DNA of 46,544 bases from Lactiplantibacillus dongliensis (GTDB lineage Bacteria > Bacillota > Bacilli > Lactobacillales > Lactobacillaceae), in NCBI RefSeq assembly GCF_005405105.1, contig NZ_BJDK01000002.1, positions 1 through 46,544 on the forward strand. Reading direction: 5' to 3'. Both the position numbers and the translations under genes were made by a program. This document shows positions 1 to 46,544 of this stretch, piece after piece (the first letter of the stretch is position 1; every line of letters starts with the position of its first letter). A model generated the notes under the pieces. That model was not told the DNA's origin. It did not search any database and saw nothing but the letters and a program-made list of their open reading frames with translations.

Positions 1-234
1 GGTTCAAACACCGGATCAGGTTCAAATACAGGATCTGGTTCAAACACCGGCTCAGGTTCAAATACCGGTTCCGGCTCGAACACTGGCTCAGGTTCAAATA
101 CTGGCTCAGGCTCGAATGCTGGTTCCGGTTCAAATACAGGCTCTGGTTCAAATACTGGATCTGGTTCAAACACAGGTTCCGGTTCCAATGCAGGTTCCGG
201 ATCGAATGCCGGCTCTGGTTCCAATACCGGCTCC
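1..234 (+). repeat. 18-bp minisatellite coding for GSNTGS (13 units)
   Basis: There are 13 contiguous 18-bp units of the form GGTTCAAAyACyGGnTCn, starting at base 1 and running to 234, with a degenerate fourteenth at 235-255. Units differ almost only at third codon positions, so the hexapeptide is conserved while the DNA varies. The array continues beyond the window. Such in-frame arrays can change length by slippage or recombination without a frameshift. Confidence 0.95.
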
Positions 235-1776
235 GGTTCAACCACCGGCAATAATCAAGACAAATTGTCGTCACCGACAGATATCACGACTGATAAGCAA
301 GCTGATGGTTCAGTCGTGATTAGTGGTAAAGGAACTGCTGGAGCAACCATCACGATTAGCGATGCTACTGGTAAGGCCATTGCTAGCAGCACGTTAGGTA
401 GTGATGGCAACTTTAAGCTAACGGTACCAAAGGAAGCTGCTAAAGCTGGCCAAAAGGTCACGTTAACTCAAGTTAAAGGTGGTCAACATAGTCAGGCCAT
501 TACGATTACAATGCCAGCTGATCAACCTACTAATTTAACGGTCACCGTAGCAGCTAATGGACATGCACATGTTGCTGGTAAAGGGACGCCTGGGTCAACC
601 ATCTATCTCTTTACGGCAGATGGTGATACGTTGGCTGCTGGTAGGGTTGGCAATGATGGTAGCTTTGACGTTCAGGTACCGCTTGATAATAGCAAAGCGG
701 GAACTGTTTTGGCAGTGGTACAGGCTACTGATGGTGGTCTAAGCACCGCCATTGGTGTCAAAGTACCGTCAGCGCAACCTGCTGGTGTGGTTGTCGATAA
801 TAAGGATGACAAGGTCACGGTTAGTGGTCATGGTCAACCAGGATCGACAGTAGTGGTCACGGACACAACTGGTCATAAAGTAGCAACTGGCACAGTAGGT
901 AAGGATGGTTCCTTTACGATTACTGTTCCAGCGGGCGCTGTTGAGCCTGGTCAAACGGTTGTTATTACACAAACGACAGCTGGTACTGATAGTAACCCCA
1001 TTACGATCACTGTACCAAGCGCGCAACCAGGTAATATCGTGGTTAAGCACGATAATAATGGCGTCACGGTTACTGGCACTGGTAAGCCAGGTGCAATCAT
1101 TGCCATTAAAGATGGTCAAGGCCATTCTTTGGGCACAACGACGATTGGGTCTGATGGTCGCTTTACTTTAACGGTACCGAATGCACAACTAAAACCTGGC
1201 GATAAGCTTTACCTCACGTCCACCCATGTGGGCGTGCCAAGTAAGGCAATTGTTGTGACGGTACCAACTAAAGACTTAGGCACCAATGGTAGTGGCATAA
1301 CTGCTGGCAATGGGACTAAGCCTAATGTTGGCGGGACCCATACCGGAACAGTGACGGGTGCCGGAACTAACGTGGCTGGCAATAGTCATCACGTGAATGG
1401 CGGTACTAACGCTAATACGGGTATGTTGCATACTAGTCCAACGCCAGGTCATGGCACAATGCTTGGTACTGGTAATGGCTTGAACAATGGCACTAATCCT
1501 GTTGCTGGTAACGGCAATGGTCTAGTTGGTGGTAATGGCGTGGCCACACCAGCGATGGCTGGAGCTGGGACAACTGCGGCCGGTGCTGATCTTAATGCGG
1601 GTGGCGGTGACCTGCAAGGTTCAGTGTCTAACCCAGTTGGCGCAAGTACAGGTCATGCTGGAACGTTGCCACAAACGGATGAAACCGGCGCCGGGTCATT
1701 AGCAGTCGCTGGCACAATTATGTTAGGTCTAGTTGGTTTATTGGGTGCGCGAAAACGGCGTGAAGAACTCATCTAA
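1..1776 (+). CDS. LPXTG-anchored adhesin with GSNTGS repeats and Ig-like domains (5'-partial)
   Basis: The reading frame is open at the left edge, so the signal peptide is outside the window; 591 residues are visible. Residues 1-78 are 13 copies of GSNTGS (N/T sometimes A), a Ser/Gly-rich stalk of the kind that is often O-glycosylated. Residues about 89-420 hold four similar bacterial Ig-like (Big) units of about 80 residues, each with a G-x-G-x-P/A-G-x-x-I/V core, a GSDG/GKDGSF turn and a closing ITVPS-like strand. A Gly/Asn/Thr-rich wall-spanning linker follows. The C-terminus is a textbook sortase signal: LPQTDE, then a hydrophobic helix, then RKRREE. LPQTxE is the sortase signature common in Lactiplantibacillus. 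The role is inferred to be cell-surface adhesion; no ligand can be read from the sequence. A GT4 glycosyltransferase lies immediately downstream but beyond a terminator. Confidence 0.9.
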
Positions 1777-1817
1777 TTTAAGCTAATTTTTCTTGCAAAA
1801 GCAGTTAATTTAATCAG

Positions 1818-1850
1818 GCAGGCAATTCAGTGATGAGTTGCCTGCTTTTT
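1818..1850 (+). terminator. Rho-independent terminator after the adhesin
   Basis: An 8-bp perfect stem (GCAGGCAA / TTGCCTGC) with a 12-nt loop is followed by five T. It lies 42 nt after the adhesin stop. Its right arm overlaps a possible upstream TTG start of the next gene, which argues for the ATG at 1880 as the real start. Confidence 0.8.
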
Positions 1851-1879
1851 GGATAGCCACAATGAAAGCGAGGGGAACC

Positions 1880-3436
1880 ATGTATTATTTTTTGAACGAT
1901 CATCTGGGACCGTTGGCGTCCGGGGTGGAACATGCTGAGTTGAAACGGATTCGGTTGTTTAACCAATTCGGGGTACCGGCACAGTTAGTGACGATTGATT
2001 ATTCGGCTACGACGCGCAGTGACAATGCGGTCTGGCAATTGGCGGAACAAAACTTTGTCAATCTCTATGACTTTTATGCTGGGACTGAGACTTATGCCGC
2101 TACACCTTTGACCTTAGCCGATTTACCGGTTGCGCAGCAGGGTTATCGACTAGAAAAGCAGGCGGCAGGCGCTAGCTTTTGGGATGGTCAGCGACGAGTT
2201 ACCACGGTTCAGTATGCTACTAATCGGCAAGCGGTCATTAGTACAGTAACTTATTTCGATGCGGCTGATCAAAAAAGTTGTACGGATATCTATGATGAAC
2301 GGGGATTTCGGGCATATACCAAGTATTGGACCACGACGGTGGCGCCCGCCACGACTTATTTGGTTTTGGAACAATTCTATACGTTGACGGGGCAAATCTA
2401 TTTGGAGATTACGTACCAACAGCGCGGGACTAGTGTTGTGGCGACTAATTATCGGTTAAAGACGTCGGCGGGGCAGGTGACGTCATGTGTAAAGCGGGAC
2501 CAAATGATTACCCAATTCTATGATGACTTGAATCAGCGTGACGGCGGTGGCAATACGTTCATCTCTGATCGGACAGCCGTGGCTAATCTACCGATGACCT
2601 TAATGCAAACCCCGGCCCGCAAAGTTGAATATTTGCATAGTGTTCATTTTGATGATTATCGTGAACCGTTCCAGGCACAATTAGTCTATGATTCCTTGCG
2701 TTATACGGATCAATTAAGTCGGACTGACTTGATTGTCACGGCAACGCCACAACAGGCGCAAGATTTACGGCAACGCTTGCGAACACAAGTCCCAATCGTC
2801 AATATCCCAGTAGGAATGGTTGAAACTGCGCAGTTAGAAGCCAGTCCAGTGCCAATTGATGCGGCGCCACGAATTAAAGGCAAGGTAGTTATTGTGGCCC
2901 GCCTATTTGCTGAAAAGAATTTAAGTGACGCGATTCTAGCCTTTAAGGCGGCGTATGAGCAATTGCCTTGGCTGACACTAGATATTTATGGGTATGGTGA
3001 TGCGATTAACGGTAACCATGAAACGCAGCGGTTACACCAGTTAGTTGAAAGTACGGGGCTACAGGCAGTTGTGACCTTCAAAGGCTATACGCCGCACCTT
3101 GAAACGGTGTATCAACAAGCTCAATTGATGTTGCTATCAAGTCATTTGGAAGGCTTTGCGTTGGCGCTATTGGAGGCTAATGCCCAAGGAGTTCCGGTTA
3201 TCTCGTATGACACTTACTATGGTCCGGCGTATATCATCAAGCAAGCCCAGAATGGCTATGTGGTGCCATATGGTGATCGAGCAGCAATGACGGCCAAAAT
3301 TATACTAGTGATGACCGATGCTGCTTTGCGCCAACGGTTAAGCACGGGGGCGTACCAGCGGGCTAGTGATTTTTCAACTGCCAATGTTTGGCAATTATGG
3401 CAACAACAAGTGATCGAAACTGATCCCGCTTTATGA
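1880..3436 (+). CDS. GT4-family glycosyltransferase (TagE/GtfA-like)
   Basis: 518 residues from the ATG at 1880, which has AGGGG five bases upstream; a TTG at 1838 sits inside a terminator and was rejected. The N-terminal half resembles the extended beta-sheet region of TagE/GtfA-type enzymes. The C-terminal half is a retaining GT-B (GT4) domain: KGKVVIVARLFAEKN start of the nucleotide-sugar domain, YGYG, FKGYTP, and the E-x7-E motif EGFALALLE at about residues 424-432. The family transfers glucose or GlcNAc from UDP-sugars either to poly(glycerol-phosphate) wall teichoic acid or to Ser/Thr of surface proteins. The neighbouring Ser-rich adhesin makes the second role attractive, but that is inference. 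No membrane segment is seen, so it should act in the cytoplasm. No partner GtfB is adjacent. Confidence 0.85.
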   Translation: MYYFLNDHLGPLASGVEHAELKRIRLFNQFGVPAQLVTIDYSATTRSDNAVWQLAEQNFVNLYDFYAGTETYAATPLTLADLPVAQQGYRLEKQAAGASFWDGQRRVTTVQYATNRQAVISTVTYFDAADQKSCTDIYDERGFRAYTKYWTTTVAPATTYLVLEQFYTLTGQIYLEITYQQRGTSVVATNYRLKTSAGQVTSCVKRDQMITQFYDDLNQRDGGGNTFISDRTAVANLPMTLMQTPARKVEYLHSVHFDDYREPFQAQLVYDSLRYTDQLSRTDLIVTATPQQAQDLRQRLRTQVPIVNIPVGMVETAQLEASPVPIDAAPRIKGKVVIVARLFAEKNLSDAILAFKAAYEQLPWLTLDIYGYGDAINGNHETQRLHQLVESTGLQAVVTFKGYTPHLETVYQQAQLMLLSSHLEGFALALLEANAQGVPVISYDTYYGPAYIIKQAQNGYVVPYGDRAAMTAKIILVMTDAALRQRLSTGAYQRASDFSTANVWQLWQQQVIETDPAL

Positions 3437-3440
3437 TAGT

Positions 3441-3477
3441 GGTGGCTTAGTTAAGTCTGATGACTAAAAGCGCCACC
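3441..3477. terminator. Possible bidirectional terminator
   Basis: Inverted repeat GGTGGC / GCCACC with partial inner pairing (CTTAGT / ACTAAAAG) between two convergent genes. T-tracts are weak on both strands. Confidence 0.35.
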
Positions 3478-3495
3478 GATTTAACGGTAGTGTTT

Positions 3496-3960
3496 TTAGT
3501 TGGTGATTTTATAAAAGCGGCCTAATTTGGTTGGGACACCGTTTAACCGAGTGAGGGTGAGCTGTTGTTGATGGTGGCTTAAGGTGACTTGATAAATGAG
3601 TGGCAAGCGGTGGTGCTTAACATCAATGTAGGAACGAAGTCGGTAAGTGTGGCTGGCCAATTTCTGGTAGTGTAATTGTGCGTTGGCGCCCCAACCAGAC
3701 CCGTTACTAAGGTGATGAGGATGGCGGTTGTACATGGCTGTACCCCCAGCCGTATCCGTCATACTGACCGTGAAGGTGTCACGAAAATAATAGGAAAATG
3801 GATTGTAATGATGATTGTGCGTATAAGCAGTCCGCCAAGTACCTAGCACTACTTTTGGCGCGCCAGATCGCCATTTGCTAGCACCTTGTGCAGGCAGTGT
3901 GCCGACTGTGAGGATGAGTCCGGCGGTTAAAATACCAGTCAATAATGTACGCTTTTTCAA
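3496..3960 (-). CDS. Small secreted protein of unknown function
   Basis: 154 residues if translation begins at the TTG at 3960, which has a perfect AGGAGG nine bases upstream. A longer reading from an ATG at 3999 would place the ribosome site inside the gene and was rejected. The N-terminus is a signal peptide: KKR, a hydrophobic stretch (LLTGILTAGLILTVG) and a likely AQGAS cleavage site. The mature part (about 125 residues) is rich in His, Tyr and Arg, carries the segments LGTWRTAYTH and YYFRDTFTV, and has no cysteine. I do not recognise the family; the pattern resembles small lactobacillar extracellular proteins with a C-terminal beta-rich fold. It is convergent with the glycosyltransferase. 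Confidence 0.75.
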   Translation of the reverse strand: MKKRTLLTGILTAGLILTVGTLPAQGASKWRSGAPKVVLGTWRTAYTHNHHYNPFSYYFRDTFTVSMTDTAGGTAMYNRHPHHLSNGSGWGANAQLHYQKLASHTYRLRSYIDVKHHRLPLIYQVTLSHHQQQLTLTRLNGVPTKLGRFYKITN

Positions 3961-4060
3961 AGGAAGGTCCCTCCTAGTTAATAAATTGATTGATTTCATT
4001 ATAAACTTGTGGGGACCAAACAGATGGCAATTTGGTTTAGCTAAAGATAAGCTTAACTAG

Positions 4061-4106
4061 CGAAAGCCCAGGATCGACTCGATGATTGAGTTGATCCTGG
4101 GCTTTC
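4061..4106. terminator. Strong hairpin terminator (4061-4080 / 4087-4106)
   Basis: A near-perfect 20-bp stem containing AAAGCCCAGGATC lies 12 nt beyond the end of the dehydrogenase gene. TTTTT follows the stem on the plus strand, while the minus-strand side has only a weak T-tract, so function for the minus-strand gene is inferred from position. Confidence 0.65.
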
Positions 4107-4117
4107 GTGATTTTTGG

Positions 4118-5080
4118 TTAGGCTGGTTTGCGTTGGGCCGAAGTTGTCTTGGTATTTAAGACATCATCAAAGGCATGGAACTTTTCGATAATTGTGTTCG
4201 CTGAATTTTGGAACTTAGCTTCTTCTTCGGCGGTCAAAGCTAATGTGGTGACACTTTCAACACCATCGCGACCGATGATAGCCGGTTGACCGACGTAAGT
4301 ACCGAAGCGGTCACTGTAAGCAGACACTGGACAGGCGAGCCGGGCGTTGGCGAAGACGGCCTCGCTTAACTTGACAGCACACGTCGCGATGGCAAAGCTC
4401 GTGTAGCCTTTGCCGGAATGCACCGCCCAACCACCGTGTCGAGCTTCGGCTTCCAAAGCATCCAAATCGAGCTGGTGGGAGGTGACTAAGTCGGTAATGG
4501 GAATACCGTTGACTTGAACGGTTGACCAGGCGCTGAATTGTGATTCGCCATGCTCACCATAGACGTAACCACTGACGTTCTTAGGGTCACAGTCAAAGAC
4601 TTCGGCAACAACTTTTTGCATCCGGGCAGTGTCCAAGAAAGTTCCTGTACCGAAGACTTGAGCGCGTGAAAGCCCAGTTGCTTGTTGGAAATAATGGGTA
4701 ATCGCATCGCAAGGATTCATCGTATCAATGGCGACGCCGTTAAAACCCGAGGCCTTAACTTTAGGGGCAATCTCTTGAACGATGGTTTTGGTATATTCAA
4801 ATTCTGCCCAGCGGTTGCCAGAGGCATGATCTAATGCGTGAATGTTCCCACTAGTAATGAAGAGAATGTCAGTGTCGGCTAATTCACGATAGTCGTTGAT
4901 CTTAATAATCGTCCGACTATCTAACCGTGCTTGTGCATCTTGTAAGTCTAATTGTTCGGCACGAGCCTTGCCAGCATTTGTATCAATCAAGATTAGTTCA
5001 TCGGCAATTCCTTTACAAACTAACGTGTAAGCAATGGTTGCCCCTACATGGCCAACCCCGATAATCGCATATTTTCGCAT
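4118..5080 (-). CDS. hicD: L-2-hydroxyisocaproate dehydrogenase (L-LDH/MDH family)
   Basis: 320 residues, the usual length. The N-terminal Rossmann motif is IGVGHVGA. The active-site Asp/Arg pair is in GTFLDTARM, the catalytic His is in GEHGESQFSAWSTV, and the dinucleotide-domain segment SGNIHALDHASGNRW matches the long substrate loop of L-2-hydroxyisocaproate dehydrogenases rather than the QKPGETR loop of lactate dehydrogenases. The MNPCDAI motif replaces NPVDV. The enzyme should reduce branched 2-oxo acids made by amino-acid transamination to 2-hydroxy acids with NADH, in the cytoplasm. Ribosome site GGAGG lies nine bases before the ATG. It stands alone between two long intergenic regions. 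Lactate dehydrogenase is the alternative, less likely. Confidence 0.88.
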   Translation of the reverse strand: MRKYAIIGVGHVGATIAYTLVCKGIADELILIDTNAGKARAEQLDLQDAQARLDSRTIIKINDYRELADTDILFITSGNIHALDHASGNRWAEFEYTKTIVQEIAPKVKASGFNGVAIDTMNPCDAITHYFQQATGLSRAQVFGTGTFLDTARMQKVVAEVFDCDPKNVSGYVYGEHGESQFSAWSTVQVNGIPITDLVTSHQLDLDALEAEARHGGWAVHSGKGYTSFAIATCAVKLSEAVFANARLACPVSAYSDRFGTYVGQPAIIGRDGVESVTTLALTAEEEAKFQNSANTIIEKFHAFDDVLNTKTTSAQRKPA

Positions 5081-5277
5081 AAGTATGTACCTCCGTTTTA
5101 ATTATTAAGAGATTAAGTATCTATCTAATCATTTTCTAATAGAACGCTAGTAAGCTTACAATGCGCAAAAATAGAAGTCAATATTGAAAACGGTTTATTA
5201 CGTATCTCTTCATTATATTAAGTTTGGTTCTAACTTAATCCATCAGCTAGGGGTTGAAACTTAAGATAATTAACCAT

Positions 5278-5450
5278 GCTTGGTACGTTTAGTGCCGGTT
5301 GGCCCAGCATCGGCTGGAACGTGGTGGATGCGTTTGGAAGCCGAGGTTGAGGTCTTCCAAGCCGCGGGATTAGCTAAATGGGAAAATCACCAACTAGGAG
5401 AAACGACACCACTGAACCAATTCTGGGTCACCCGCCATTAACTAACGGGG
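5278..5450 (+). repeat. Dispersed hairpin element, copy A
   Basis: Member of the family described at 31061-31467. It begins GCTTGGT, continues GGTTGGCCCAGC...GCTGGAACGTGGTG, has an inner hairpin around GGAAG...CTTCC, and closes with CACCACTGAACCA...CTGGGTCACCCGCC and TTAACTAACGGGG. The two outer arms can pair imperfectly over about 25 bp. It fills much of the 641-nt gap between hicD and amtB; the rest of that gap shows no gene. Confidence 0.75.
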
Positions 5451-5700
5451 CTTAAAAAATAACACTTGATTATTTTCAGTTCGGTCATTTAGCCGAGGGA
5501 GTGGCTACTAAAATGCTTAGCCGTGTCGTTAGCGTTCCGATAGTTAACAGGTGACGATGTTAATTAGCAGCAAGTGCCTGCTAATGTTAGAAAAGCTGAC
5601 GTGTTGGTTGGTATGGGCTACTTAATTAACTGCGGGTTTGGTTAAAAATCATCAAAATAAATCTATTTATTAAAAAATACTGTGATTTATTTATTACTAA

Positions 5701-5717
5701 TGTTATACTTTCTAACA
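5701..5717 (+). promoter_or_regulatory. GlnR-type operator overlapping the amtB promoter -10
   Basis: TGTTATACTTTCTAACA is a perfect match to the GlnR/TnrA consensus TGTNA-N7-TNACA and is fully palindromic at the ends. The likely -10 hexamer TATACT (5704-5709) lies inside it, so a bound repressor would block RNA polymerase. The -35 is weak. It is 29 nt before the amtB start. GlnR control of ammonium transporters is established in low-GC Gram-positives. Confidence 0.85.
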
Positions 5718-5745
5718 TTAAATGGTACAGATGGGGGATGACAAT

Positions 5746-7062
5746 ATGAACGCTGCAAATTCAACGTTTTTAGTTTTATCTAGTATATTGGTATTGTTCA
5801 TGACACCGGGCTTGGCTTTCTTTTATGGCGGTCTGGTATCCAAACGCAACGTTGTTAATACGATGTTGTCGGTATTTATGATTTGTGGCTTAGCAATTTT
5901 GCTTTGGCTGTTGGTTGGGTACTCTTTGGCGTTTTCCGGCAATGTTGCGGGGATCGTTGGGAATCTTAAGGCAGTTTGGCTACATGGTATTGACTTGACG
6001 GCTTTGACGCCGACAAAGATTCCCAATGGATTGTATCTTATTTTTCAGATGATGTTTGCCATTATTACACCGGCGCTGTTTGTGGGCGCCGTCGTTGGTC
6101 GAATTCGGTTTAAGTTTTTATTAGCCTTCATCGCTTGCTGGTCGATTCTGATTTATTATCCGATGGTGCATATGGTCTGGGACAATGGATTACTGGCCCA
6201 TCTAGGGGTACTAGATTTCGCGGGTGGCACGGTGGTGCATATTAATGCTGGGATTACGGCGTTAGTCTTATCGGCCTTTTTGGGACCACGCTATAACTAT
6301 GGTAAGGGTGAAACGCAACATTATAATATCTTATGGGTCTTACTTGGAACGGCGATTTTATGGATTGGCTGGTACGGCTTCAATGCGGGGTCAGCGCTAG
6401 CGATGAATGATGTGGCGATCCAAGCCTTCTTGACGACTACGGTGGCGACGGCGACATCCATGATGACGTGGATGGTTATGGACATGGTCACTAAAGGCAA
6501 GCCGACTCTGGTCGGGGTCTGTACCGGGACGTTATGCGGACTGGTTGGGATTACGCCAGCTTGCGGTTACGTTACTGCTGCCGGAGCCTTCTGGATTGGC
6601 TTGATTGCAACTTTAACAAGCTATGGCTTCATCACCTTATTAAAGCCACGCCTAGGAATTGATGACGCTTTGGATGCTTTCGGGTGTCATGGGGTTTCCG
6701 GTATTGTTGGCAGCATACTAACCGGTGTCTTTGCGACGAAGACCGTCAACCCGACCATTAGTCTGAACGGACTTTTGTATGGCGGTGGCATCAAGTTGTT
6801 TGGCATCCAAGTGTTGGCAACGGTGTTCACGATAGCCTTTACGACTGGGCTCTGCATGTTGATCATTATCGTTTTAAAGCGGGTTGTTAAGATGCGAGTT
6901 GGGGTGGATGAAGAAAAACTCGGCCTGGATCAAGGCGAGCATGGCGAAGTCGCAGATTACACAGTGCCAATGAGTTCTCAACTAACTGAATTTGAGCGTC
7001 ATAGTGATGAGTTTAAAGGCCAATTATCACGATTAATGGCTGGCCAACAACGATTCCGGTAG
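5746..7062 (+). CDS. amtB: Ammonium transporter AmtB
   Basis: 438 residues from the ATG at 5746, preceded by GGGGGA; an upstream in-frame ATG at 5722 lacks a ribosome site and overlaps the regulatory region. About 11 membrane helices are visible. Family marks: MTPGLAFFYGGLV near the N-terminus, the pore His segments VVHINAGITALV and FGCHGVSGIVGS, and WIGWYGFNAGSA. The C-terminal tail (RVGVDEEKLGLDQGEHGE) is the cytoplasmic segment that contacts PII proteins in other bacteria, but no glnK follows; a terminator does. It should import ammonium when nitrogen is scarce. Regulation by GlnR is suggested by the operator at 5701-5717. Confidence 0.95.
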   Translation: MNAANSTFLVLSSILVLFMTPGLAFFYGGLVSKRNVVNTMLSVFMICGLAILLWLLVGYSLAFSGNVAGIVGNLKAVWLHGIDLTALTPTKIPNGLYLIFQMMFAIITPALFVGAVVGRIRFKFLLAFIACWSILIYYPMVHMVWDNGLLAHLGVLDFAGGTVVHINAGITALVLSAFLGPRYNYGKGETQHYNILWVLLGTAILWIGWYGFNAGSALAMNDVAIQAFLTTTVATATSMMTWMVMDMVTKGKPTLVGVCTGTLCGLVGITPACGYVTAAGAFWIGLIATLTSYGFITLLKPRLGIDDALDAFGCHGVSGIVGSILTGVFATKTVNPTISLNGLLYGGGIKLFGIQVLATVFTIAFTTGLCMLIIIVLKRVVKMRVGVDEEKLGLDQGEHGEVADYTVPMSSQLTEFERHSDEFKGQLSRLMAGQQRFR

Positions 7063-7076
7063 TCAGATTAAAAATC

Positions 7077-7118
7077 AAGCCAAGGTCATTTCGAATTCGA
7101 AGTGACCTTGGCTTTTTT
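7077..7118 (+). terminator. Terminator of amtB
   Basis: A 17-bp stem with one mismatch (7077-7093 / 7098-7114, AAGCCAAGGTCA / TGACCTTGGCTT) with an AATT loop, followed by a T-run. Confidence 0.9.
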
Positions 7119-7816
7119 GACTCAAAAATAGCGATTGTTGCTAGGTTAATCGAAGTAAACTTAGTGGCTTGAAACTTGAAAGGGTAGAGAAAACGCCTTT
7201 ATTTCTATTTATCGGTATATAAGTTATGAGTGAGTGTCAATTTTCTTCAATATAAACTAATCTTATACCAGTAATTTTGGTGTTAGCTGCATAAAGCCCT
7301 GTTGTAAGTAGTTTAGCCTAAAATCAACACCTTAATTCGAATGAAATCACTGCCTGAATGATAAGCTGACGCCTGAAATCAAATGACCATGAATAATGTA
7401 ACCGATTCCTGATTTGATGGGGTTTGTGACTGCATGACTGCCGGTTAATTGATGACGGGGTTCAAAGCTTAGTTTCCGGTGACGGGCACTAAGCTGTGGT
7501 TAACAGTCAAACTGGGTGAACATTCAGTGGATTTAGTTGAATGAACGTCAAAATACGCCTGATAAGCACAGCTTGGACATTGAAATGCCAGTAAAATTAT
7601 AAGCATTTATAATACTGCTTTGGTAAGGCTAAATTAACGTATAAACGATAGCACTCAGAATAAGTATTATTAATCTTTATAATAAAAGTTTTGTCAATTT
7701 AGCTTACAAAAGCAACTAAAAAAGATTAAAATAGGGCTATATCAGTGTTTTAATCAAACTAGGTTGTCAACTGATAACCCAAGTTAGCCAACAGCATAAT
7801 AAGTATTGATAATATG
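7119..7816. other. Non-coding gap between amtB and rpiA
   Basis: About 700 nt, AT-rich, with no convincing gene, even a short one. It holds a perfect 8-bp inverted repeat (AGCTTAGT 7466-7473 / ACTAAGCT 7488-7495) with a GC-rich loop. No similarity to the dispersed hairpin elements was found. Confidence 0.5.
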
Positions 7817-7874
7817 AAAAGCCATTTTATGCGAACTAATTTTACACAATTAGTCGGATAAAAACGGCTTTTTT
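7817..7874 (-). terminator. Terminator of rpiA (works on both strands)
   Basis: A long hairpin, AAAAGCC...ACTAAT pairing with ATTAGT...GGCTTTT and flanked by T on both strands, lies 28 nt past the rpiA stop. No plus-strand gene precedes it, so its main client is rpiA. Confidence 0.75.
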
Positions 7875-7901
7875 AGTCGGATTTACTGTTGTAAACAAAA
7901 T

Positions 7902-8570
7902 TTAATATAAGTAATTTATTGTGTTGGTGTCGGGGTCACCCAGAATAGCATTGGTGATTAAATGATCGAAAAAAGAGGTCTCAACGACACCAGCTAATGC
8001 TGATAACTGTTGGTTGATATTGGATAGCTGATTGTAGCTTGGAAAATGACAATCAATCAAGAGATTACCGTTATCAGTCAGAGTTAGACCGTCGCGATTG
8101 CTTGCGGTTCTAACGGTTGGCTGTCCACCTAAAGCGGCAACTCGATGCATGACTAGTGCCAAGGCTTTTGGTAAGACTTCTAAGACTAACGGTATATCGG
8201 TGCTAAACTGCGTCACTAAGCGGTTCTTCGGTGCTAACAACCAGTATTCATCGGCGAGGGTCGCGATGATTTTTTCGTTAGTATGAATACCGCCACCGCT
8301 CTTAAGCGCGGAGTGACGGTGATCCAGCTGGTCACAGCCATCGAAAGCAATGTCGATGCGATCACAGTATTGGGGGTCGATCACGGTATAGCCAAGGACG
8401 GTGGCTAACTGACGGGTAGTTGGTGAAGGGGTTAAAACTTGTATTTGGTTAACTAGGTTGGCAGATTCTTTAACTAACAAACCAACTGTGGAGCCACCAC
8501 CGAATCCCACGGTCATTCCGGGTTTGATAAGTGAAATTGCCTGTTGTACTATAAATTTGCTGATAGACAT
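7902..8570 (-). CDS. rpiA: Ribose-5-phosphate isomerase A (divergent)
   Basis: 222 residues, the normal RpiA length. It interconverts ribose-5-phosphate and ribulose-5-phosphate in the pentose phosphate/phosphoketolase route. The phosphate loop is GFGGGST where most family members have GxGTGST. The catalytic segment is AFDGCDQ instead of VDGADE, and KSGGGIHTNEKI replaces KGGGGALxREK. The catalytic Lys, the two Asp and the Glu of NEKI are kept, so activity is likely, but the sequence is clearly diverged. Lactobacilli often carry two rpiA genes; this may be the accessory one. The ribosome site (GGAAG, 12 nt from the ATG) is weak. It is monocistronic. Confidence 0.85.
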   Translation of the reverse strand: MSISKFIVQQAISLIKPGMTVGFGGGSTVGLLVKESANLVNQIQVLTPSPTTRQLATVLGYTVIDPQYCDRIDIAFDGCDQLDHRHSALKSGGGIHTNEKIIATLADEYWLLAPKNRLVTQFSTDIPLVLEVLPKALALVMHRVAALGGQPTVRTASNRDGLTLTDNGNLLIDCHFPSYNQLSNINQQLSALAGVVETSFFDHLITNAILGDPDTNTINYLY

Positions 8571-8795
8571 ATTAGGTTACACTTCCAATTCATCCAAAGA
8601 TGTTTCCATCATACCACTAAGTTGAGCGTGACTTGCTTTGGAAATTGGAACCAGCAATTAACTAACAAAAAAAATTCAGAAGATGTGTGATTTTTGGGGA
8701 ATTCCAGACACTGAATAAAAAAATACAGGTAGCTTGGCCTAAAATATAGGTACATTGATAGCTACCTTCAGTGAAGCGAAAGAAGGTACCATACG

Positions 8796-9374
8796 ATGAA
8801 GAGAAAGAGAATGCGGTTGGTTTTAATGGTGCTTACCGTGATATTATCATTAAACTTAGGGAGTATCGTTGAAGCATCATCAGCAGCTACCCCATTTAGC
8901 AGTCACCGCTGGCGGCAACCAGAAGTGACATATGTTTTTAAAACAAAATCCAATTATTACCGCAGTATTTATAAAAAAGCCATCAAGGCATGGAATAAGA
9001 CCGGTGATTTCAAATTTATTGCTGGTACTTCCAAGGATCATGACGTTGTCTTGACAACCAGTACTGCGACGACTGGCAAGTATAATATGCTAGCCGGGAT
9101 TACGTTTACTAAAGCTAATTCGGTAGGCTATTTCACTAGTGCAACGGTTAAATTACTCCGTAAGAACCTTGCCACTTATAAGTATTCCAAAGCTGACCGG
9201 GTCCACGTTGCCGAACATGAGCTAGGCCATGTGATTGGGTTGCAACACAGCACTAATTCACATAGCGTGATGATGGCAAATAATCGGTATAATGCAATTG
9301 CGGGGGTCGACAAGACCGCGGTTGCTAAACGGGACATCATGGCAGTTGGGAAGAGTTCACTAAGTTTACAATAA
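8796..9374 (+). CDS. Secreted matrixin-like zinc metalloprotease
   Basis: 192 residues. The signal peptide has KRKRMR, a hydrophobic core (LVLMVLTVILSLNLGSIV) and a cleavage region EASSA. The zinc site HELGHVIGLQH (His141, Glu142, His145, His151) fits HExxHxxGxxH of metzincins, and SVMMANN about ten residues on is a plausible Met-turn. Upstream, WRQPEVTYVF and AIKAWNKTGDFKFI match the first strands and helix of the M10 catalytic fold. It should act outside the cell; no wall anchor or propeptide Cys switch is visible. AGAAGG precedes the ATG by nine bases. An inverted repeat GGTAGC/GCTACC lies just upstream (about 8731-8766). Confidence 0.88.
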   Translation: MKRKRMRLVLMVLTVILSLNLGSIVEASSAATPFSSHRWRQPEVTYVFKTKSNYYRSIYKKAIKAWNKTGDFKFIAGTSKDHDVVLTTSTATTGKYNMLAGITFTKANSVGYFTSATVKLLRKNLATYKYSKADRVHVAEHELGHVIGLQHSTNSHSVMMANNRYNAIAGVDKTAVAKRDIMAVGKSSLSLQ

Positions 9375-9530
9375 ACTTAGCTTCATCTGGCGGCAGCTAT
9401 CAATCTGGAAGGTCGCCCTTAACTTAAAATTGAAATCCCCACTCGGTTGCTAGATACCTAGTAACTGGCAGATCTTCCGGCCTTGGCTTTCAGCAACCAA
9501 GGTCCGGCCTAAAAATTAGGAAAATAAACT

Positions 9531-9568
9531 AAGAATTGAGTCTAGTTAGGGACTGAATTCTTTTTTTT
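9531..9568 (+). terminator. Terminator after the metalloprotease region
   Basis: AAGAATTGAGTC / GACTGAATTCTT stem followed by a T-run. It lies 156 nt after the protease stop; the stretch between also contains CCTTGG/CCAAGG and GGAAGGTC/GATCTTCC inverted repeats and could form a structured 3' UTR. Confidence 0.8.
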
Positions 9569-9601
9569 CGCCCTTTTTCTTCTATATATAATGATTAATT
9601 T

Positions 9602-9742
9602 GTCACTCTGGTTGGGCCAGCCTTGGCTGGAACGTGGTGGCCGTGTTTATGAGCCGAAGGGCGGGTCTTATAAGCGAAAGCCACTCGCCTAAGTCAAATG
9701 ACACCACTGAGCCAATGCTGGTCCGCTCGGCGTTAGATAACC
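9602..9742 (+). repeat. Dispersed hairpin element, copy B
   Basis: It starts GTCACTCTGGTTGG, has GCTGGAACGTGGTGGCCG, GTTTATGAGCC and GGGTCTTATAAGC inner arms, and CACCACTGAGCCA...CTGGTCCGC on the right. Both edges match copy C (31282-31467, opposite strand), including the GTCACTCTGG flank. The rest of the gap (9743-9940) holds only the upstream region of the oxidase gene. Confidence 0.8.
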
Positions 9743-9940
9743 GGTTTATTGCAGGATAGTAGTGAACCAAGTTAGCTGATGACTAACTTGGTGTCTGGTA
9801 TTTGAACTTGAATCGGATATTGGGCAGGCATTGACACTCAATTAAAACAATTCTAAACTAGAGATAGATATCAGTAAGCGCTGACATCTGATTGGAATCA
9901 ATTAATAAAGACTGTTTAGAATTTTAGAGGGGATGTCACA

Positions 9941-11446
9941 ATGGCAAAGAAAGTCTATACTGATTATTTTTTTGATGAACCAGCTTTTAATACCCATGAT
10001 GGCGGGTATATTCCGTTAGTTACGCCGAAGGTTGCTCCTCAACCACTGGCCGTACCACCATTATTGAAGCCGGATAAGCAAACGGCGACTGACGACTATT
10101 ACACCGTCAAGGCTGAAGCGAGTGAAACCCAATTTCTACCGGGTAAGAAGACCAAGACTTGGGGCTATAACGCCGGGTTCTTAGGGCAAACGATTGTGTT
10201 TCGTAATGGGAAACACACCCATATTGATTTAAAAAATGCATTACCAGAATTAACCACGTTCCATTGGCACGGGTTAAATGTACCCGGCCCAATCACAGAT
10301 GGTGGCTGTCATGCACCAGTTTATCCCGGCAAGACCAATCATATTGATTTTGATGTGATGCAGCCGGCCGCTTCAATCTGGTTACATGCCCATCCATGCC
10401 CATCCACTGCGACCCAAGTTTGGAAAGGCTTGGCCGCAATGGTGATTATCAAAGATGATGTTGAAGATCAATTACCATTGCCACGTAACTACGGGGTCGA
10501 TGACATTCCGTTGGTCTTGCAAGATCGAGAATTCCATGAAGATAATCAATTTAACTATCGCGCAGATTATGATCCCGATGGTGTTCAAGGCCATACCGCA
10601 TTGGTTAACGGGACCGTCAATCCTTACTTTGATGTCACCACGCAACGCGTCCGGTTACGGATCTTAAATGGGTCTAACCGCCGCGAATGGCGGTTGCATT
10701 TTAATGACGATCTGGCCTTTGCCCAAGTTGGTTCAGATGGTGGGATCATGCCATCACCAGTTTACATGACGCATTTGATGATTACTTGTGCGGAACGTGA
10801 TGAATTGGTCTTGGACTTTGGTAAGTATCAACCAGGCGATGAAGTTACTTTGATGACTGATGATACGCCATTACTGCGTTTCCGGATTAAGGACTATACG
10901 CCAGACGACACCACGTTGCCTGAACACTTAGTGGATATCCCGGAAGAAAAGCCAACGCCAGGGCTACCGGTTCGTAAGATTACGATGGATGGCATGGACG
11001 AACAAGTGGCAATGGATGGTAAGAAGTTCGATATGCAACGGATCGATGCCCGTCAAAAAGTCGGCGATGTTGCCATCTGGGAAATTCGTAATACCAATAG
11101 TACGAAGAACGGGATGGTGCATCCATTCCACGTTCACGGGACACAATTCAGAGTGTTAGCCCGGAATGACGGCCCCGTTTATCCGAACGAACATGGCTTG
11201 AAGGATACCGTGGGGGTTAACCCTGGTGAAACGGTGCGGATTCAAGTTAAGTTTGATTTGACTGGGGTCTATATGTATCATTGCCATATCATTGAACATG
11301 AAGATGGTGGGATGATGGCGCAGATTGAATCGTATGATCCAGATCATCCAAAGACATACCATTTAATGGATATGGAAACATTAACGAAAGCTTTTGCAGA
11401 AGAACAAGGGGTTAAACCTGAAGATGTTTGGATGCCTGGCATGTAA
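9941..11446 (+). CDS. Multicopper oxidase (CotA/SufI type)
   Basis: 501 residues. All four copper-binding segments are present: HWHGLNVPG, WLHAHPCPSTATQVWKGL, HPFHVHGTQFRVL, and YHCHIIEHEDGGMM, the last with the type-1 copper Cys, two His and axial Met. No signal peptide or Tat motif is found, so the product is predicted cytosolic, unlike many homologues. The family oxidises phenols, bilirubin-like or metal substrates while reducing oxygen to water; lactobacillar members have been linked to breakdown of biogenic amines. Substrate cannot be read from sequence. GAGGGG lies eight bases before the ATG. It is followed 117 nt later by a DUF1304 gene, possibly co-transcribed, since no clear terminator separates them (only direct GCTGGC copies and a T-run). 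Confidence 0.93.
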   Translation: MAKKVYTDYFFDEPAFNTHDGGYIPLVTPKVAPQPLAVPPLLKPDKQTATDDYYTVKAEASETQFLPGKKTKTWGYNAGFLGQTIVFRNGKHTHIDLKNALPELTTFHWHGLNVPGPITDGGCHAPVYPGKTNHIDFDVMQPAASIWLHAHPCPSTATQVWKGLAAMVIIKDDVEDQLPLPRNYGVDDIPLVLQDREFHEDNQFNYRADYDPDGVQGHTALVNGTVNPYFDVTTQRVRLRILNGSNRREWRLHFNDDLAFAQVGSDGGIMPSPVYMTHLMITCAERDELVLDFGKYQPGDEVTLMTDDTPLLRFRIKDYTPDDTTLPEHLVDIPEEKPTPGLPVRKITMDGMDEQVAMDGKKFDMQRIDARQKVGDVAIWEIRNTNSTKNGMVHPFHVHGTQFRVLARNDGPVYPNEHGLKDTVGVNPGETVRIQVKFDLTGVYMYHCHIIEHEDGGMMAQIESYDPDHPKTYHLMDMETLTKAFAEEQGVKPEDVWMPGM

Positions 11447-11563
11447 AATGTTGCGCTTAGAACGGCTGGCAGTTGCTGGCTGTTTTTTTGAGCGTTAGTG
11501 GTTTATCCGTGGCGGTTAGTTTGGTAGACTAAAGTTAATTAGAAAGTAAAGGGGTTGGACGTT

Positions 11564-11932
11564 ATGGCAGTTGCTGCAATGATTATGGCAATCATCGTTG
11601 CTTTGGAACACTTTTTTATTCTATGGTTGGAAATGTTTAATGCCGATAGTGAGATGGCTTCACGAGCATTCGGGGTGCCACGCAAATTATTACAAGACCC
11701 AGCAGTAAAAACATTGTTGGGGAATCAAGGGTTATACAATGGTTTTTTAGCAGTCGGCATTCTGTTTAGTTTGTTCGTAGTTCCCGCCGTGGCTAGTACC
11801 GGGGTGACATTGTTCTTCTTAGCTTGTGTCATGGTGGCGGCCGTCTATGGCAGTGCCACCGCCAGCAAGGACATTATCGTGGTACAAGGTTTACCGGCGT
11901 TGATCGCATTCATCTTAGTCTACTTGGCTTAA
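11564..11932 (+). CDS. DUF1304 family membrane protein
   Basis: 122 residues from the ATG at 11564, with AAAGGGG nine bases upstream; a TTG at 11555 abuts the ribosome site and was rejected. Four membrane helices fill the protein. The segment VALEHFFILWLEMF followed by an Asn/Asp loop and AFG is the family hallmark, and QGLYNGFLA is the second conserved block. The function is unknown for the family. It ends at a strong shared terminator. Confidence 0.88.
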   Translation: MAVAAMIMAIIVALEHFFILWLEMFNADSEMASRAFGVPRKLLQDPAVKTLLGNQGLYNGFLAVGILFSLFVVPAVASTGVTLFFLACVMVAAVYGSATASKDIIVVQGLPALIAFILVYLA

Positions 11933-11960
11933 GTTATATCGGCATTAATAGGACAAAATA

Positions 11961-12006
11961 AAAAAGTTAACTCAGCCGAAGTGTCATGGCTGAGTTAACT
12001 TTTTTT
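11961..12006. terminator. Bidirectional terminator
   Basis: A perfect 17-bp stem, AAAAAGTTAACTCAGCC with its complement at 11988-12004, extended by T on both strands, between convergent genes. Confidence 0.93.
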
Positions 12007-12009
12007 AGG

Positions 12010-12927
12010 TTAGTCGTTCGCTGAAGCGAATTTGATCACTGTTGCCAACTTTTTGTAACCATAGACCAGTCCTAAGAAGAAGCTGGCTGCTAGCACTGCG
12101 GTGACCGGTAAGTGGCTAAACATATTAGCAGGTAAGACGAGTGCTAACAATGGAAACGCGTAGGCGGCGGGCAGCTTGATGTCAAGTAGCTGTAGTAGTA
12201 TGAAAACTAGTGGCAGGCTGATTAAGGTCGTGAGTAACCATGAGGCCAAGCCGATGTGGATCAACACGCCAATGGTGGCGGCAAGACTTAGGGCAATGAT
12301 CTGTTTGAACATTAGTTTACCGCTGTAAGTCGGCTTTTGAAGGACTTCAAAAAAGACGACTAATACAGGTGGAATTGCGGCCATCTGTGGGCGACCAACT
12401 AGCCAAACACCGCCGACCCACGCTGCTGCAACAACCATAAAGATCAGCATGGATTGATAATGCAAGGGTTCACCGGGTTTACAACCGTGTTGTAAGCCGC
12501 GGACGTAAACGCCCAGCATCAAAATCGCGGTAAATGCAAAGATCGCGACGATAAATGACCAGTGCGTTGCGTTGACGATGACGGGTAACAACCCGGTCGC
12601 AAATGAAGGTGCTAAAGCTGAACCAACGATGCGTAGCCAAATTAACATGGCAATCAAGGTCAACAAGACTTTTTCTGGGTAACCAATGGCTAGCTGATTT
12701 ACTAGGAACCCTAGCACCGCCGTGCCAAATGGGGCTAAGAAAATTTTGAACGGTTGGTTGACCCAGTCATTTTTGTGATAGATCCAAGTACCAGTTGTTA
12801 GGGCGCCGATTTCGGGCAAGATAATTTCGTAGTCATGTTGCCAAGTGGCGATGCCGACCATGATGAGGACTAATGCAAACCCGATAAGGTAATCGCGTAT
12901 TTCTAATTTGTTAAGGTGTATATTCAA
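12010..12927 (-). CDS. Multi-pass membrane protein of unknown function
   Basis: 305 residues; the TTG at 12927 has AGGAG seven bases upstream. Eight or nine hydrophobic helices are visible. Two similar halves can be suspected: each contains an extended helix pair with a Pro in the middle (VNQPFKIFLAPFGTAVLGFL and KLPAAYAFPLLALVLPANMF). The second segment resembles the HPP-type membrane family (xPPAAAYAL), but the HPP triplet is missing, so I leave it unassigned. It stands alone, with a 230-nt AT-rich region upstream. Confidence 0.75.
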   Translation of the reverse strand: MNIHLNKLEIRDYLIGFALVLIMVGIATWQHDYEIILPEIGALTTGTWIYHKNDWVNQPFKIFLAPFGTAVLGFLVNQLAIGYPEKVLLTLIAMLIWLRIVGSALAPSFATGLLPVIVNATHWSFIVAIFAFTAILMLGVYVRGLQHGCKPGEPLHYQSMLIFMVVAAAWVGGVWLVGRPQMAAIPPVLVVFFEVLQKPTYSGKLMFKQIIALSLAATIGVLIHIGLASWLLTTLISLPLVFILLQLLDIKLPAAYAFPLLALVLPANMFSHLPVTAVLAASFFLGLVYGYKKLATVIKFASAND

Positions 12928-13117
12928 GGTAATCTCCTACTAATTTTGATATAAAATTATAATATATTTGATAAACAACGAGTTCGAGTATAACACACTT
13001 TTTTGAAATATTCAGGTTGAAGGTAGTACGTTTTGGCCACGCTAATATTACTTTTAAATATCATTTTCTAACTAAAATATGATTGGATGGCGTTTGGTAA
13101 CGGTTAATTTGCGTGAT

Positions 13118-13150
13118 AAAAAAACGACCTGATTTTTTAAAATCAGATCG
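13118..13150 (-). terminator. Terminator of the PEBP-family gene
   Basis: CGACCTGATTTT / AAAATCAGATCG stem; on the minus strand it is followed by seven T. It lies 10 nt past the stop. Confidence 0.88.
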
Positions 13151-13160
13151 CTAAATTTCT

Positions 13161-13670
13161 TTATTTTTTACCGACAACGATCGTTTTAGCGGTGGCCAAG
13201 ATATGGTCGGCACTAAGTTTGTAGAAGTCATTCAACCAGTATCCGGGTTGTAAGGGCAACTCGGTGTCTAAGGCGTACAGCTTAAAGGTGTAGTCGTGAT
13301 CCTGATCAGGCGGATAAGGCCCAACGTAATGTTGCGTAACCTTTAAATCGGTTTCCCCGGTATAGCCGCCAGCAGTTGAGTTGTTACCTTGAACCATGGT
13401 AACAGCCCCCGTTTGGCTGGCATTTTCAGGAATCAGCGTGGTGTCTGCCGGTAGATTAGCTGCAATCCAGTGAATCCACGTAAAACCACCAACCGGAATC
13501 GCATCGTGGTCGTAAAAAACGAACGCCAAGGTTTTGGTACCAGCGGGCACAGCTTGAATATGAACTGGAAACGAAATAATGGGGTGGCCTTTGTACTGTT
13601 GATTGGCCGCTGCTTGTTTGGCATATTTCGCCGCTAGGACCCCATTTTCAGTTGGAATTGAGACTTGCAT
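13161..13670 (-). CDS. YbhB/YbcL-type PEBP family protein
   Basis: 169 residues, close to the family norm. The phosphatidylethanolamine-binding-protein signature is present in two blocks: FVFYDHDAIPVGGFTWIHWIAANLP (D-x-D-x-P and F-x-H-W in order) and YVGPYPPDQDHDYTFKLYALD (GPxPP with the DHxY). The ligand pocket residues are therefore intact. The bacterial biochemical role is unknown; the eukaryotic family binds phospholipid headgroups and regulates kinases. No signal peptide. AGGAGGGA precedes the ATG. The DUF2075 gene upstream on the same strand ends 29 nt before this ATG, so the two probably form an operon. Confidence 0.9.
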   Translation of the reverse strand: MQVSIPTENGVLAAKYAKQAAANQQYKGHPIISFPVHIQAVPAGTKTLAFVFYDHDAIPVGGFTWIHWIAANLPADTTLIPENASQTGAVTMVQGNNSTAGGYTGETDLKVTQHYVGPYPPDQDHDYTFKLYALDTELPLQPGYWLNDFYKLSADHILATAKTIVVGKK

Positions 13671-13699
13671 AAAAATCCCTCCTCGTAAGTTTACTTCTA

Positions 13700-14896
13700 T
13701 TATAACGCTAATAATCGTTGGCGTAGGACGGGGTCGACGGCATAAAGATATAGGCCGTAACGACCGCGTTTCATTAAAACGTTAATGGAATTGAAGATAA
13801 TCTGGGCTTTTAATGGGTTTAAGTTACCCAAGTCATCACGATTTTTAAACGCTTCTTGGTCTTCATAGCGCTCAGGACGGACGATTACCCGATCAGTTGT
13901 GGCGTCATAGCCAACCGATGGCCCTAAAATGACGCCGGCATAATTCAAGTCAAACCCTTGAATGGTATAGATGGATCCGACTTCATCCAAAGTTTCTGGG
14001 CGTAGCGCCCACGGATCATCCGTTAAGTTGACCTTGTCCCAAGGGAGCTTTAAGCTGCCCGCGGTCACATACCAAGTGCCGTGATTAACGACGTATGGAA
14101 AGTCAGCGGTCGCAATCATCCGCGAGAGTTGGACAGTCTGATCGCGTTGGCGAATCAAGTCATACATCGGCTGGCCGTCCTCAAAGATGCGAAAGTCAAA
14201 GTCGCGGACGTGTGGCTTGGCGGTTAGCTGACCACGAGTAAAGTGATTGATCCAGTCAACGACCGCGGTACTACCCGTGACCCGATACTGGGTATCCAGA
14301 TTAAATTGTTGATGCGGATAGGCCGCTAAGAAGGGCTGTAGGGCACTAGCTTGCCAGTAGCTCTTTAGCTTGAGGACCTGCCGTTCATCAAAGACCATCA
14401 CTACCACGCGGCTATGCTGAATCAGTTCGCTGAGTTGGTTGTGCTGATTAAAGCGATTGTACCGATCCGGCTGCGTTAGTAACAAATGGGCTTCATCAAT
14501 AAATGTGACATCGGCCAGTTGGTTGGTCTTCGCTAGGCGGTTAATTAATGGTGTTGGTTTTTGAAAATCCTTTTTACGCAGCTGGTCGTCTTCACCGGCC
14601 AAGCGTTTATAGATTTTAAGCATCTCATTATGGTTAACGACCAGATAGTTGGTCGTGCCTTGTAATGGATTAGCAGTTTGACTACGGCTGAGTGCTTGTA
14701 AACGGGCAAAAGCGGCTGCTAAGACGGCACTTTTGCCCGTGCCGGCATCACCATGGATTACAAAAAGGCCCGGTTGCGGCGTGTGTAAATGTTCGTTAAT
14801 GAACGTGAACAACTGGTGTTCAAGTTGTTGCTGAGCGGGTGATAACGCCGCAGTGGCCGCTAGTTTGAAGGTGGCGGCACTAAGTTCAGTTGTCAT
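13700..14896 (-). CDS. DUF2075 / SLFN-like P-loop ATPase
   Basis: 398 residues from the ATG at 14896, which has AGGGGG nine bases upstream; the longer ATG at 14920 would bury that site. Walker A is GDAGTGKS (residues 49-56), Walker B is TFIDEAHLLL, and further helicase-like motifs follow: VVMVFDERQVL, LDTQYRVTGS and EVGSIYTIQGFDLNYAGVILG. This order is typical of the DUF2075 family of superfamily-1-like NTPases. Some relatives accompany restriction or defence systems; no such partner is next to it here. It is transcribed divergently from an Rrf2 regulator across a palindrome that overlaps both promoters, so that regulator probably controls it. Confidence 0.87.
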   Translation of the reverse strand: MTTELSAATFKLAATAALSPAQQQLEHQLFTFINEHLHTPQPGLFVIHGDAGTGKSAVLAAAFARLQALSRSQTANPLQGTTNYLVVNHNEMLKIYKRLAGEDDQLRKKDFQKPTPLINRLAKTNQLADVTFIDEAHLLLTQPDRYNRFNQHNQLSELIQHSRVVVMVFDERQVLKLKSYWQASALQPFLAAYPHQQFNLDTQYRVTGSTAVVDWINHFTRGQLTAKPHVRDFDFRIFEDGQPMYDLIRQRDQTVQLSRMIATADFPYVVNHGTWYVTAGSLKLPWDKVNLTDDPWALRPETLDEVGSIYTIQGFDLNYAGVILGPSVGYDATTDRVIVRPERYEDQEAFKNRDDLGNLNPLKAQIIFNSINVLMKRGRYGLYLYAVDPVLRQRLLAL

Positions 14897-14940
14897 ATAA
14901 AAGGACCCCCTGAGCGTCATTATAACGTAAGCGCCATGTT

Positions 14941-14965
14941 AATTGAAATGATACTCATTACAATT
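14941..14965. promoter_or_regulatory. Palindromic operator between the DUF2075 and rrf2 genes
   Basis: A 25-bp near-perfect palindrome: AATTGAAATGA, centre TAC, then TCATTACAATT, with one mismatched pair per arm. Its right half contains the -35 TTACAA (14958-14963) of a plus-strand promoter with -10 TAATAC at 14982-14987. Its left half overlaps the expected -35 of a minus-strand promoter whose -10 TATAAT is at 14924-14919. A protein bound here could control both genes; the Rrf2 product is the natural candidate. Confidence 0.7.
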
Positions 14966-15025
14966 GGTGGTAGAATTAGGCTAATACAAGTTTGGCGAAT
15001 TTCGGATAATCTGGAGGGATTGTTT

Positions 15026-15496
15026 ATGAAACTTGATTTTTCGGTGGCGGTACATAGTTTACTGTATCTAGATGAACATCGACCACAAAAAGTGTCTAGT
15101 CGCGAGCTAGCACAGTCACTGCATTTAAATCCAGTGATGATTCGCAATATTTTGTCAGTTTTACATAAGCAGGGCTATCTGATCGGGACAGTTGGAAAAA
15201 ACGGGGGTTATCAGTTAGAAAAAGACCTGGCATCGATGAATGTCGGGGAGTTGTATGATGTCACAATTCCGCCAACGTTAAGTTACGCGCGCTTTATTAC
15301 GGGACATTCGCAGACAGACGATGCTGCGGATCAGTCGGCGATTGCGGCTAATATCAGTGAAACCTTAACGGATTTGTTCACGGTCGCTGATCGGCAATAT
15401 CGCGCCTATTATCATCAGTTCACAATGGCCGATTTGAAACATGATATTCAACACCATGGTTACTTTTTAGCTCAAGAAGCCGGTTTAGATTCTTAA
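15026..15496 (+). CDS. Rrf2-family transcriptional regulator
   Basis: 156 residues from the ATG at 15026 with GGAGGG before it; a longer reading from 14936 would run through the promoter. The N-terminal winged helix has the Rrf2 pattern: DFSVAVHSLLYL, SSRELAQSLHLNPVMIRNILSVLHKQGYL and GKNGGYQL. There are no cysteines at all, so unlike IscR or NsrR it cannot hold a cysteine-ligated Fe-S cluster and belongs with the YwnA-like members. The C-terminal part is an all-helical dimer or effector region. Probably autoregulated and controlling the divergent ATPase gene. Confidence 0.88.
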   Translation: MKLDFSVAVHSLLYLDEHRPQKVSSRELAQSLHLNPVMIRNILSVLHKQGYLIGTVGKNGGYQLEKDLASMNVGELYDVTIPPTLSYARFITGHSQTDDAADQSAIAANISETLTDLFTVADRQYRAYYHQFTMADLKHDIQHHGYFLAQEAGLDS

Positions 15497-15499
15497 TCA

Positions 15500-15570
15500 A
15501 AACAACGGACTTGTTTGCAAACTAAGGTGGGTTCACTTAAGAACCTTAATTTCAAACGGGTTCGTTGTTT
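15500..15570 (+). terminator. Long imperfect hairpin after rrf2
   Basis: AAACAACG...TTGTTTG can pair with CAAACGG...CGTTGTTT, enclosing AAGG/CCTT. No long T-run follows, so it may be a structured UTR rather than a strong terminator. Confidence 0.4.
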
Positions 15571-15645
15571 CGTATTGTCAGTTGGCGGTCCGGGTGGTAT
15601 CTTAAGAACCATTAAAAGTTAGGATATTTTGAAGGGGGCCTGGCA

Positions 15646-15966
15646 ATGCGAACACGGTTAGTTTTAGTTCATGAAGAGGGCCATTATCGAGAATTGGCCG
15701 AACAACGTTATTGGCTTGAGTCAGCGGATTTCTGGGGTGTCGATGGGCGTGGCAATACGGTCAATGAAGCCATTGGCAATTTTTTGACGAATCTCGTTCA
15801 GTATTGTCATGATTATTATGCTCGGGATTTGTGGCAGTTGGATAATCGTTTGATGCAGTTGGACCATGTTGATGCCGTCTTAGCCTATGCTGATGCTGGT
15901 AAATCACCAGCACCATTATTCTTGTTTAAAGTCGCGGTATCAGCGCAACAGTTGGCTTCCGCGTAG
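15646..15966 (+). CDS. HicB-like small protein
   Basis: 106 residues; ribosome site GGGGG about nine bases before the ATG. The first half (LVHEEGHYRELAEQRYWLESADFWGVDGRG followed by NTVNEAIGNFLTNL) has the shape of the HicB partial-RNase-H-like fold: beta strands, a G-x-G-x-T turn and an EA-x-x-N-helix. No DNA-binding helix-turn-helix is attached and no HicA toxin is nearby, so an orphan antitoxin-like or ligand-binding role is the best guess. I am moderately sure of the fold and unsure of the function. Confidence 0.7.
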   Translation: MRTRLVLVHEEGHYRELAEQRYWLESADFWGVDGRGNTVNEAIGNFLTNLVQYCHDYYARDLWQLDNRLMQLDHVDAVLAYADAGKSPAPLFLFKVAVSAQQLASA

Positions 15967-16073
15967 TCATCATAATTTGAAAGATTCTTAATGAACTCAT
16001 CACACTTCCATAACAATCCTACGATACACTTAGCGTTATAATTATTAACGTAAACTATTGGAGGGTTGTTTTT

Positions 16074-16616
16074 ATGGAATTAGATCAGATTTACCAATTA
16101 ATGGATAAGTTCGAACAAAGCAGCTTAACGAGTTTTGAATACCGCGACAAAGATTTTGAGATTCAGTTAGGCAAAAAGGCTCAAGCACATGCGGCGACAC
16201 CAGTGCCAGCTCCGGCGCAACCAGCACCGATTCCAAATGCCCCAGCAGCGAGTCAGGCGCCGGTTACCCCACAGCCAACGATGGCCTCAGTAGCAACGAC
16301 GGTCGCGCCAACTGCCGCCCCCACACCAGTAAGTGCGGCCCCGTTGGACGAGATTGATCCCAAACAATGTGTAACGGCCCCGGTGGTCGGCATCTACTAT
16401 CAGGCACATTCATCGGAAGAACCGCCCTATGTGACGGTGGGCGACCACGTTAGTGTTGGTCAGCAAGTGGGCTTGATTCAAGCGATGCAGATGATGCGGC
16501 CCGTTGTCGCTAAGCAATCTGGGCAAGTCAAGCAGTTCTTAGTGAAGAACGGCGATGACGTTAATTTCGGTCAGCCGTTGATCGAATTAGTACCGGATAA
16601 CTTAGGTGAACTCTAA
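16074..16616 (+). CDS. accB: Biotin-carboxyl-carrier-like protein lacking the biotin lysine
   Basis: 180 residues with the AccB layout: a short N-terminal domain (MELDQIYQLMDKFEQSSLTSFEYR), a Pro/Ala/Thr linker (about residues 40-95) and a C-terminal biotinyl/lipoyl domain from about residue 100. The biotin-accepting motif, normally E-A-M-K-M, is QAMQMM: Gln139 (CAG at 16488-16490) stands where biotin ligase would modify Lys. The flanking hairpin (VGLIQAMQMMRPVVAKQSG) and the closing GDDVNFGQPLIEL are otherwise normal, and the gene is intact with a good GGAGGG site and a strong terminator. It therefore cannot carry biotin in the usual way and stands apart from any acc/fab operon. It may be a decoy, structural subunit or lipoyl-domain relic. 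Confidence 0.85.
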   Translation: MELDQIYQLMDKFEQSSLTSFEYRDKDFEIQLGKKAQAHAATPVPAPAQPAPIPNAPAASQAPVTPQPTMASVATTVAPTAAPTPVSAAPLDEIDPKQCVTAPVVGIYYQAHSSEEPPYVTVGDHVSVGQQVGLIQAMQMMRPVVAKQSGQVKQFLVKNGDDVNFGQPLIELVPDNLGEL

Positions 16617-16620
16617 ACTT

Positions 16621-16664
16621 AAAAGCCCCAGTTCTAGCGCAGTTAGCGTTAGAGCTGGGGCTTT
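16621..16664 (+). terminator. Terminator of the accB-like gene
   Basis: AAAAGCCCCAG...AGCGC pairs with GCG...CTGGGGCTTTT, a 20-bp stem with few mismatches, followed by TTTG. Confidence 0.9.
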
Positions 16665-16710
16665 TGTTTGCTCCCGGTTTGCTCCCGGTTTGGCGAGGAT
16701 AATTGGGATT

Positions 16711-16768
16711 TAGTGCTAGAGTTTGAACTGCTTTTGTAGCGTTCAAATTAGGCGATGTCAGCTTGACA
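16711..16768 (-). pseudogene. Fossil fragment of an AlbA-type gene
   Basis: Reading the minus strand, 16767-16735 encodes VKLTSPNLNAT, which matches VKLTLPNLNYT in the intact gene at 17553-18866. The DNA match continues weakly to about 16711. Just beyond it, CTCCCGGT repeats (16671-16691) mirror the CTCCCGGT repeats that follow the intact gene. This is a remnant of a second copy. Confidence 0.6.
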
Positions 16769-16904
16769 CCTGGGTGTTTGCAACCGATTGTGCAACCATG
16801 GCGGGCGCAACTAGCCCGGGCAAAGTGCGGGATGTTCGGATTTGTTCGCTAGGAAGCGCGAGGTGTTTCGGGTATGATGATTCTAAGCAAAAGGGGATGA
16901 GAGC

Positions 16905-17105
16905 ATGGAGAATGTATTTAGTCAGCAGTTGGTAAAATTGCGGCGTCGGCGGAGTTTATCACAGGAACAACTCGCTCACGAACTATTTGTGTCGCGACAG
17001 TCGATTTCAAAGTGGGAGCAGGGTGCAACGTCGCCGGATTTGGATACAGTTGTGAAGCTCGCCAATCTCTTACAAGTGGATCTGAATGAACTGGTCGGGG
17101 GCTAA
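16905..17105 (+). CDS. XRE-family DNA-binding protein, truncated
   Basis: 66 residues. It is almost entirely an XRE helix-turn-helix: LRRRRSLSQEQLAHELFVSRQSISKWEQG, then SPDLDTVVKLANLLQVDLNELVGG. AAAGGGG lies about nine bases before the ATG. The frame stops at TAA (17103-17105), but the same frame then stays open for 49 codons and reads VAEVKEQSYQAVKAL...GWMIFPLPIALGWVVAMG before a second TAA at 17253, as in XRE regulators with a C-terminal membrane tail. So this is a longer regulator cut by a stop; the DNA-binding part could still be made. Confidence 0.75.
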   Translation: MENVFSQQLVKLRRRRSLSQEQLAHELFVSRQSISKWEQGATSPDLDTVVKLANLLQVDLNELVGG

Positions 17106-17390
17106 GTAGCTGAGGTTAAAGAACAGTCTTACCAGGCAGTCAAAGCTTTGCCAGAGGGACAACGACCGATGAATGGCTGGGAATTTCTTTCGAAGAATGG
17201 GTGGATGATTTTCCCCCTACCGATTGCGCTCGGCTGGGTTGTGGCGATGGGTTAACATTAACTAGTGGCCCGATTAAAATGTATGAATTGAAAAGTGGTT
17301 ACCACATGACTAAGATGAGGTTATCATATCGTAGATTTGCTGCCAATCTTGGGTGCTTACGCTGATAATCGCATGATCATGTGTTGTTTG

Positions 17391-17506
17391 CGTAAAGAAT
17401 GGGTATCAAAAAAGACGACCGTGGTCGTCTTTTTATAATAAAATCTGTTGAGTGATGTTGATCGATTAATGAGCGCATGTTAAATCAACGACGATGTTTG
17501 GTTGTA
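17391..17506. repeat. 116-bp perfect direct repeat, copy 1
   Basis: Identical to 18975-19090 over all 116 bp. It contains a terminator hairpin and the last codons (TTKHRR, stop) of the large adhesin read on the minus strand, here detached from any adhesin. A weaker match continues to the left (17370-17390 resembles 18953-18974). Confidence 0.97.
17408..17434. terminator. Terminator in direct-repeat copy 1
   Basis: AAAAAGACGACC-GT-GGTCGTCTTTTT, T-rich on both strands; it serves the AlbA-type gene on the minus strand. Confidence 0.9.
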
Positions 17507-17510
17507 CCGG

Positions 17511-17550
17511 TATCTCCCAGTATCTCCCAGTATCTCCCGGTATCTCCCGA
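17511..17550. repeat. 10-bp tandem repeat TATCTCCCrG (4 units)
   Basis: Four adjacent decamers TATCTCCCAG, TATCTCCCAG, TATCTCCCGG, TATCTCCCGA immediately after direct-repeat copy 1 and before the stop of the AlbA-type gene. Confidence 0.95.
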
Positions 17551-17552
17551 TT

Positions 17553-18866
17553 TTATTGATTTAGTTGGTATTTGACACCACGGGTAACCCCAATTTTTAC
17601 AATTTTTTGAGTATCTATTAATATTTTTAAATATTTATTAGCTGAGCTTTCTTTAACATTTAGTAGTTCTTGTACTTGAATACGTGTAATTGTTGGATGG
17701 GTTGCTAAATAATTGGTAATCTTATTTAATTGTAGCGTGACAATTGTAGTTTTGGGCTGAAGCTCAATATTATTGACTCTGGATTGCTGTGTATAGTTCA
17801 AATTAGGCAGTGTCAGCTTAACAAAGTCTTCCATCGCCAGAATACTAGGTTTCTGACCAGTTCCACGATAGCTATTGAAGATACGACGCATGCCGGTCCC
17901 ATAGTTTTCAATGTACTTTAAACGGAACAAGCAATTGAGAACGTTGTAGTTTCTAGGGACCGATTGGCCGTTCAACATCGCGGCTGGTTGTAGGCCGCCT
18001 GGCAATGGGCCGGGGGACATAATCGTTAAACGGTCGTCGAAGAGTTCGATTTGAACCATTGCGCGGCTAAAGTACGAACGGTGTGCAATTGCACTAATCA
18101 CGGCTTCACGGATTGCAACTATCGGATAACTCTGTTGATCGGTCCGTTGACCAGCACCAGTGATAACGGAAGAGAGCTGATTATTGAGTTTTAAGAAGGC
18201 GAGAACTTCATCAATCTGCTTGGGGATGGGACCACGAACTTCTTTGCGATCTTTGAATTGATCAACAGTTAAACCTTCAAACACGGCGACTTTAACGGAA
18301 AAGTCACATTGGTCACTCATTAAAAAGGCGGTATTGGTGTAGGCGTGACTGTTGCTTAACTGAAAGCCGAGTGCATTTTGCTTAAAGTCTAATTCGGCGG
18401 CGTCAGTCATAATATCTAGATATTTAAACGTCAGGGCTTGTTGTGCTGATTCTGATTTATCATAGGTGCCTAGACTGCTTTGCCGTAACATCTTTTGAAT
18501 ACGTTCAGCGGAAGCTTTAACGGATTCAGAATTATTTCGAATATAGACTTTTCCGTCAAGGGAGTAAGGCTGGTAATCACCGCCTATTACTGAGATACAG
18601 AGCGGGCTATTGTTAGTATGGATAGTGACTAGACCCACTGGACTGGGATAATAGATTGAACTGGTTAGCCAATGACTAATGGTTTCTTCAATCTGATGGG
18701 CTTCGTGAGGTGTAAATGAATGGGTGAGTTGACGTGATTTATCGTTGACACCCAGATAAATGTAGCCGGTCATTTGACCGTTTAGAAAAGCTGCGATTTC
18801 TTTTTTGAGTTTTTCGTTAAACTGTTCTTTGTATTCTAGCTGATTATTTTCATTTGGAAACGGCAT
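17553..18866 (-). CDS. AlbA_2 / HATPase_c_4 family ATP-binding regulator
   Basis: 437 residues. Residues about 8-110 form an AlbA_2 (Schlafen-like) domain: ENNQLEYKEQF, the IAAFLNGQMTGYIYLGVND block and DGKVYIRNNSESVKAS. The middle holds an ATP-binding domain of the RecG-C-terminal type: YPIVAIREAVISAIAHRSYF and DDRLTIMSPGPLPGG. The C-terminal 70 residues are a winged helix (TRIQVQELLNVKESSANKYLKILIDTQKI). Such proteins are thought to act as transcription regulators or in phage defence. The start is odd: the best ribosome site (AAAGGAG) is 27 nt before the ATG and no standard start codon lies at proper distance, so the 5' end may be altered. The gene sits between two 116-bp direct repeats and looks imported. 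Confidence 0.82.
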   Translation of the reverse strand: MPFPNENNQLEYKEQFNEKLKKEIAAFLNGQMTGYIYLGVNDKSRQLTHSFTPHEAHQIEETISHWLTSSIYYPSPVGLVTIHTNNSPLCISVIGGDYQPYSLDGKVYIRNNSESVKASAERIQKMLRQSSLGTYDKSESAQQALTFKYLDIMTDAAELDFKQNALGFQLSNSHAYTNTAFLMSDQCDFSVKVAVFEGLTVDQFKDRKEVRGPIPKQIDEVLAFLKLNNQLSSVITGAGQRTDQQSYPIVAIREAVISAIAHRSYFSRAMVQIELFDDRLTIMSPGPLPGGLQPAAMLNGQSVPRNYNVLNCLFRLKYIENYGTGMRRIFNSYRGTGQKPSILAMEDFVKLTLPNLNYTQQSRVNNIELQPKTTIVTLQLNKITNYLATHPTITRIQVQELLNVKESSANKYLKILIDTQKIVKIGVTRGVKYQLNQ

Positions 18867-18974
18867 ATCTTGTTCAGTTAAGATAACGTCCAGCTCCTTT
18901 GAAAGTGACGGTAGTAACTAATGATAGTCTGCCGCCAATTCGGAGTAGGCAATAGCATGATTGTGTAGTGTTTT

Positions 18975-19090
18975 CGTAAAGAATGGGTATCAAAAAAGAC
19001 GACCGTGGTCGTCTTTTTATAATAAAATCTGTTGAGTGATGTTGATCGATTAATGAGCGCATGTTAAATCAACGACGATGTTTGGTTGTA
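18975..19090. repeat. 116-bp perfect direct repeat, copy 2
   Basis: Same sequence as 17391-17506. This copy is in the ancestral context: it covers the last codons of the adhesin (to 19069) and that gene's terminator. Confidence 0.97.
18992..19018. terminator. Terminator of the large adhesin (repeat copy 2)
   Basis: Same hairpin as in copy 1, about 50 nt past the adhesin stop on the minus strand. Confidence 0.9.
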
Positions 19091-22000
19091 AGCACTGAAA
19101 TACTAATTAAACCACTTAGCGCTAAGAGAAGATGTCCTAATATCGATAGTGACTGATTTGTTCTTGAACTAGTTTGAGGTAGCTTGGTCATTGACTGTTT
19201 AAGGTGACCGTCTTGACTCATGGCTAATAAATCTGAATGGTTGCTAATCGATACATCGTTAATCAAGTGTTGCTGTGATTTGGTCATTGAAACTTGGTTA
19301 GTAAGATTTCCTTTCGAGATTTGTTGACGGTTACTGGTTGTCTTTGGATGCTTAGTCATTATTATTGGTTGCTGGTTAGCAGTTAAATTGTTATCAGTTA
19401 TCGGCGGTGTTAAATGTTCTGGTTCTGGTGTTGGTTGTGGGTCAGTCACTGGTAATACTGGTTTTGGTGGTTGCTCTGGATCAGGTCTATCTGGTGTCTC
19501 AGCTGCTAAAACTGTGATAGTGACAGTCGTCGTTGCTTTGCCATAGCTATATGTTACCAAATAATTTCCAGCACTGGTTGTATCGACACCATCAGTTGTC
19601 ACTTTGATTTCAGAGAACTTAACTTTTTGACCGTTTTTATCAATCGCATTAATAAAGTTGTCTTGAGGTTGCCAAGAATCGCCAATTGTTAACGTACTGT
19701 TTTTGGCGCTAATCGTTGTAGGGGCCTGAACGGTAACTACTGCACTGGCAGTTGTTTCATTTTCCATAGCATCATGATAGGAATAAGTCACCAAGTAATT
19801 TCCTGGCTGATTGGTGTTGACACCAGTAGTTGTTATCTTAAGCTGGGAAAAGGCAATTGACTGATTGTTTTCATCAGTAGCACTGACGAAGTTATCTTGG
19901 GGTTGCCAAGACTCACCAACTGTTAAATAGCTATCTTTGGTTGTAATAGTGACTGGTGACTGGACCGTAACTGTTGCGGTAGCGGTTGTCTCGTTACCAA
20001 CAGCATCTAAATAACGATAAGTTACTAGATACTTTCCAGGTTTAGTTGTATCGACAGCATCAGTCGGGTAACTTAACTGATTTAGTGATAGTTTCTTACC
20101 ATTAACGTCAGTAGCCGCGACAAAGTTGGCTTGTGGGTCCCACTTGTCGGCGTATCTAAGTGTTGAATTCTTAACTGAAATCGTAGCTTTACTGGTCACG
20201 CTGACTTGAACTTGGACTGTTGGCAGACCGTTATAACTGTAGCTCACCGTATAAGTACCAGGCTTGGTTAAAGTGGTTGTCAGTTGGTCATCGTCATTAT
20301 TGCGCATTTCAAATGTGACTTGATTCGTGATATCGTTGCCTTTTTGATCCAGTGCACGCTTTAGATTGGTGGCGGCTTGCCAGTTGTCGGTCGTCTTTAC
20401 AGCGATTTGGTTGTCTTTTAATTGGATACCGCAAACAATTACTTTAAAACCATTTGAATCAATAGCGTCACCGGTTGAATTAACCATTGGAATTATATTT
20501 TCAGCACTGTCGAATAAATGATAGCTGACATAGTAGGTTCCTAATTGGTTTGTATCGACTTTTGCGGTAACGTTTTGTTCGGTTAAATCAATTCGTGTTT
20601 GACCATCAACATCAACAATCTTGGTCAAGTTATCAGTTGGCCGCCACTGATCCCCTAGATTGATAGATAGGTCGGTTCCTGAAACTTGAGCCGCTGATTG
20701 AATAACATGAATCTGAGCAGTGATATCGGTAGGAAAGTAGTTGAACATGTCATGATAAGTAATTTTGTATATTTTATTTGGAACTGTTAGATCAATATTA
20801 GCCAGTATATTGCCTTTTTCGTCAACGATAGTTGGTTTTAGTTTCTCAACACTCACTTGAGTTCCATCAGGTATAGCGGCACTTATAAGATTATCGGCCG
20901 GTTGCCAGGTTGTTTTGGGGCCAACGTACAAGGTAAGGTCTTTTGCATCAACCCATTTGTGGCGAGTGTAGGTATAAGTCTGGTCAATTGTCGAATCTGG
21001 TCCGTATTGCTTCATTAGTTCTGAAGAACTGTAACTGATATTGGTAGTGGTGTTTAGCCAGTTATCAGTGTACATGAGATTAGCATCTTTATCGGAACCA
21101 AGGTTAGCGTTAGAGCCATCTGCCAACTCTAGCTTAAAATTAGGGTTTAGAGTAATCGTTTTTAGATAAGCATTTTGAAAAAACATCGGAAAATTTGTCG
21201 TGTTGATTACTTGAACATTATGCATATCAAAGCCTGACAAGTCCAAACTTGTTGCAAAAGAAGTAGCAAACATACCAGCTGCCTGTGTCAATGAAGTACT
21301 TTTAAAGTTAGATAAATTAAGGTCTGATAGTCCTGTGTACCAAAATTGCATTGACATATCGGTTACCTTTTCAGTATTAAAGCTAGATACATTTAGATTT
21401 TCAAGGCCTGCACAACGTGCAAACATTAGACTCATGTCGGTAACGTTACTCGTATCGAAATTTGATAAATCCAGTGTTGTAAGTTTTTCATCACCAGCAA
21501 ACATACCAGACATACTAGTAACTTTATGAGTATCAAAGCTAGTCAAATTTAAACTATTAAGCCTAAAACACCAGTGAAACATAGACTGCATAGTAGTTGC
21601 ATTTGCAGTTTTAAAGTTTGAAACGTCTAGATTTTCACCTCTGTAATCAAAAAAGAGATAAGAAAAATTACTTACTTGACTAGTATCGAGATAATTTAGA
21701 TTCTGAATGCTAGTGGCGTCAGGTAAGTGCGAGAATAGCCCAGATACATCTTTTTCGGCGATGACAGTACCTTCAAGAATAACGTTTTTAATTTTATAAA
21801 ATGGTTTGTTTGGAAGCTTTAGTTCCCCAAGAAACCAGGGAATTGTTCCAAATTGCGGGACCCCATCATCATTAAGTACGCTACTGACTTCAGTAGCCGG
21901 TAATGTTCCAGCGCCTAAGTGCAGTATCTGGTCTTGATCAACCCACCATTCTGAGCCCGTATGTGGGTCACCATAAATACCACTATCCAAGTTGGTTTCG

Positions 22001-22686
22001 TCATGGTAGCCAGCGTAGTCAGTATCTGCGATTGGCAAATCAGCAATTGTTGTTGCTTTAATCTGTTCAATTGCTGGTGTATAGCTGACGGTAAAATTTT
22101 TATAGTTTGCGGTATTGGACAGTTGATTATTTACTGGCGACTTAGTAAAGTTAGTTTTTACACGAAAACTGTTAGCGCTTTCATTTTTGCCAATAGCTAT
22201 TGTTTCTACGTCATCTTTAATGTTAGCGGGTTTAATTTTAGATGTATCTGTTGTCTCTGACGCTAGTTTTTCTTTAATGGGTGGTGTCATGCTTTCAGAG
22301 TTACTGGTATTTGAGTGTTCCTTTGCTGTTTCAGTGGGAATTGGTTCTTCTGTCTTTTGTTCATCAACAATTGTTTCAGATTTTGTGGATGGGTCGGTTG
22401 TTGATGAAAATTGTAGCTGGTCTTCTTCTGTAGCTGGCGCTGATGGTTCAGATTTAGGTCCTGATTCCTGAGGTGTTCGACTTAGAGGTACAGCTGTATC
22501 TGTTTGATAACTTGTATCGGTTGTGGTGGCGCTGGTAATCGTAGTAGTCGAATCAGTATCATTAGTGTCAGCTTGAACGTTGAGGCTTGCCGACTGCCAT
22601 ATTAATAATGATAGGCTAGTGAAAAGCCAAAAGCGTCCTTTCTTGTACATTTTATAATGGATATTGGTATCGGTGGCTACTTTCAT
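19069..22686 (-). CDS. Giant adhesin: KxYKxGKxW signal, BspA-type LRRs, Ig-like repeats, LPQTS anchor
   Basis: 1205 residues from the ATG at 22686, which has GAGGGGGA eight bases upstream; a start 11 codons earlier lacks one. The signal peptide has the KxYKxGKxW form (HYKMYKKGRFWLF). Next come a Ser/Thr/Glu-rich region (to about residue 190), a globular part, and roughly five BspA/DUF285 leucine-rich units (SMF-x6-L-x2-L-x-L-S-x-FDT-x-x-V-T-D-M). Then six or so Ig-like repeats follow, the last three near-identical (SWQPQDNF, GKYLVTYRY/GNYLVTYSY), a Pro-rich linker, LPQTSS, a membrane helix and KHRR. LPQTSS lacks the Glu of the usual LPQTxE site. It should be exported and wall-bound; binding target unknown. 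Its domain set parallels the adhesin at 31711. Confidence 0.9.
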   Translation of the reverse strand: MKVATDTNIHYKMYKKGRFWLFTSLSLLIWQSASLNVQADTNDTDSTTTITSATTTDTSYQTDTAVPLSRTPQESGPKSEPSAPATEEDQLQFSSTTDPSTKSETIVDEQKTEEPIPTETAKEHSNTSNSESMTPPIKEKLASETTDTSKIKPANIKDDVETIAIGKNESANSFRVKTNFTKSPVNNQLSNTANYKNFTVSYTPAIEQIKATTIADLPIADTDYAGYHDETNLDSGIYGDPHTGSEWWVDQDQILHLGAGTLPATEVSSVLNDDGVPQFGTIPWFLGELKLPNKPFYKIKNVILEGTVIAEKDVSGLFSHLPDATSIQNLNYLDTSQVSNFSYLFFDYRGENLDVSNFKTANATTMQSMFHWCFRLNSLNLTSFDTHKVTSMSGMFAGDEKLTTLDLSNFDTSNVTDMSLMFARCAGLENLNVSSFNTEKVTDMSMQFWYTGLSDLNLSNFKSTSLTQAAGMFATSFATSLDLSGFDMHNVQVINTTNFPMFFQNAYLKTITLNPNFKLELADGSNANLGSDKDANLMYTDNWLNTTTNISYSSSELMKQYGPDSTIDQTYTYTRHKWVDAKDLTLYVGPKTTWQPADNLISAAIPDGTQVSVEKLKPTIVDEKGNILANIDLTVPNKIYKITYHDMFNYFPTDITAQIHVIQSAAQVSGTDLSINLGDQWRPTDNLTKIVDVDGQTRIDLTEQNVTAKVDTNQLGTYYVSYHLFDSAENIIPMVNSTGDAIDSNGFKVIVCGIQLKDNQIAVKTTDNWQAATNLKRALDQKGNDITNQVTFEMRNNDDDQLTTTLTKPGTYTVSYSYNGLPTVQVQVSVTSKATISVKNSTLRYADKWDPQANFVAATDVNGKKLSLNQLSYPTDAVDTTKPGKYLVTYRYLDAVGNETTATATVTVQSPVTITTKDSYLTVGESWQPQDNFVSATDENNQSIAFSQLKITTTGVNTNQPGNYLVTYSYHDAMENETTASAVVTVQAPTTISAKNSTLTIGDSWQPQDNFINAIDKNGQKVKFSEIKVTTDGVDTTSAGNYLVTYSYGKATTTVTITVLAAETPDRPDPEQPPKPVLPVTDPQPTPEPEHLTPPITDNNLTANQQPIIMTKHPKTTSNRQQISKGNLTNQVSMTKSQQHLINDVSISNHSDLLAMSQDGHLKQSMTKLPQTSSRTNQSLSILGHLLLALSGLISISVLTTKHRR

Positions 22687-22831
22687 AAGAATATCCCCCT
22701 CGCAATTATTTGTGAACAATCCTAATTAAATAGTTAATAGTAGTCCTCTTTATTTTAACATGTGGATGATTTTAAACCTATATCATAATTGAAAGTTGGT
22801 CCTAAATAGGGTTGCAGATTATTGCGAATGT

Positions 22832-22975
22832 AGGCTTGGAGCTAGTTAAAGTGGCGCCTGCTGGTTGGCTTATAAAGTGCCGGAATACCATGAGTCATTT
22901 TGAAGCCCAATCCGGTCTTCCAAACTTAAGTACGAGTGGTGATTTAGTCCAACTAGCACTAAACGGATTATCTCT
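22832..22975 (+). repeat. Dispersed hairpin element, copy E (degenerate)
   Basis: It aligns with copy D (31061-31230) through its left two thirds: GGCTTGG...TAGTT, GCGCCTGCTGGTTGG, CCGGAA, CATTTTGAAGCCC, CGGTCTTC and GTACGAGTGG. The right terminal arm is lost. It lies upstream of the adhesin at 19069-22686. Nothing else is seen in the 22687-23003 gap. Confidence 0.65.
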
Positions 22976-23003
22976 GTATCAATGAAAAATAGGGTCAAAA
23001 TAA

Positions 23004-23042
23004 ATCCCCAGTCTTAACATAACAAGCGCTAAGACTGGGGAT
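23004..23042 (-). terminator. Terminator of the nucleoside hydrolase operon
   Basis: A perfect 13-bp stem ATCCCCAGTCTTA / TAAGACTGGGGAT with a 13-nt loop; on the minus strand TTTATTTT follows. Confidence 0.85.
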
Positions 23043-23060
23043 GAACGATCATCTAATAAT

Positions 23061-23315
23061 CTAAAAAATCCGCCGAAACCAAATTAAACCGAGTACCACA
23101 TCTAAAATCATAATTAAGCCTATTAGTAGAAAGAAACGTTTCAAAGCTGGTGAGCTGTAAGCTTTTGACAGTTGAACCGATCCCCAACTGAGCGGTAAAG
23201 CCGTTAAGATCATCGTAGCGAGCGGCCAACTAGACCAGCCGAACGCGGCTAAAATAACCCCAGCTGAAATCAAAATTCCGCCGAATTGTAAGATCCAGGT
23301 ATTTTCTGGTTTCAT
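23061..23315 (-). CDS. Small membrane protein, coupled to iunH
   Basis: 84 residues from the ATG at 23315, whose first base is the last base of the iunH stop codon, so translation is probably coupled. Three hydrophobic helices are visible (GGILISAGVILAAF, LATMILTALPLSWGSV, FFLLIGLIMILDVVLGLIWF). I do not recognise the family. Its place as the last gene of a nucleoside-hydrolase operon hints at an accessory role, but that is a guess. Confidence 0.75.
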   Translation of the reverse strand: MKPENTWILQFGGILISAGVILAAFGWSSWPLATMILTALPLSWGSVQLSKAYSSPALKRFFLLIGLIMILDVVLGLIWFRRIF

Positions 23316-24226
23316 TAGCTGATTGCGGCAACGGTGGTTAAGAACCATTGGTTAAACGCTGGCGCATCGATATCGACACAGACATTAGCGTTTGTGCGGC
23401 CATCATGATAGGCGCCACGAATATCGCCGACCGTTTCACCAATCGCCGGGCCGTCAGTTTGAATGTCAATCCACATTGCCTCAGTCGTGAATGCTTCCGG
23501 ATGTAATAAGTAAAAGAGCGTATTAACATCATGCATGGGTACCCCGGTCTGGTCGCCATCGCCATAATGTGTGAAGAGGGCGTGCAACATAGTCCCAGTC
23601 CGACCTAAAGTTGGCAACGTCTGCATGGTTGCTGAGGTTAACAAAGCTTTCATCGTGACATCGAGGCCGACCATCGTAATCGGAATCCCTGAGGCATACA
23701 TAATGGCGGCTGCGTGCGGATCGGTGAAGACGTTGAATTCGGCGGCACTGGTCATGTTGCCTTTACCGAGTGCCCCGCCCATCGCCACGATGCGTTTAAT
23801 ATGCGGGATGACTTCGGGGTAGGTCTTCAAAAGTAAGCCGATGTTCGTATAGGAGCCAGTTGGGACTAGCGTAAGTGGTTCGGGTGCCGCTAATAACGTA
23901 TCACGTAAGGCTTCGACCGCGGTCATTGGTAGCGGCTTGGGCAAATCAGTTGGAAAGTCATAGCCTGGCATCCCAGATTCGCCATGAATCCGGGCCGCAT
24001 CTTCAAAGGGCTTAATCAGTGGTTGTGCGGCGCCTTCAGCAACGGGTACGTTACTATTGAAGAAACGCACGAGTTTTAACGCATTCAACGTCGTTTTATC
24101 AACGGTAACATTGCCGGCAACGGCCGTGAGTAATTGTAACTCTAAGTCGGGATGGTTCAGGGCAATCGTGATGGCTGCGGCGTCATCAATTCCAGGATCG
24201 GTGTCCATAATTAGTTTGATTGGCAT
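23315..24226 (-). CDS. iunH: Nucleoside hydrolase (IunH/RihC family)
   Basis: 303 residues, the family's usual length. The N-terminal DTDPGIDDAAAI carries the calcium-binding Asp cluster of inosine-uridine nucleoside hydrolases. The core motifs TGSYTNIGLLL and MGGALGKGNMTSAAEFNVFTDPHAA and the last calcium Asp in MHDVNTLFYLL (His-Asp) are also present. It should split ribonucleosides into base and ribose in the cytoplasm for salvage. GAGGAGG lies before the ATG, within an 18-nt gap after the oxidoreductase gene; the next gene overlaps the stop. Exact nucleoside preference is not readable. Confidence 0.93.
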   Translation of the reverse strand: MPIKLIMDTDPGIDDAAAITIALNHPDLELQLLTAVAGNVTVDKTTLNALKLVRFFNSNVPVAEGAAQPLIKPFEDAARIHGESGMPGYDFPTDLPKPLPMTAVEALRDTLLAAPEPLTLVPTGSYTNIGLLLKTYPEVIPHIKRIVAMGGALGKGNMTSAAEFNVFTDPHAAAIMYASGIPITMVGLDVTMKALLTSATMQTLPTLGRTGTMLHALFTHYGDGDQTGVPMHDVNTLFYLLHPEAFTTEAMWIDIQTDGPAIGETVGDIRGAYHDGRTNANVCVDIDAPAFNQWFLTTVAAIS

Positions 24227-24244
24227 AGCAATTCCTCCTCGTAT

Positions 24245-25195
24245 TTAAAACCATTGCTGGTAACAAGCTTCGATTAATTGGATGGTGCGTTTTGTCATGG
24301 CCGGTGTCATGACAGGACTCGTTGTTTGACCGCTCGTGAGTAGCTGACAAAAGTGATCGATTTCAAACCGAAATTCACTTTGTTGATCAGCGTGGAGCAT
24401 TTGTATGGGTTGGCCGGTTAGTGCTAAAGTCGCGTGATCCGTTTTCCAGTAGTCAGGAATCGTCAAGGTGCCTAGGTCACCATGAATGACCATCTGGCTA
24501 GGCTGCGGTTGCGCTGACGTGATCAATAAGTTTACTAGACAGTCACCAAACTGCAAGCTGAGTGCAGCTTGGGTATCTGTTAAGCCCGCCGGAATCGTCG
24601 CGACGCCGGTCATCGTTAAATCAGTCGGTGCAAATAAGTATTGTAAGTAGTCGAGCGGATAAGCACCACTGCCATATAAAGCGCCGCCACCCGCCGCCCG
24701 ATTGGTGAACCAGCCAGTTGGATTGCCGCTAGGATGGTATTCGGTAATATTAATTGTCCGCACATGTCCCAGCGTTCCGGCCGTCAGTAAATGCTTGACT
24801 TGCTGTGTAATCGGTAAAAAGATGGCCTTTTGTGCTGCCATTAATAAGACTTGTTCTTGTGCAGCTAAGTCGAACAAAGTCTGCGTCTGGTCAGCAGTTA
24901 GAGTGAACGGCTTTTCGAGTAAGACGGGTTTGTGGTGCTGCAAGGCCAGCTTGGCTAACGGAAAGTGTCCAGCGTTGTAAGTTGGAATATAAACGGCATC
25001 AAGTTGCGGATCATTCAATAAGGTTTCGTAATCGTCATAGACAGTCGGTAACTGACAACGTAACGCTAAGGCTTCGGCTTTGACCCGTGACCGAGCGGCG
25101 ATGGCTTGCGGCGTTGCCAAGGATGACTCACGCATGCCGGCAACCACACGGGGCACAATTGAAGCGGCACTTAAAATTCCAAAGTTAACGGACAT
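24245..25195 (-). CDS. Gfo/Idh/MocA family NAD(P)-dependent oxidoreductase
   Basis: 316 residues from the ATG at 25195 with AAAGGGG eight bases upstream; the earlier start at 25216 falls within the ribosome site. The Rossmann fold opens with NFGILSAASIVPRVV, the cofactor-site YIPTYNAGHF follows, and the family hallmark is EKP in VLLEKPFTL. The C-terminal half is the substrate-binding beta-sheet domain (TEYHPSGNPTGWFTNRAAGGGALYGSGAYPLDYLQYL). The substrate is probably a sugar or polyol derivative. It is the first gene of the iunH operon, which would fit processing of the released sugar, by inference only. Confidence 0.88.
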   Translation of the reverse strand: MSVNFGILSAASIVPRVVAGMRESSLATPQAIAARSRVKAEALALRCQLPTVYDDYETLLNDPQLDAVYIPTYNAGHFPLAKLALQHHKPVLLEKPFTLTADQTQTLFDLAAQEQVLLMAAQKAIFLPITQQVKHLLTAGTLGHVRTINITEYHPSGNPTGWFTNRAAGGGALYGSGAYPLDYLQYLFAPTDLTMTGVATIPAGLTDTQAALSLQFGDCLVNLLITSAQPQPSQMVIHGDLGTLTIPDYWKTDHATLALTGQPIQMLHADQQSEFRFEIDHFCQLLTSGQTTSPVMTPAMTKRTIQLIEACYQQWF

Positions 25196-25327
25196 TTTCC
25201 CAACCCCTTTTTTCAAAATGACTTACCATTATTTTAGCATAACTCCAGCTATGAATCCGATTGCATTTCGTGCTGGTAAGGCGTAGCATGGCAGTAATTA
25301 ATTGAGGATAATGGGAGGCCAAAACTT

Positions 25328-26218
25328 ATGGCAAAGCCACGAGTCATTCTAATCACAGGTGCATCATCAGGAATTGGGAAAGCCACAGCGTTAAAGCTAC
25401 AGGCACAAGGCAATATTGTTTATGGTGCTGCCCGCCGAGTCGAAAAGATGACGGATCTAGCGGCCGCGGGGGTGCACGTCTTGAAGTTGGATGTGACGGA
25501 TGAAGCGACCTTGGTTGCAGCGGTTAAAACAATTGAAGCGGAACAACAACGTTTAGATGTGCTTATCAATAATGCGGGTTATGGCTCATATGGGTCACTG
25601 GAAGATGTGCCGTTGGCGGAAGGTGAGTATCAATTCAAAGTGAACGTCTTTGGTGTGATGCGGTTAACGCAACTGGTCTTGCCGATTATGCGGGCACAAC
25701 ACCGTGGTCGGATTATCAACGTGTCGTCCATCGGTGGGAAGATTTATCAGCCGTTGAGTGCGTGGTATATGGGTACCAAGCATGCGATCGAAGGGATGAG
25801 CGATACGTTGCGGATGGAACTAGCACCGTTCGGGATTGACGTGTCGATTATTGAACCGGGTGGCATTAAGACCGAATGGGCTGGCATCGCTGAAAAGAAA
25901 TTACTAGAAGTGTCTGGTGACACGGCTTATGGTCAGCAAGCACGTAACGTGGGGGCGATGCTCTCGTTGTTCGATACGTTTGCGTCTAATCCAGGTGTGA
26001 TTGCGAAATTGATGGTGCGGGCGGTCAATGATGTGAAGCCGAAGACTCGGTATCACGCTGGGATGGGTGCCGGGGTGTCATTAGCGGCGCGGCATTGGTT
26101 GTCTGATCGCCAGTTCGATAAGTTAATGAACCAAGCGACAGTTGGCGCGGCGAAACTAGCCCATTTTGCGCGTAAAGATGCGAAACGGGCTGGTAGTCGA
26201 CACTATCGGCATGGCTAA
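25328..26218 (+). CDS. Short-chain dehydrogenase/reductase
   Basis: 296 residues. It is a classical SDR: cofactor motif TGASSGIGKAT, structural NNAGYGSYG, catalytic Ser in NVSSIGG and Tyr-Lys in SAWYMGTKHAIEG (YxxxK), and the EPGGIKTEW block. Arg residues after the second strand (AARRVEK) suggest NADP(H). The C-terminal extension of about 45 residues is basic (RKDAKRAGSRHYRHG). GGGAGG precedes the ATG. It is divergent from the oxidoreductase operon and ends in a strong terminator. Substrate unknown. Confidence 0.92.
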   Translation: MAKPRVILITGASSGIGKATALKLQAQGNIVYGAARRVEKMTDLAAAGVHVLKLDVTDEATLVAAVKTIEAEQQRLDVLINNAGYGSYGSLEDVPLAEGEYQFKVNVFGVMRLTQLVLPIMRAQHRGRIINVSSIGGKIYQPLSAWYMGTKHAIEGMSDTLRMELAPFGIDVSIIEPGGIKTEWAGIAEKKLLEVSGDTAYGQQARNVGAMLSLFDTFASNPGVIAKLMVRAVNDVKPKTRYHAGMGAGVSLAARHWLSDRQFDKLMNQATVGAAKLAHFARKDAKRAGSRHYRHG

Positions 26219-26232
26219 CAGCAATCAAAAAA

Positions 26233-26275
26233 CGGCGTTCACAACTCAATGATGAGTGTTGTGAACGCCGCTTTT
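26233..26275. terminator. Bidirectional terminator
   Basis: A 13-bp perfect stem CGGCGTTCACAAC / GTTGTGAACGCCG, with A before and TTTT after, between convergent genes. Confidence 0.9.
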
Positions 26276-26281
26276 AGCTGA

Positions 26282-26977
26282 TCAGGCACAGTCAGTTGTA
26301 TCTTTAGGCAACCGCAATAAGCGGGGCTTGCCAAAGTAATAGCCCTGTTTGACGCCGATACCGAGTCGATTGCTTAATTGGTTATCCGGTTGATCTTCGA
26401 TACCTTCCAAGACCAGCCGTAAGTCATATTCGTTACTAATGGCACGCCAGAAACGAACCCGGCGCATCATCTCGGGGTCTTGAAAGTGTTGTTTGAAGTT
26501 TTGTAACGCAAACTTAATTTCACTGACGTACGGTAATAAATCACGAATCTCAGTGAAGTAGTTTTCGCCGCTGCCAACGTCATCTAATGACACTTCGATG
26601 CCGTGTTGGACGAACATTTTAAGGTGGGCTAAAACTGTGCTCGTACAATAGTCTTCAGTACTTTCGTCTTCCGTTAATTCGACGACCAATTTGGTTGGGT
26701 AGAGTTGAATCTGACACTGGATTAACGCTTGGGCAACCGCGGTGGTCATTAATTGCTGGCGGCTGATGTTTACCGAGCAATGTTGAACCTTGAGACCCAA
26801 AACCTTAGTGGTTTCGACTAATAAGTTGGCAAAAATCAACGGATCAATCGCAGTAAAGGAAGCCGGCAAACGCCAGCCAGACGCTGTTCGTTGACGAATT
26901 AATAGTTCATAGCCAGCGATCGTTTTGGTGACCGTATTAACTTGTGGTTGAACAAAGAAACGGTAAATGGGTTTCAA
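26282..26977 (-). CDS. EAL-domain protein (cyclic-di-GMP phosphodiesterase)
   Basis: 231 residues, a stand-alone EAL domain. The start is a TTG with AGGAGG seven bases before. Motif positions: YELLIR (ELL in place of EAL; the metal-binding Glu is kept), VNIS (Asn), VELTEDE (Glu), SLDDVGSGENYF (the DDFG-type Asp pair), EIKFAL (Lys), LEGIE (Glu) and QGYYFGKP (Gln). The main catalytic residues are thus present, so hydrolysis of cyclic-di-GMP to pGpG is plausible, although the loop departs from DDFGTG. No membrane or sensor domain. The two GGDEF genes at 28542-30957 are the obvious opposing partners. Confidence 0.9.
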   Translation of the reverse strand: MKPIYRFFVQPQVNTVTKTIAGYELLIRQRTASGWRLPASFTAIDPLIFANLLVETTKVLGLKVQHCSVNISRQQLMTTAVAQALIQCQIQLYPTKLVVELTEDESTEDYCTSTVLAHLKMFVQHGIEVSLDDVGSGENYFTEIRDLLPYVSEIKFALQNFKQHFQDPEMMRRVRFWRAISNEYDLRLVLEGIEDQPDNQLSNRLGIGVKQGYYFGKPRLLRLPKDTTDCA

Positions 26978-26998
26978 TCAAGGTCCTCCTGTGGCAGT

Positions 26999-27026
26999 TT
27001 GCTTTTAAGTTGAAAGTTAGTATAAT
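26999..27026 (+). promoter_or_regulatory. Promoter of the NADH oxidase/peroxidase-type gene
   Basis: -35 TTGCTT, 16-nt spacer, -10 TATAAT, reading toward the flavoprotein gene. It is 89 nt before the start, leaving an AT-rich 5' UTR. Confidence 0.6.
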
Positions 27027-27114
27027 ATTAGGGTTGTATATGTAATAATCATAAACGTATATGCGTATTAATATGATAAACTAATCTTTTGAAAAAAGAA
27101 AGGGGCTTTTGCCT

Positions 27115-28470
27115 TTGAAGATTGTTGTAGTAGGGTGTACACACGCAGGAATTGCAGCGATTAAACAAATTTTGAAGACTTATCCAACAGCGGATATCAC
27201 GGTCTATGAGCGTCAAGCAAACATTTCTTACCTATCATGTGCCACTTATTTACATATTGAAGGAACGGTGCCGCGGTTGGAAGATACCTTTTACGCGGAA
27301 CCAGCTGATTTTACCAAACAAGGGGTCCATATGCGGATTCAGCATGATGTCATTAAGATTGATGCTCAAAAGCAGACTGTTCGTGTTCAGAATTTAATCA
27401 CTAAAGCGATGCAAACCACCAGCTACGACAAGTTAATCATGGCAACTGGCTCCATTACGGCAATCCCGGCCATTACGGGAATCGAAAACCCCAAGGTAAT
27501 GCTTTGTAAAACTTATGATCAAGCTCACGATTTATGTACTGCCACCACGGATCAACCGCGGATTGCGATTCTGGGCGGCGGACACATCGGCGTCGAATTG
27601 GCAGAAGGTTATGCTAAGACGGGCCATCAAGTCACACTGTTTCAACGGCCTAAGTACTTATTAAATGATTATCTGGAACCAGCCTTGTCTGACGCAGTAC
27701 AGAAGTTGTTAGTGGCTAATGGCGTTCACGTGGTTACGGATACGACGGTTACCAGCTTTGAAGATGATGCCGCGGGTCACTTGGTAGTTGCGACCACGGC
27801 CGGAGACTTTGTTGTGGATATGGCCGCTGTCAGTGCCGGCATGTTACCAAATACGGAATTGTTGGCTGGTCAAGTTAAGATGACTAAAAAAGGTGCCATC
27901 ATCACGGATGATTATATGTATACTTCCAACGAAGCTATTCTAGCGGCGGGCGATGCGACGGTTATCCATGCTAATCCAACCCATACGCAGCGGTATGCCC
28001 CGTTGGCTTCACATGCGATTCGCCAAGGGACGCTAGCTGGGCTCAATGTTGGTGAACGACGTGTTCGGACGATGGGAACGCAATCGACGACGGGGATTAT
28101 GTTATTCGGGCATACGATCGCTGAAACTGGTGTGACCTTGAAACAAGCTCTAGCGGCGCACTTGAATGCAACAACGGCGCATTATAACGGCCCCTATCGA
28201 CCGGACTTTATGCCGGATGCGTTCGATGTCAATGTTGAACTGGTCTATGATCGAAATAGTCGTAAAGTACTTGGCGCTCAGATTATGAGTCAACATAGCG
28301 TAGCCCAATCAGCGAACGTTGTGTCAGTTTTGATGCAAAATAACGGTACGATTGACCAATTGGCCATGGTTGACATGTTGTTTTCGCCGAACTTTAACAA
28401 TCCATTTGATTACTTGAATTTAGTCGGCCAAATTGCGGTTGAACAAGAAGGCGGCTATGTTCGTAGTTAG
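27115..28470 (+). CDS. FAD-dependent NADH oxidase / NADH peroxidase / CoA-disulfide reductase family
   Basis: 451 residues from the TTG at 27115, nine bases after AAAGGGG; a TTG two codons earlier is too close. FAD motif KIVVVGCTHAG, redox-active Cys42 in NISYLSCATYL, ATG block MATGSITAIPAI, NADH motif AILGGGHIGVELAEGYAKTG, the second FAD motif AILAAGDATVI, and a C-terminal dimer domain ending in FSPNFNNPFDYLNL. Single-Cys members use a sulfenic acid and reduce oxygen to water or peroxide to water with NADH. Which of these applies cannot be decided by eye. It probably protects against oxygen and regenerates NAD+. It lies between the EAL and GGDEF genes. Confidence 0.9.
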   Translation: MKIVVVGCTHAGIAAIKQILKTYPTADITVYERQANISYLSCATYLHIEGTVPRLEDTFYAEPADFTKQGVHMRIQHDVIKIDAQKQTVRVQNLITKAMQTTSYDKLIMATGSITAIPAITGIENPKVMLCKTYDQAHDLCTATTDQPRIAILGGGHIGVELAEGYAKTGHQVTLFQRPKYLLNDYLEPALSDAVQKLLVANGVHVVTDTTVTSFEDDAAGHLVVATTAGDFVVDMAAVSAGMLPNTELLAGQVKMTKKGAIITDDYMYTSNEAILAAGDATVIHANPTHTQRYAPLASHAIRQGTLAGLNVGERRVRTMGTQSTTGIMLFGHTIAETGVTLKQALAAHLNATTAHYNGPYRPDFMPDAFDVNVELVYDRNSRKVLGAQIMSQHSVAQSANVVSVLMQNNGTIDQLAMVDMLFSPNFNNPFDYLNLVGQIAVEQEGGYVRS

Positions 28471-28541
28471 TGCTGATTTGGGGTTAGCCTAATTGGCTCA
28501 CCAAAGCTAGTGGCAAGCGGATTGAAAAGGAAGGTGACGTG

Positions 28542-29672
28542 ATGACCTGGACGAACTGGCACGTGGCCCCGTTTGTGACTAGTGTGTTCTTTGTTTTAGG
28601 GGTCTTAACGCTGTACTGGGCAAGTGTGAGTTGGCTTAAACGCTGGATTCATGGGCATCACTGGGAGATTACCGATCGGACCATTGAGACTTGGTATGGT
28701 GTGCTTTACATGGTGACGTTCACGTTTAGCTTGCAGGCCCTAGTGGTTGGTCAGACTTATGATTGGCAGTTCATGAATTTCCAACTAATGGCGATTATTT
28801 TTTGTGGTTACTTTTTGAGTGACCGGGTGGCCGGTATTTGGCTATTTCCCACCGTCATTGTGTTTATGATCTACAATCATTCAATGACATCCTGGTTGTC
28901 TTGGGGACATACGGTGACGCTGTGTGTCCTATTCTGGGGGCTGAATATCGCTTATCGTAAGTGGCATACACGACGATTGGCACCAGTAATCTATCTTGCA
29001 ATTATCATCCCATGCGGCTGGTTGTTGTGGTATTGGATGAAGCTGAAGTATCAGTTGAGTTGGCGGATGCTGACGCTGCAGTGGCTCTATCTAGTAGTCT
29101 TTGCCATCTTATTGTATAGCTATGTGATCATGTTGACCCGGGATAGTGAATTGAAACAACGGCTAAAACGGTTTGCCAGTCATGATTCATTGACGCAGAC
29201 GGCCAATTTTGCGGCCTATGTTGAAGTCGGGGACTGTTGGTTTGCGAAGTGCAAACGCACGGATCAGCCGTTGACAATGATGATGTTTGATATTGACCAT
29301 TTTAAACAGATTAACGATACCCATGGTCATTTAGCTGGCGATGATGTCTTACAACAAGTTGTGGCGACCGTTCAAACCGTACTTGACGAAACTGATCCGC
29401 GGATTCGACTCTTTCGGACCGGGGGCGAGGAGTTTAACCTCTTGTTCTCAGATTATCACTTGGCCGCTACCCAACCGATCGTGGCGCAGATTTTTAGTGC
29501 CGTCAATCATTTGCAAGTTGTCGCTGACGGTCTGCAGATTGCACCGACGATTTCGGTGGGCGTGTCCGAGTTACAAGGTGTGGACCATGAGCTGATTGAT
29601 TTATATAATCGCGTTGATCGTAACTTATATCATTCGAAACGGAATGGTCGGATGCAGATTACGAGCGCGTAA
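28542..29672 (+). CDS. Membrane GGDEF protein (diguanylate cyclase), paralogue 1
   Basis: 376 residues from the ATG at 28542 with AAGG upstream. The N-terminal 200 residues contain six or seven membrane helices of a 5TM/MASE-like sensor type (APFVTSVFFVLGVLTLYW, FMNFQLMAIIFCGYFL and others). A GGDEF domain follows from about residue 210: SHDSLTQTANFAAY, MMFDIDHFKQINDTHGHLAGDDVL, active-site RTGGEEF (about 292-298) and ISVGVSEL. GGEEF is a functional variant, so cyclic-di-GMP synthesis is expected. The RxxD inhibitory site is not present five residues before GGEEF. It follows the flavoprotein by 71 nt and is nearly duplicated by the next gene. Confidence 0.92.
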   Translation: MTWTNWHVAPFVTSVFFVLGVLTLYWASVSWLKRWIHGHHWEITDRTIETWYGVLYMVTFTFSLQALVVGQTYDWQFMNFQLMAIIFCGYFLSDRVAGIWLFPTVIVFMIYNHSMTSWLSWGHTVTLCVLFWGLNIAYRKWHTRRLAPVIYLAIIIPCGWLLWYWMKLKYQLSWRMLTLQWLYLVVFAILLYSYVIMLTRDSELKQRLKRFASHDSLTQTANFAAYVEVGDCWFAKCKRTDQPLTMMMFDIDHFKQINDTHGHLAGDDVLQQVVATVQTVLDETDPRIRLFRTGGEEFNLLFSDYHLAATQPIVAQIFSAVNHLQVVADGLQIAPTISVGVSELQGVDHELIDLYNRVDRNLYHSKRNGRMQITSA

Positions 29673-29826
29673 CTGATTCGGCAAGACGTTATCCAAACTA
29701 TGGGTGACGTTTTTTTGTTACTTGATATAGGGGGCCGTTACCGGAAAGTACCGCTATTCTTAAGCGTTAATGGTATAGTTAATATAAATGAACACAAGCG
29801 TCGTGTTGGATAGAGAAGGTGATGAG

Positions 29827-30957
29827 ATGACTTGGACGCATTGGCATGTGGCACCGTTCGTGACTAGTGTCTTCTTTGTCTTAGGCGTGTTGACACTATA
29901 TTGGGCAACCATTAGGTCGTTAGAAGCCTGGGTACATGACCACCACTGGGAGATTGCCGATCATACGTTGGAAGCTTGGTATGGCATGGTTTATATGGTG
30001 GCGTTCACGTTTGGCCTGCAGACGTTAATTGTGGGCCAAACGTATAATTGGCAATTTATGAACTTTCAGTTGATTGCCATTATTTTCTGTGGGTACTTTT
30101 TAAACATCCGGATTCCACCGTTATGGTTGTTCCCAATCGTGGTGGCTTTCATGGCTTACAACCATTCCCTATTCGTTTGGCAATCTTGGGGGCATGCGTT
30201 GACCTTACTAGTCTTTTTCTGGTTGCTGAATGTGGTGCAACGGAAGTTTCGGACCACGCGGGTGGCGCCGATGATGTACTTAGTTGTGGTGGTCCCGTTC
30301 GGCTGGTTGTTGTGGTATTGGATGCGGTTGAAGCATCAATTGAGTTGGCATACCGTGACGATGCAGTGGCTGTACTTAGTCGTCTTTGCTATCTTGGTGT
30401 ATAGCTATGTGATCATGTTGACGCATGACAGTGAATTAAAGCAACGACTGCAACGGTTTGCTAGTCATGATTCACTGACACATGCAGCGAACTTTGCGGC
30501 GTATGTTGAAGCGAGTCAGTATTGGTTCGATAAGAGTAAGCACGATGCGCAACCGCTAGCCATGATGATGTTTGATATTGATCACTTTAAACGAATTAAT
30601 GATACTTATGGGCATTTAGCTGGCGATGACGTTTTACAACAAGTTGTGGTGACGGTTCAGACGGTGATCGATGCCAATGATTCGCAGATCAAGTTATATC
30701 GAACGGGTGGTGAGGAGTTTAACCTCTTATTCCCGGATTATCGATTAGCTGCCACACAAGCGACCGTTGCCCAGATCTTTAATGCCGTGAATCACCTGAA
30801 AGTCATCGCTGGTGGGGCGCAGATTGAACCCACCATTTCAGTTGGCGTGACCGAATTACGGGCGATTGATGCGGAACCGCTGGACTTTTATAATCGTGTT
30901 GACCAGAACTTGTATCATTCCAAGCAAAATGGTCGGATGCAGATTACGAGTGCTTAA
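29827..30957 (+). CDS. Membrane GGDEF protein (diguanylate cyclase), paralogue 2
   Basis: 376 residues, exactly the same length as its neighbour, from the ATG at 29827 behind AGAAGGTGATGAG; an ATG 13 codons earlier lacks a ribosome site. The same membrane sensor and GGDEF domain are kept (MMFDIDHFKRINDTYGHLAGDDVL, RTGGEEF), with many substitutions spread over the sensor helices and almost none in the catalytic motifs. This is a tandem duplication whose sensors have diverged. The short upstream space (154 nt) holds its own possible promoter (TATAGTTAATATAAAT), so expression may be separate. Confidence 0.92.
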   Translation: MTWTHWHVAPFVTSVFFVLGVLTLYWATIRSLEAWVHDHHWEIADHTLEAWYGMVYMVAFTFGLQTLIVGQTYNWQFMNFQLIAIIFCGYFLNIRIPPLWLFPIVVAFMAYNHSLFVWQSWGHALTLLVFFWLLNVVQRKFRTTRVAPMMYLVVVVPFGWLLWYWMRLKHQLSWHTVTMQWLYLVVFAILVYSYVIMLTHDSELKQRLQRFASHDSLTHAANFAAYVEASQYWFDKSKHDAQPLAMMMFDIDHFKRINDTYGHLAGDDVLQQVVVTVQTVIDANDSQIKLYRTGGEEFNLLFPDYRLAATQATVAQIFNAVNHLKVIAGGAQIEPTISVGVTELRAIDAEPLDFYNRVDQNLYHSKQNGRMQITSA

Positions 30958-30976
30958 TAAGCTATATTTTAAGTCA

Positions 30977-31027
30977 AAACAAGTTTGTAATTATCCAAGT
31001 TAGTTGGGTAATTGCGAGCTTGTTTTT
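30977..31027 (+). terminator. Terminator after the second GGDEF gene
   Basis: AAACAAG...TAATTATCC pairing with GGGTAATT...CTTGTTT, followed by TTTT. Confidence 0.8.
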
Positions 31028-31060
31028 TAATTTTAGTGATTAAGATTAATTAATTGAGTA

Positions 31061-31230
31061 CGCTTGGTGTTAGTTGAAATTGCCGCCTGCCGGTTGGTTC
31101 CTAAAACGCTGGAACGCCATGGGCCATTTTGAAGCCAAAAAAGCGGTCTTCAAAACTGGCCTTGGCCTAAGTCCGAGTAGACCACTCGCACTAAGGCCAA
31201 CGACACGGCTGAGCATTTTAGGAACCAACC
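31061..31230 (+). repeat. Dispersed hairpin element, copy D
   Basis: It begins CGCTTGGTGTTAGTTG and contains a perfect 15-bp terminal inverted repeat GGTTGGTTCCTAAAA (31092-31106) / TTTTAGGAACCAACC (31216-31230), with GCTGGAACGCC and GGCTGAGC continuing the arms, and an inner hairpin TTTTGAAG / CTTCAAAA. It is separated by 51 nt from copy C, which lies in the opposite orientation. Confidence 0.85.
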
Positions 31231-31281
31231 TTTCGGCTAAGTGACTGGACTGAAAATAATCAATCAATAATTTTTTTATTC

Positions 31282-31467
31282 CCAGTAGTTAACGGCGGGC
31301 GGGCCAGAATTGGCTCAGTGGTGTCGTCTGACTTAGTCGAGTGATTTTCTCGAGTTAGTCAAAGCCCGACTTATGGGACCGCTTTGTGGCTCATAAACGC
31401 GGTCACCACGTTCCAGCCGATTCTGGACCAACCAGAGTGACAATTTAAACCAACCAGCACCAAGCGT
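31282..31467 (-). repeat. Dispersed hairpin element, copy C
   Basis: Read on the minus strand: CGCTTGGTGCTGGTTGG, GTCACTCTGGTTGGTCCAG, GCTGGAACGTGGTGACCG, inner arms, CACCACTGAGCCAATTCTGG, CCCGCCGTTAACTA. This shares both edges with copies A and B. The remaining upstream part of the gap (31468-31710) is AT-rich promoter region of the adhesin gene, with TTGACG at 31613 as a possible -35. Confidence 0.85.
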
Positions 31468-31710
31468 TAAGTAAAGAGATTGCTACTTACGACTATTAAA
31501 AGCCTTTTACACATTGCGTGATATCAAAATCGTCTGAAGTGCTTGATGAAATATGACATAATTAATTAAATCACATAATCAATCTGTTATTATAGCAAAG
31601 TTTCCTGTATAGTTGACGTATAACTAACAGTTAATGATAGCAAGTATTTTTTGTGATAAAGGGGATTGTTTTGGTGGTTACATAGGGAAACCTTTAAAGG
31701 AGGAGCATAA

Positions 31711-34700
31711 ATGATTAAAATCAGCGATTCGAAAATACATTATAAGATGTACAAACGGGGACGATTTTGGGTATTTGCTGGCATTACAGGATTAGTTGTT
31801 TTACAGGGTATGACTAGTGTGGCACAGGCGGATACGGCCACACCAAGTAGCGATGTCGATGTGGTGACATCAATCCCTAGGACGACGACCAAGGAAATTA
31901 TTTTAAAAGATCAAAATGAAAGCGTTACCACAAGTGGTTCTGTCGATGGTGATTCGGGGACGCCCACCTCTTCAGTAGTTGACTCAGTAGCTAGTGGTAG
32001 TGAATAAACTAGTATGGCAACTAGTTCAGCAACTGAGGTGGAAAGTGAAACGAGTGAAGCAGTAAAGAGCCAATCTATCTCGGGTAGTAGTTATGCTGAA
32101 CCTAGTCAAGCATCGGCGGCCCCAGTTAGGGAGTCAGTTACTGTGTCTAATGCTGGCAGTCAGGTGTCTGGTGCACCATCGGAAGTCGCCAAAGCGATCA
32201 CTTCAGCGAATACAGTATTAGCACAACCAGCGGCCCCGGGTGATGAGGATGCTGACGGTGTGATGAGACCGCTAGCAAGTCTGGCCAGGGCACCTAAAAT
32301 GGCGCGTAGCTTAGTGGCTGATGAAAACGTTATAGTGGGAAACGGCGTGATTGGGGAAGTTAACTGGACAATTAATGAAACTGGGTTATTGAAATTGGGT
32401 GGGGGTCAGTTACGATTACCGGGACAGAATATTTATACCTATAGTAATCAGATTAGTCGTTTTGGCAGTTTGTCAAAGATTACAAAGATAGTGTTAACAG
32501 CACCAATTATTGTATCGGGAACTGTTGAAACACTCTTTGCTAACAAGCCAAACCTAACTGAGATTACGGGTTTAGAATATTTTGATACTCAGAGTATAAC
32601 TAATATGAGTGGGATGTTTAGAGGAGATAGCCAACTAACTAATCTAGACTTAAGTCACTTTAAAACTAGCAATGTCAGCAATATGGAGAGTATGTTTGAG
32701 AATGTGAGTTCACTGACTAGCTTGAATTTGAGTAATTTTGAAACTGGCAATGTTAGCAATATGGAGAGTATGTTTGAGAATGCGAGTTCGTTGATAAGCT
32801 TGGATTTGAGCAGCTTTATTACTGGAAACGTTAAGAATATGGCCGAAATGTTTAGTGGTGATGAACAACTGGCAAACTTAAACATCAGTCAGTTTGATAC
32901 AAGCCTTGTAGGCGACATGAAAAGTATGTTTGAAAATGCGAGTTCGCTAACTGTTCTAGACTTAAGTCACTTTAAAACAGAAAATGTGTGTAATATGAGT
33001 GACATGTTTAGCGGTGATGCTTCATTGACTAAATTAGACCTCGGTAACTTTAAGACGAGTCTTGTTGAAGATATGAGCGGCATGTTTTATGGTATGACTA
33101 ATTTAAGTGAACTTGACATCTCGAATTTTGATACTAGTAATGTAAAAAATATGGATAGCATGTTCAGTAATAGTCTTGCTCTAACCAAATTAGATTTATT
33201 TAATTTCGATACTAGTAAGGTGAGTAATATGCGCTACATGTTCAATGAGATGAGCGCACTGACAGAGTTAAACGTCTCGAGTTTTAATACCAAGCTTGTC
33301 ACCAATATGGACCACATGTTTTGTTGGAATCAGTCGATTACTAAATTGGATGTTTCAAGATTTGATACTGCTAACGTTAAAAATATGATTAACATGTTTG
33401 CATGGATGTCTAAAGTGACTACATTAGATGTCACGAGTTTTGATACCAGTAACGTTGAAAACATGTCTGGCATGTTTTCTGGAATGAACTCCTTAAACAA
33501 ACTTGATGTTTCGAATTTTGATACAACAAAAGTTAAATCTATGTCTAGCATGTTTAGTACGGATAGTAGCTTAACGGAACTAGATGTTTCAAACTTTAAA
33601 ACTAGTGCAGTTAGTACGATGTGGGCGATGTTTCAAGGACTTAGTAGTATCAAGGTACTTGATGTTTCGAACTTTGACACTGGAAATGTTGAAACAATGA
33701 GCCGAATGTTTCAGGGGGTTAGTCAAGTTCAGACGCTAGATGTTTCAGGTTTTACTACGGACAAAGTTAAAAGCATGGAGAAAATGTTTGAAGATGTATC
33801 TAGTGTTACGGAACTGAATCTGTCAGGCTGGAATACAACGCAAGTAGGATTGCCTTTGGAAAATCATGCAGTGGCTAGTATGGAATCAATGTTTCAAAAT
33901 ATGACATCTTTAGAAAAACTCGATGTATCGAACTTTGATACAAGCAATGTGACAGATATGAGTTATATGTTCTCAGGGCTGTCTAAATTGTCTGAATTGG
34001 ATGTCAGTAGCTTTGAGACGTCCGCAGTGACTAATATGGATTTCATGTTTAATGAGATGTCAGCATTAAGGTCATTAGATATTTCAAAATTTTCAGATAT
34101 AGGAATTGAGAAAAATCGATCTCATAACTGGTTAGATAAGCTCTCTCACTTGCGAGTACTTAAACTAGAACCACGTTTGAGTCATAGTAGTATATTTAAT
34201 AGCGTGTTGGTTGATCCTAGCGATCCGGGACATTGGCAACGTGTCGGTACCGGAACGATTGACCAACCAGCCGGAGCAAGCTATAGTTCTGTAGCTTTAA
34301 GGGCACAGTACGCGCCTGAGATGGCCGATATGTACGTTTGGGTACGACGCCAATTAGGCCGAGTTGTAACCACTAAGACCGTCACTCGCCAAGTCGATTA
34401 TTTAGATCAGGGGACGGACACGTTGTTAGATCGTGTTACTCACCAAGTCACTTATGCTAAGTTTGCCTTAATCGATACGTTTACCAACAAAATAGTTGGC
34501 TATGACTTGAATTATGATATGGTTGCCGATATCAGCGATCCGCAAAAGGCATGGGTCCTAACCAGTCAAAGTGCCAGCCTACCAACAATTGACAGCCCAG
34601 ATTTCAGTAATCTCGGTTACCAAGAACCATCGCAAGCACAAGTCGCAGCCCAAACTATCGACAGTGATTATGCAACGACTGACCTTAACTTACCGCTTAT

Positions 34701-35847
34701 CCGGATCTACTATCAACATGTTACTGACCCTAATACCGACTATCGAAGCGTTAATCGGATCATGACGTATGTTGATGCTGAAACGCAGGGAACAGTAGCA
34801 CCAGCTGTGGTACAACGTGTCACCTACTATCGGACCGCCGTGATTGACCGCATTACCGGTGACTTATTGGGCTACGATACGACTGGTGATGGGCAAGCTG
34901 ATACCACTGATGCCGCAGCTGACTGGGTCCTGAGTAGTCAGACGAATCAATTGGCCAGTGTCACTAGTCCAATTCTAAGTCAGCATGGATACACGGCCCC
35001 GTCGCAGGCTGAAGTTGCGTCGGTGACAGTATTAGCGGCGGATGCTGATGCGCCGGATTTGGCGATTGTCATCAGTTATGGGCATCGATTAAAAGCAACG
35101 ACCATTGATCGCTCAGTTACGCGGACGATTCAATATATCGATGGTACAACTCAAGCTAAGGTTGCGCCAACCGTTAATCAGCGCGTGACTTATCGGCAAG
35201 TCCAATTGACCGATCTAGTGACGAAGAAGGTTGGTTACGATACTAATGGTGATGGGCAGATTGATACCCTTGATCCCAAGCGAGCTTGGCTGGTTGTGGG
35301 CTCCTCCGAGTTGGCAGCAGTCGTGAGCCCTGAATTAAGTAGTCGCAACTATGCGGCGGCCTCATTGGCTCAAGTGGAGACACTGGTTATTCCAGTGAAT
35401 TATACTGGCTTAACAGCAATAACAGTGACGGTCACCTACCAGCCAGTCAGTCCAGAAGTACCGGAAGAACCAGCAGTACCGGAAGTACCGGAAGCATCCG
35501 AAAAGCCAGTGCAACCAGCAGTTCCTGAACAACCGTCAGACCCTGTCAAACCGGAGCAATCGGTTCCGGTGGATGTTGATACTGGTGAATTTACGAGTAA
35601 GGAACCAACTAAAGAGCCGGTACTGACAAATGGTGATTCTGACGAAGCCCAAGGGCATTTAAGTCGTGGGCAACAGCTGGCACGATTACAAGCCAATCAA
35701 TCGGCTTCGATCTTCGCTCAACAGACGATTGCCAATACTGAACTTCCCAGAACGGATAACAAGGCTAGTTCACACTTGGCATTAGCTGGTTGGGGATTGC
35801 TTAGTTGGTTGGGATTGGCTGGTTTCTGGTCACGTCGTCGTCATTAA
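31711..35847 (+). pseudogene. Giant BspA-LRR / mucin-binding-like adhesin interrupted by a stop
   Basis: The frame from the ATG at 31711 (AAAGGAGGAG upstream) to 35847 is single except for one TAA at 32005-32007. The first part (98 residues) is a KxYKxGKxW signal peptide (HYKMYKRGRFWVF, cleavage near QADT) and a Ser/Thr-rich start. The second part has 19 BspA/DUF285 leucine-rich units with a 26-residue period (32600-34080), three Mub-B2-like repeats (TVTRQVDYLD, RIMTYVDAET, SVTRTIQYID starts), two of them with Asp/Gly-rich calcium-type loops (DTTGDGQAD, DTNGDGQID). It ends in a Pro/Glu linker, LPRTDN, a hydrophobic helix and SRRRH. The downstream frame has an ATG at 32014 but no ribosome site or signal peptide. 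The rest shows no decay, so the stop is recent, read through, or reversible. Confidence 0.88.
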
Positions 35848-35877
35848 GTGTTCGTAAACCAGATGTTATGTCAGTTC

Positions 35878-35919
35878 AAAAAGCGTTTGGCAGTTGTGGC
35901 TGCCAAACGCTTTTTTTTT
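35878..35919. terminator. Bidirectional terminator
   Basis: AAAAAGCGTTTGGCAG / CTGCCAAACGCTTTTT, perfect 16-bp stem with a six-base loop, T-run on both strands. Confidence 0.94.
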
Positions 35920-35925
35920 GCGGCT

Positions 35926-36342
35926 TTAAAAGGCTTCTGCCACGACATCAATCACGCGGTAAGTCGCGACGGCACTCAGTTGTTGTAAGAAATCGTCTAA
36001 ATCAGCGGCGGTGAAGAACGCGGCTTCAATCAAGGTATTCATCTCACCGGTCGTTCGGTAGTGGTGGCGAATCGTGTTGCGATACCGTTTGATCAATGCT
36101 AAGTAGGCCTTTTTCTGGTTAGCTTTGAAGCCGGCTTGGATGAAGACTTGGCGTTGAAACCCCATTTCAGCAAGGTTGGCTTCAATGGTATAGTTGCGAA
36201 TGACGCCAGTAGCTTCGAGTCGTTCCACCCGGGCGGCCACCGCTGGGGGTGTTAGGTGAACTTCCTTTGCCAAATGGTTGAGCTTAATGCGGCAATTACG
36301 ATTTAAGCTTTTTAAGATCTCAATATCGGTTGGATCGAGCAT
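35926..36342 (-). CDS. Lrp/AsnC-family transcriptional regulator
   Basis: 138 residues. The winged helix is MLDPTDIEILKSLNRNCRIKLNHLAKEVHLTPPAVAARVERLEATGVI, which is canonical Lrp/AsnC. A RAM ligand-binding domain follows (IQAGFKANQK, TTGEMNTLIEAAF with the conserved G-x-x-D/N loop). It should sense an amino acid or related metabolite. GAAGGTG precedes the ATG. It is divergent from the osmolyte transporter operon across 203 nt, which makes that operon a candidate target; this is inference from position. Confidence 0.92.
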   Translation of the reverse strand: MLDPTDIEILKSLNRNCRIKLNHLAKEVHLTPPAVAARVERLEATGVIRNYTIEANLAEMGFQRQVFIQAGFKANQKKAYLALIKRYRNTIRHHYRTTGEMNTLIEAAFFTAADLDDFLQQLSAVATYRVIDVVAEAF

Positions 36343-36545
36343 ACGGGAACACCTTCGTTTTTAAAGTTTTAGACGGGAAATCCCTTCTTTTTAATCTTAA
36401 CAGTTTTTCGCTAAACTGATAGGCTGGGTATACTGAACTTTTAAAGTTACAAGTGAGCTAAAAATCAGAACGCTTTTCACTGCGATTTTTGGCGGCATTA
36501 TGCTACGATTAGACACATTAGAAAGCAGACTTTGGGGAGGAAATT

Positions 36546-38072
36546 ATGCAAACCTTGATACAGACATTTATGGAGCGGCGCGGGGATTTATTGACGGCGC
36601 TTTGGCAACACTTAGGGATCTCACTGGCCGCTTTAGTCATTGCGATGGTGATTGCGATTCCATTGGCAATCTGGGCCGTGCGCCGACCTAAAATGGCGGA
36701 GTTCTTGTTACAGGTAACCAGCGTACTCCAGACGATCCCATCGTTAGCCTTATTAGGGTTATTGATTCCCTTAGTTGGTATTGGGACGGTTCCGGCAGTG
36801 ATTGCCTTAGTCATCTATGCGCTATTACCCATCTTTCAAAACACCTACTTAGGTATCGACGAGATTGATGATTCAATTGAAGAAGCGGCTAATGCTTTTG
36901 GAATGTCGCGAATGCGGAAGCTGTTCAAAGTTGAGCTGCCGATTGCGATGCCACAAATTATTGCTGGGATTCGGACGGCGGTGGTGTTGATTATCGGGAC
37001 TGCCACTTTGGCGGCTTTAATTGGTGCTGGGGGCTTAGGGACCTTTATTATGCTGGGAATTGACCGGAATAATACGGCGTTATTATTAATCGGGGCAATT
37101 TCGTCGGCGCTACTAGCGATTGCGCTGAGTGCGTTGATTCGTTGGTTCCAAACGGCGAAACCTAAGCGCGCGTTAACGGTGTTCGCCTTAATCGTGGTCC
37201 TACTGGGTGGAGGCGGTGCGTACAGTGTCTTTGCCAACCGCACGGAAACCATCACGATTGCCGGAAAACTAGGTTCTGAACCAGAAATTCTTATTAATAT
37301 GTATAAAGATCTGATTGAAGCGAACAATGACCATGTAAAAGTGGCGTTAAAACCTAACTTTGGGAAGACGACGTTCTTATTTAGTGCTCTGCAACATGAT
37401 CAAATCGATATTTATCCAGAGTTTACAGGCTCGGTTTTAGAGACATTGGTTAAGGGCAGTCATCCGAAAGGGTTGACCGCTGAAAAGACGTATCAACTCG
37501 CGAAGACACGTTTAGCGACCCAAGACCAGATGCGATTATTACAACCAATGGCCTACAACAATACGTATGCGCTGGCAGTCACCAAAAAGTTCAAAAAAGC
37601 CCACAATTTAAAGACGATTAGTGATTTGACGCAGATTGAATCACTATTGAATCCCGGAATGACGTTGGAATTTATTGATCGTGATGACGGCCTGAAAGGC
37701 TTGAAGCAGGCGTACGGCTTAAATGTCACGGCTAAGTCGATGGAACCAGCCTTACGATATACGGCGATTAATAAGGGCCGGATCAACTTGGTCGATGCTT
37801 ATTCAACCGATAGTGAGTTGCGGCAATATCACTTAGCAATCTTAAAGGATGATAAGCATTTCTTCCCAACTTACCAAGGGGCGCCGTTAATGAAGACGAG
37901 TTTTGCGAACAAACATCCACAAGTGGTCAAGGCTTTGAGTAAGCTAGCCGGTAAAATTTCAGAAACGGATATGCAAGAAATGAACTATGAAGTGAACGTA
38001 CAGAATAAGTCGGCAGCGACGGTTGCGCATCATTATTTAGTACAACATGGCTTACTAGAAGGAGGGCGTTAA
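36546..38072 (+). CDS. choS: Glycine betaine/choline/carnitine ABC transporter, permease-binding protein fusion
   Basis: 508 residues. The N-terminal 200 residues are an OpuC/ProW-type permease with about five helices and the EAA loop (EEAANAFGMSRMRKLFKVELPIAMPQIIAGIRTA). A further helix (ALTVFALIVVLLGGGGAYSVF) leads to a fused extracellular substrate-binding domain from about residue 230 (ITIAGKLGSEPEILINMYKDLIE, DIYPEFTGSVLETL, RYTAINKGRINLVDAYSTDSELRQY), which belongs to the OpuAC/YehZ-like group. GGGGAGG precedes the ATG. One base separates its stop from the ATPase gene. The transporter should import compatible solutes in osmotic stress. Confidence 0.93.
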   Translation: MQTLIQTFMERRGDLLTALWQHLGISLAALVIAMVIAIPLAIWAVRRPKMAEFLLQVTSVLQTIPSLALLGLLIPLVGIGTVPAVIALVIYALLPIFQNTYLGIDEIDDSIEEAANAFGMSRMRKLFKVELPIAMPQIIAGIRTAVVLIIGTATLAALIGAGGLGTFIMLGIDRNNTALLLIGAISSALLAIALSALIRWFQTAKPKRALTVFALIVVLLGGGGAYSVFANRTETITIAGKLGSEPEILINMYKDLIEANNDHVKVALKPNFGKTTFLFSALQHDQIDIYPEFTGSVLETLVKGSHPKGLTAEKTYQLAKTRLATQDQMRLLQPMAYNNTYALAVTKKFKKAHNLKTISDLTQIESLLNPGMTLEFIDRDDGLKGLKQAYGLNVTAKSMEPALRYTAINKGRINLVDAYSTDSELRQYHLAILKDDKHFFPTYQGAPLMKTSFANKHPQVVKALSKLAGKISETDMQEMNYEVNVQNKSAATVAHHYLVQHGLLEGGR

Positions 38073-38073
38073 G

Positions 38074-39042
38074 ATGACCAGTGCAATTGAGTTTCGGCAC
38101 GTTAAGAAGGATTTTAATGGTCACAATGTGATTCCTGACTTGAACTTAACCGTGTCTCAAGGGGAGTTGTTCGTGCTGGTCGGGACTTCTGGCAGTGGTA
38201 AGACGACTTCACTGAAGATGATTAATCGTTTAGAGCCATTAACGGCCGGTGAAATCTTAGTCAATGGTACTGATGCGACCACGGTGCCCATTCGTGAGTT
38301 ACGGTGGGATATGGGCTACGTCTTGCAACAGATTGCGTTGTTCCCAACCATGACTGTCGCGCAAAATATTGCTGTGATTCCCGAAATGAAAGGGACGCCT
38401 AAAAAGGAAATCAGTGCCACGATTGATGAATTACTGACTGAAGTCGGTCTAGATCCCGCCGAATATCGCGACCGGATGCCCGATGAACTATCTGGTGGTG
38501 AACAGCAACGGATTGGTATCTTACGGGCGATTGCCTCCCAACCGGCAACAGTCTTAATGGATGAACCGTTCAGTGCGCTAGACCCGATCTCACGGCAACA
38601 GTTACAAGATTTGGTGCTAAAGTTGCATCAACGTTTCGGGAATACGATTGTGTTTGTGACCCATGACATGAATGAAGCGTTAAAATTAGGTGACCGAATC
38701 GGCGTGATGCGCCACGGTGAATTACTACAAGTCGACACGCCCAGTGCGATTGCGCAGCATCCCGTCAACGACTTTGTCCGCGAGTTTTTCGGCGCCAGTC
38801 GTGCGAAGAAAGTCTATGATATTTACGTTGGTCGGGTGGGCTTGGAACAAGGTTACTTAAAAGCCAAACCGACTGTCGCCGCCGGTCAGATTCAAGCCAT
38901 TGACGTGCAAGCCACATTACGGACCGCGTTTGAAGCGTTAACGACGCATGATTATTTGGCTGTGACGGAAGACCAGCAGGTGCGAGGGTATTTGGATCGG
39001 CAGACGGTGATGGGGTATTTGAGTACGCATGAACCAGATTAG
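38074..39042 (+). CDS. choQ: Glycine betaine/choline/carnitine ABC transporter, ATP-binding protein
   Basis: 322 residues. Walker A GTSGSGKTTS, Q-loop MGYVLQQIALFP, signature LSGGEQQRIGI, Walker B TVLMDEPFSALD, and switch His in FVTHDMNEAL. The last 70 residues are a shortened, CBS-like tail in place of the usual paired CBS domains of OpuCA/ProV, so ionic-strength gating may differ. The ribosome site GGAGG is inside the end of choS. No classic terminator follows; three tandem hairpin repeats do. Confidence 0.94.
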   Translation: MTSAIEFRHVKKDFNGHNVIPDLNLTVSQGELFVLVGTSGSGKTTSLKMINRLEPLTAGEILVNGTDATTVPIRELRWDMGYVLQQIALFPTMTVAQNIAVIPEMKGTPKKEISATIDELLTEVGLDPAEYRDRMPDELSGGEQQRIGILRAIASQPATVLMDEPFSALDPISRQQLQDLVLKLHQRFGNTIVFVTHDMNEALKLGDRIGVMRHGELLQVDTPSAIAQHPVNDFVREFFGASRAKKVYDIYVGRVGLEQGYLKAKPTVAAGQIQAIDVQATLRTAFEALTTHDYLAVTEDQQVRGYLDRQTVMGYLSTHEPD

Positions 39043-39066
39043 AGTGTGAAGGCCAACGGGTTGCGC

Positions 39067-39412
39067 CTGAGCATTGCCTAGCTAAGTCAATGATGCGGTG
39101 GTCTTCCGCATGGTTGACTTAGCGTAGCAAGCGGAGGGCACAGTTGGACTGAGCACGTTTCAAAAAAGAGTGTGAGTGAGGGCGGTTTGAGGTTGAGCAT
39201 TGCCTAGCTAAGCCAATGATGCGGTGGTCTTCCGCATGGTTGACTTAGCGTAGCAAGCGGAGGGCACAGTTGGACTGAGCACGTTTCAAAAAAAGAGTGT
39301 AAGGTGAGCTGGGTGGGACTGAGCATTGCCTAGCTAGTCAATGATGCGGCGAATTTCCGCATGCTTGACTGGCGTAGCAAGCGGAGGTCCCAGGCTTGCC
39401 GAACACGTTTCA
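39067..39412. repeat. Three tandem 126-bp structured repeats
   Basis: Units begin CTGAGCA/TTGAGCA at 39067, 39193 and 39319, an exact 126-bp period. Each has about 100 conserved bases folding as TTGC-CTA-GCTAAGTCAA-TG-ATGCGG / CCGCAT-GG-TTGACTTAGC-GTA-GCAA, with a 7-nt loop, then GCGGAGG and ACGTTTCA. Units 1 and 2 are almost identical. Unit 3 differs in the loop and flanks but preserves the pairing, adding TGGGAC / GTCCCA at its base. A short A-run ends units 1 and 2 on the plus strand, i.e. a T-run before them on the minus strand. No gene is visible in 39043-39457. Confidence 0.92.
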
Positions 39413-39457
39413 GCAAATTTACCAAAAACAAAAATCTCAAGCAAAGGAGTTCAAAAA

Positions 39458-40789
39458 ATGACAAAACAAGTCGACGTTATCGTTATCGGCGGTGGCCCAG
39501 CAGGTACCGCCATGGCAAGTGGCCTAAAAGCTCAAGGTAAATCAGTATTGATTGTCGAAAATGACTTATGGGGCGGGACTTGTCCTAACCGTGGTTGTGA
39601 CCCAAAGAAAATTTTACTCAGTGCCGTTGAAGCCCGCCGCCATGCCCAGAATTTAGCTGGTCATGGGTTGAGGGGGGTCCCAACGATTGATTGGCCAGCT
39701 TTGATGGCAACTAAGCGCGGGTATACGGATCAGATTCCGAGTGGCACGTTGAACGGTTTAAAGGCCCAAAAGATTGATACTATGCATGGCCAAGCGTATT
39801 TTCGGGCTGATGGCGAATTGACCGTAGATGGTGAGGTCGTCGCTGCGACTGATTATGTGATTGCGACCGGCCAACGACCAAGTATCTTGCCTATCACTGG
39901 TCACGAGTATTTTGCCACTAGTACGGACTTTCTTGATTTAGACACGATGCCCAGCCGCGTCACGTTTGTTGGTGGTGGCTATGTTGGATTCGAATTGGCA
40001 ACGATTGCGCGTTCGGCGGGTGCTGAAGTTCATTTGATTCATCACAATCAACGGCCATTGAAGGCATTTGACCCAGCCCTTGTTAAGGCGTTGATGCAAA
40101 ACTTAACGCAACAAGGAGTAACGTTTGATTTAGACGTGGACTTAAACAAAATTACGCAACAAGCAGATGGCCTGCACCTAACGGATGATCACGGCTTTGA
40201 TCTCACAACTGACTTAGTGGTTTGTTCTGCTGGGCGGGTGCCAAATGTAGATCACTTAGGCCTAGCGAATGTTGGGGTTAGTTACGGTCGACACGGGGTA
40301 CAAGTTAACGACCATTTACAGACTGCTAATCCGCATATTTATGCGATTGGAGATGTGAGTGATACGCCGGTACCCAAGTTAACGCCGCTGGCAGGTTATG
40401 AGGCGCGCTACTTAGTCGGTGAGTTAACCCAAGCTGGTGCGCCAATCAGCTATCCAGTTGTTCCGACTGAAGTGTACGCTGAACCTAAGCTAGCCCAAGT
40501 TGGCATGACTGCAACTCAAGCGGCGAAGTCGGATAAATACCAGGTTCATGAATTGGATATGACCCATTGGTTCACGTACTATCGGCTGCAAACGCCGCAA
40601 GCTTTAGCGAAGGTAATTGTGGACCAACAGTCCGGACTCGTGGTCGGCGCTAGCTTTCTGAGTGAGATTGCCGATGAACTGATTAATTATGTGGCCTTGT
40701 TGATTGATAAGCAAGTCACGTTAGCTGGATTGCAGAAGTTAGTCTTGGCCTATCCAACGCCGGCTAGTGATCTGCAGTATTTGTATTAG
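39458..40789 (+). CDS. gshR: Glutathione-reductase-like pyridine nucleotide-disulfide oxidoreductase
   Basis: 443 residues from the ATG at 39458, behind AAAGGAG; a start at 39341 would lie in the repeats. FAD motif VIVIGGGPAGTAMA, redox disulfide GGTCPNRGCDPKK (Cys42, Cys47), ATG block, NAD(P)H motif FVGGGYVGFELA, second FAD motif YAIGDVSD and a dimer domain. The catalytic C-terminal HPTxxE of glutathione reductases is YPTPASD: Tyr432 replaces His and Asp replaces Glu. Mercuric reductases also carry Tyr at this place, so classical disulfide reduction may be impaired and the substrate may differ. The last codons are duplicated at 41523-41558, beyond a toxin-antitoxin module. Confidence 0.9.
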   Translation: MTKQVDVIVIGGGPAGTAMASGLKAQGKSVLIVENDLWGGTCPNRGCDPKKILLSAVEARRHAQNLAGHGLRGVPTIDWPALMATKRGYTDQIPSGTLNGLKAQKIDTMHGQAYFRADGELTVDGEVVAATDYVIATGQRPSILPITGHEYFATSTDFLDLDTMPSRVTFVGGGYVGFELATIARSAGAEVHLIHHNQRPLKAFDPALVKALMQNLTQQGVTFDLDVDLNKITQQADGLHLTDDHGFDLTTDLVVCSAGRVPNVDHLGLANVGVSYGRHGVQVNDHLQTANPHIYAIGDVSDTPVPKLTPLAGYEARYLVGELTQAGAPISYPVVPTEVYAEPKLAQVGMTATQAAKSDKYQVHELDMTHWFTYYRLQTPQALAKVIVDQQSGLVVGASFLSEIADELINYVALLIDKQVTLAGLQKLVLAYPTPASDLQYLY

Positions 40790-40851
40790 TGAATGTAAAT
40801 AACTCGTGTTTCAAGGTAATTGTTGTGCACAATTAATATCGTGCAAATCCA

Positions 40852-40879
40852 TTTACTTCTTTCAAGAGTGTTGTATAAT
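40852..40879 (+). promoter_or_regulatory. Promoter of the toxI-like RNA
   Basis: -35 TTTACT (40852-40857), 16-nt spacer, -10 TATAAT (40874-40879). A start near 40886 would place the repeats at the 5' end of the RNA. Confidence 0.7.
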
Positions 40880-40885
40880 TTGAAT

Positions 40886-41006
40886 AGAATAGAAGTTCAG
40901 TATTTGGTGATTCTCTACCGTAAGTGAGACTTTTAAAATTGGTGATTCTCTACCGTAAGTGAGAACCTTAGTATGAAAGGGGACTGCATGGCGGCCCTTT
41001 TTTTTT
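40886..41006 (+). ncRNA. Type III antitoxin RNA (toxI/antiQ-like), two 35-nt repeats plus terminator
   Basis: Two repeats of exact 35-nt period start at 40904 and 40939; 26 bases of each are identical, including GGTGATTCTCTACCGTAAGT. The bases just before (AGAAGTTCAGTAT) resemble the tail of a third, partial unit (GAGAACCTTAGTAT). A terminator and the toxin gene follow immediately. Order, period and terminator match ToxIN/AbiQ antitoxin RNAs, whose repeats are about 35-36 nt; each unit would be cut out by the toxin and fold to inhibit it. Confidence 0.78.
40975..41006 (+). terminator. Intergenic terminator between antitoxin RNA and toxin
   Basis: AAAGGG / CCCTTT arms with a 13-nt inner segment and a run of eight T. 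In type III systems such a leaky terminator sets the excess of RNA over toxin message. Confidence 0.75.
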
Positions 41007-41025
41007 CTAAATTTTTTGGGGACAG

Positions 41026-41511
41026 ATGAATCTTTATTATGTAAATAGTGATTATATTTCGTATTTGAGAATGTTTGATCGTCGAGTTTTATGGAATAAG
41101 AGTCATCGACCATATGTTGGAATTATTTTTAAGTTTAATGAATTTACGTACTTTGCACCATTGGAAACTGCCAAGTCTGGTAAACGTGTGAATAAACGAA
41201 TTGCTGTTCAAGTTTGGGGTAGTTCTCAATCAGATACAGCGCCACTAAGCTTTTTATTGCTTAATGATATGATTCCTATCAACGAGGCTAATTATACTTT
41301 GGTAGATATGGAGGTTGAAAAGGAACGCAATGTATTAAAATATCAATTGATGCTTAATGAAATTAACTATATTCGACCTCGTGAGGCACAAATTACAAGG
41401 CAGGCTTCAAAGGTCTATCAGTTGAAAAATGAGAAGAACATCGATTTCTTCAACAGAATGTGCTTGGATTTTAAACTGCTTGAAGAAAAATCATTATTAT
41501 TTGATCGATAA
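41026..41511 (+). CDS. toxN: ToxN/AbiQ-family endoribonuclease toxin
   Basis: 161 residues, close to ToxN and AbiQ (about 170). The family's N-terminal pattern is visible: YYVNSDYISYLRMFDRRVLWN, RPYVGIIFKFNEFTYFAPLETAKSGKR, then LLLNDMIPINEANYTLVDM. The helical end (INYIRPREAQITRQASKVYQL and FFNRMCLDFKLLEEK) also fits. The protein should be an RNase that cuts its own repeat RNA and host transcripts, causing growth arrest or aborted phage infection when the RNA runs out. GGGGACAG lies just before the ATG. Base composition is AT-richer than the neighbours. I am confident of the family because the repeat RNA is in the right place; subfamily is uncertain. Confidence 0.85.
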   Translation: MNLYYVNSDYISYLRMFDRRVLWNKSHRPYVGIIFKFNEFTYFAPLETAKSGKRVNKRIAVQVWGSSQSDTAPLSFLLLNDMIPINEANYTLVDMEVEKERNVLKYQLMLNEINYIRPREAQITRQASKVYQLKNEKNIDFFNRMCLDFKLLEEKSLLFDR

Positions 41512-41522
41512 GTAAGTTTTAG

Positions 41523-41558
41523 CCGACACCAGCTAGTGATTTACAATATTTGTATTAA
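41523..41558 (+). pseudogene. Duplicated 3' end of gshR
   Basis: It encodes PTPASDLQYLY and a stop, the same as codons 433-443 of gshR (40754-40789). Seven of 36 bases differ, all synonymous. It is detached from any start. Confidence 0.9.
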
Positions 41559-41579
41559 ATGAAAAAATTATCTCGATAT

Positions 41580-41621
41580 AAAAATGGAGACGCTGATTCA
41601 AATACAGGGTCTCCATTTTTT
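41580..41621. terminator. Bidirectional terminator
   Basis: AAAAATGGAGAC / GTCTCCATTTTT, perfect 12-bp stem, between convergent genes. It probably was the original gshR terminator. Confidence 0.88.
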
Positions 41622-41626
41622 GTAGA

Positions 41627-42241
41627 CTAGTTTAATAATTTTGGATCAATTTGCCGATCCTTAAAGTAATATTGCCGGTCATGGTCACTGACTTGGCGCA
41701 TCACTCGACAAGGATTGCCAGCCGCAACGACGTTATCTGGTAAATCTTTAGTGACGATACTACCAGCGCCGACTACGACGTTATCACCAATGGTCACACC
41801 AGGTAAAACGATGACGCCAGTGCCTAGCCAGCAGTTGCGACCGATATGCACTGGCATATTATACTGATAATTCTGTGCGCGTAATTCCGGTAGAATCGGG
41901 TGCCCGGCGGTTGCCAAGGTTACATTCGGGCCAATCATCGTCTGATCACCGACATAGATATGGGTATCATCGACTAGTGTCAGATTGAAGTTAGCGTAAA
42001 TATTAGACCCAAAATGGACGTGATGACCGCCAAAGTTGGCGTGAAATGGTGGTTCAATGTAACAATTTGGACCGATTTCAGCGAACAGTTCTGTTAGAAT
42101 GGCTTGTTGTTTCTCGGGTTCGGTGACGCGGGTTTGGTTGTAATCGTATAAGCGGTTCAGCAATTGTTTTTGCTGGATTTCGATTGCGGGGTCATCCGGT
42201 CGATAGAGATCCCCAGTGTGCATTTTTTCAAGATTCGACAT
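41627..42241 (-). CDS. Maltose/galactoside O-acetyltransferase family (LacA/Maa/NodL)
   Basis: 204 residues. A left-handed beta-helix of hexapeptide repeats is clear from about residue 55 (IEPPFHANFGGHHVHFGSNIYANFN, IGPNVTLATAGHP, IGRNCWLGTGVIVLPGVTIGDNVVVGAGSIVTKDLP), with the catalytic His in the TAGHP motif and the CRV tail typical of sugar acetyltransferases. It should transfer acetyl from acetyl-CoA to a sugar hydroxyl. Its start overlaps the end of the MFS gene by 14 nt and its AAAGGA site lies inside it, so the two are co-translated. Confidence 0.92.
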   Translation of the reverse strand: MSNLEKMHTGDLYRPDDPAIEIQQKQLLNRLYDYNQTRVTEPEKQQAILTELFAEIGPNCYIEPPFHANFGGHHVHFGSNIYANFNLTLVDDTHIYVGDQTMIGPNVTLATAGHPILPELRAQNYQYNMPVHIGRNCWLGTGVIVLPGVTIGDNVVVGAGSIVTKDLPDNVVAAGNPCRVMRQVSDHDRQYYFKDRQIDPKLLN

Positions 42242-43397
42242 GCTTGGTTGGTCCTTTCTGGGTGCGGTATGCCCACACGCCGGTCAATAATGTGATCACG
42301 GTTAAACAGCCGGCAATCCAGGCCAGAACGTTGGTCGTAAGGGCTTGCGAGCCGAAATTACCGAGCCAGTTCCACACGAGGGGCGCGAAAAAAGCACTGA
42401 TAATAGTCGCAATCGTTAAGCGGCTACTCATGGTATCAATCTGATTTCCGGTTAAGCCAGCCTGACTGCTAAAGACTAGGTAGGGGCCGGTATAAGAGTA
42501 GATAAAGTTAAAGAAAATAGCGGCGATGATACCTAGCGTCGCGTTGGTCGTCTGCCATAGGACCAGTATGGCTGTCGCTGCGCCAGCATAGCCGAGTGTT
42601 AAGGTGTAACGATGCAAGTGCTGGTGGAGCTTACCAAATGATAATCCAGCAACAAGACCGCCTAGATTCATCGCGGCTAAGGTGAGATTCAAGACGCTGG
42701 CATTGCCGAAGTGACGTTCGGTGAATAATGTCGGTAACTTTAACTGAACACCCCAAATCAGCAAGTAGGTGACAAACGTTAATGCCAGTAAGATCCAGCT
42801 GGAAGCTGGCAAAGACTCAGCGTGATTAGGGGTCGTGGCGGTCGGTCGGAAGTCCGGCAACGCTTTGAATGCCAGTAGCGCGAGAGCAGCTAAAATCAGA
42901 TACAGCAAGAAGACGGCGCGCCAACTTAAGATGACCAACCAACCGGCTAGGACAAGTAAGATGGCATTACCTAGCGCTGACAGGCCGGTCTGATAGCCCA
43001 GCAGCCGGGCCCGCAGCTCACCGTGGTAGACGTGCGCAATCAGACCAATCGCGTGTGGTGAGAACAGGCCAATCCCGAGTCCCAGTATGATTCGACTAGT
43101 CATCAGTACGGCAAAATTAGTGACGAGTATGGGGAGGGTTCCGGCCACGGCGCTCACTAGCAAGCCGCCAATCACTAGCTGCTGGCTGCCGAAACGGCGA
43201 GTCAGCCAAGGATTGAGCAACAGGGTGACCAGTGCACTTAGATTCGCACTTGTGACGAGCCATTCGATTAACGTTGGCGCGATTTGTGGAAATTCAGCGG
43301 TTAGTTGCGGAATGATCCCGGTAATCACCGTGGTGACGGCACTGACGAATGATAGACTTAAAATGCTCGCAGTGGTTAATTGACTGGGCGTCTTCAT
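42228..43397 (-). CDS. MFS transporter
   Basis: 389 residues with 12 predicted helices and the major-facilitator layout. The loop between helices 2 and 3 (NPWLTRRFGSQ) is a modified motif A; RIILGLGIGLFSPHAIGLI resembles the drug/sugar-efflux motif of the DHA1 type. It overlaps the upstream HAD gene by four bases (ATGA) and the acetyltransferase gene downstream by 14. An exporter whose substrate may be acetylated by the neighbour is conceivable, but is inference. Confidence 0.9.
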   Translation of the reverse strand: MKTPSQLTTASILSLSFVSAVTTVITGIIPQLTAEFPQIAPTLIEWLVTSANLSALVTLLLNPWLTRRFGSQQLVIGGLLVSAVAGTLPILVTNFAVLMTSRIILGLGIGLFSPHAIGLIAHVYHGELRARLLGYQTGLSALGNAILLVLAGWLVILSWRAVFLLYLILAALALLAFKALPDFRPTATTPNHAESLPASSWILLALTFVTYLLIWGVQLKLPTLFTERHFGNASVLNLTLAAMNLGGLVAGLSFGKLHQHLHRYTLTLGYAGAATAILVLWQTTNATLGIIAAIFFNFIYSYTGPYLVFSSQAGLTGNQIDTMSSRLTIATIISAFFAPLVWNWLGNFGSQALTTNVLAWIAGCLTVITLLTGVWAYRTQKGPTKHVES

Positions 43398-44191
43398 TGC
43401 GGATTAACCAGTAAATCACTGATAAAGTTTAAGACGCCTTGGCTTTCATTATCGGTCGTCTGGTCATCAGCGACGGCTTTGACGGGCGCTTGGGCATTTT
43501 GCATCGCCACGCCGAGACCAACTTCGCGCAGCATTTCTAAGTCATTACCGCCATCGCCAAAGGCACACATCTCATTGAGACCGATGCCCAAAACGTTACC
43601 TAATTCTTGTAGTCCCGCTGCTTTATGAGTCCCAATCTGAATGACATCAATATCACCGTGACCACTGCTAGTAGGTACGGCGAGGCCTAGCAAAGCCGTT
43701 CGTAATTGTGCCACGATGGCATCGGTTTCGGCAACTGGGCAAGTGATAGCGAATTTGAGAATTTGATCATCAATGTCGGTAAAGTGGTCGACACTTGCTA
43801 GTTCTGGATAATAGCGATTTACATCTGCCACGTGGACCGGGTCTTCCGTAGTGAGAACATAGGCGCGTTGGACGCCACAAACGGTGATCTGCAAATGCGG
43901 TATCGCTTGAAGTTTCGGTAAAATGGCTGCGACAGCGATAGGGTCAAAGGTATGCACCGCGTAAGTTTGTTTTAGGTCACGAATATAAGCGCCATTTTCA
44001 GCGACGTAAATCGTATCCGGATATTGCTTAAAGAATGATTTTAATTGGTAGTATTGATTGCCACTGGCCACGACCCAGCGAATCCCTTGTTGCTGTAGTT
44101 GTGCGTGCAAAATGGCGAAGCGGTCTTCGTCATAAGTCATATCGTGCCGTAAAAATGTCCCGTCCATATCAGTTGCAATTAGTTTAATCAT
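43394..44191 (-). CDS. Cof-type HAD phosphatase
   Basis: 265 residues. HAD motif I DMDGTFL (nucleophile and acid Asp), motif II in VVASGNQ, motif III Lys in FAITC/THKAAGL, motif IV GDGGNDLEML. A type IIB cap lies between residues about 85 and 190, as in Cof/YbiV sugar-phosphate phosphatases. AAAGGAG lies nine bases before the ATG. It is the first gene of the HAD-MFS-acetyltransferase operon, suggesting a sugar-related role. Confidence 0.93.
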   Translation of the reverse strand: MIKLIATDMDGTFLRHDMTYDEDRFAILHAQLQQQGIRWVVASGNQYYQLKSFFKQYPDTIYVAENGAYIRDLKQTYAVHTFDPIAVAAILPKLQAIPHLQITVCGVQRAYVLTTEDPVHVADVNRYYPELASVDHFTDIDDQILKFAITCPVAETDAIVAQLRTALLGLAVPTSSGHGDIDVIQIGTHKAAGLQELGNVLGIGLNEMCAFGDGGNDLEMLREVGLGVAMQNAQAPVKAVADDQTTDNESQGVLNFISDLLVNPQ

Positions 44192-44222
44192 GAGGGAAAA
44201 CTCCTTTTATTTTTAAAATAAA

Positions 44223-44250
44223 AACGCTCGGTTTCAAGTAACCGAACGTA
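44223..44250 (-). terminator. Terminator of the araC-like gene
   Basis: ACGCTCGGTT / AACCGAACGT stem; on the minus strand TTTTTATTTT follows. Confidence 0.85.
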
Positions 44251-44285
44251 GTTTAGCATGCTGAAATTTTGAATAGGGGTCATTT

Positions 44286-45158
44286 TTAAAGGCAACTGGT
44301 ATCAATTTGATGATAGCGCTGGTAGGCTTGACGATAATCGGTTGGCGTCAGTCCTTTCCAAGCTTTAAAATTGCGGTTGAGTGTCTTAGCGGAAGTGAAC
44401 CCGCATTGGACGGCAATGTAATCAACTTTTATATCCGTTGATAGTAGTAAACGGCGGGCATTCATTAAGCGAACCAGCCGTAAGTAGCGATTAACAGATA
44501 GTTGTAAATTGGCATTGAATTGTTGGTTCAAGGTCGTTAGTGAAACGTGATATTGTTCAGCTAAAGTCGTGCCGCTAATCGGTTCAGCATAGTGGTCATT
44601 AATGGTCGTCATAACGGTATCGGTTAGTGATTGATTGGGACTCGTTGTCGTGTCGTCTTTCAAAATGACGAAATGTTGATCTAGTTCAACCAATAGCTGA
44701 AAAAAGTGACTCAACACTTGTAAGCGAACAGTGTCGGTAACAGGGTGCTGGAGCAAGTCATGGATGGTCAATAATTGTTGCTGGATCACGGCATAGCTAG
44801 TAGGGTGCGTTGCCTTAGCCGTGGTCAAGCCTAAAGTTAGTTGCCAATTGGCACTAGCTGGCAGTTGCGTCAACAAGTAATCATCATCGATAATCAGCCC
44901 GAATTCATCCCAGTCAGCGTCTGGGCTACCAGTAGCGCTGTGGACGCTCCGGCGATTCGTCGCCCAGATATCACCTGGTTGATACTGTTGTGTTTGGCCA
45001 TCTGTGACAAAGGTCAAGCTGTCACCGGCCAATAAATAGTTAAGTTCGATGCCTTGATGCCAGTGGGGGGCAACATCAATGGTCGTTAGTGGATCGTGTT
45101 CATAATATTTAAAGGGCAGTCGTGGCATGGACTGGACCGCTTCATGTTGAATTTGCAA
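44286..45158 (-). CDS. AraC-family transcriptional regulator
   Basis: 290 residues from the TTG at 45158, which has GAGGTG at good distance; a GTG three codons earlier overlaps that site. The N-terminal cupin (PHWHQGIELNYLLAGDSLTFVTDGQTQQYQPGDIWATNRRSVHS) should bind a sugar-like effector. The C-terminal pair of helix-turn-helix motifs is canonical: GTTLAEQYHVSLTTLNQQFN and VDYIAVQCGFTSAKTLNRNFKAWKGLTPTDYR. It is upstream of and on the same strand as the HAD-MFS-acetyltransferase operon but is separated by a terminator; it may regulate that operon. Confidence 0.92.
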   Translation of the reverse strand: MQIQHEAVQSMPRLPFKYYEHDPLTTIDVAPHWHQGIELNYLLAGDSLTFVTDGQTQQYQPGDIWATNRRSVHSATGSPDADWDEFGLIIDDDYLLTQLPASANWQLTLGLTTAKATHPTSYAVIQQQLLTIHDLLQHPVTDTVRLQVLSHFFQLLVELDQHFVILKDDTTTSPNQSLTDTVMTTINDHYAEPISGTTLAEQYHVSLTTLNQQFNANLQLSVNRYLRLVRLMNARRLLLSTDIKVDYIAVQCGFTSAKTLNRNFKAWKGLTPTDYRQAYQRYHQIDTSCL

Positions 45159-45373
45159 TGGTGTCACCTCAATATAGAAATCTGACAGGATCTAGTTGGA
45201 TTAAATCGCCAATCCTGGCGGGTCCGTCGTTAATGACTGAGTTGCTATAAATGAACGATCAGTCGATATTTTTAACTAGCACTAAATGTCGTACTAGAGG
45301 TATTGTAACCGCTTTTTGATTGGTCGGTCAAAACAAATTTCAATGGTAAGCGTCAATCTGGTTGGAAGAACAG

Positions 45374-45560
45374 GTCAACCACGCCCGTTTAAAAACGGAC
45401 GCTTGTGAGAGCCACACCCCCTGGCATGGCGACCACAATTTGCTTAGATACAGCGTTAGCCTACGAATAGGACTTATCCGCTAATTACCAAAGCCTTTTA
45501 GGTCCGCAGGTTGCCAGACGGACTTGTTTCTTACAAGGTTGCTAAACCTTTAGCTAAAAT
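45374..45560 (-). ncRNA. Putative TnpB omega-RNA and IS right end
   Basis: Downstream of the tnpB stop on the minus strand is a compact GC-richer segment with several short hairpins. It ends in GCGTCCGTTT-TTA-AACGGGCG-like stem (45402-45381) and GTGGTTGAC (to 45374). IS200/IS605 elements encode their guide RNA across the tnpB 3' end up to the right end, and TTGAC is a right-cleavage type sequence in some of them. The guide would be the bases just past 45374 (CTGTTCTTCCAACCAG on the minus strand). Boundaries are estimates. Confidence 0.5.
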
Positions 45561-46544
45561 GTTCTTAGCTGCATTATGATCACGCACATGAAGCATGCCA
45601 CAACTAGGACACATCCACTTGCGGTCAGCTAACGTTAACTTATTCTTACCGGTCATGATGTGTCCACACTGGCTACAAGTTTGTGTCGTATTTCGGGGAT
45701 CGATTGTCAAAAATTTCCGGCCGTATAGATCAGCTTTGTAAGCCAACATGCTCAGTAAAGTTCGCCAACCAACGTCCGAGATACTCATTGCCAAGGCGTG
45801 ATTCCGCAACATATTTTTACTTCGCAATTCTTCAGCTACGACTAAATCGTGATTTTTGATTAAGGCCGTAGAGACGTGGTGCAGGAAGTTTTTACGTTGG
45901 TTGGCAACTTTAAGCTGTAGCTTGGCTACTTGTAGCCGTTGCTTTTGATAATTTTTTGATTCTGATAAGCGTCGTTGGGCCTTTTTAGCTCGTCTGGCTC
46001 GCCGTGACAATTTCCGTTGAGCTTTAGCTAGCTTTCCTTTAATCATTCGATAGTAACGGGGATTCTCAATGACTTGTTCATTGGAATCTGTCAGAAAATT
46101 ATCAAGATTCAAATCGATGCCGACTTTAGATTCAATTGCGGGTTGCTTGGCAACAAAGGAGCGTTCTGACCCAATTTGTATGGACACAAAGTAATGACCT
46201 ACAGCGTCCATTGAGACCGTTGTCGTCCCGATTCTAATATCATCAGCTCGTTCTAAAATCTTCAGCGGCAGTCCCTAGAAACGGAGACAACCTAACTTGG
46301 GCAGCCATAGATGGCGGGTATCAGTTAGTCTAACGCTACCATTCTTCATCGTTGGAACTGTCACTTTAGCACTGTAAAGACAAGAGGTTTGATAAGTTTG
46401 CTTATAACCACGCTTATGAAACTTAGGCGTCCCCGCCTGATGAACCTGGCGGAATAGTTTCCAGGCGGTCTTGTAATTCTTGATGGCATTGGCTTTCATC
46501 AAGCTATCAAAGTCTGGATGATTGAGCCAACCATGGCTATTGGA
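45531..46544 (-). pseudogene. tnpB: TnpB (IS200/IS605 family) with an internal amber stop, 5'-partial
   Basis: One frame runs from the right window edge to 45531, broken only by TAG at 46277-46275, within LPKLGCLRF-stop-GLPLKILERA. The 5' end is outside. The RuvC-like triad is intact: Asp in VGIDLNLDNF, Glu in VVAEELRSKNML and Asp in VRDHNAAKNIL. The zinc ribbon is also intact (CSQCGHIM...CPSCGML). TnpB is an RNA-guided DNA nuclease that helps keep the element in its site. No tnpA lies in the window; many such elements lack it. An ATG at 46211-46209 could start a shortened protein, but that would miss the N-terminal RNA-binding part, so activity is doubtful without readthrough. Confidence 0.9.

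Follow-up and report, generated by a model that had tools for sequence, protein, structure and literature searches.

The stretch of DNA analyzed here (the window; 46,544 nucleotides from Lactiplantibacillus dongliensis) very probably carries a complete toxin-antitoxin locus of type III that belongs to the AbiQ/ToxN branch of the ToxIN family; it has a two-unit ToxI array and, judged by synteny, lies on the chromosome. In its sequence and RNA architecture, the locus appears to be an ordinary member of this family and a probable phage-defense module. The type III, ToxIN/AbiQ-like identity proposed in an initial annotation of this DNA has strong support from the protein-family matches of the toxin, the order of the genes, and covariation in the pseudoknot. 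Our main interest, however, lies in two findings around the locus: the scar left by its insertion and a set of ToxI-like arrays that stand without a toxin (solo arrays) in other Lactobacillaceae, the latter mattering more than the window locus itself.

The protein encoded downstream of the array had been described as 161 aa long with ToxN/AbiQ patterns, and profile searches agree. It matches the Pfam family ToxN_toxin (PF13958) with an E-value of 2.2e-31 and 109.6 bits (cut-off 25) over profile positions 1-155 of 159, and the PADLOC AbiQ model with 1.7e-38. Comparison with PDB chains by phmmer likewise places it among ToxN/AbiQ-type endoribonucleases by sequence family, with matches to 4ATO (ToxN; 2.7e-17), 4GLK (AbiQ; 1.9e-15), 7D8O (3.7e-7), and 2XD0 (ToxN; 7.8e-7); a fifth match, 4raa, was set aside as marginal (E 0.027). 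We take 4ATO and 2XD0 to be the ToxIN systems of Bacillus thuringiensis and Pectobacterium atrosepticum, respectively. AbiQ is plasmid-borne, unlike the window locus. No match to CptN was found among the Pfam, PADLOC, and PDB-chain searches of the toxin.

When 17 uninterrupted toxins are aligned and read via the conserved Gly and Ala-Pro-Leu landmarks, Arg28, Glu47, Thr48, and Lys50 of the window toxin align with Lys33, Thr52, Ser53, and Lys55 of Escherichia coli ToxN, residues whose catalytic roles are described in excerpts of PMC8860590. According to the same excerpts, Arg at position 33 is known from two E. coli clusters, and exchange of Thr52 for Val abolished the toxicity of E. coli ToxN. 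Because of this latter result, Glu47 speaks against claiming activity without qualification. The place of Thr52 is also taken by Glu in the toxins of G013, G020, and G017:C33, by Val in G345, and by Leu in AbiQ.

Tandem repeats of about 34-38 nt upstream of the toxin are characteristic of ToxIN loci, and the window locus has two such units, which share an identical 26-nt core and start 35 nt apart (Table 1). Within 40790-41025, no exact repeat is longer than this core, and none of 1000 dinucleotide shuffles went beyond 13 nt; nowhere else in the window do exact copies of 20 nt or more recur at a spacing of 20-60 nt. We also built a covariance model of the unit, to which the window array itself contributed. 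It matches the array twice (2e-9 and 1.6e-8); a third match in the window lies outside the array and is at chance level (E 0.47). The two 35-nt repeats of the initial annotation are thus borne out, whereas the partial third repeat that it listed is not supported, since the model finds two units at the array.

The promoter named in the same annotation, TTTACT-16-TATAAT, is present ahead of the array, but it is weak evidence alone: a scan of 40750-41700 returned 2 sites versus a shuffle mean of 4.2, a count that is not above chance. Shuffling the 75 nt upstream gave an equally good site in 19 of 500 cases, and the site is also kept in G017:C1. When 14 arrays were compared, a TTTACT -35 element lay within the best-scoring site at nine of them, and fewer than 20 of 500 shuffles were as good at only four (window, G017:C1, G020, and G268). 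For the terminator, the picture is divided. RNA folding yields a stem-loop (40975-41002) that runs into a T run ending at 41006, which resembles the rho-independent terminator located before the toxin in ToxIN loci, but a strict scan finds no terminator at the locus. Similar hairpins between array and toxin were recognized by eye in relatives.

Table 1. Coordinates of the window locus, its flanking gene-end copies, and the solo arrays of other genomes (window positions unless a locus is named).
Feature	Position	Strand	Evidence or remarks
Reductase gene 3' end, copy 1, coding	40753..40789	+	repeat comparison
Sigma-70-type promoter-like site, TTTACT-16-TATAAT	40852..40879	+	promoter scan
ToxI-like unit 1	40902..40936	+	core 40904-40929
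A-rich inter-unit junction UUAAAAUU	40932..40940	+	predicted ToxN cleavage site, from sequence and published motifs
ToxI-like unit 2	40937..40971	+	core 40939-40964; pseudoknot stems GGU/ACC, UCUC/GAGA
Intrinsic-terminator-like hairpin and T run, in the gap between array and toxin	40975..41006	+	RNA fold; absent from strict scan
ToxN/AbiQ-family endoribonuclease toxin, 161 aa	41026..41511	+	ORF, Pfam, PADLOC, phmmer
Imperfect second copy of reductase 3' end	41503..41575	+	core 41526-41557, 27/32 identical to 40757-40788
Solo ToxI-like array, G007	L030 2471-2533	-	covariance model, pairing
Solo ToxI-like array, G007	L093 1193-1297	+	covariance model, pairing
Toxin-less arrays, another Lactobacillaceae genus	L100, L101, L102, L103, L104 around 1501		genomes G174, G197, G363, G372, G268

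The unit fits the H-type pseudoknot of ToxI, which can be drawn with the interleaved stems 1 (GGU/ACC) and 2 (UCUC/GAGA), and relatives show compensatory changes. In a first test set (A2; 11 distinct units from 6 genomes), the pseudoknot pairs were formed in 94.8% of cells, compared with 82.1% in shuffles, which in both of our tests ignore relatedness, and 57.1% in the best slid control, which corrects for relatedness in part. In ten cells both partners had changed, versus a mean of 2.4 in shuffles, and further pair types were not above shuffles in this set (268 of 500). In the structure drawn first, the third pair of stem 1 did not form in 3 of the 11 units, and it was then left out. A second, partly post hoc test, performed without this pair and with three solo-array units added, gave 98.8% pairing (best slid control 64.3%) and 15 cells changed on both sides. 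Folded as a single strand, the transcript did not stand out from its shuffles (z -0.79), 41 of 200 of which equaled or surpassed it, pseudoknots being outside the scope of the program.

The repeat sequence had also been considered possibly new. As a strong claim, this was rejected: the core is identical in another Lactiplantibacillus genome (G013), and the alignment of the window unit with the Rfam ToxI family (RF02519) is recognizable, with AAAUUGGUG and UACCGUA-GU in common, though at 19.1 bits (E 0.4) it remains below the gathering score of 50. Published ToxN cleavage motifs include AA^AU, GAA^AU, and AAA^AA (PMC8860590, excerpt), and only the inter-unit junction UUUUAAAAUU clearly resembles them; the sequence flanking unit 1 on its 5' side, CAGUAUUUGG, does not, and the one flanking unit 2 on its 3' side, CCUUAGUAUGAAAG, is a doubtful case. 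With a single clearly A-rich junction, it seems uncertain whether each unit is trimmed at both ends. In the three-unit array of G013, an A-run is found ahead of each unit.

Gene order and published ToxIN systems suggest how such a locus would operate. A single promoter would give rise to a short RNA, with most transcripts terminating at the hairpin that follows the array and those continuing past it supplying the toxin mRNA. ToxN would cut the A-rich inter-unit junction, and each unit, folded as an H-type pseudoknot, may cap ToxN in a closed RNA-protein ring like those of the solved relatives, with units drawn from several transcripts. Once antitoxin synthesis stops, for example upon phage infection, free ToxN could cut cellular or phage RNA.

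Several characterized systems resemble the window locus. AbiQ/antiQ of Lactococcus lactis also has 35-nt repeats and a toxin that is homologous over nearly its full length, but its array comprises 2.8 repeats, with a functional 1.8-repeat mutant, versus two units in the window (PMC5086642, excerpt). The ToxIN systems of B. thuringiensis and P. atrosepticum share ToxN homology, a pseudoknotted repeat, and an array-toxin terminator with it (excerpts of PMC5086642 and PMC5772629); they differ in repeat sequence and carry 2.9 repeats of 34 nt and 5.5 repeats of 36 nt, respectively (PMC5086642). CptIN of Eubacterium rectale likewise has two genetic antitoxin repeats and an H-type pseudoknot, but features a 45-nt unit, a heterotetrameric complex, and a toxin of another family (PMC4627078, excerpt). 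The window adds a ToxIN locus with two units to a lactic acid bacterial genus and would be useful for learning how a two-unit precursor with one obvious cleavage junction feeds a ring-shaped complex.

Lactiplantibacillus songbeiensis is both the nearest named match and the sole relative in the genome-contig search, and it has the same locus (L028); G017 is 93% identical to the window over 2.7 kb. The array is the best conserved of the parts compared between the window and L. songbeiensis/G017 (61/61), the others being the promoter stretch (48/52), the spacer ahead of the promoter (54/62), the terminator stretch (57/61), the second gene-end copy (43/46), and the toxin gene (477/486). The order array-hairpin-ToxN is also seen in relatives. 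The ToxIN locus of G013 (L029), which has the repeat core in common with the window, encodes a toxin of 56% identity, but it has three units and occupies another place in the genome. Among plasmid records, 133 of 72,556 match by tblastn, and a distant-mode DNA search of plasmids returned no relative. Viral contigs yielded no relative either, and phage records gave two distant ToxN matches (29-30% identity).

The locus lies between a gene for an FAD-dependent disulfide reductase (39341-40789) and, on the minus strand, one for a hexapeptide acetyltransferase (41627-42241). It is flanked by an imperfect direct repeat (window 40728-40806 and 41503-41575), in which the 3' end of the reductase gene recurs as a second copy that overlaps the last codons of the toxin and marks the far edge of the insertion. 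This gene-end repeat reaches a local alignment score of 65, compared with a maximum of 41 in 1000 shuffles. In G006, G010, and G020, the site is empty: reductase and acetyltransferase are close neighbors with no toxin-antitoxin locus between them, and, judged by eye, these sites hold only a terminator-like inverted repeat. The gene-end copy and the empty sites together indicate that the module was inserted at the reductase gene end, duplicating at least 32 nt, so that it would have entered behind the 3' end of that gene. Candidate mechanisms include single-crossover entry of a circle carrying the gene end, or loss of the middle of a larger element. The second gene-end copy was found in the window and G017 only, and the window species and L. 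songbeiensis have the insertion in common. The idea of a hotspot, with other inserts behind the reductase bearing the same duplicated end, was rejected, as eight downstream stretches of other relatives (L047-L054) contain only the gene's own end. On the other side, 39041-39387, located between the reductase gene and genes for a glycine-betaine-type ABC transporter, comprises 2.8 tandem copies of a 126-nt unit.

Two full repeats, which the initial annotation placed at the low end, are indeed at the low end, but they are not unusual. From 48 fetched PF13958 stretches, we dropped 11, each either the second part of a split gene or a fragment that was weak or broken (L006, L039, L041, L043, L044, L046, L070, L071, L072, L073, and L077) and tabulated 37, counting units by eye. 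These include 24 loci with an uninterrupted toxin and a readable array, four uninterrupted toxins with no array in the 420 nt upstream (G128, G424, G449, and G447), and nine interrupted, split, or partial toxins (G146 twice, G369, G321, G555, G722, G1016, G1099, and G1076). Two units are present at six of the 24 readable loci, three at 15, four at two, and five at one. The two-unit loci are those of the window, G017:C1, G458, G554, G1170, and G1356b, the last being diverged; since one insertion is common to the window and G017:C1, these two are not independent. Published experiments, as excerpted, point the same way: antiQ naturally has 2.8 repeats, of which 1.8 are sufficient and 0.8 are not, and Pectobacterium ToxI needs 2.5 of its 5.5 repeats (PMC5086642), while E. 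rectale CptI has two genetic repeats, one of which alone is fully antitoxic (PMC4627078). Altered numbers of antiQ repeats lower phage resistance (PMC5086642 and PMC5772629, excerpts). Given the six two-unit loci and the antiQ and CptI experiments, an array of two units is ordinary and not new, and the suggestion that the locus may show how few units suffice has already been approached experimentally with the 1.8-repeat antiQ and the single CptI repeat.

Three other explanations of the locus were weighed. Chance repeats next to an unrelated small gene deserve practically no credence: their sole support is the weakness of the promoter and terminator scans, and they are refuted by the toxin family match, the covariation, the 26-nt repeat exceeding all shuffles, and the covariance-model matches. 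It is also improbable that the locus is decaying, with an array shrunk to two units and one obvious cleavable junction, an altered active site, and an inactive toxin. All four single-unit arrays (L035, L042, L075, and L076, two of them in one genome) precede interrupted toxin frames, which indicates that contraction can accompany decay; Glu at the place of Thr52 and the frequency of toxin-less arrays in this repeat family would fit as well. However, the frame is open in two species at 96.9% protein identity, with a dN/dS of 0.30 (on just 9 differences) and an unchanged array. Moreover, two units are kept at four further loci with an uninterrupted toxin (one diverged), and Glu or Val also occupies the Thr52 place in near relatives with three or four units.

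Somewhat more credible, though still rather unlikely, is a module that arrived with a mobile element and only stabilized that element, with no role in phage defense. The duplicated gene end around the locus, the empty sites in three relatives, and the plasmid-borne relatives found by tblastn would fit such a case, but the insertion of about 770 nt contains no ORF of at least 80 aa besides the toxin, so that the module has only itself to stabilize. In addition, ToxIN, AbiQ, and TenpIN members abort phages (PMC5772629, excerpt), which also counts against this reading.

The solo arrays were surveyed with a covariance model of the unit (R2), searched against 350 Lactobacillaceae genomes at E up to 0.001, stricter filters losing some weak matches. 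R2 matches 12 of the 350 genomes, six of which (G000, G007, G017, G020, G321, and G345) match by construction, because their units were used to build the model. PF13958 is matched in six of the 12, namely G000, G013, G017, G020, G321 (interrupted), and G345. It is matched in none of the other six (G007, G174, G197, G268, G363, and G372) even at E up to 1, in the same search that is positive in G000 and others; as these are draft genomes, a toxin might reside on an unassembled plasmid. Across the 350 genomes, arrays without a toxin (seven in six genomes) are about as frequent as complete loci (six in five genomes).

One of the two arrays in G007 consists of two units, after which comes a C-terminal remnant of ToxN that carries a frameshift (tblastn with the G013 toxin, 2.8e-9). 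The other is made up of three diverged units whose stems show compensatory changes, and no toxin is encoded up to or in the next gene. The remaining arrays belong to another genus of the family. G174 and G197 have near-identical loci with two units and an N-terminal toxin remnant of at most 14 residues, a weak match (E 0.08). Three units are present in G372 and two each in G363 and G268, for which the model itself gave one each. All six pseudoknot pairs are formed in 14 of the 16 solo units, the exceptions being one G363 unit with 1/4 stem-2 pairs and one G007 unit with 3/4; in the first unit of G268, the pseudoknot requires a loop one base longer. The promoter-like sites found in G174, G197, and G363 do not stand out from shuffles.

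The plain reading of the solo arrays is decay in the only safe order, with the toxin lost first. More speculatively, and in our view with little probability, arrays of two or three pseudoknots may have been kept after toxin loss as an RNA immunity against incoming ToxN, be it from plasmid addiction or from another cell's defense locus. If this were true, a solo array of a sister species, which has nearly the window's repeat core, would be expected to neutralize the window toxin. Together, the solo and single-unit arrays allow tests of the order in which such loci decay, or of a solo-RNA immunity against ToxN. Among the papers that our literature search found, no title or abstract opening describes type III arrays standing alone. 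Orphan toxins of type III and orphan antitoxins belonging to other types have been reported, as have, in general terms, anti-addiction modules on chromosomes (excerpts of PMC12654330 and PMC12548467), and phage mimicry of ToxI is known (PMC5086642, excerpt).

Elsewhere, the window encodes two large DUF285 repeat proteins that are likely surface proteins. One (19069-22719, minus strand) has a KxYKxGKxW signal match and Ig-like domains, and the other (32014-35847, plus strand) has Muc_B2 domains, with a separate KxYKxGKxW ORF just upstream (31711-32007). A protein with Schlafen AlbA_2 and HATPase_c_4 domains is encoded at 17553-18866 on the minus strand. Near the end of the window (45531-46502, minus strand), an OrfB/TnpB-type transposase ORF with OrfB_IS605 and Cas12f1-like TNB domains (45531-46211) is followed by a further ORF (46275-46502), and the transposase gene looks interrupted.
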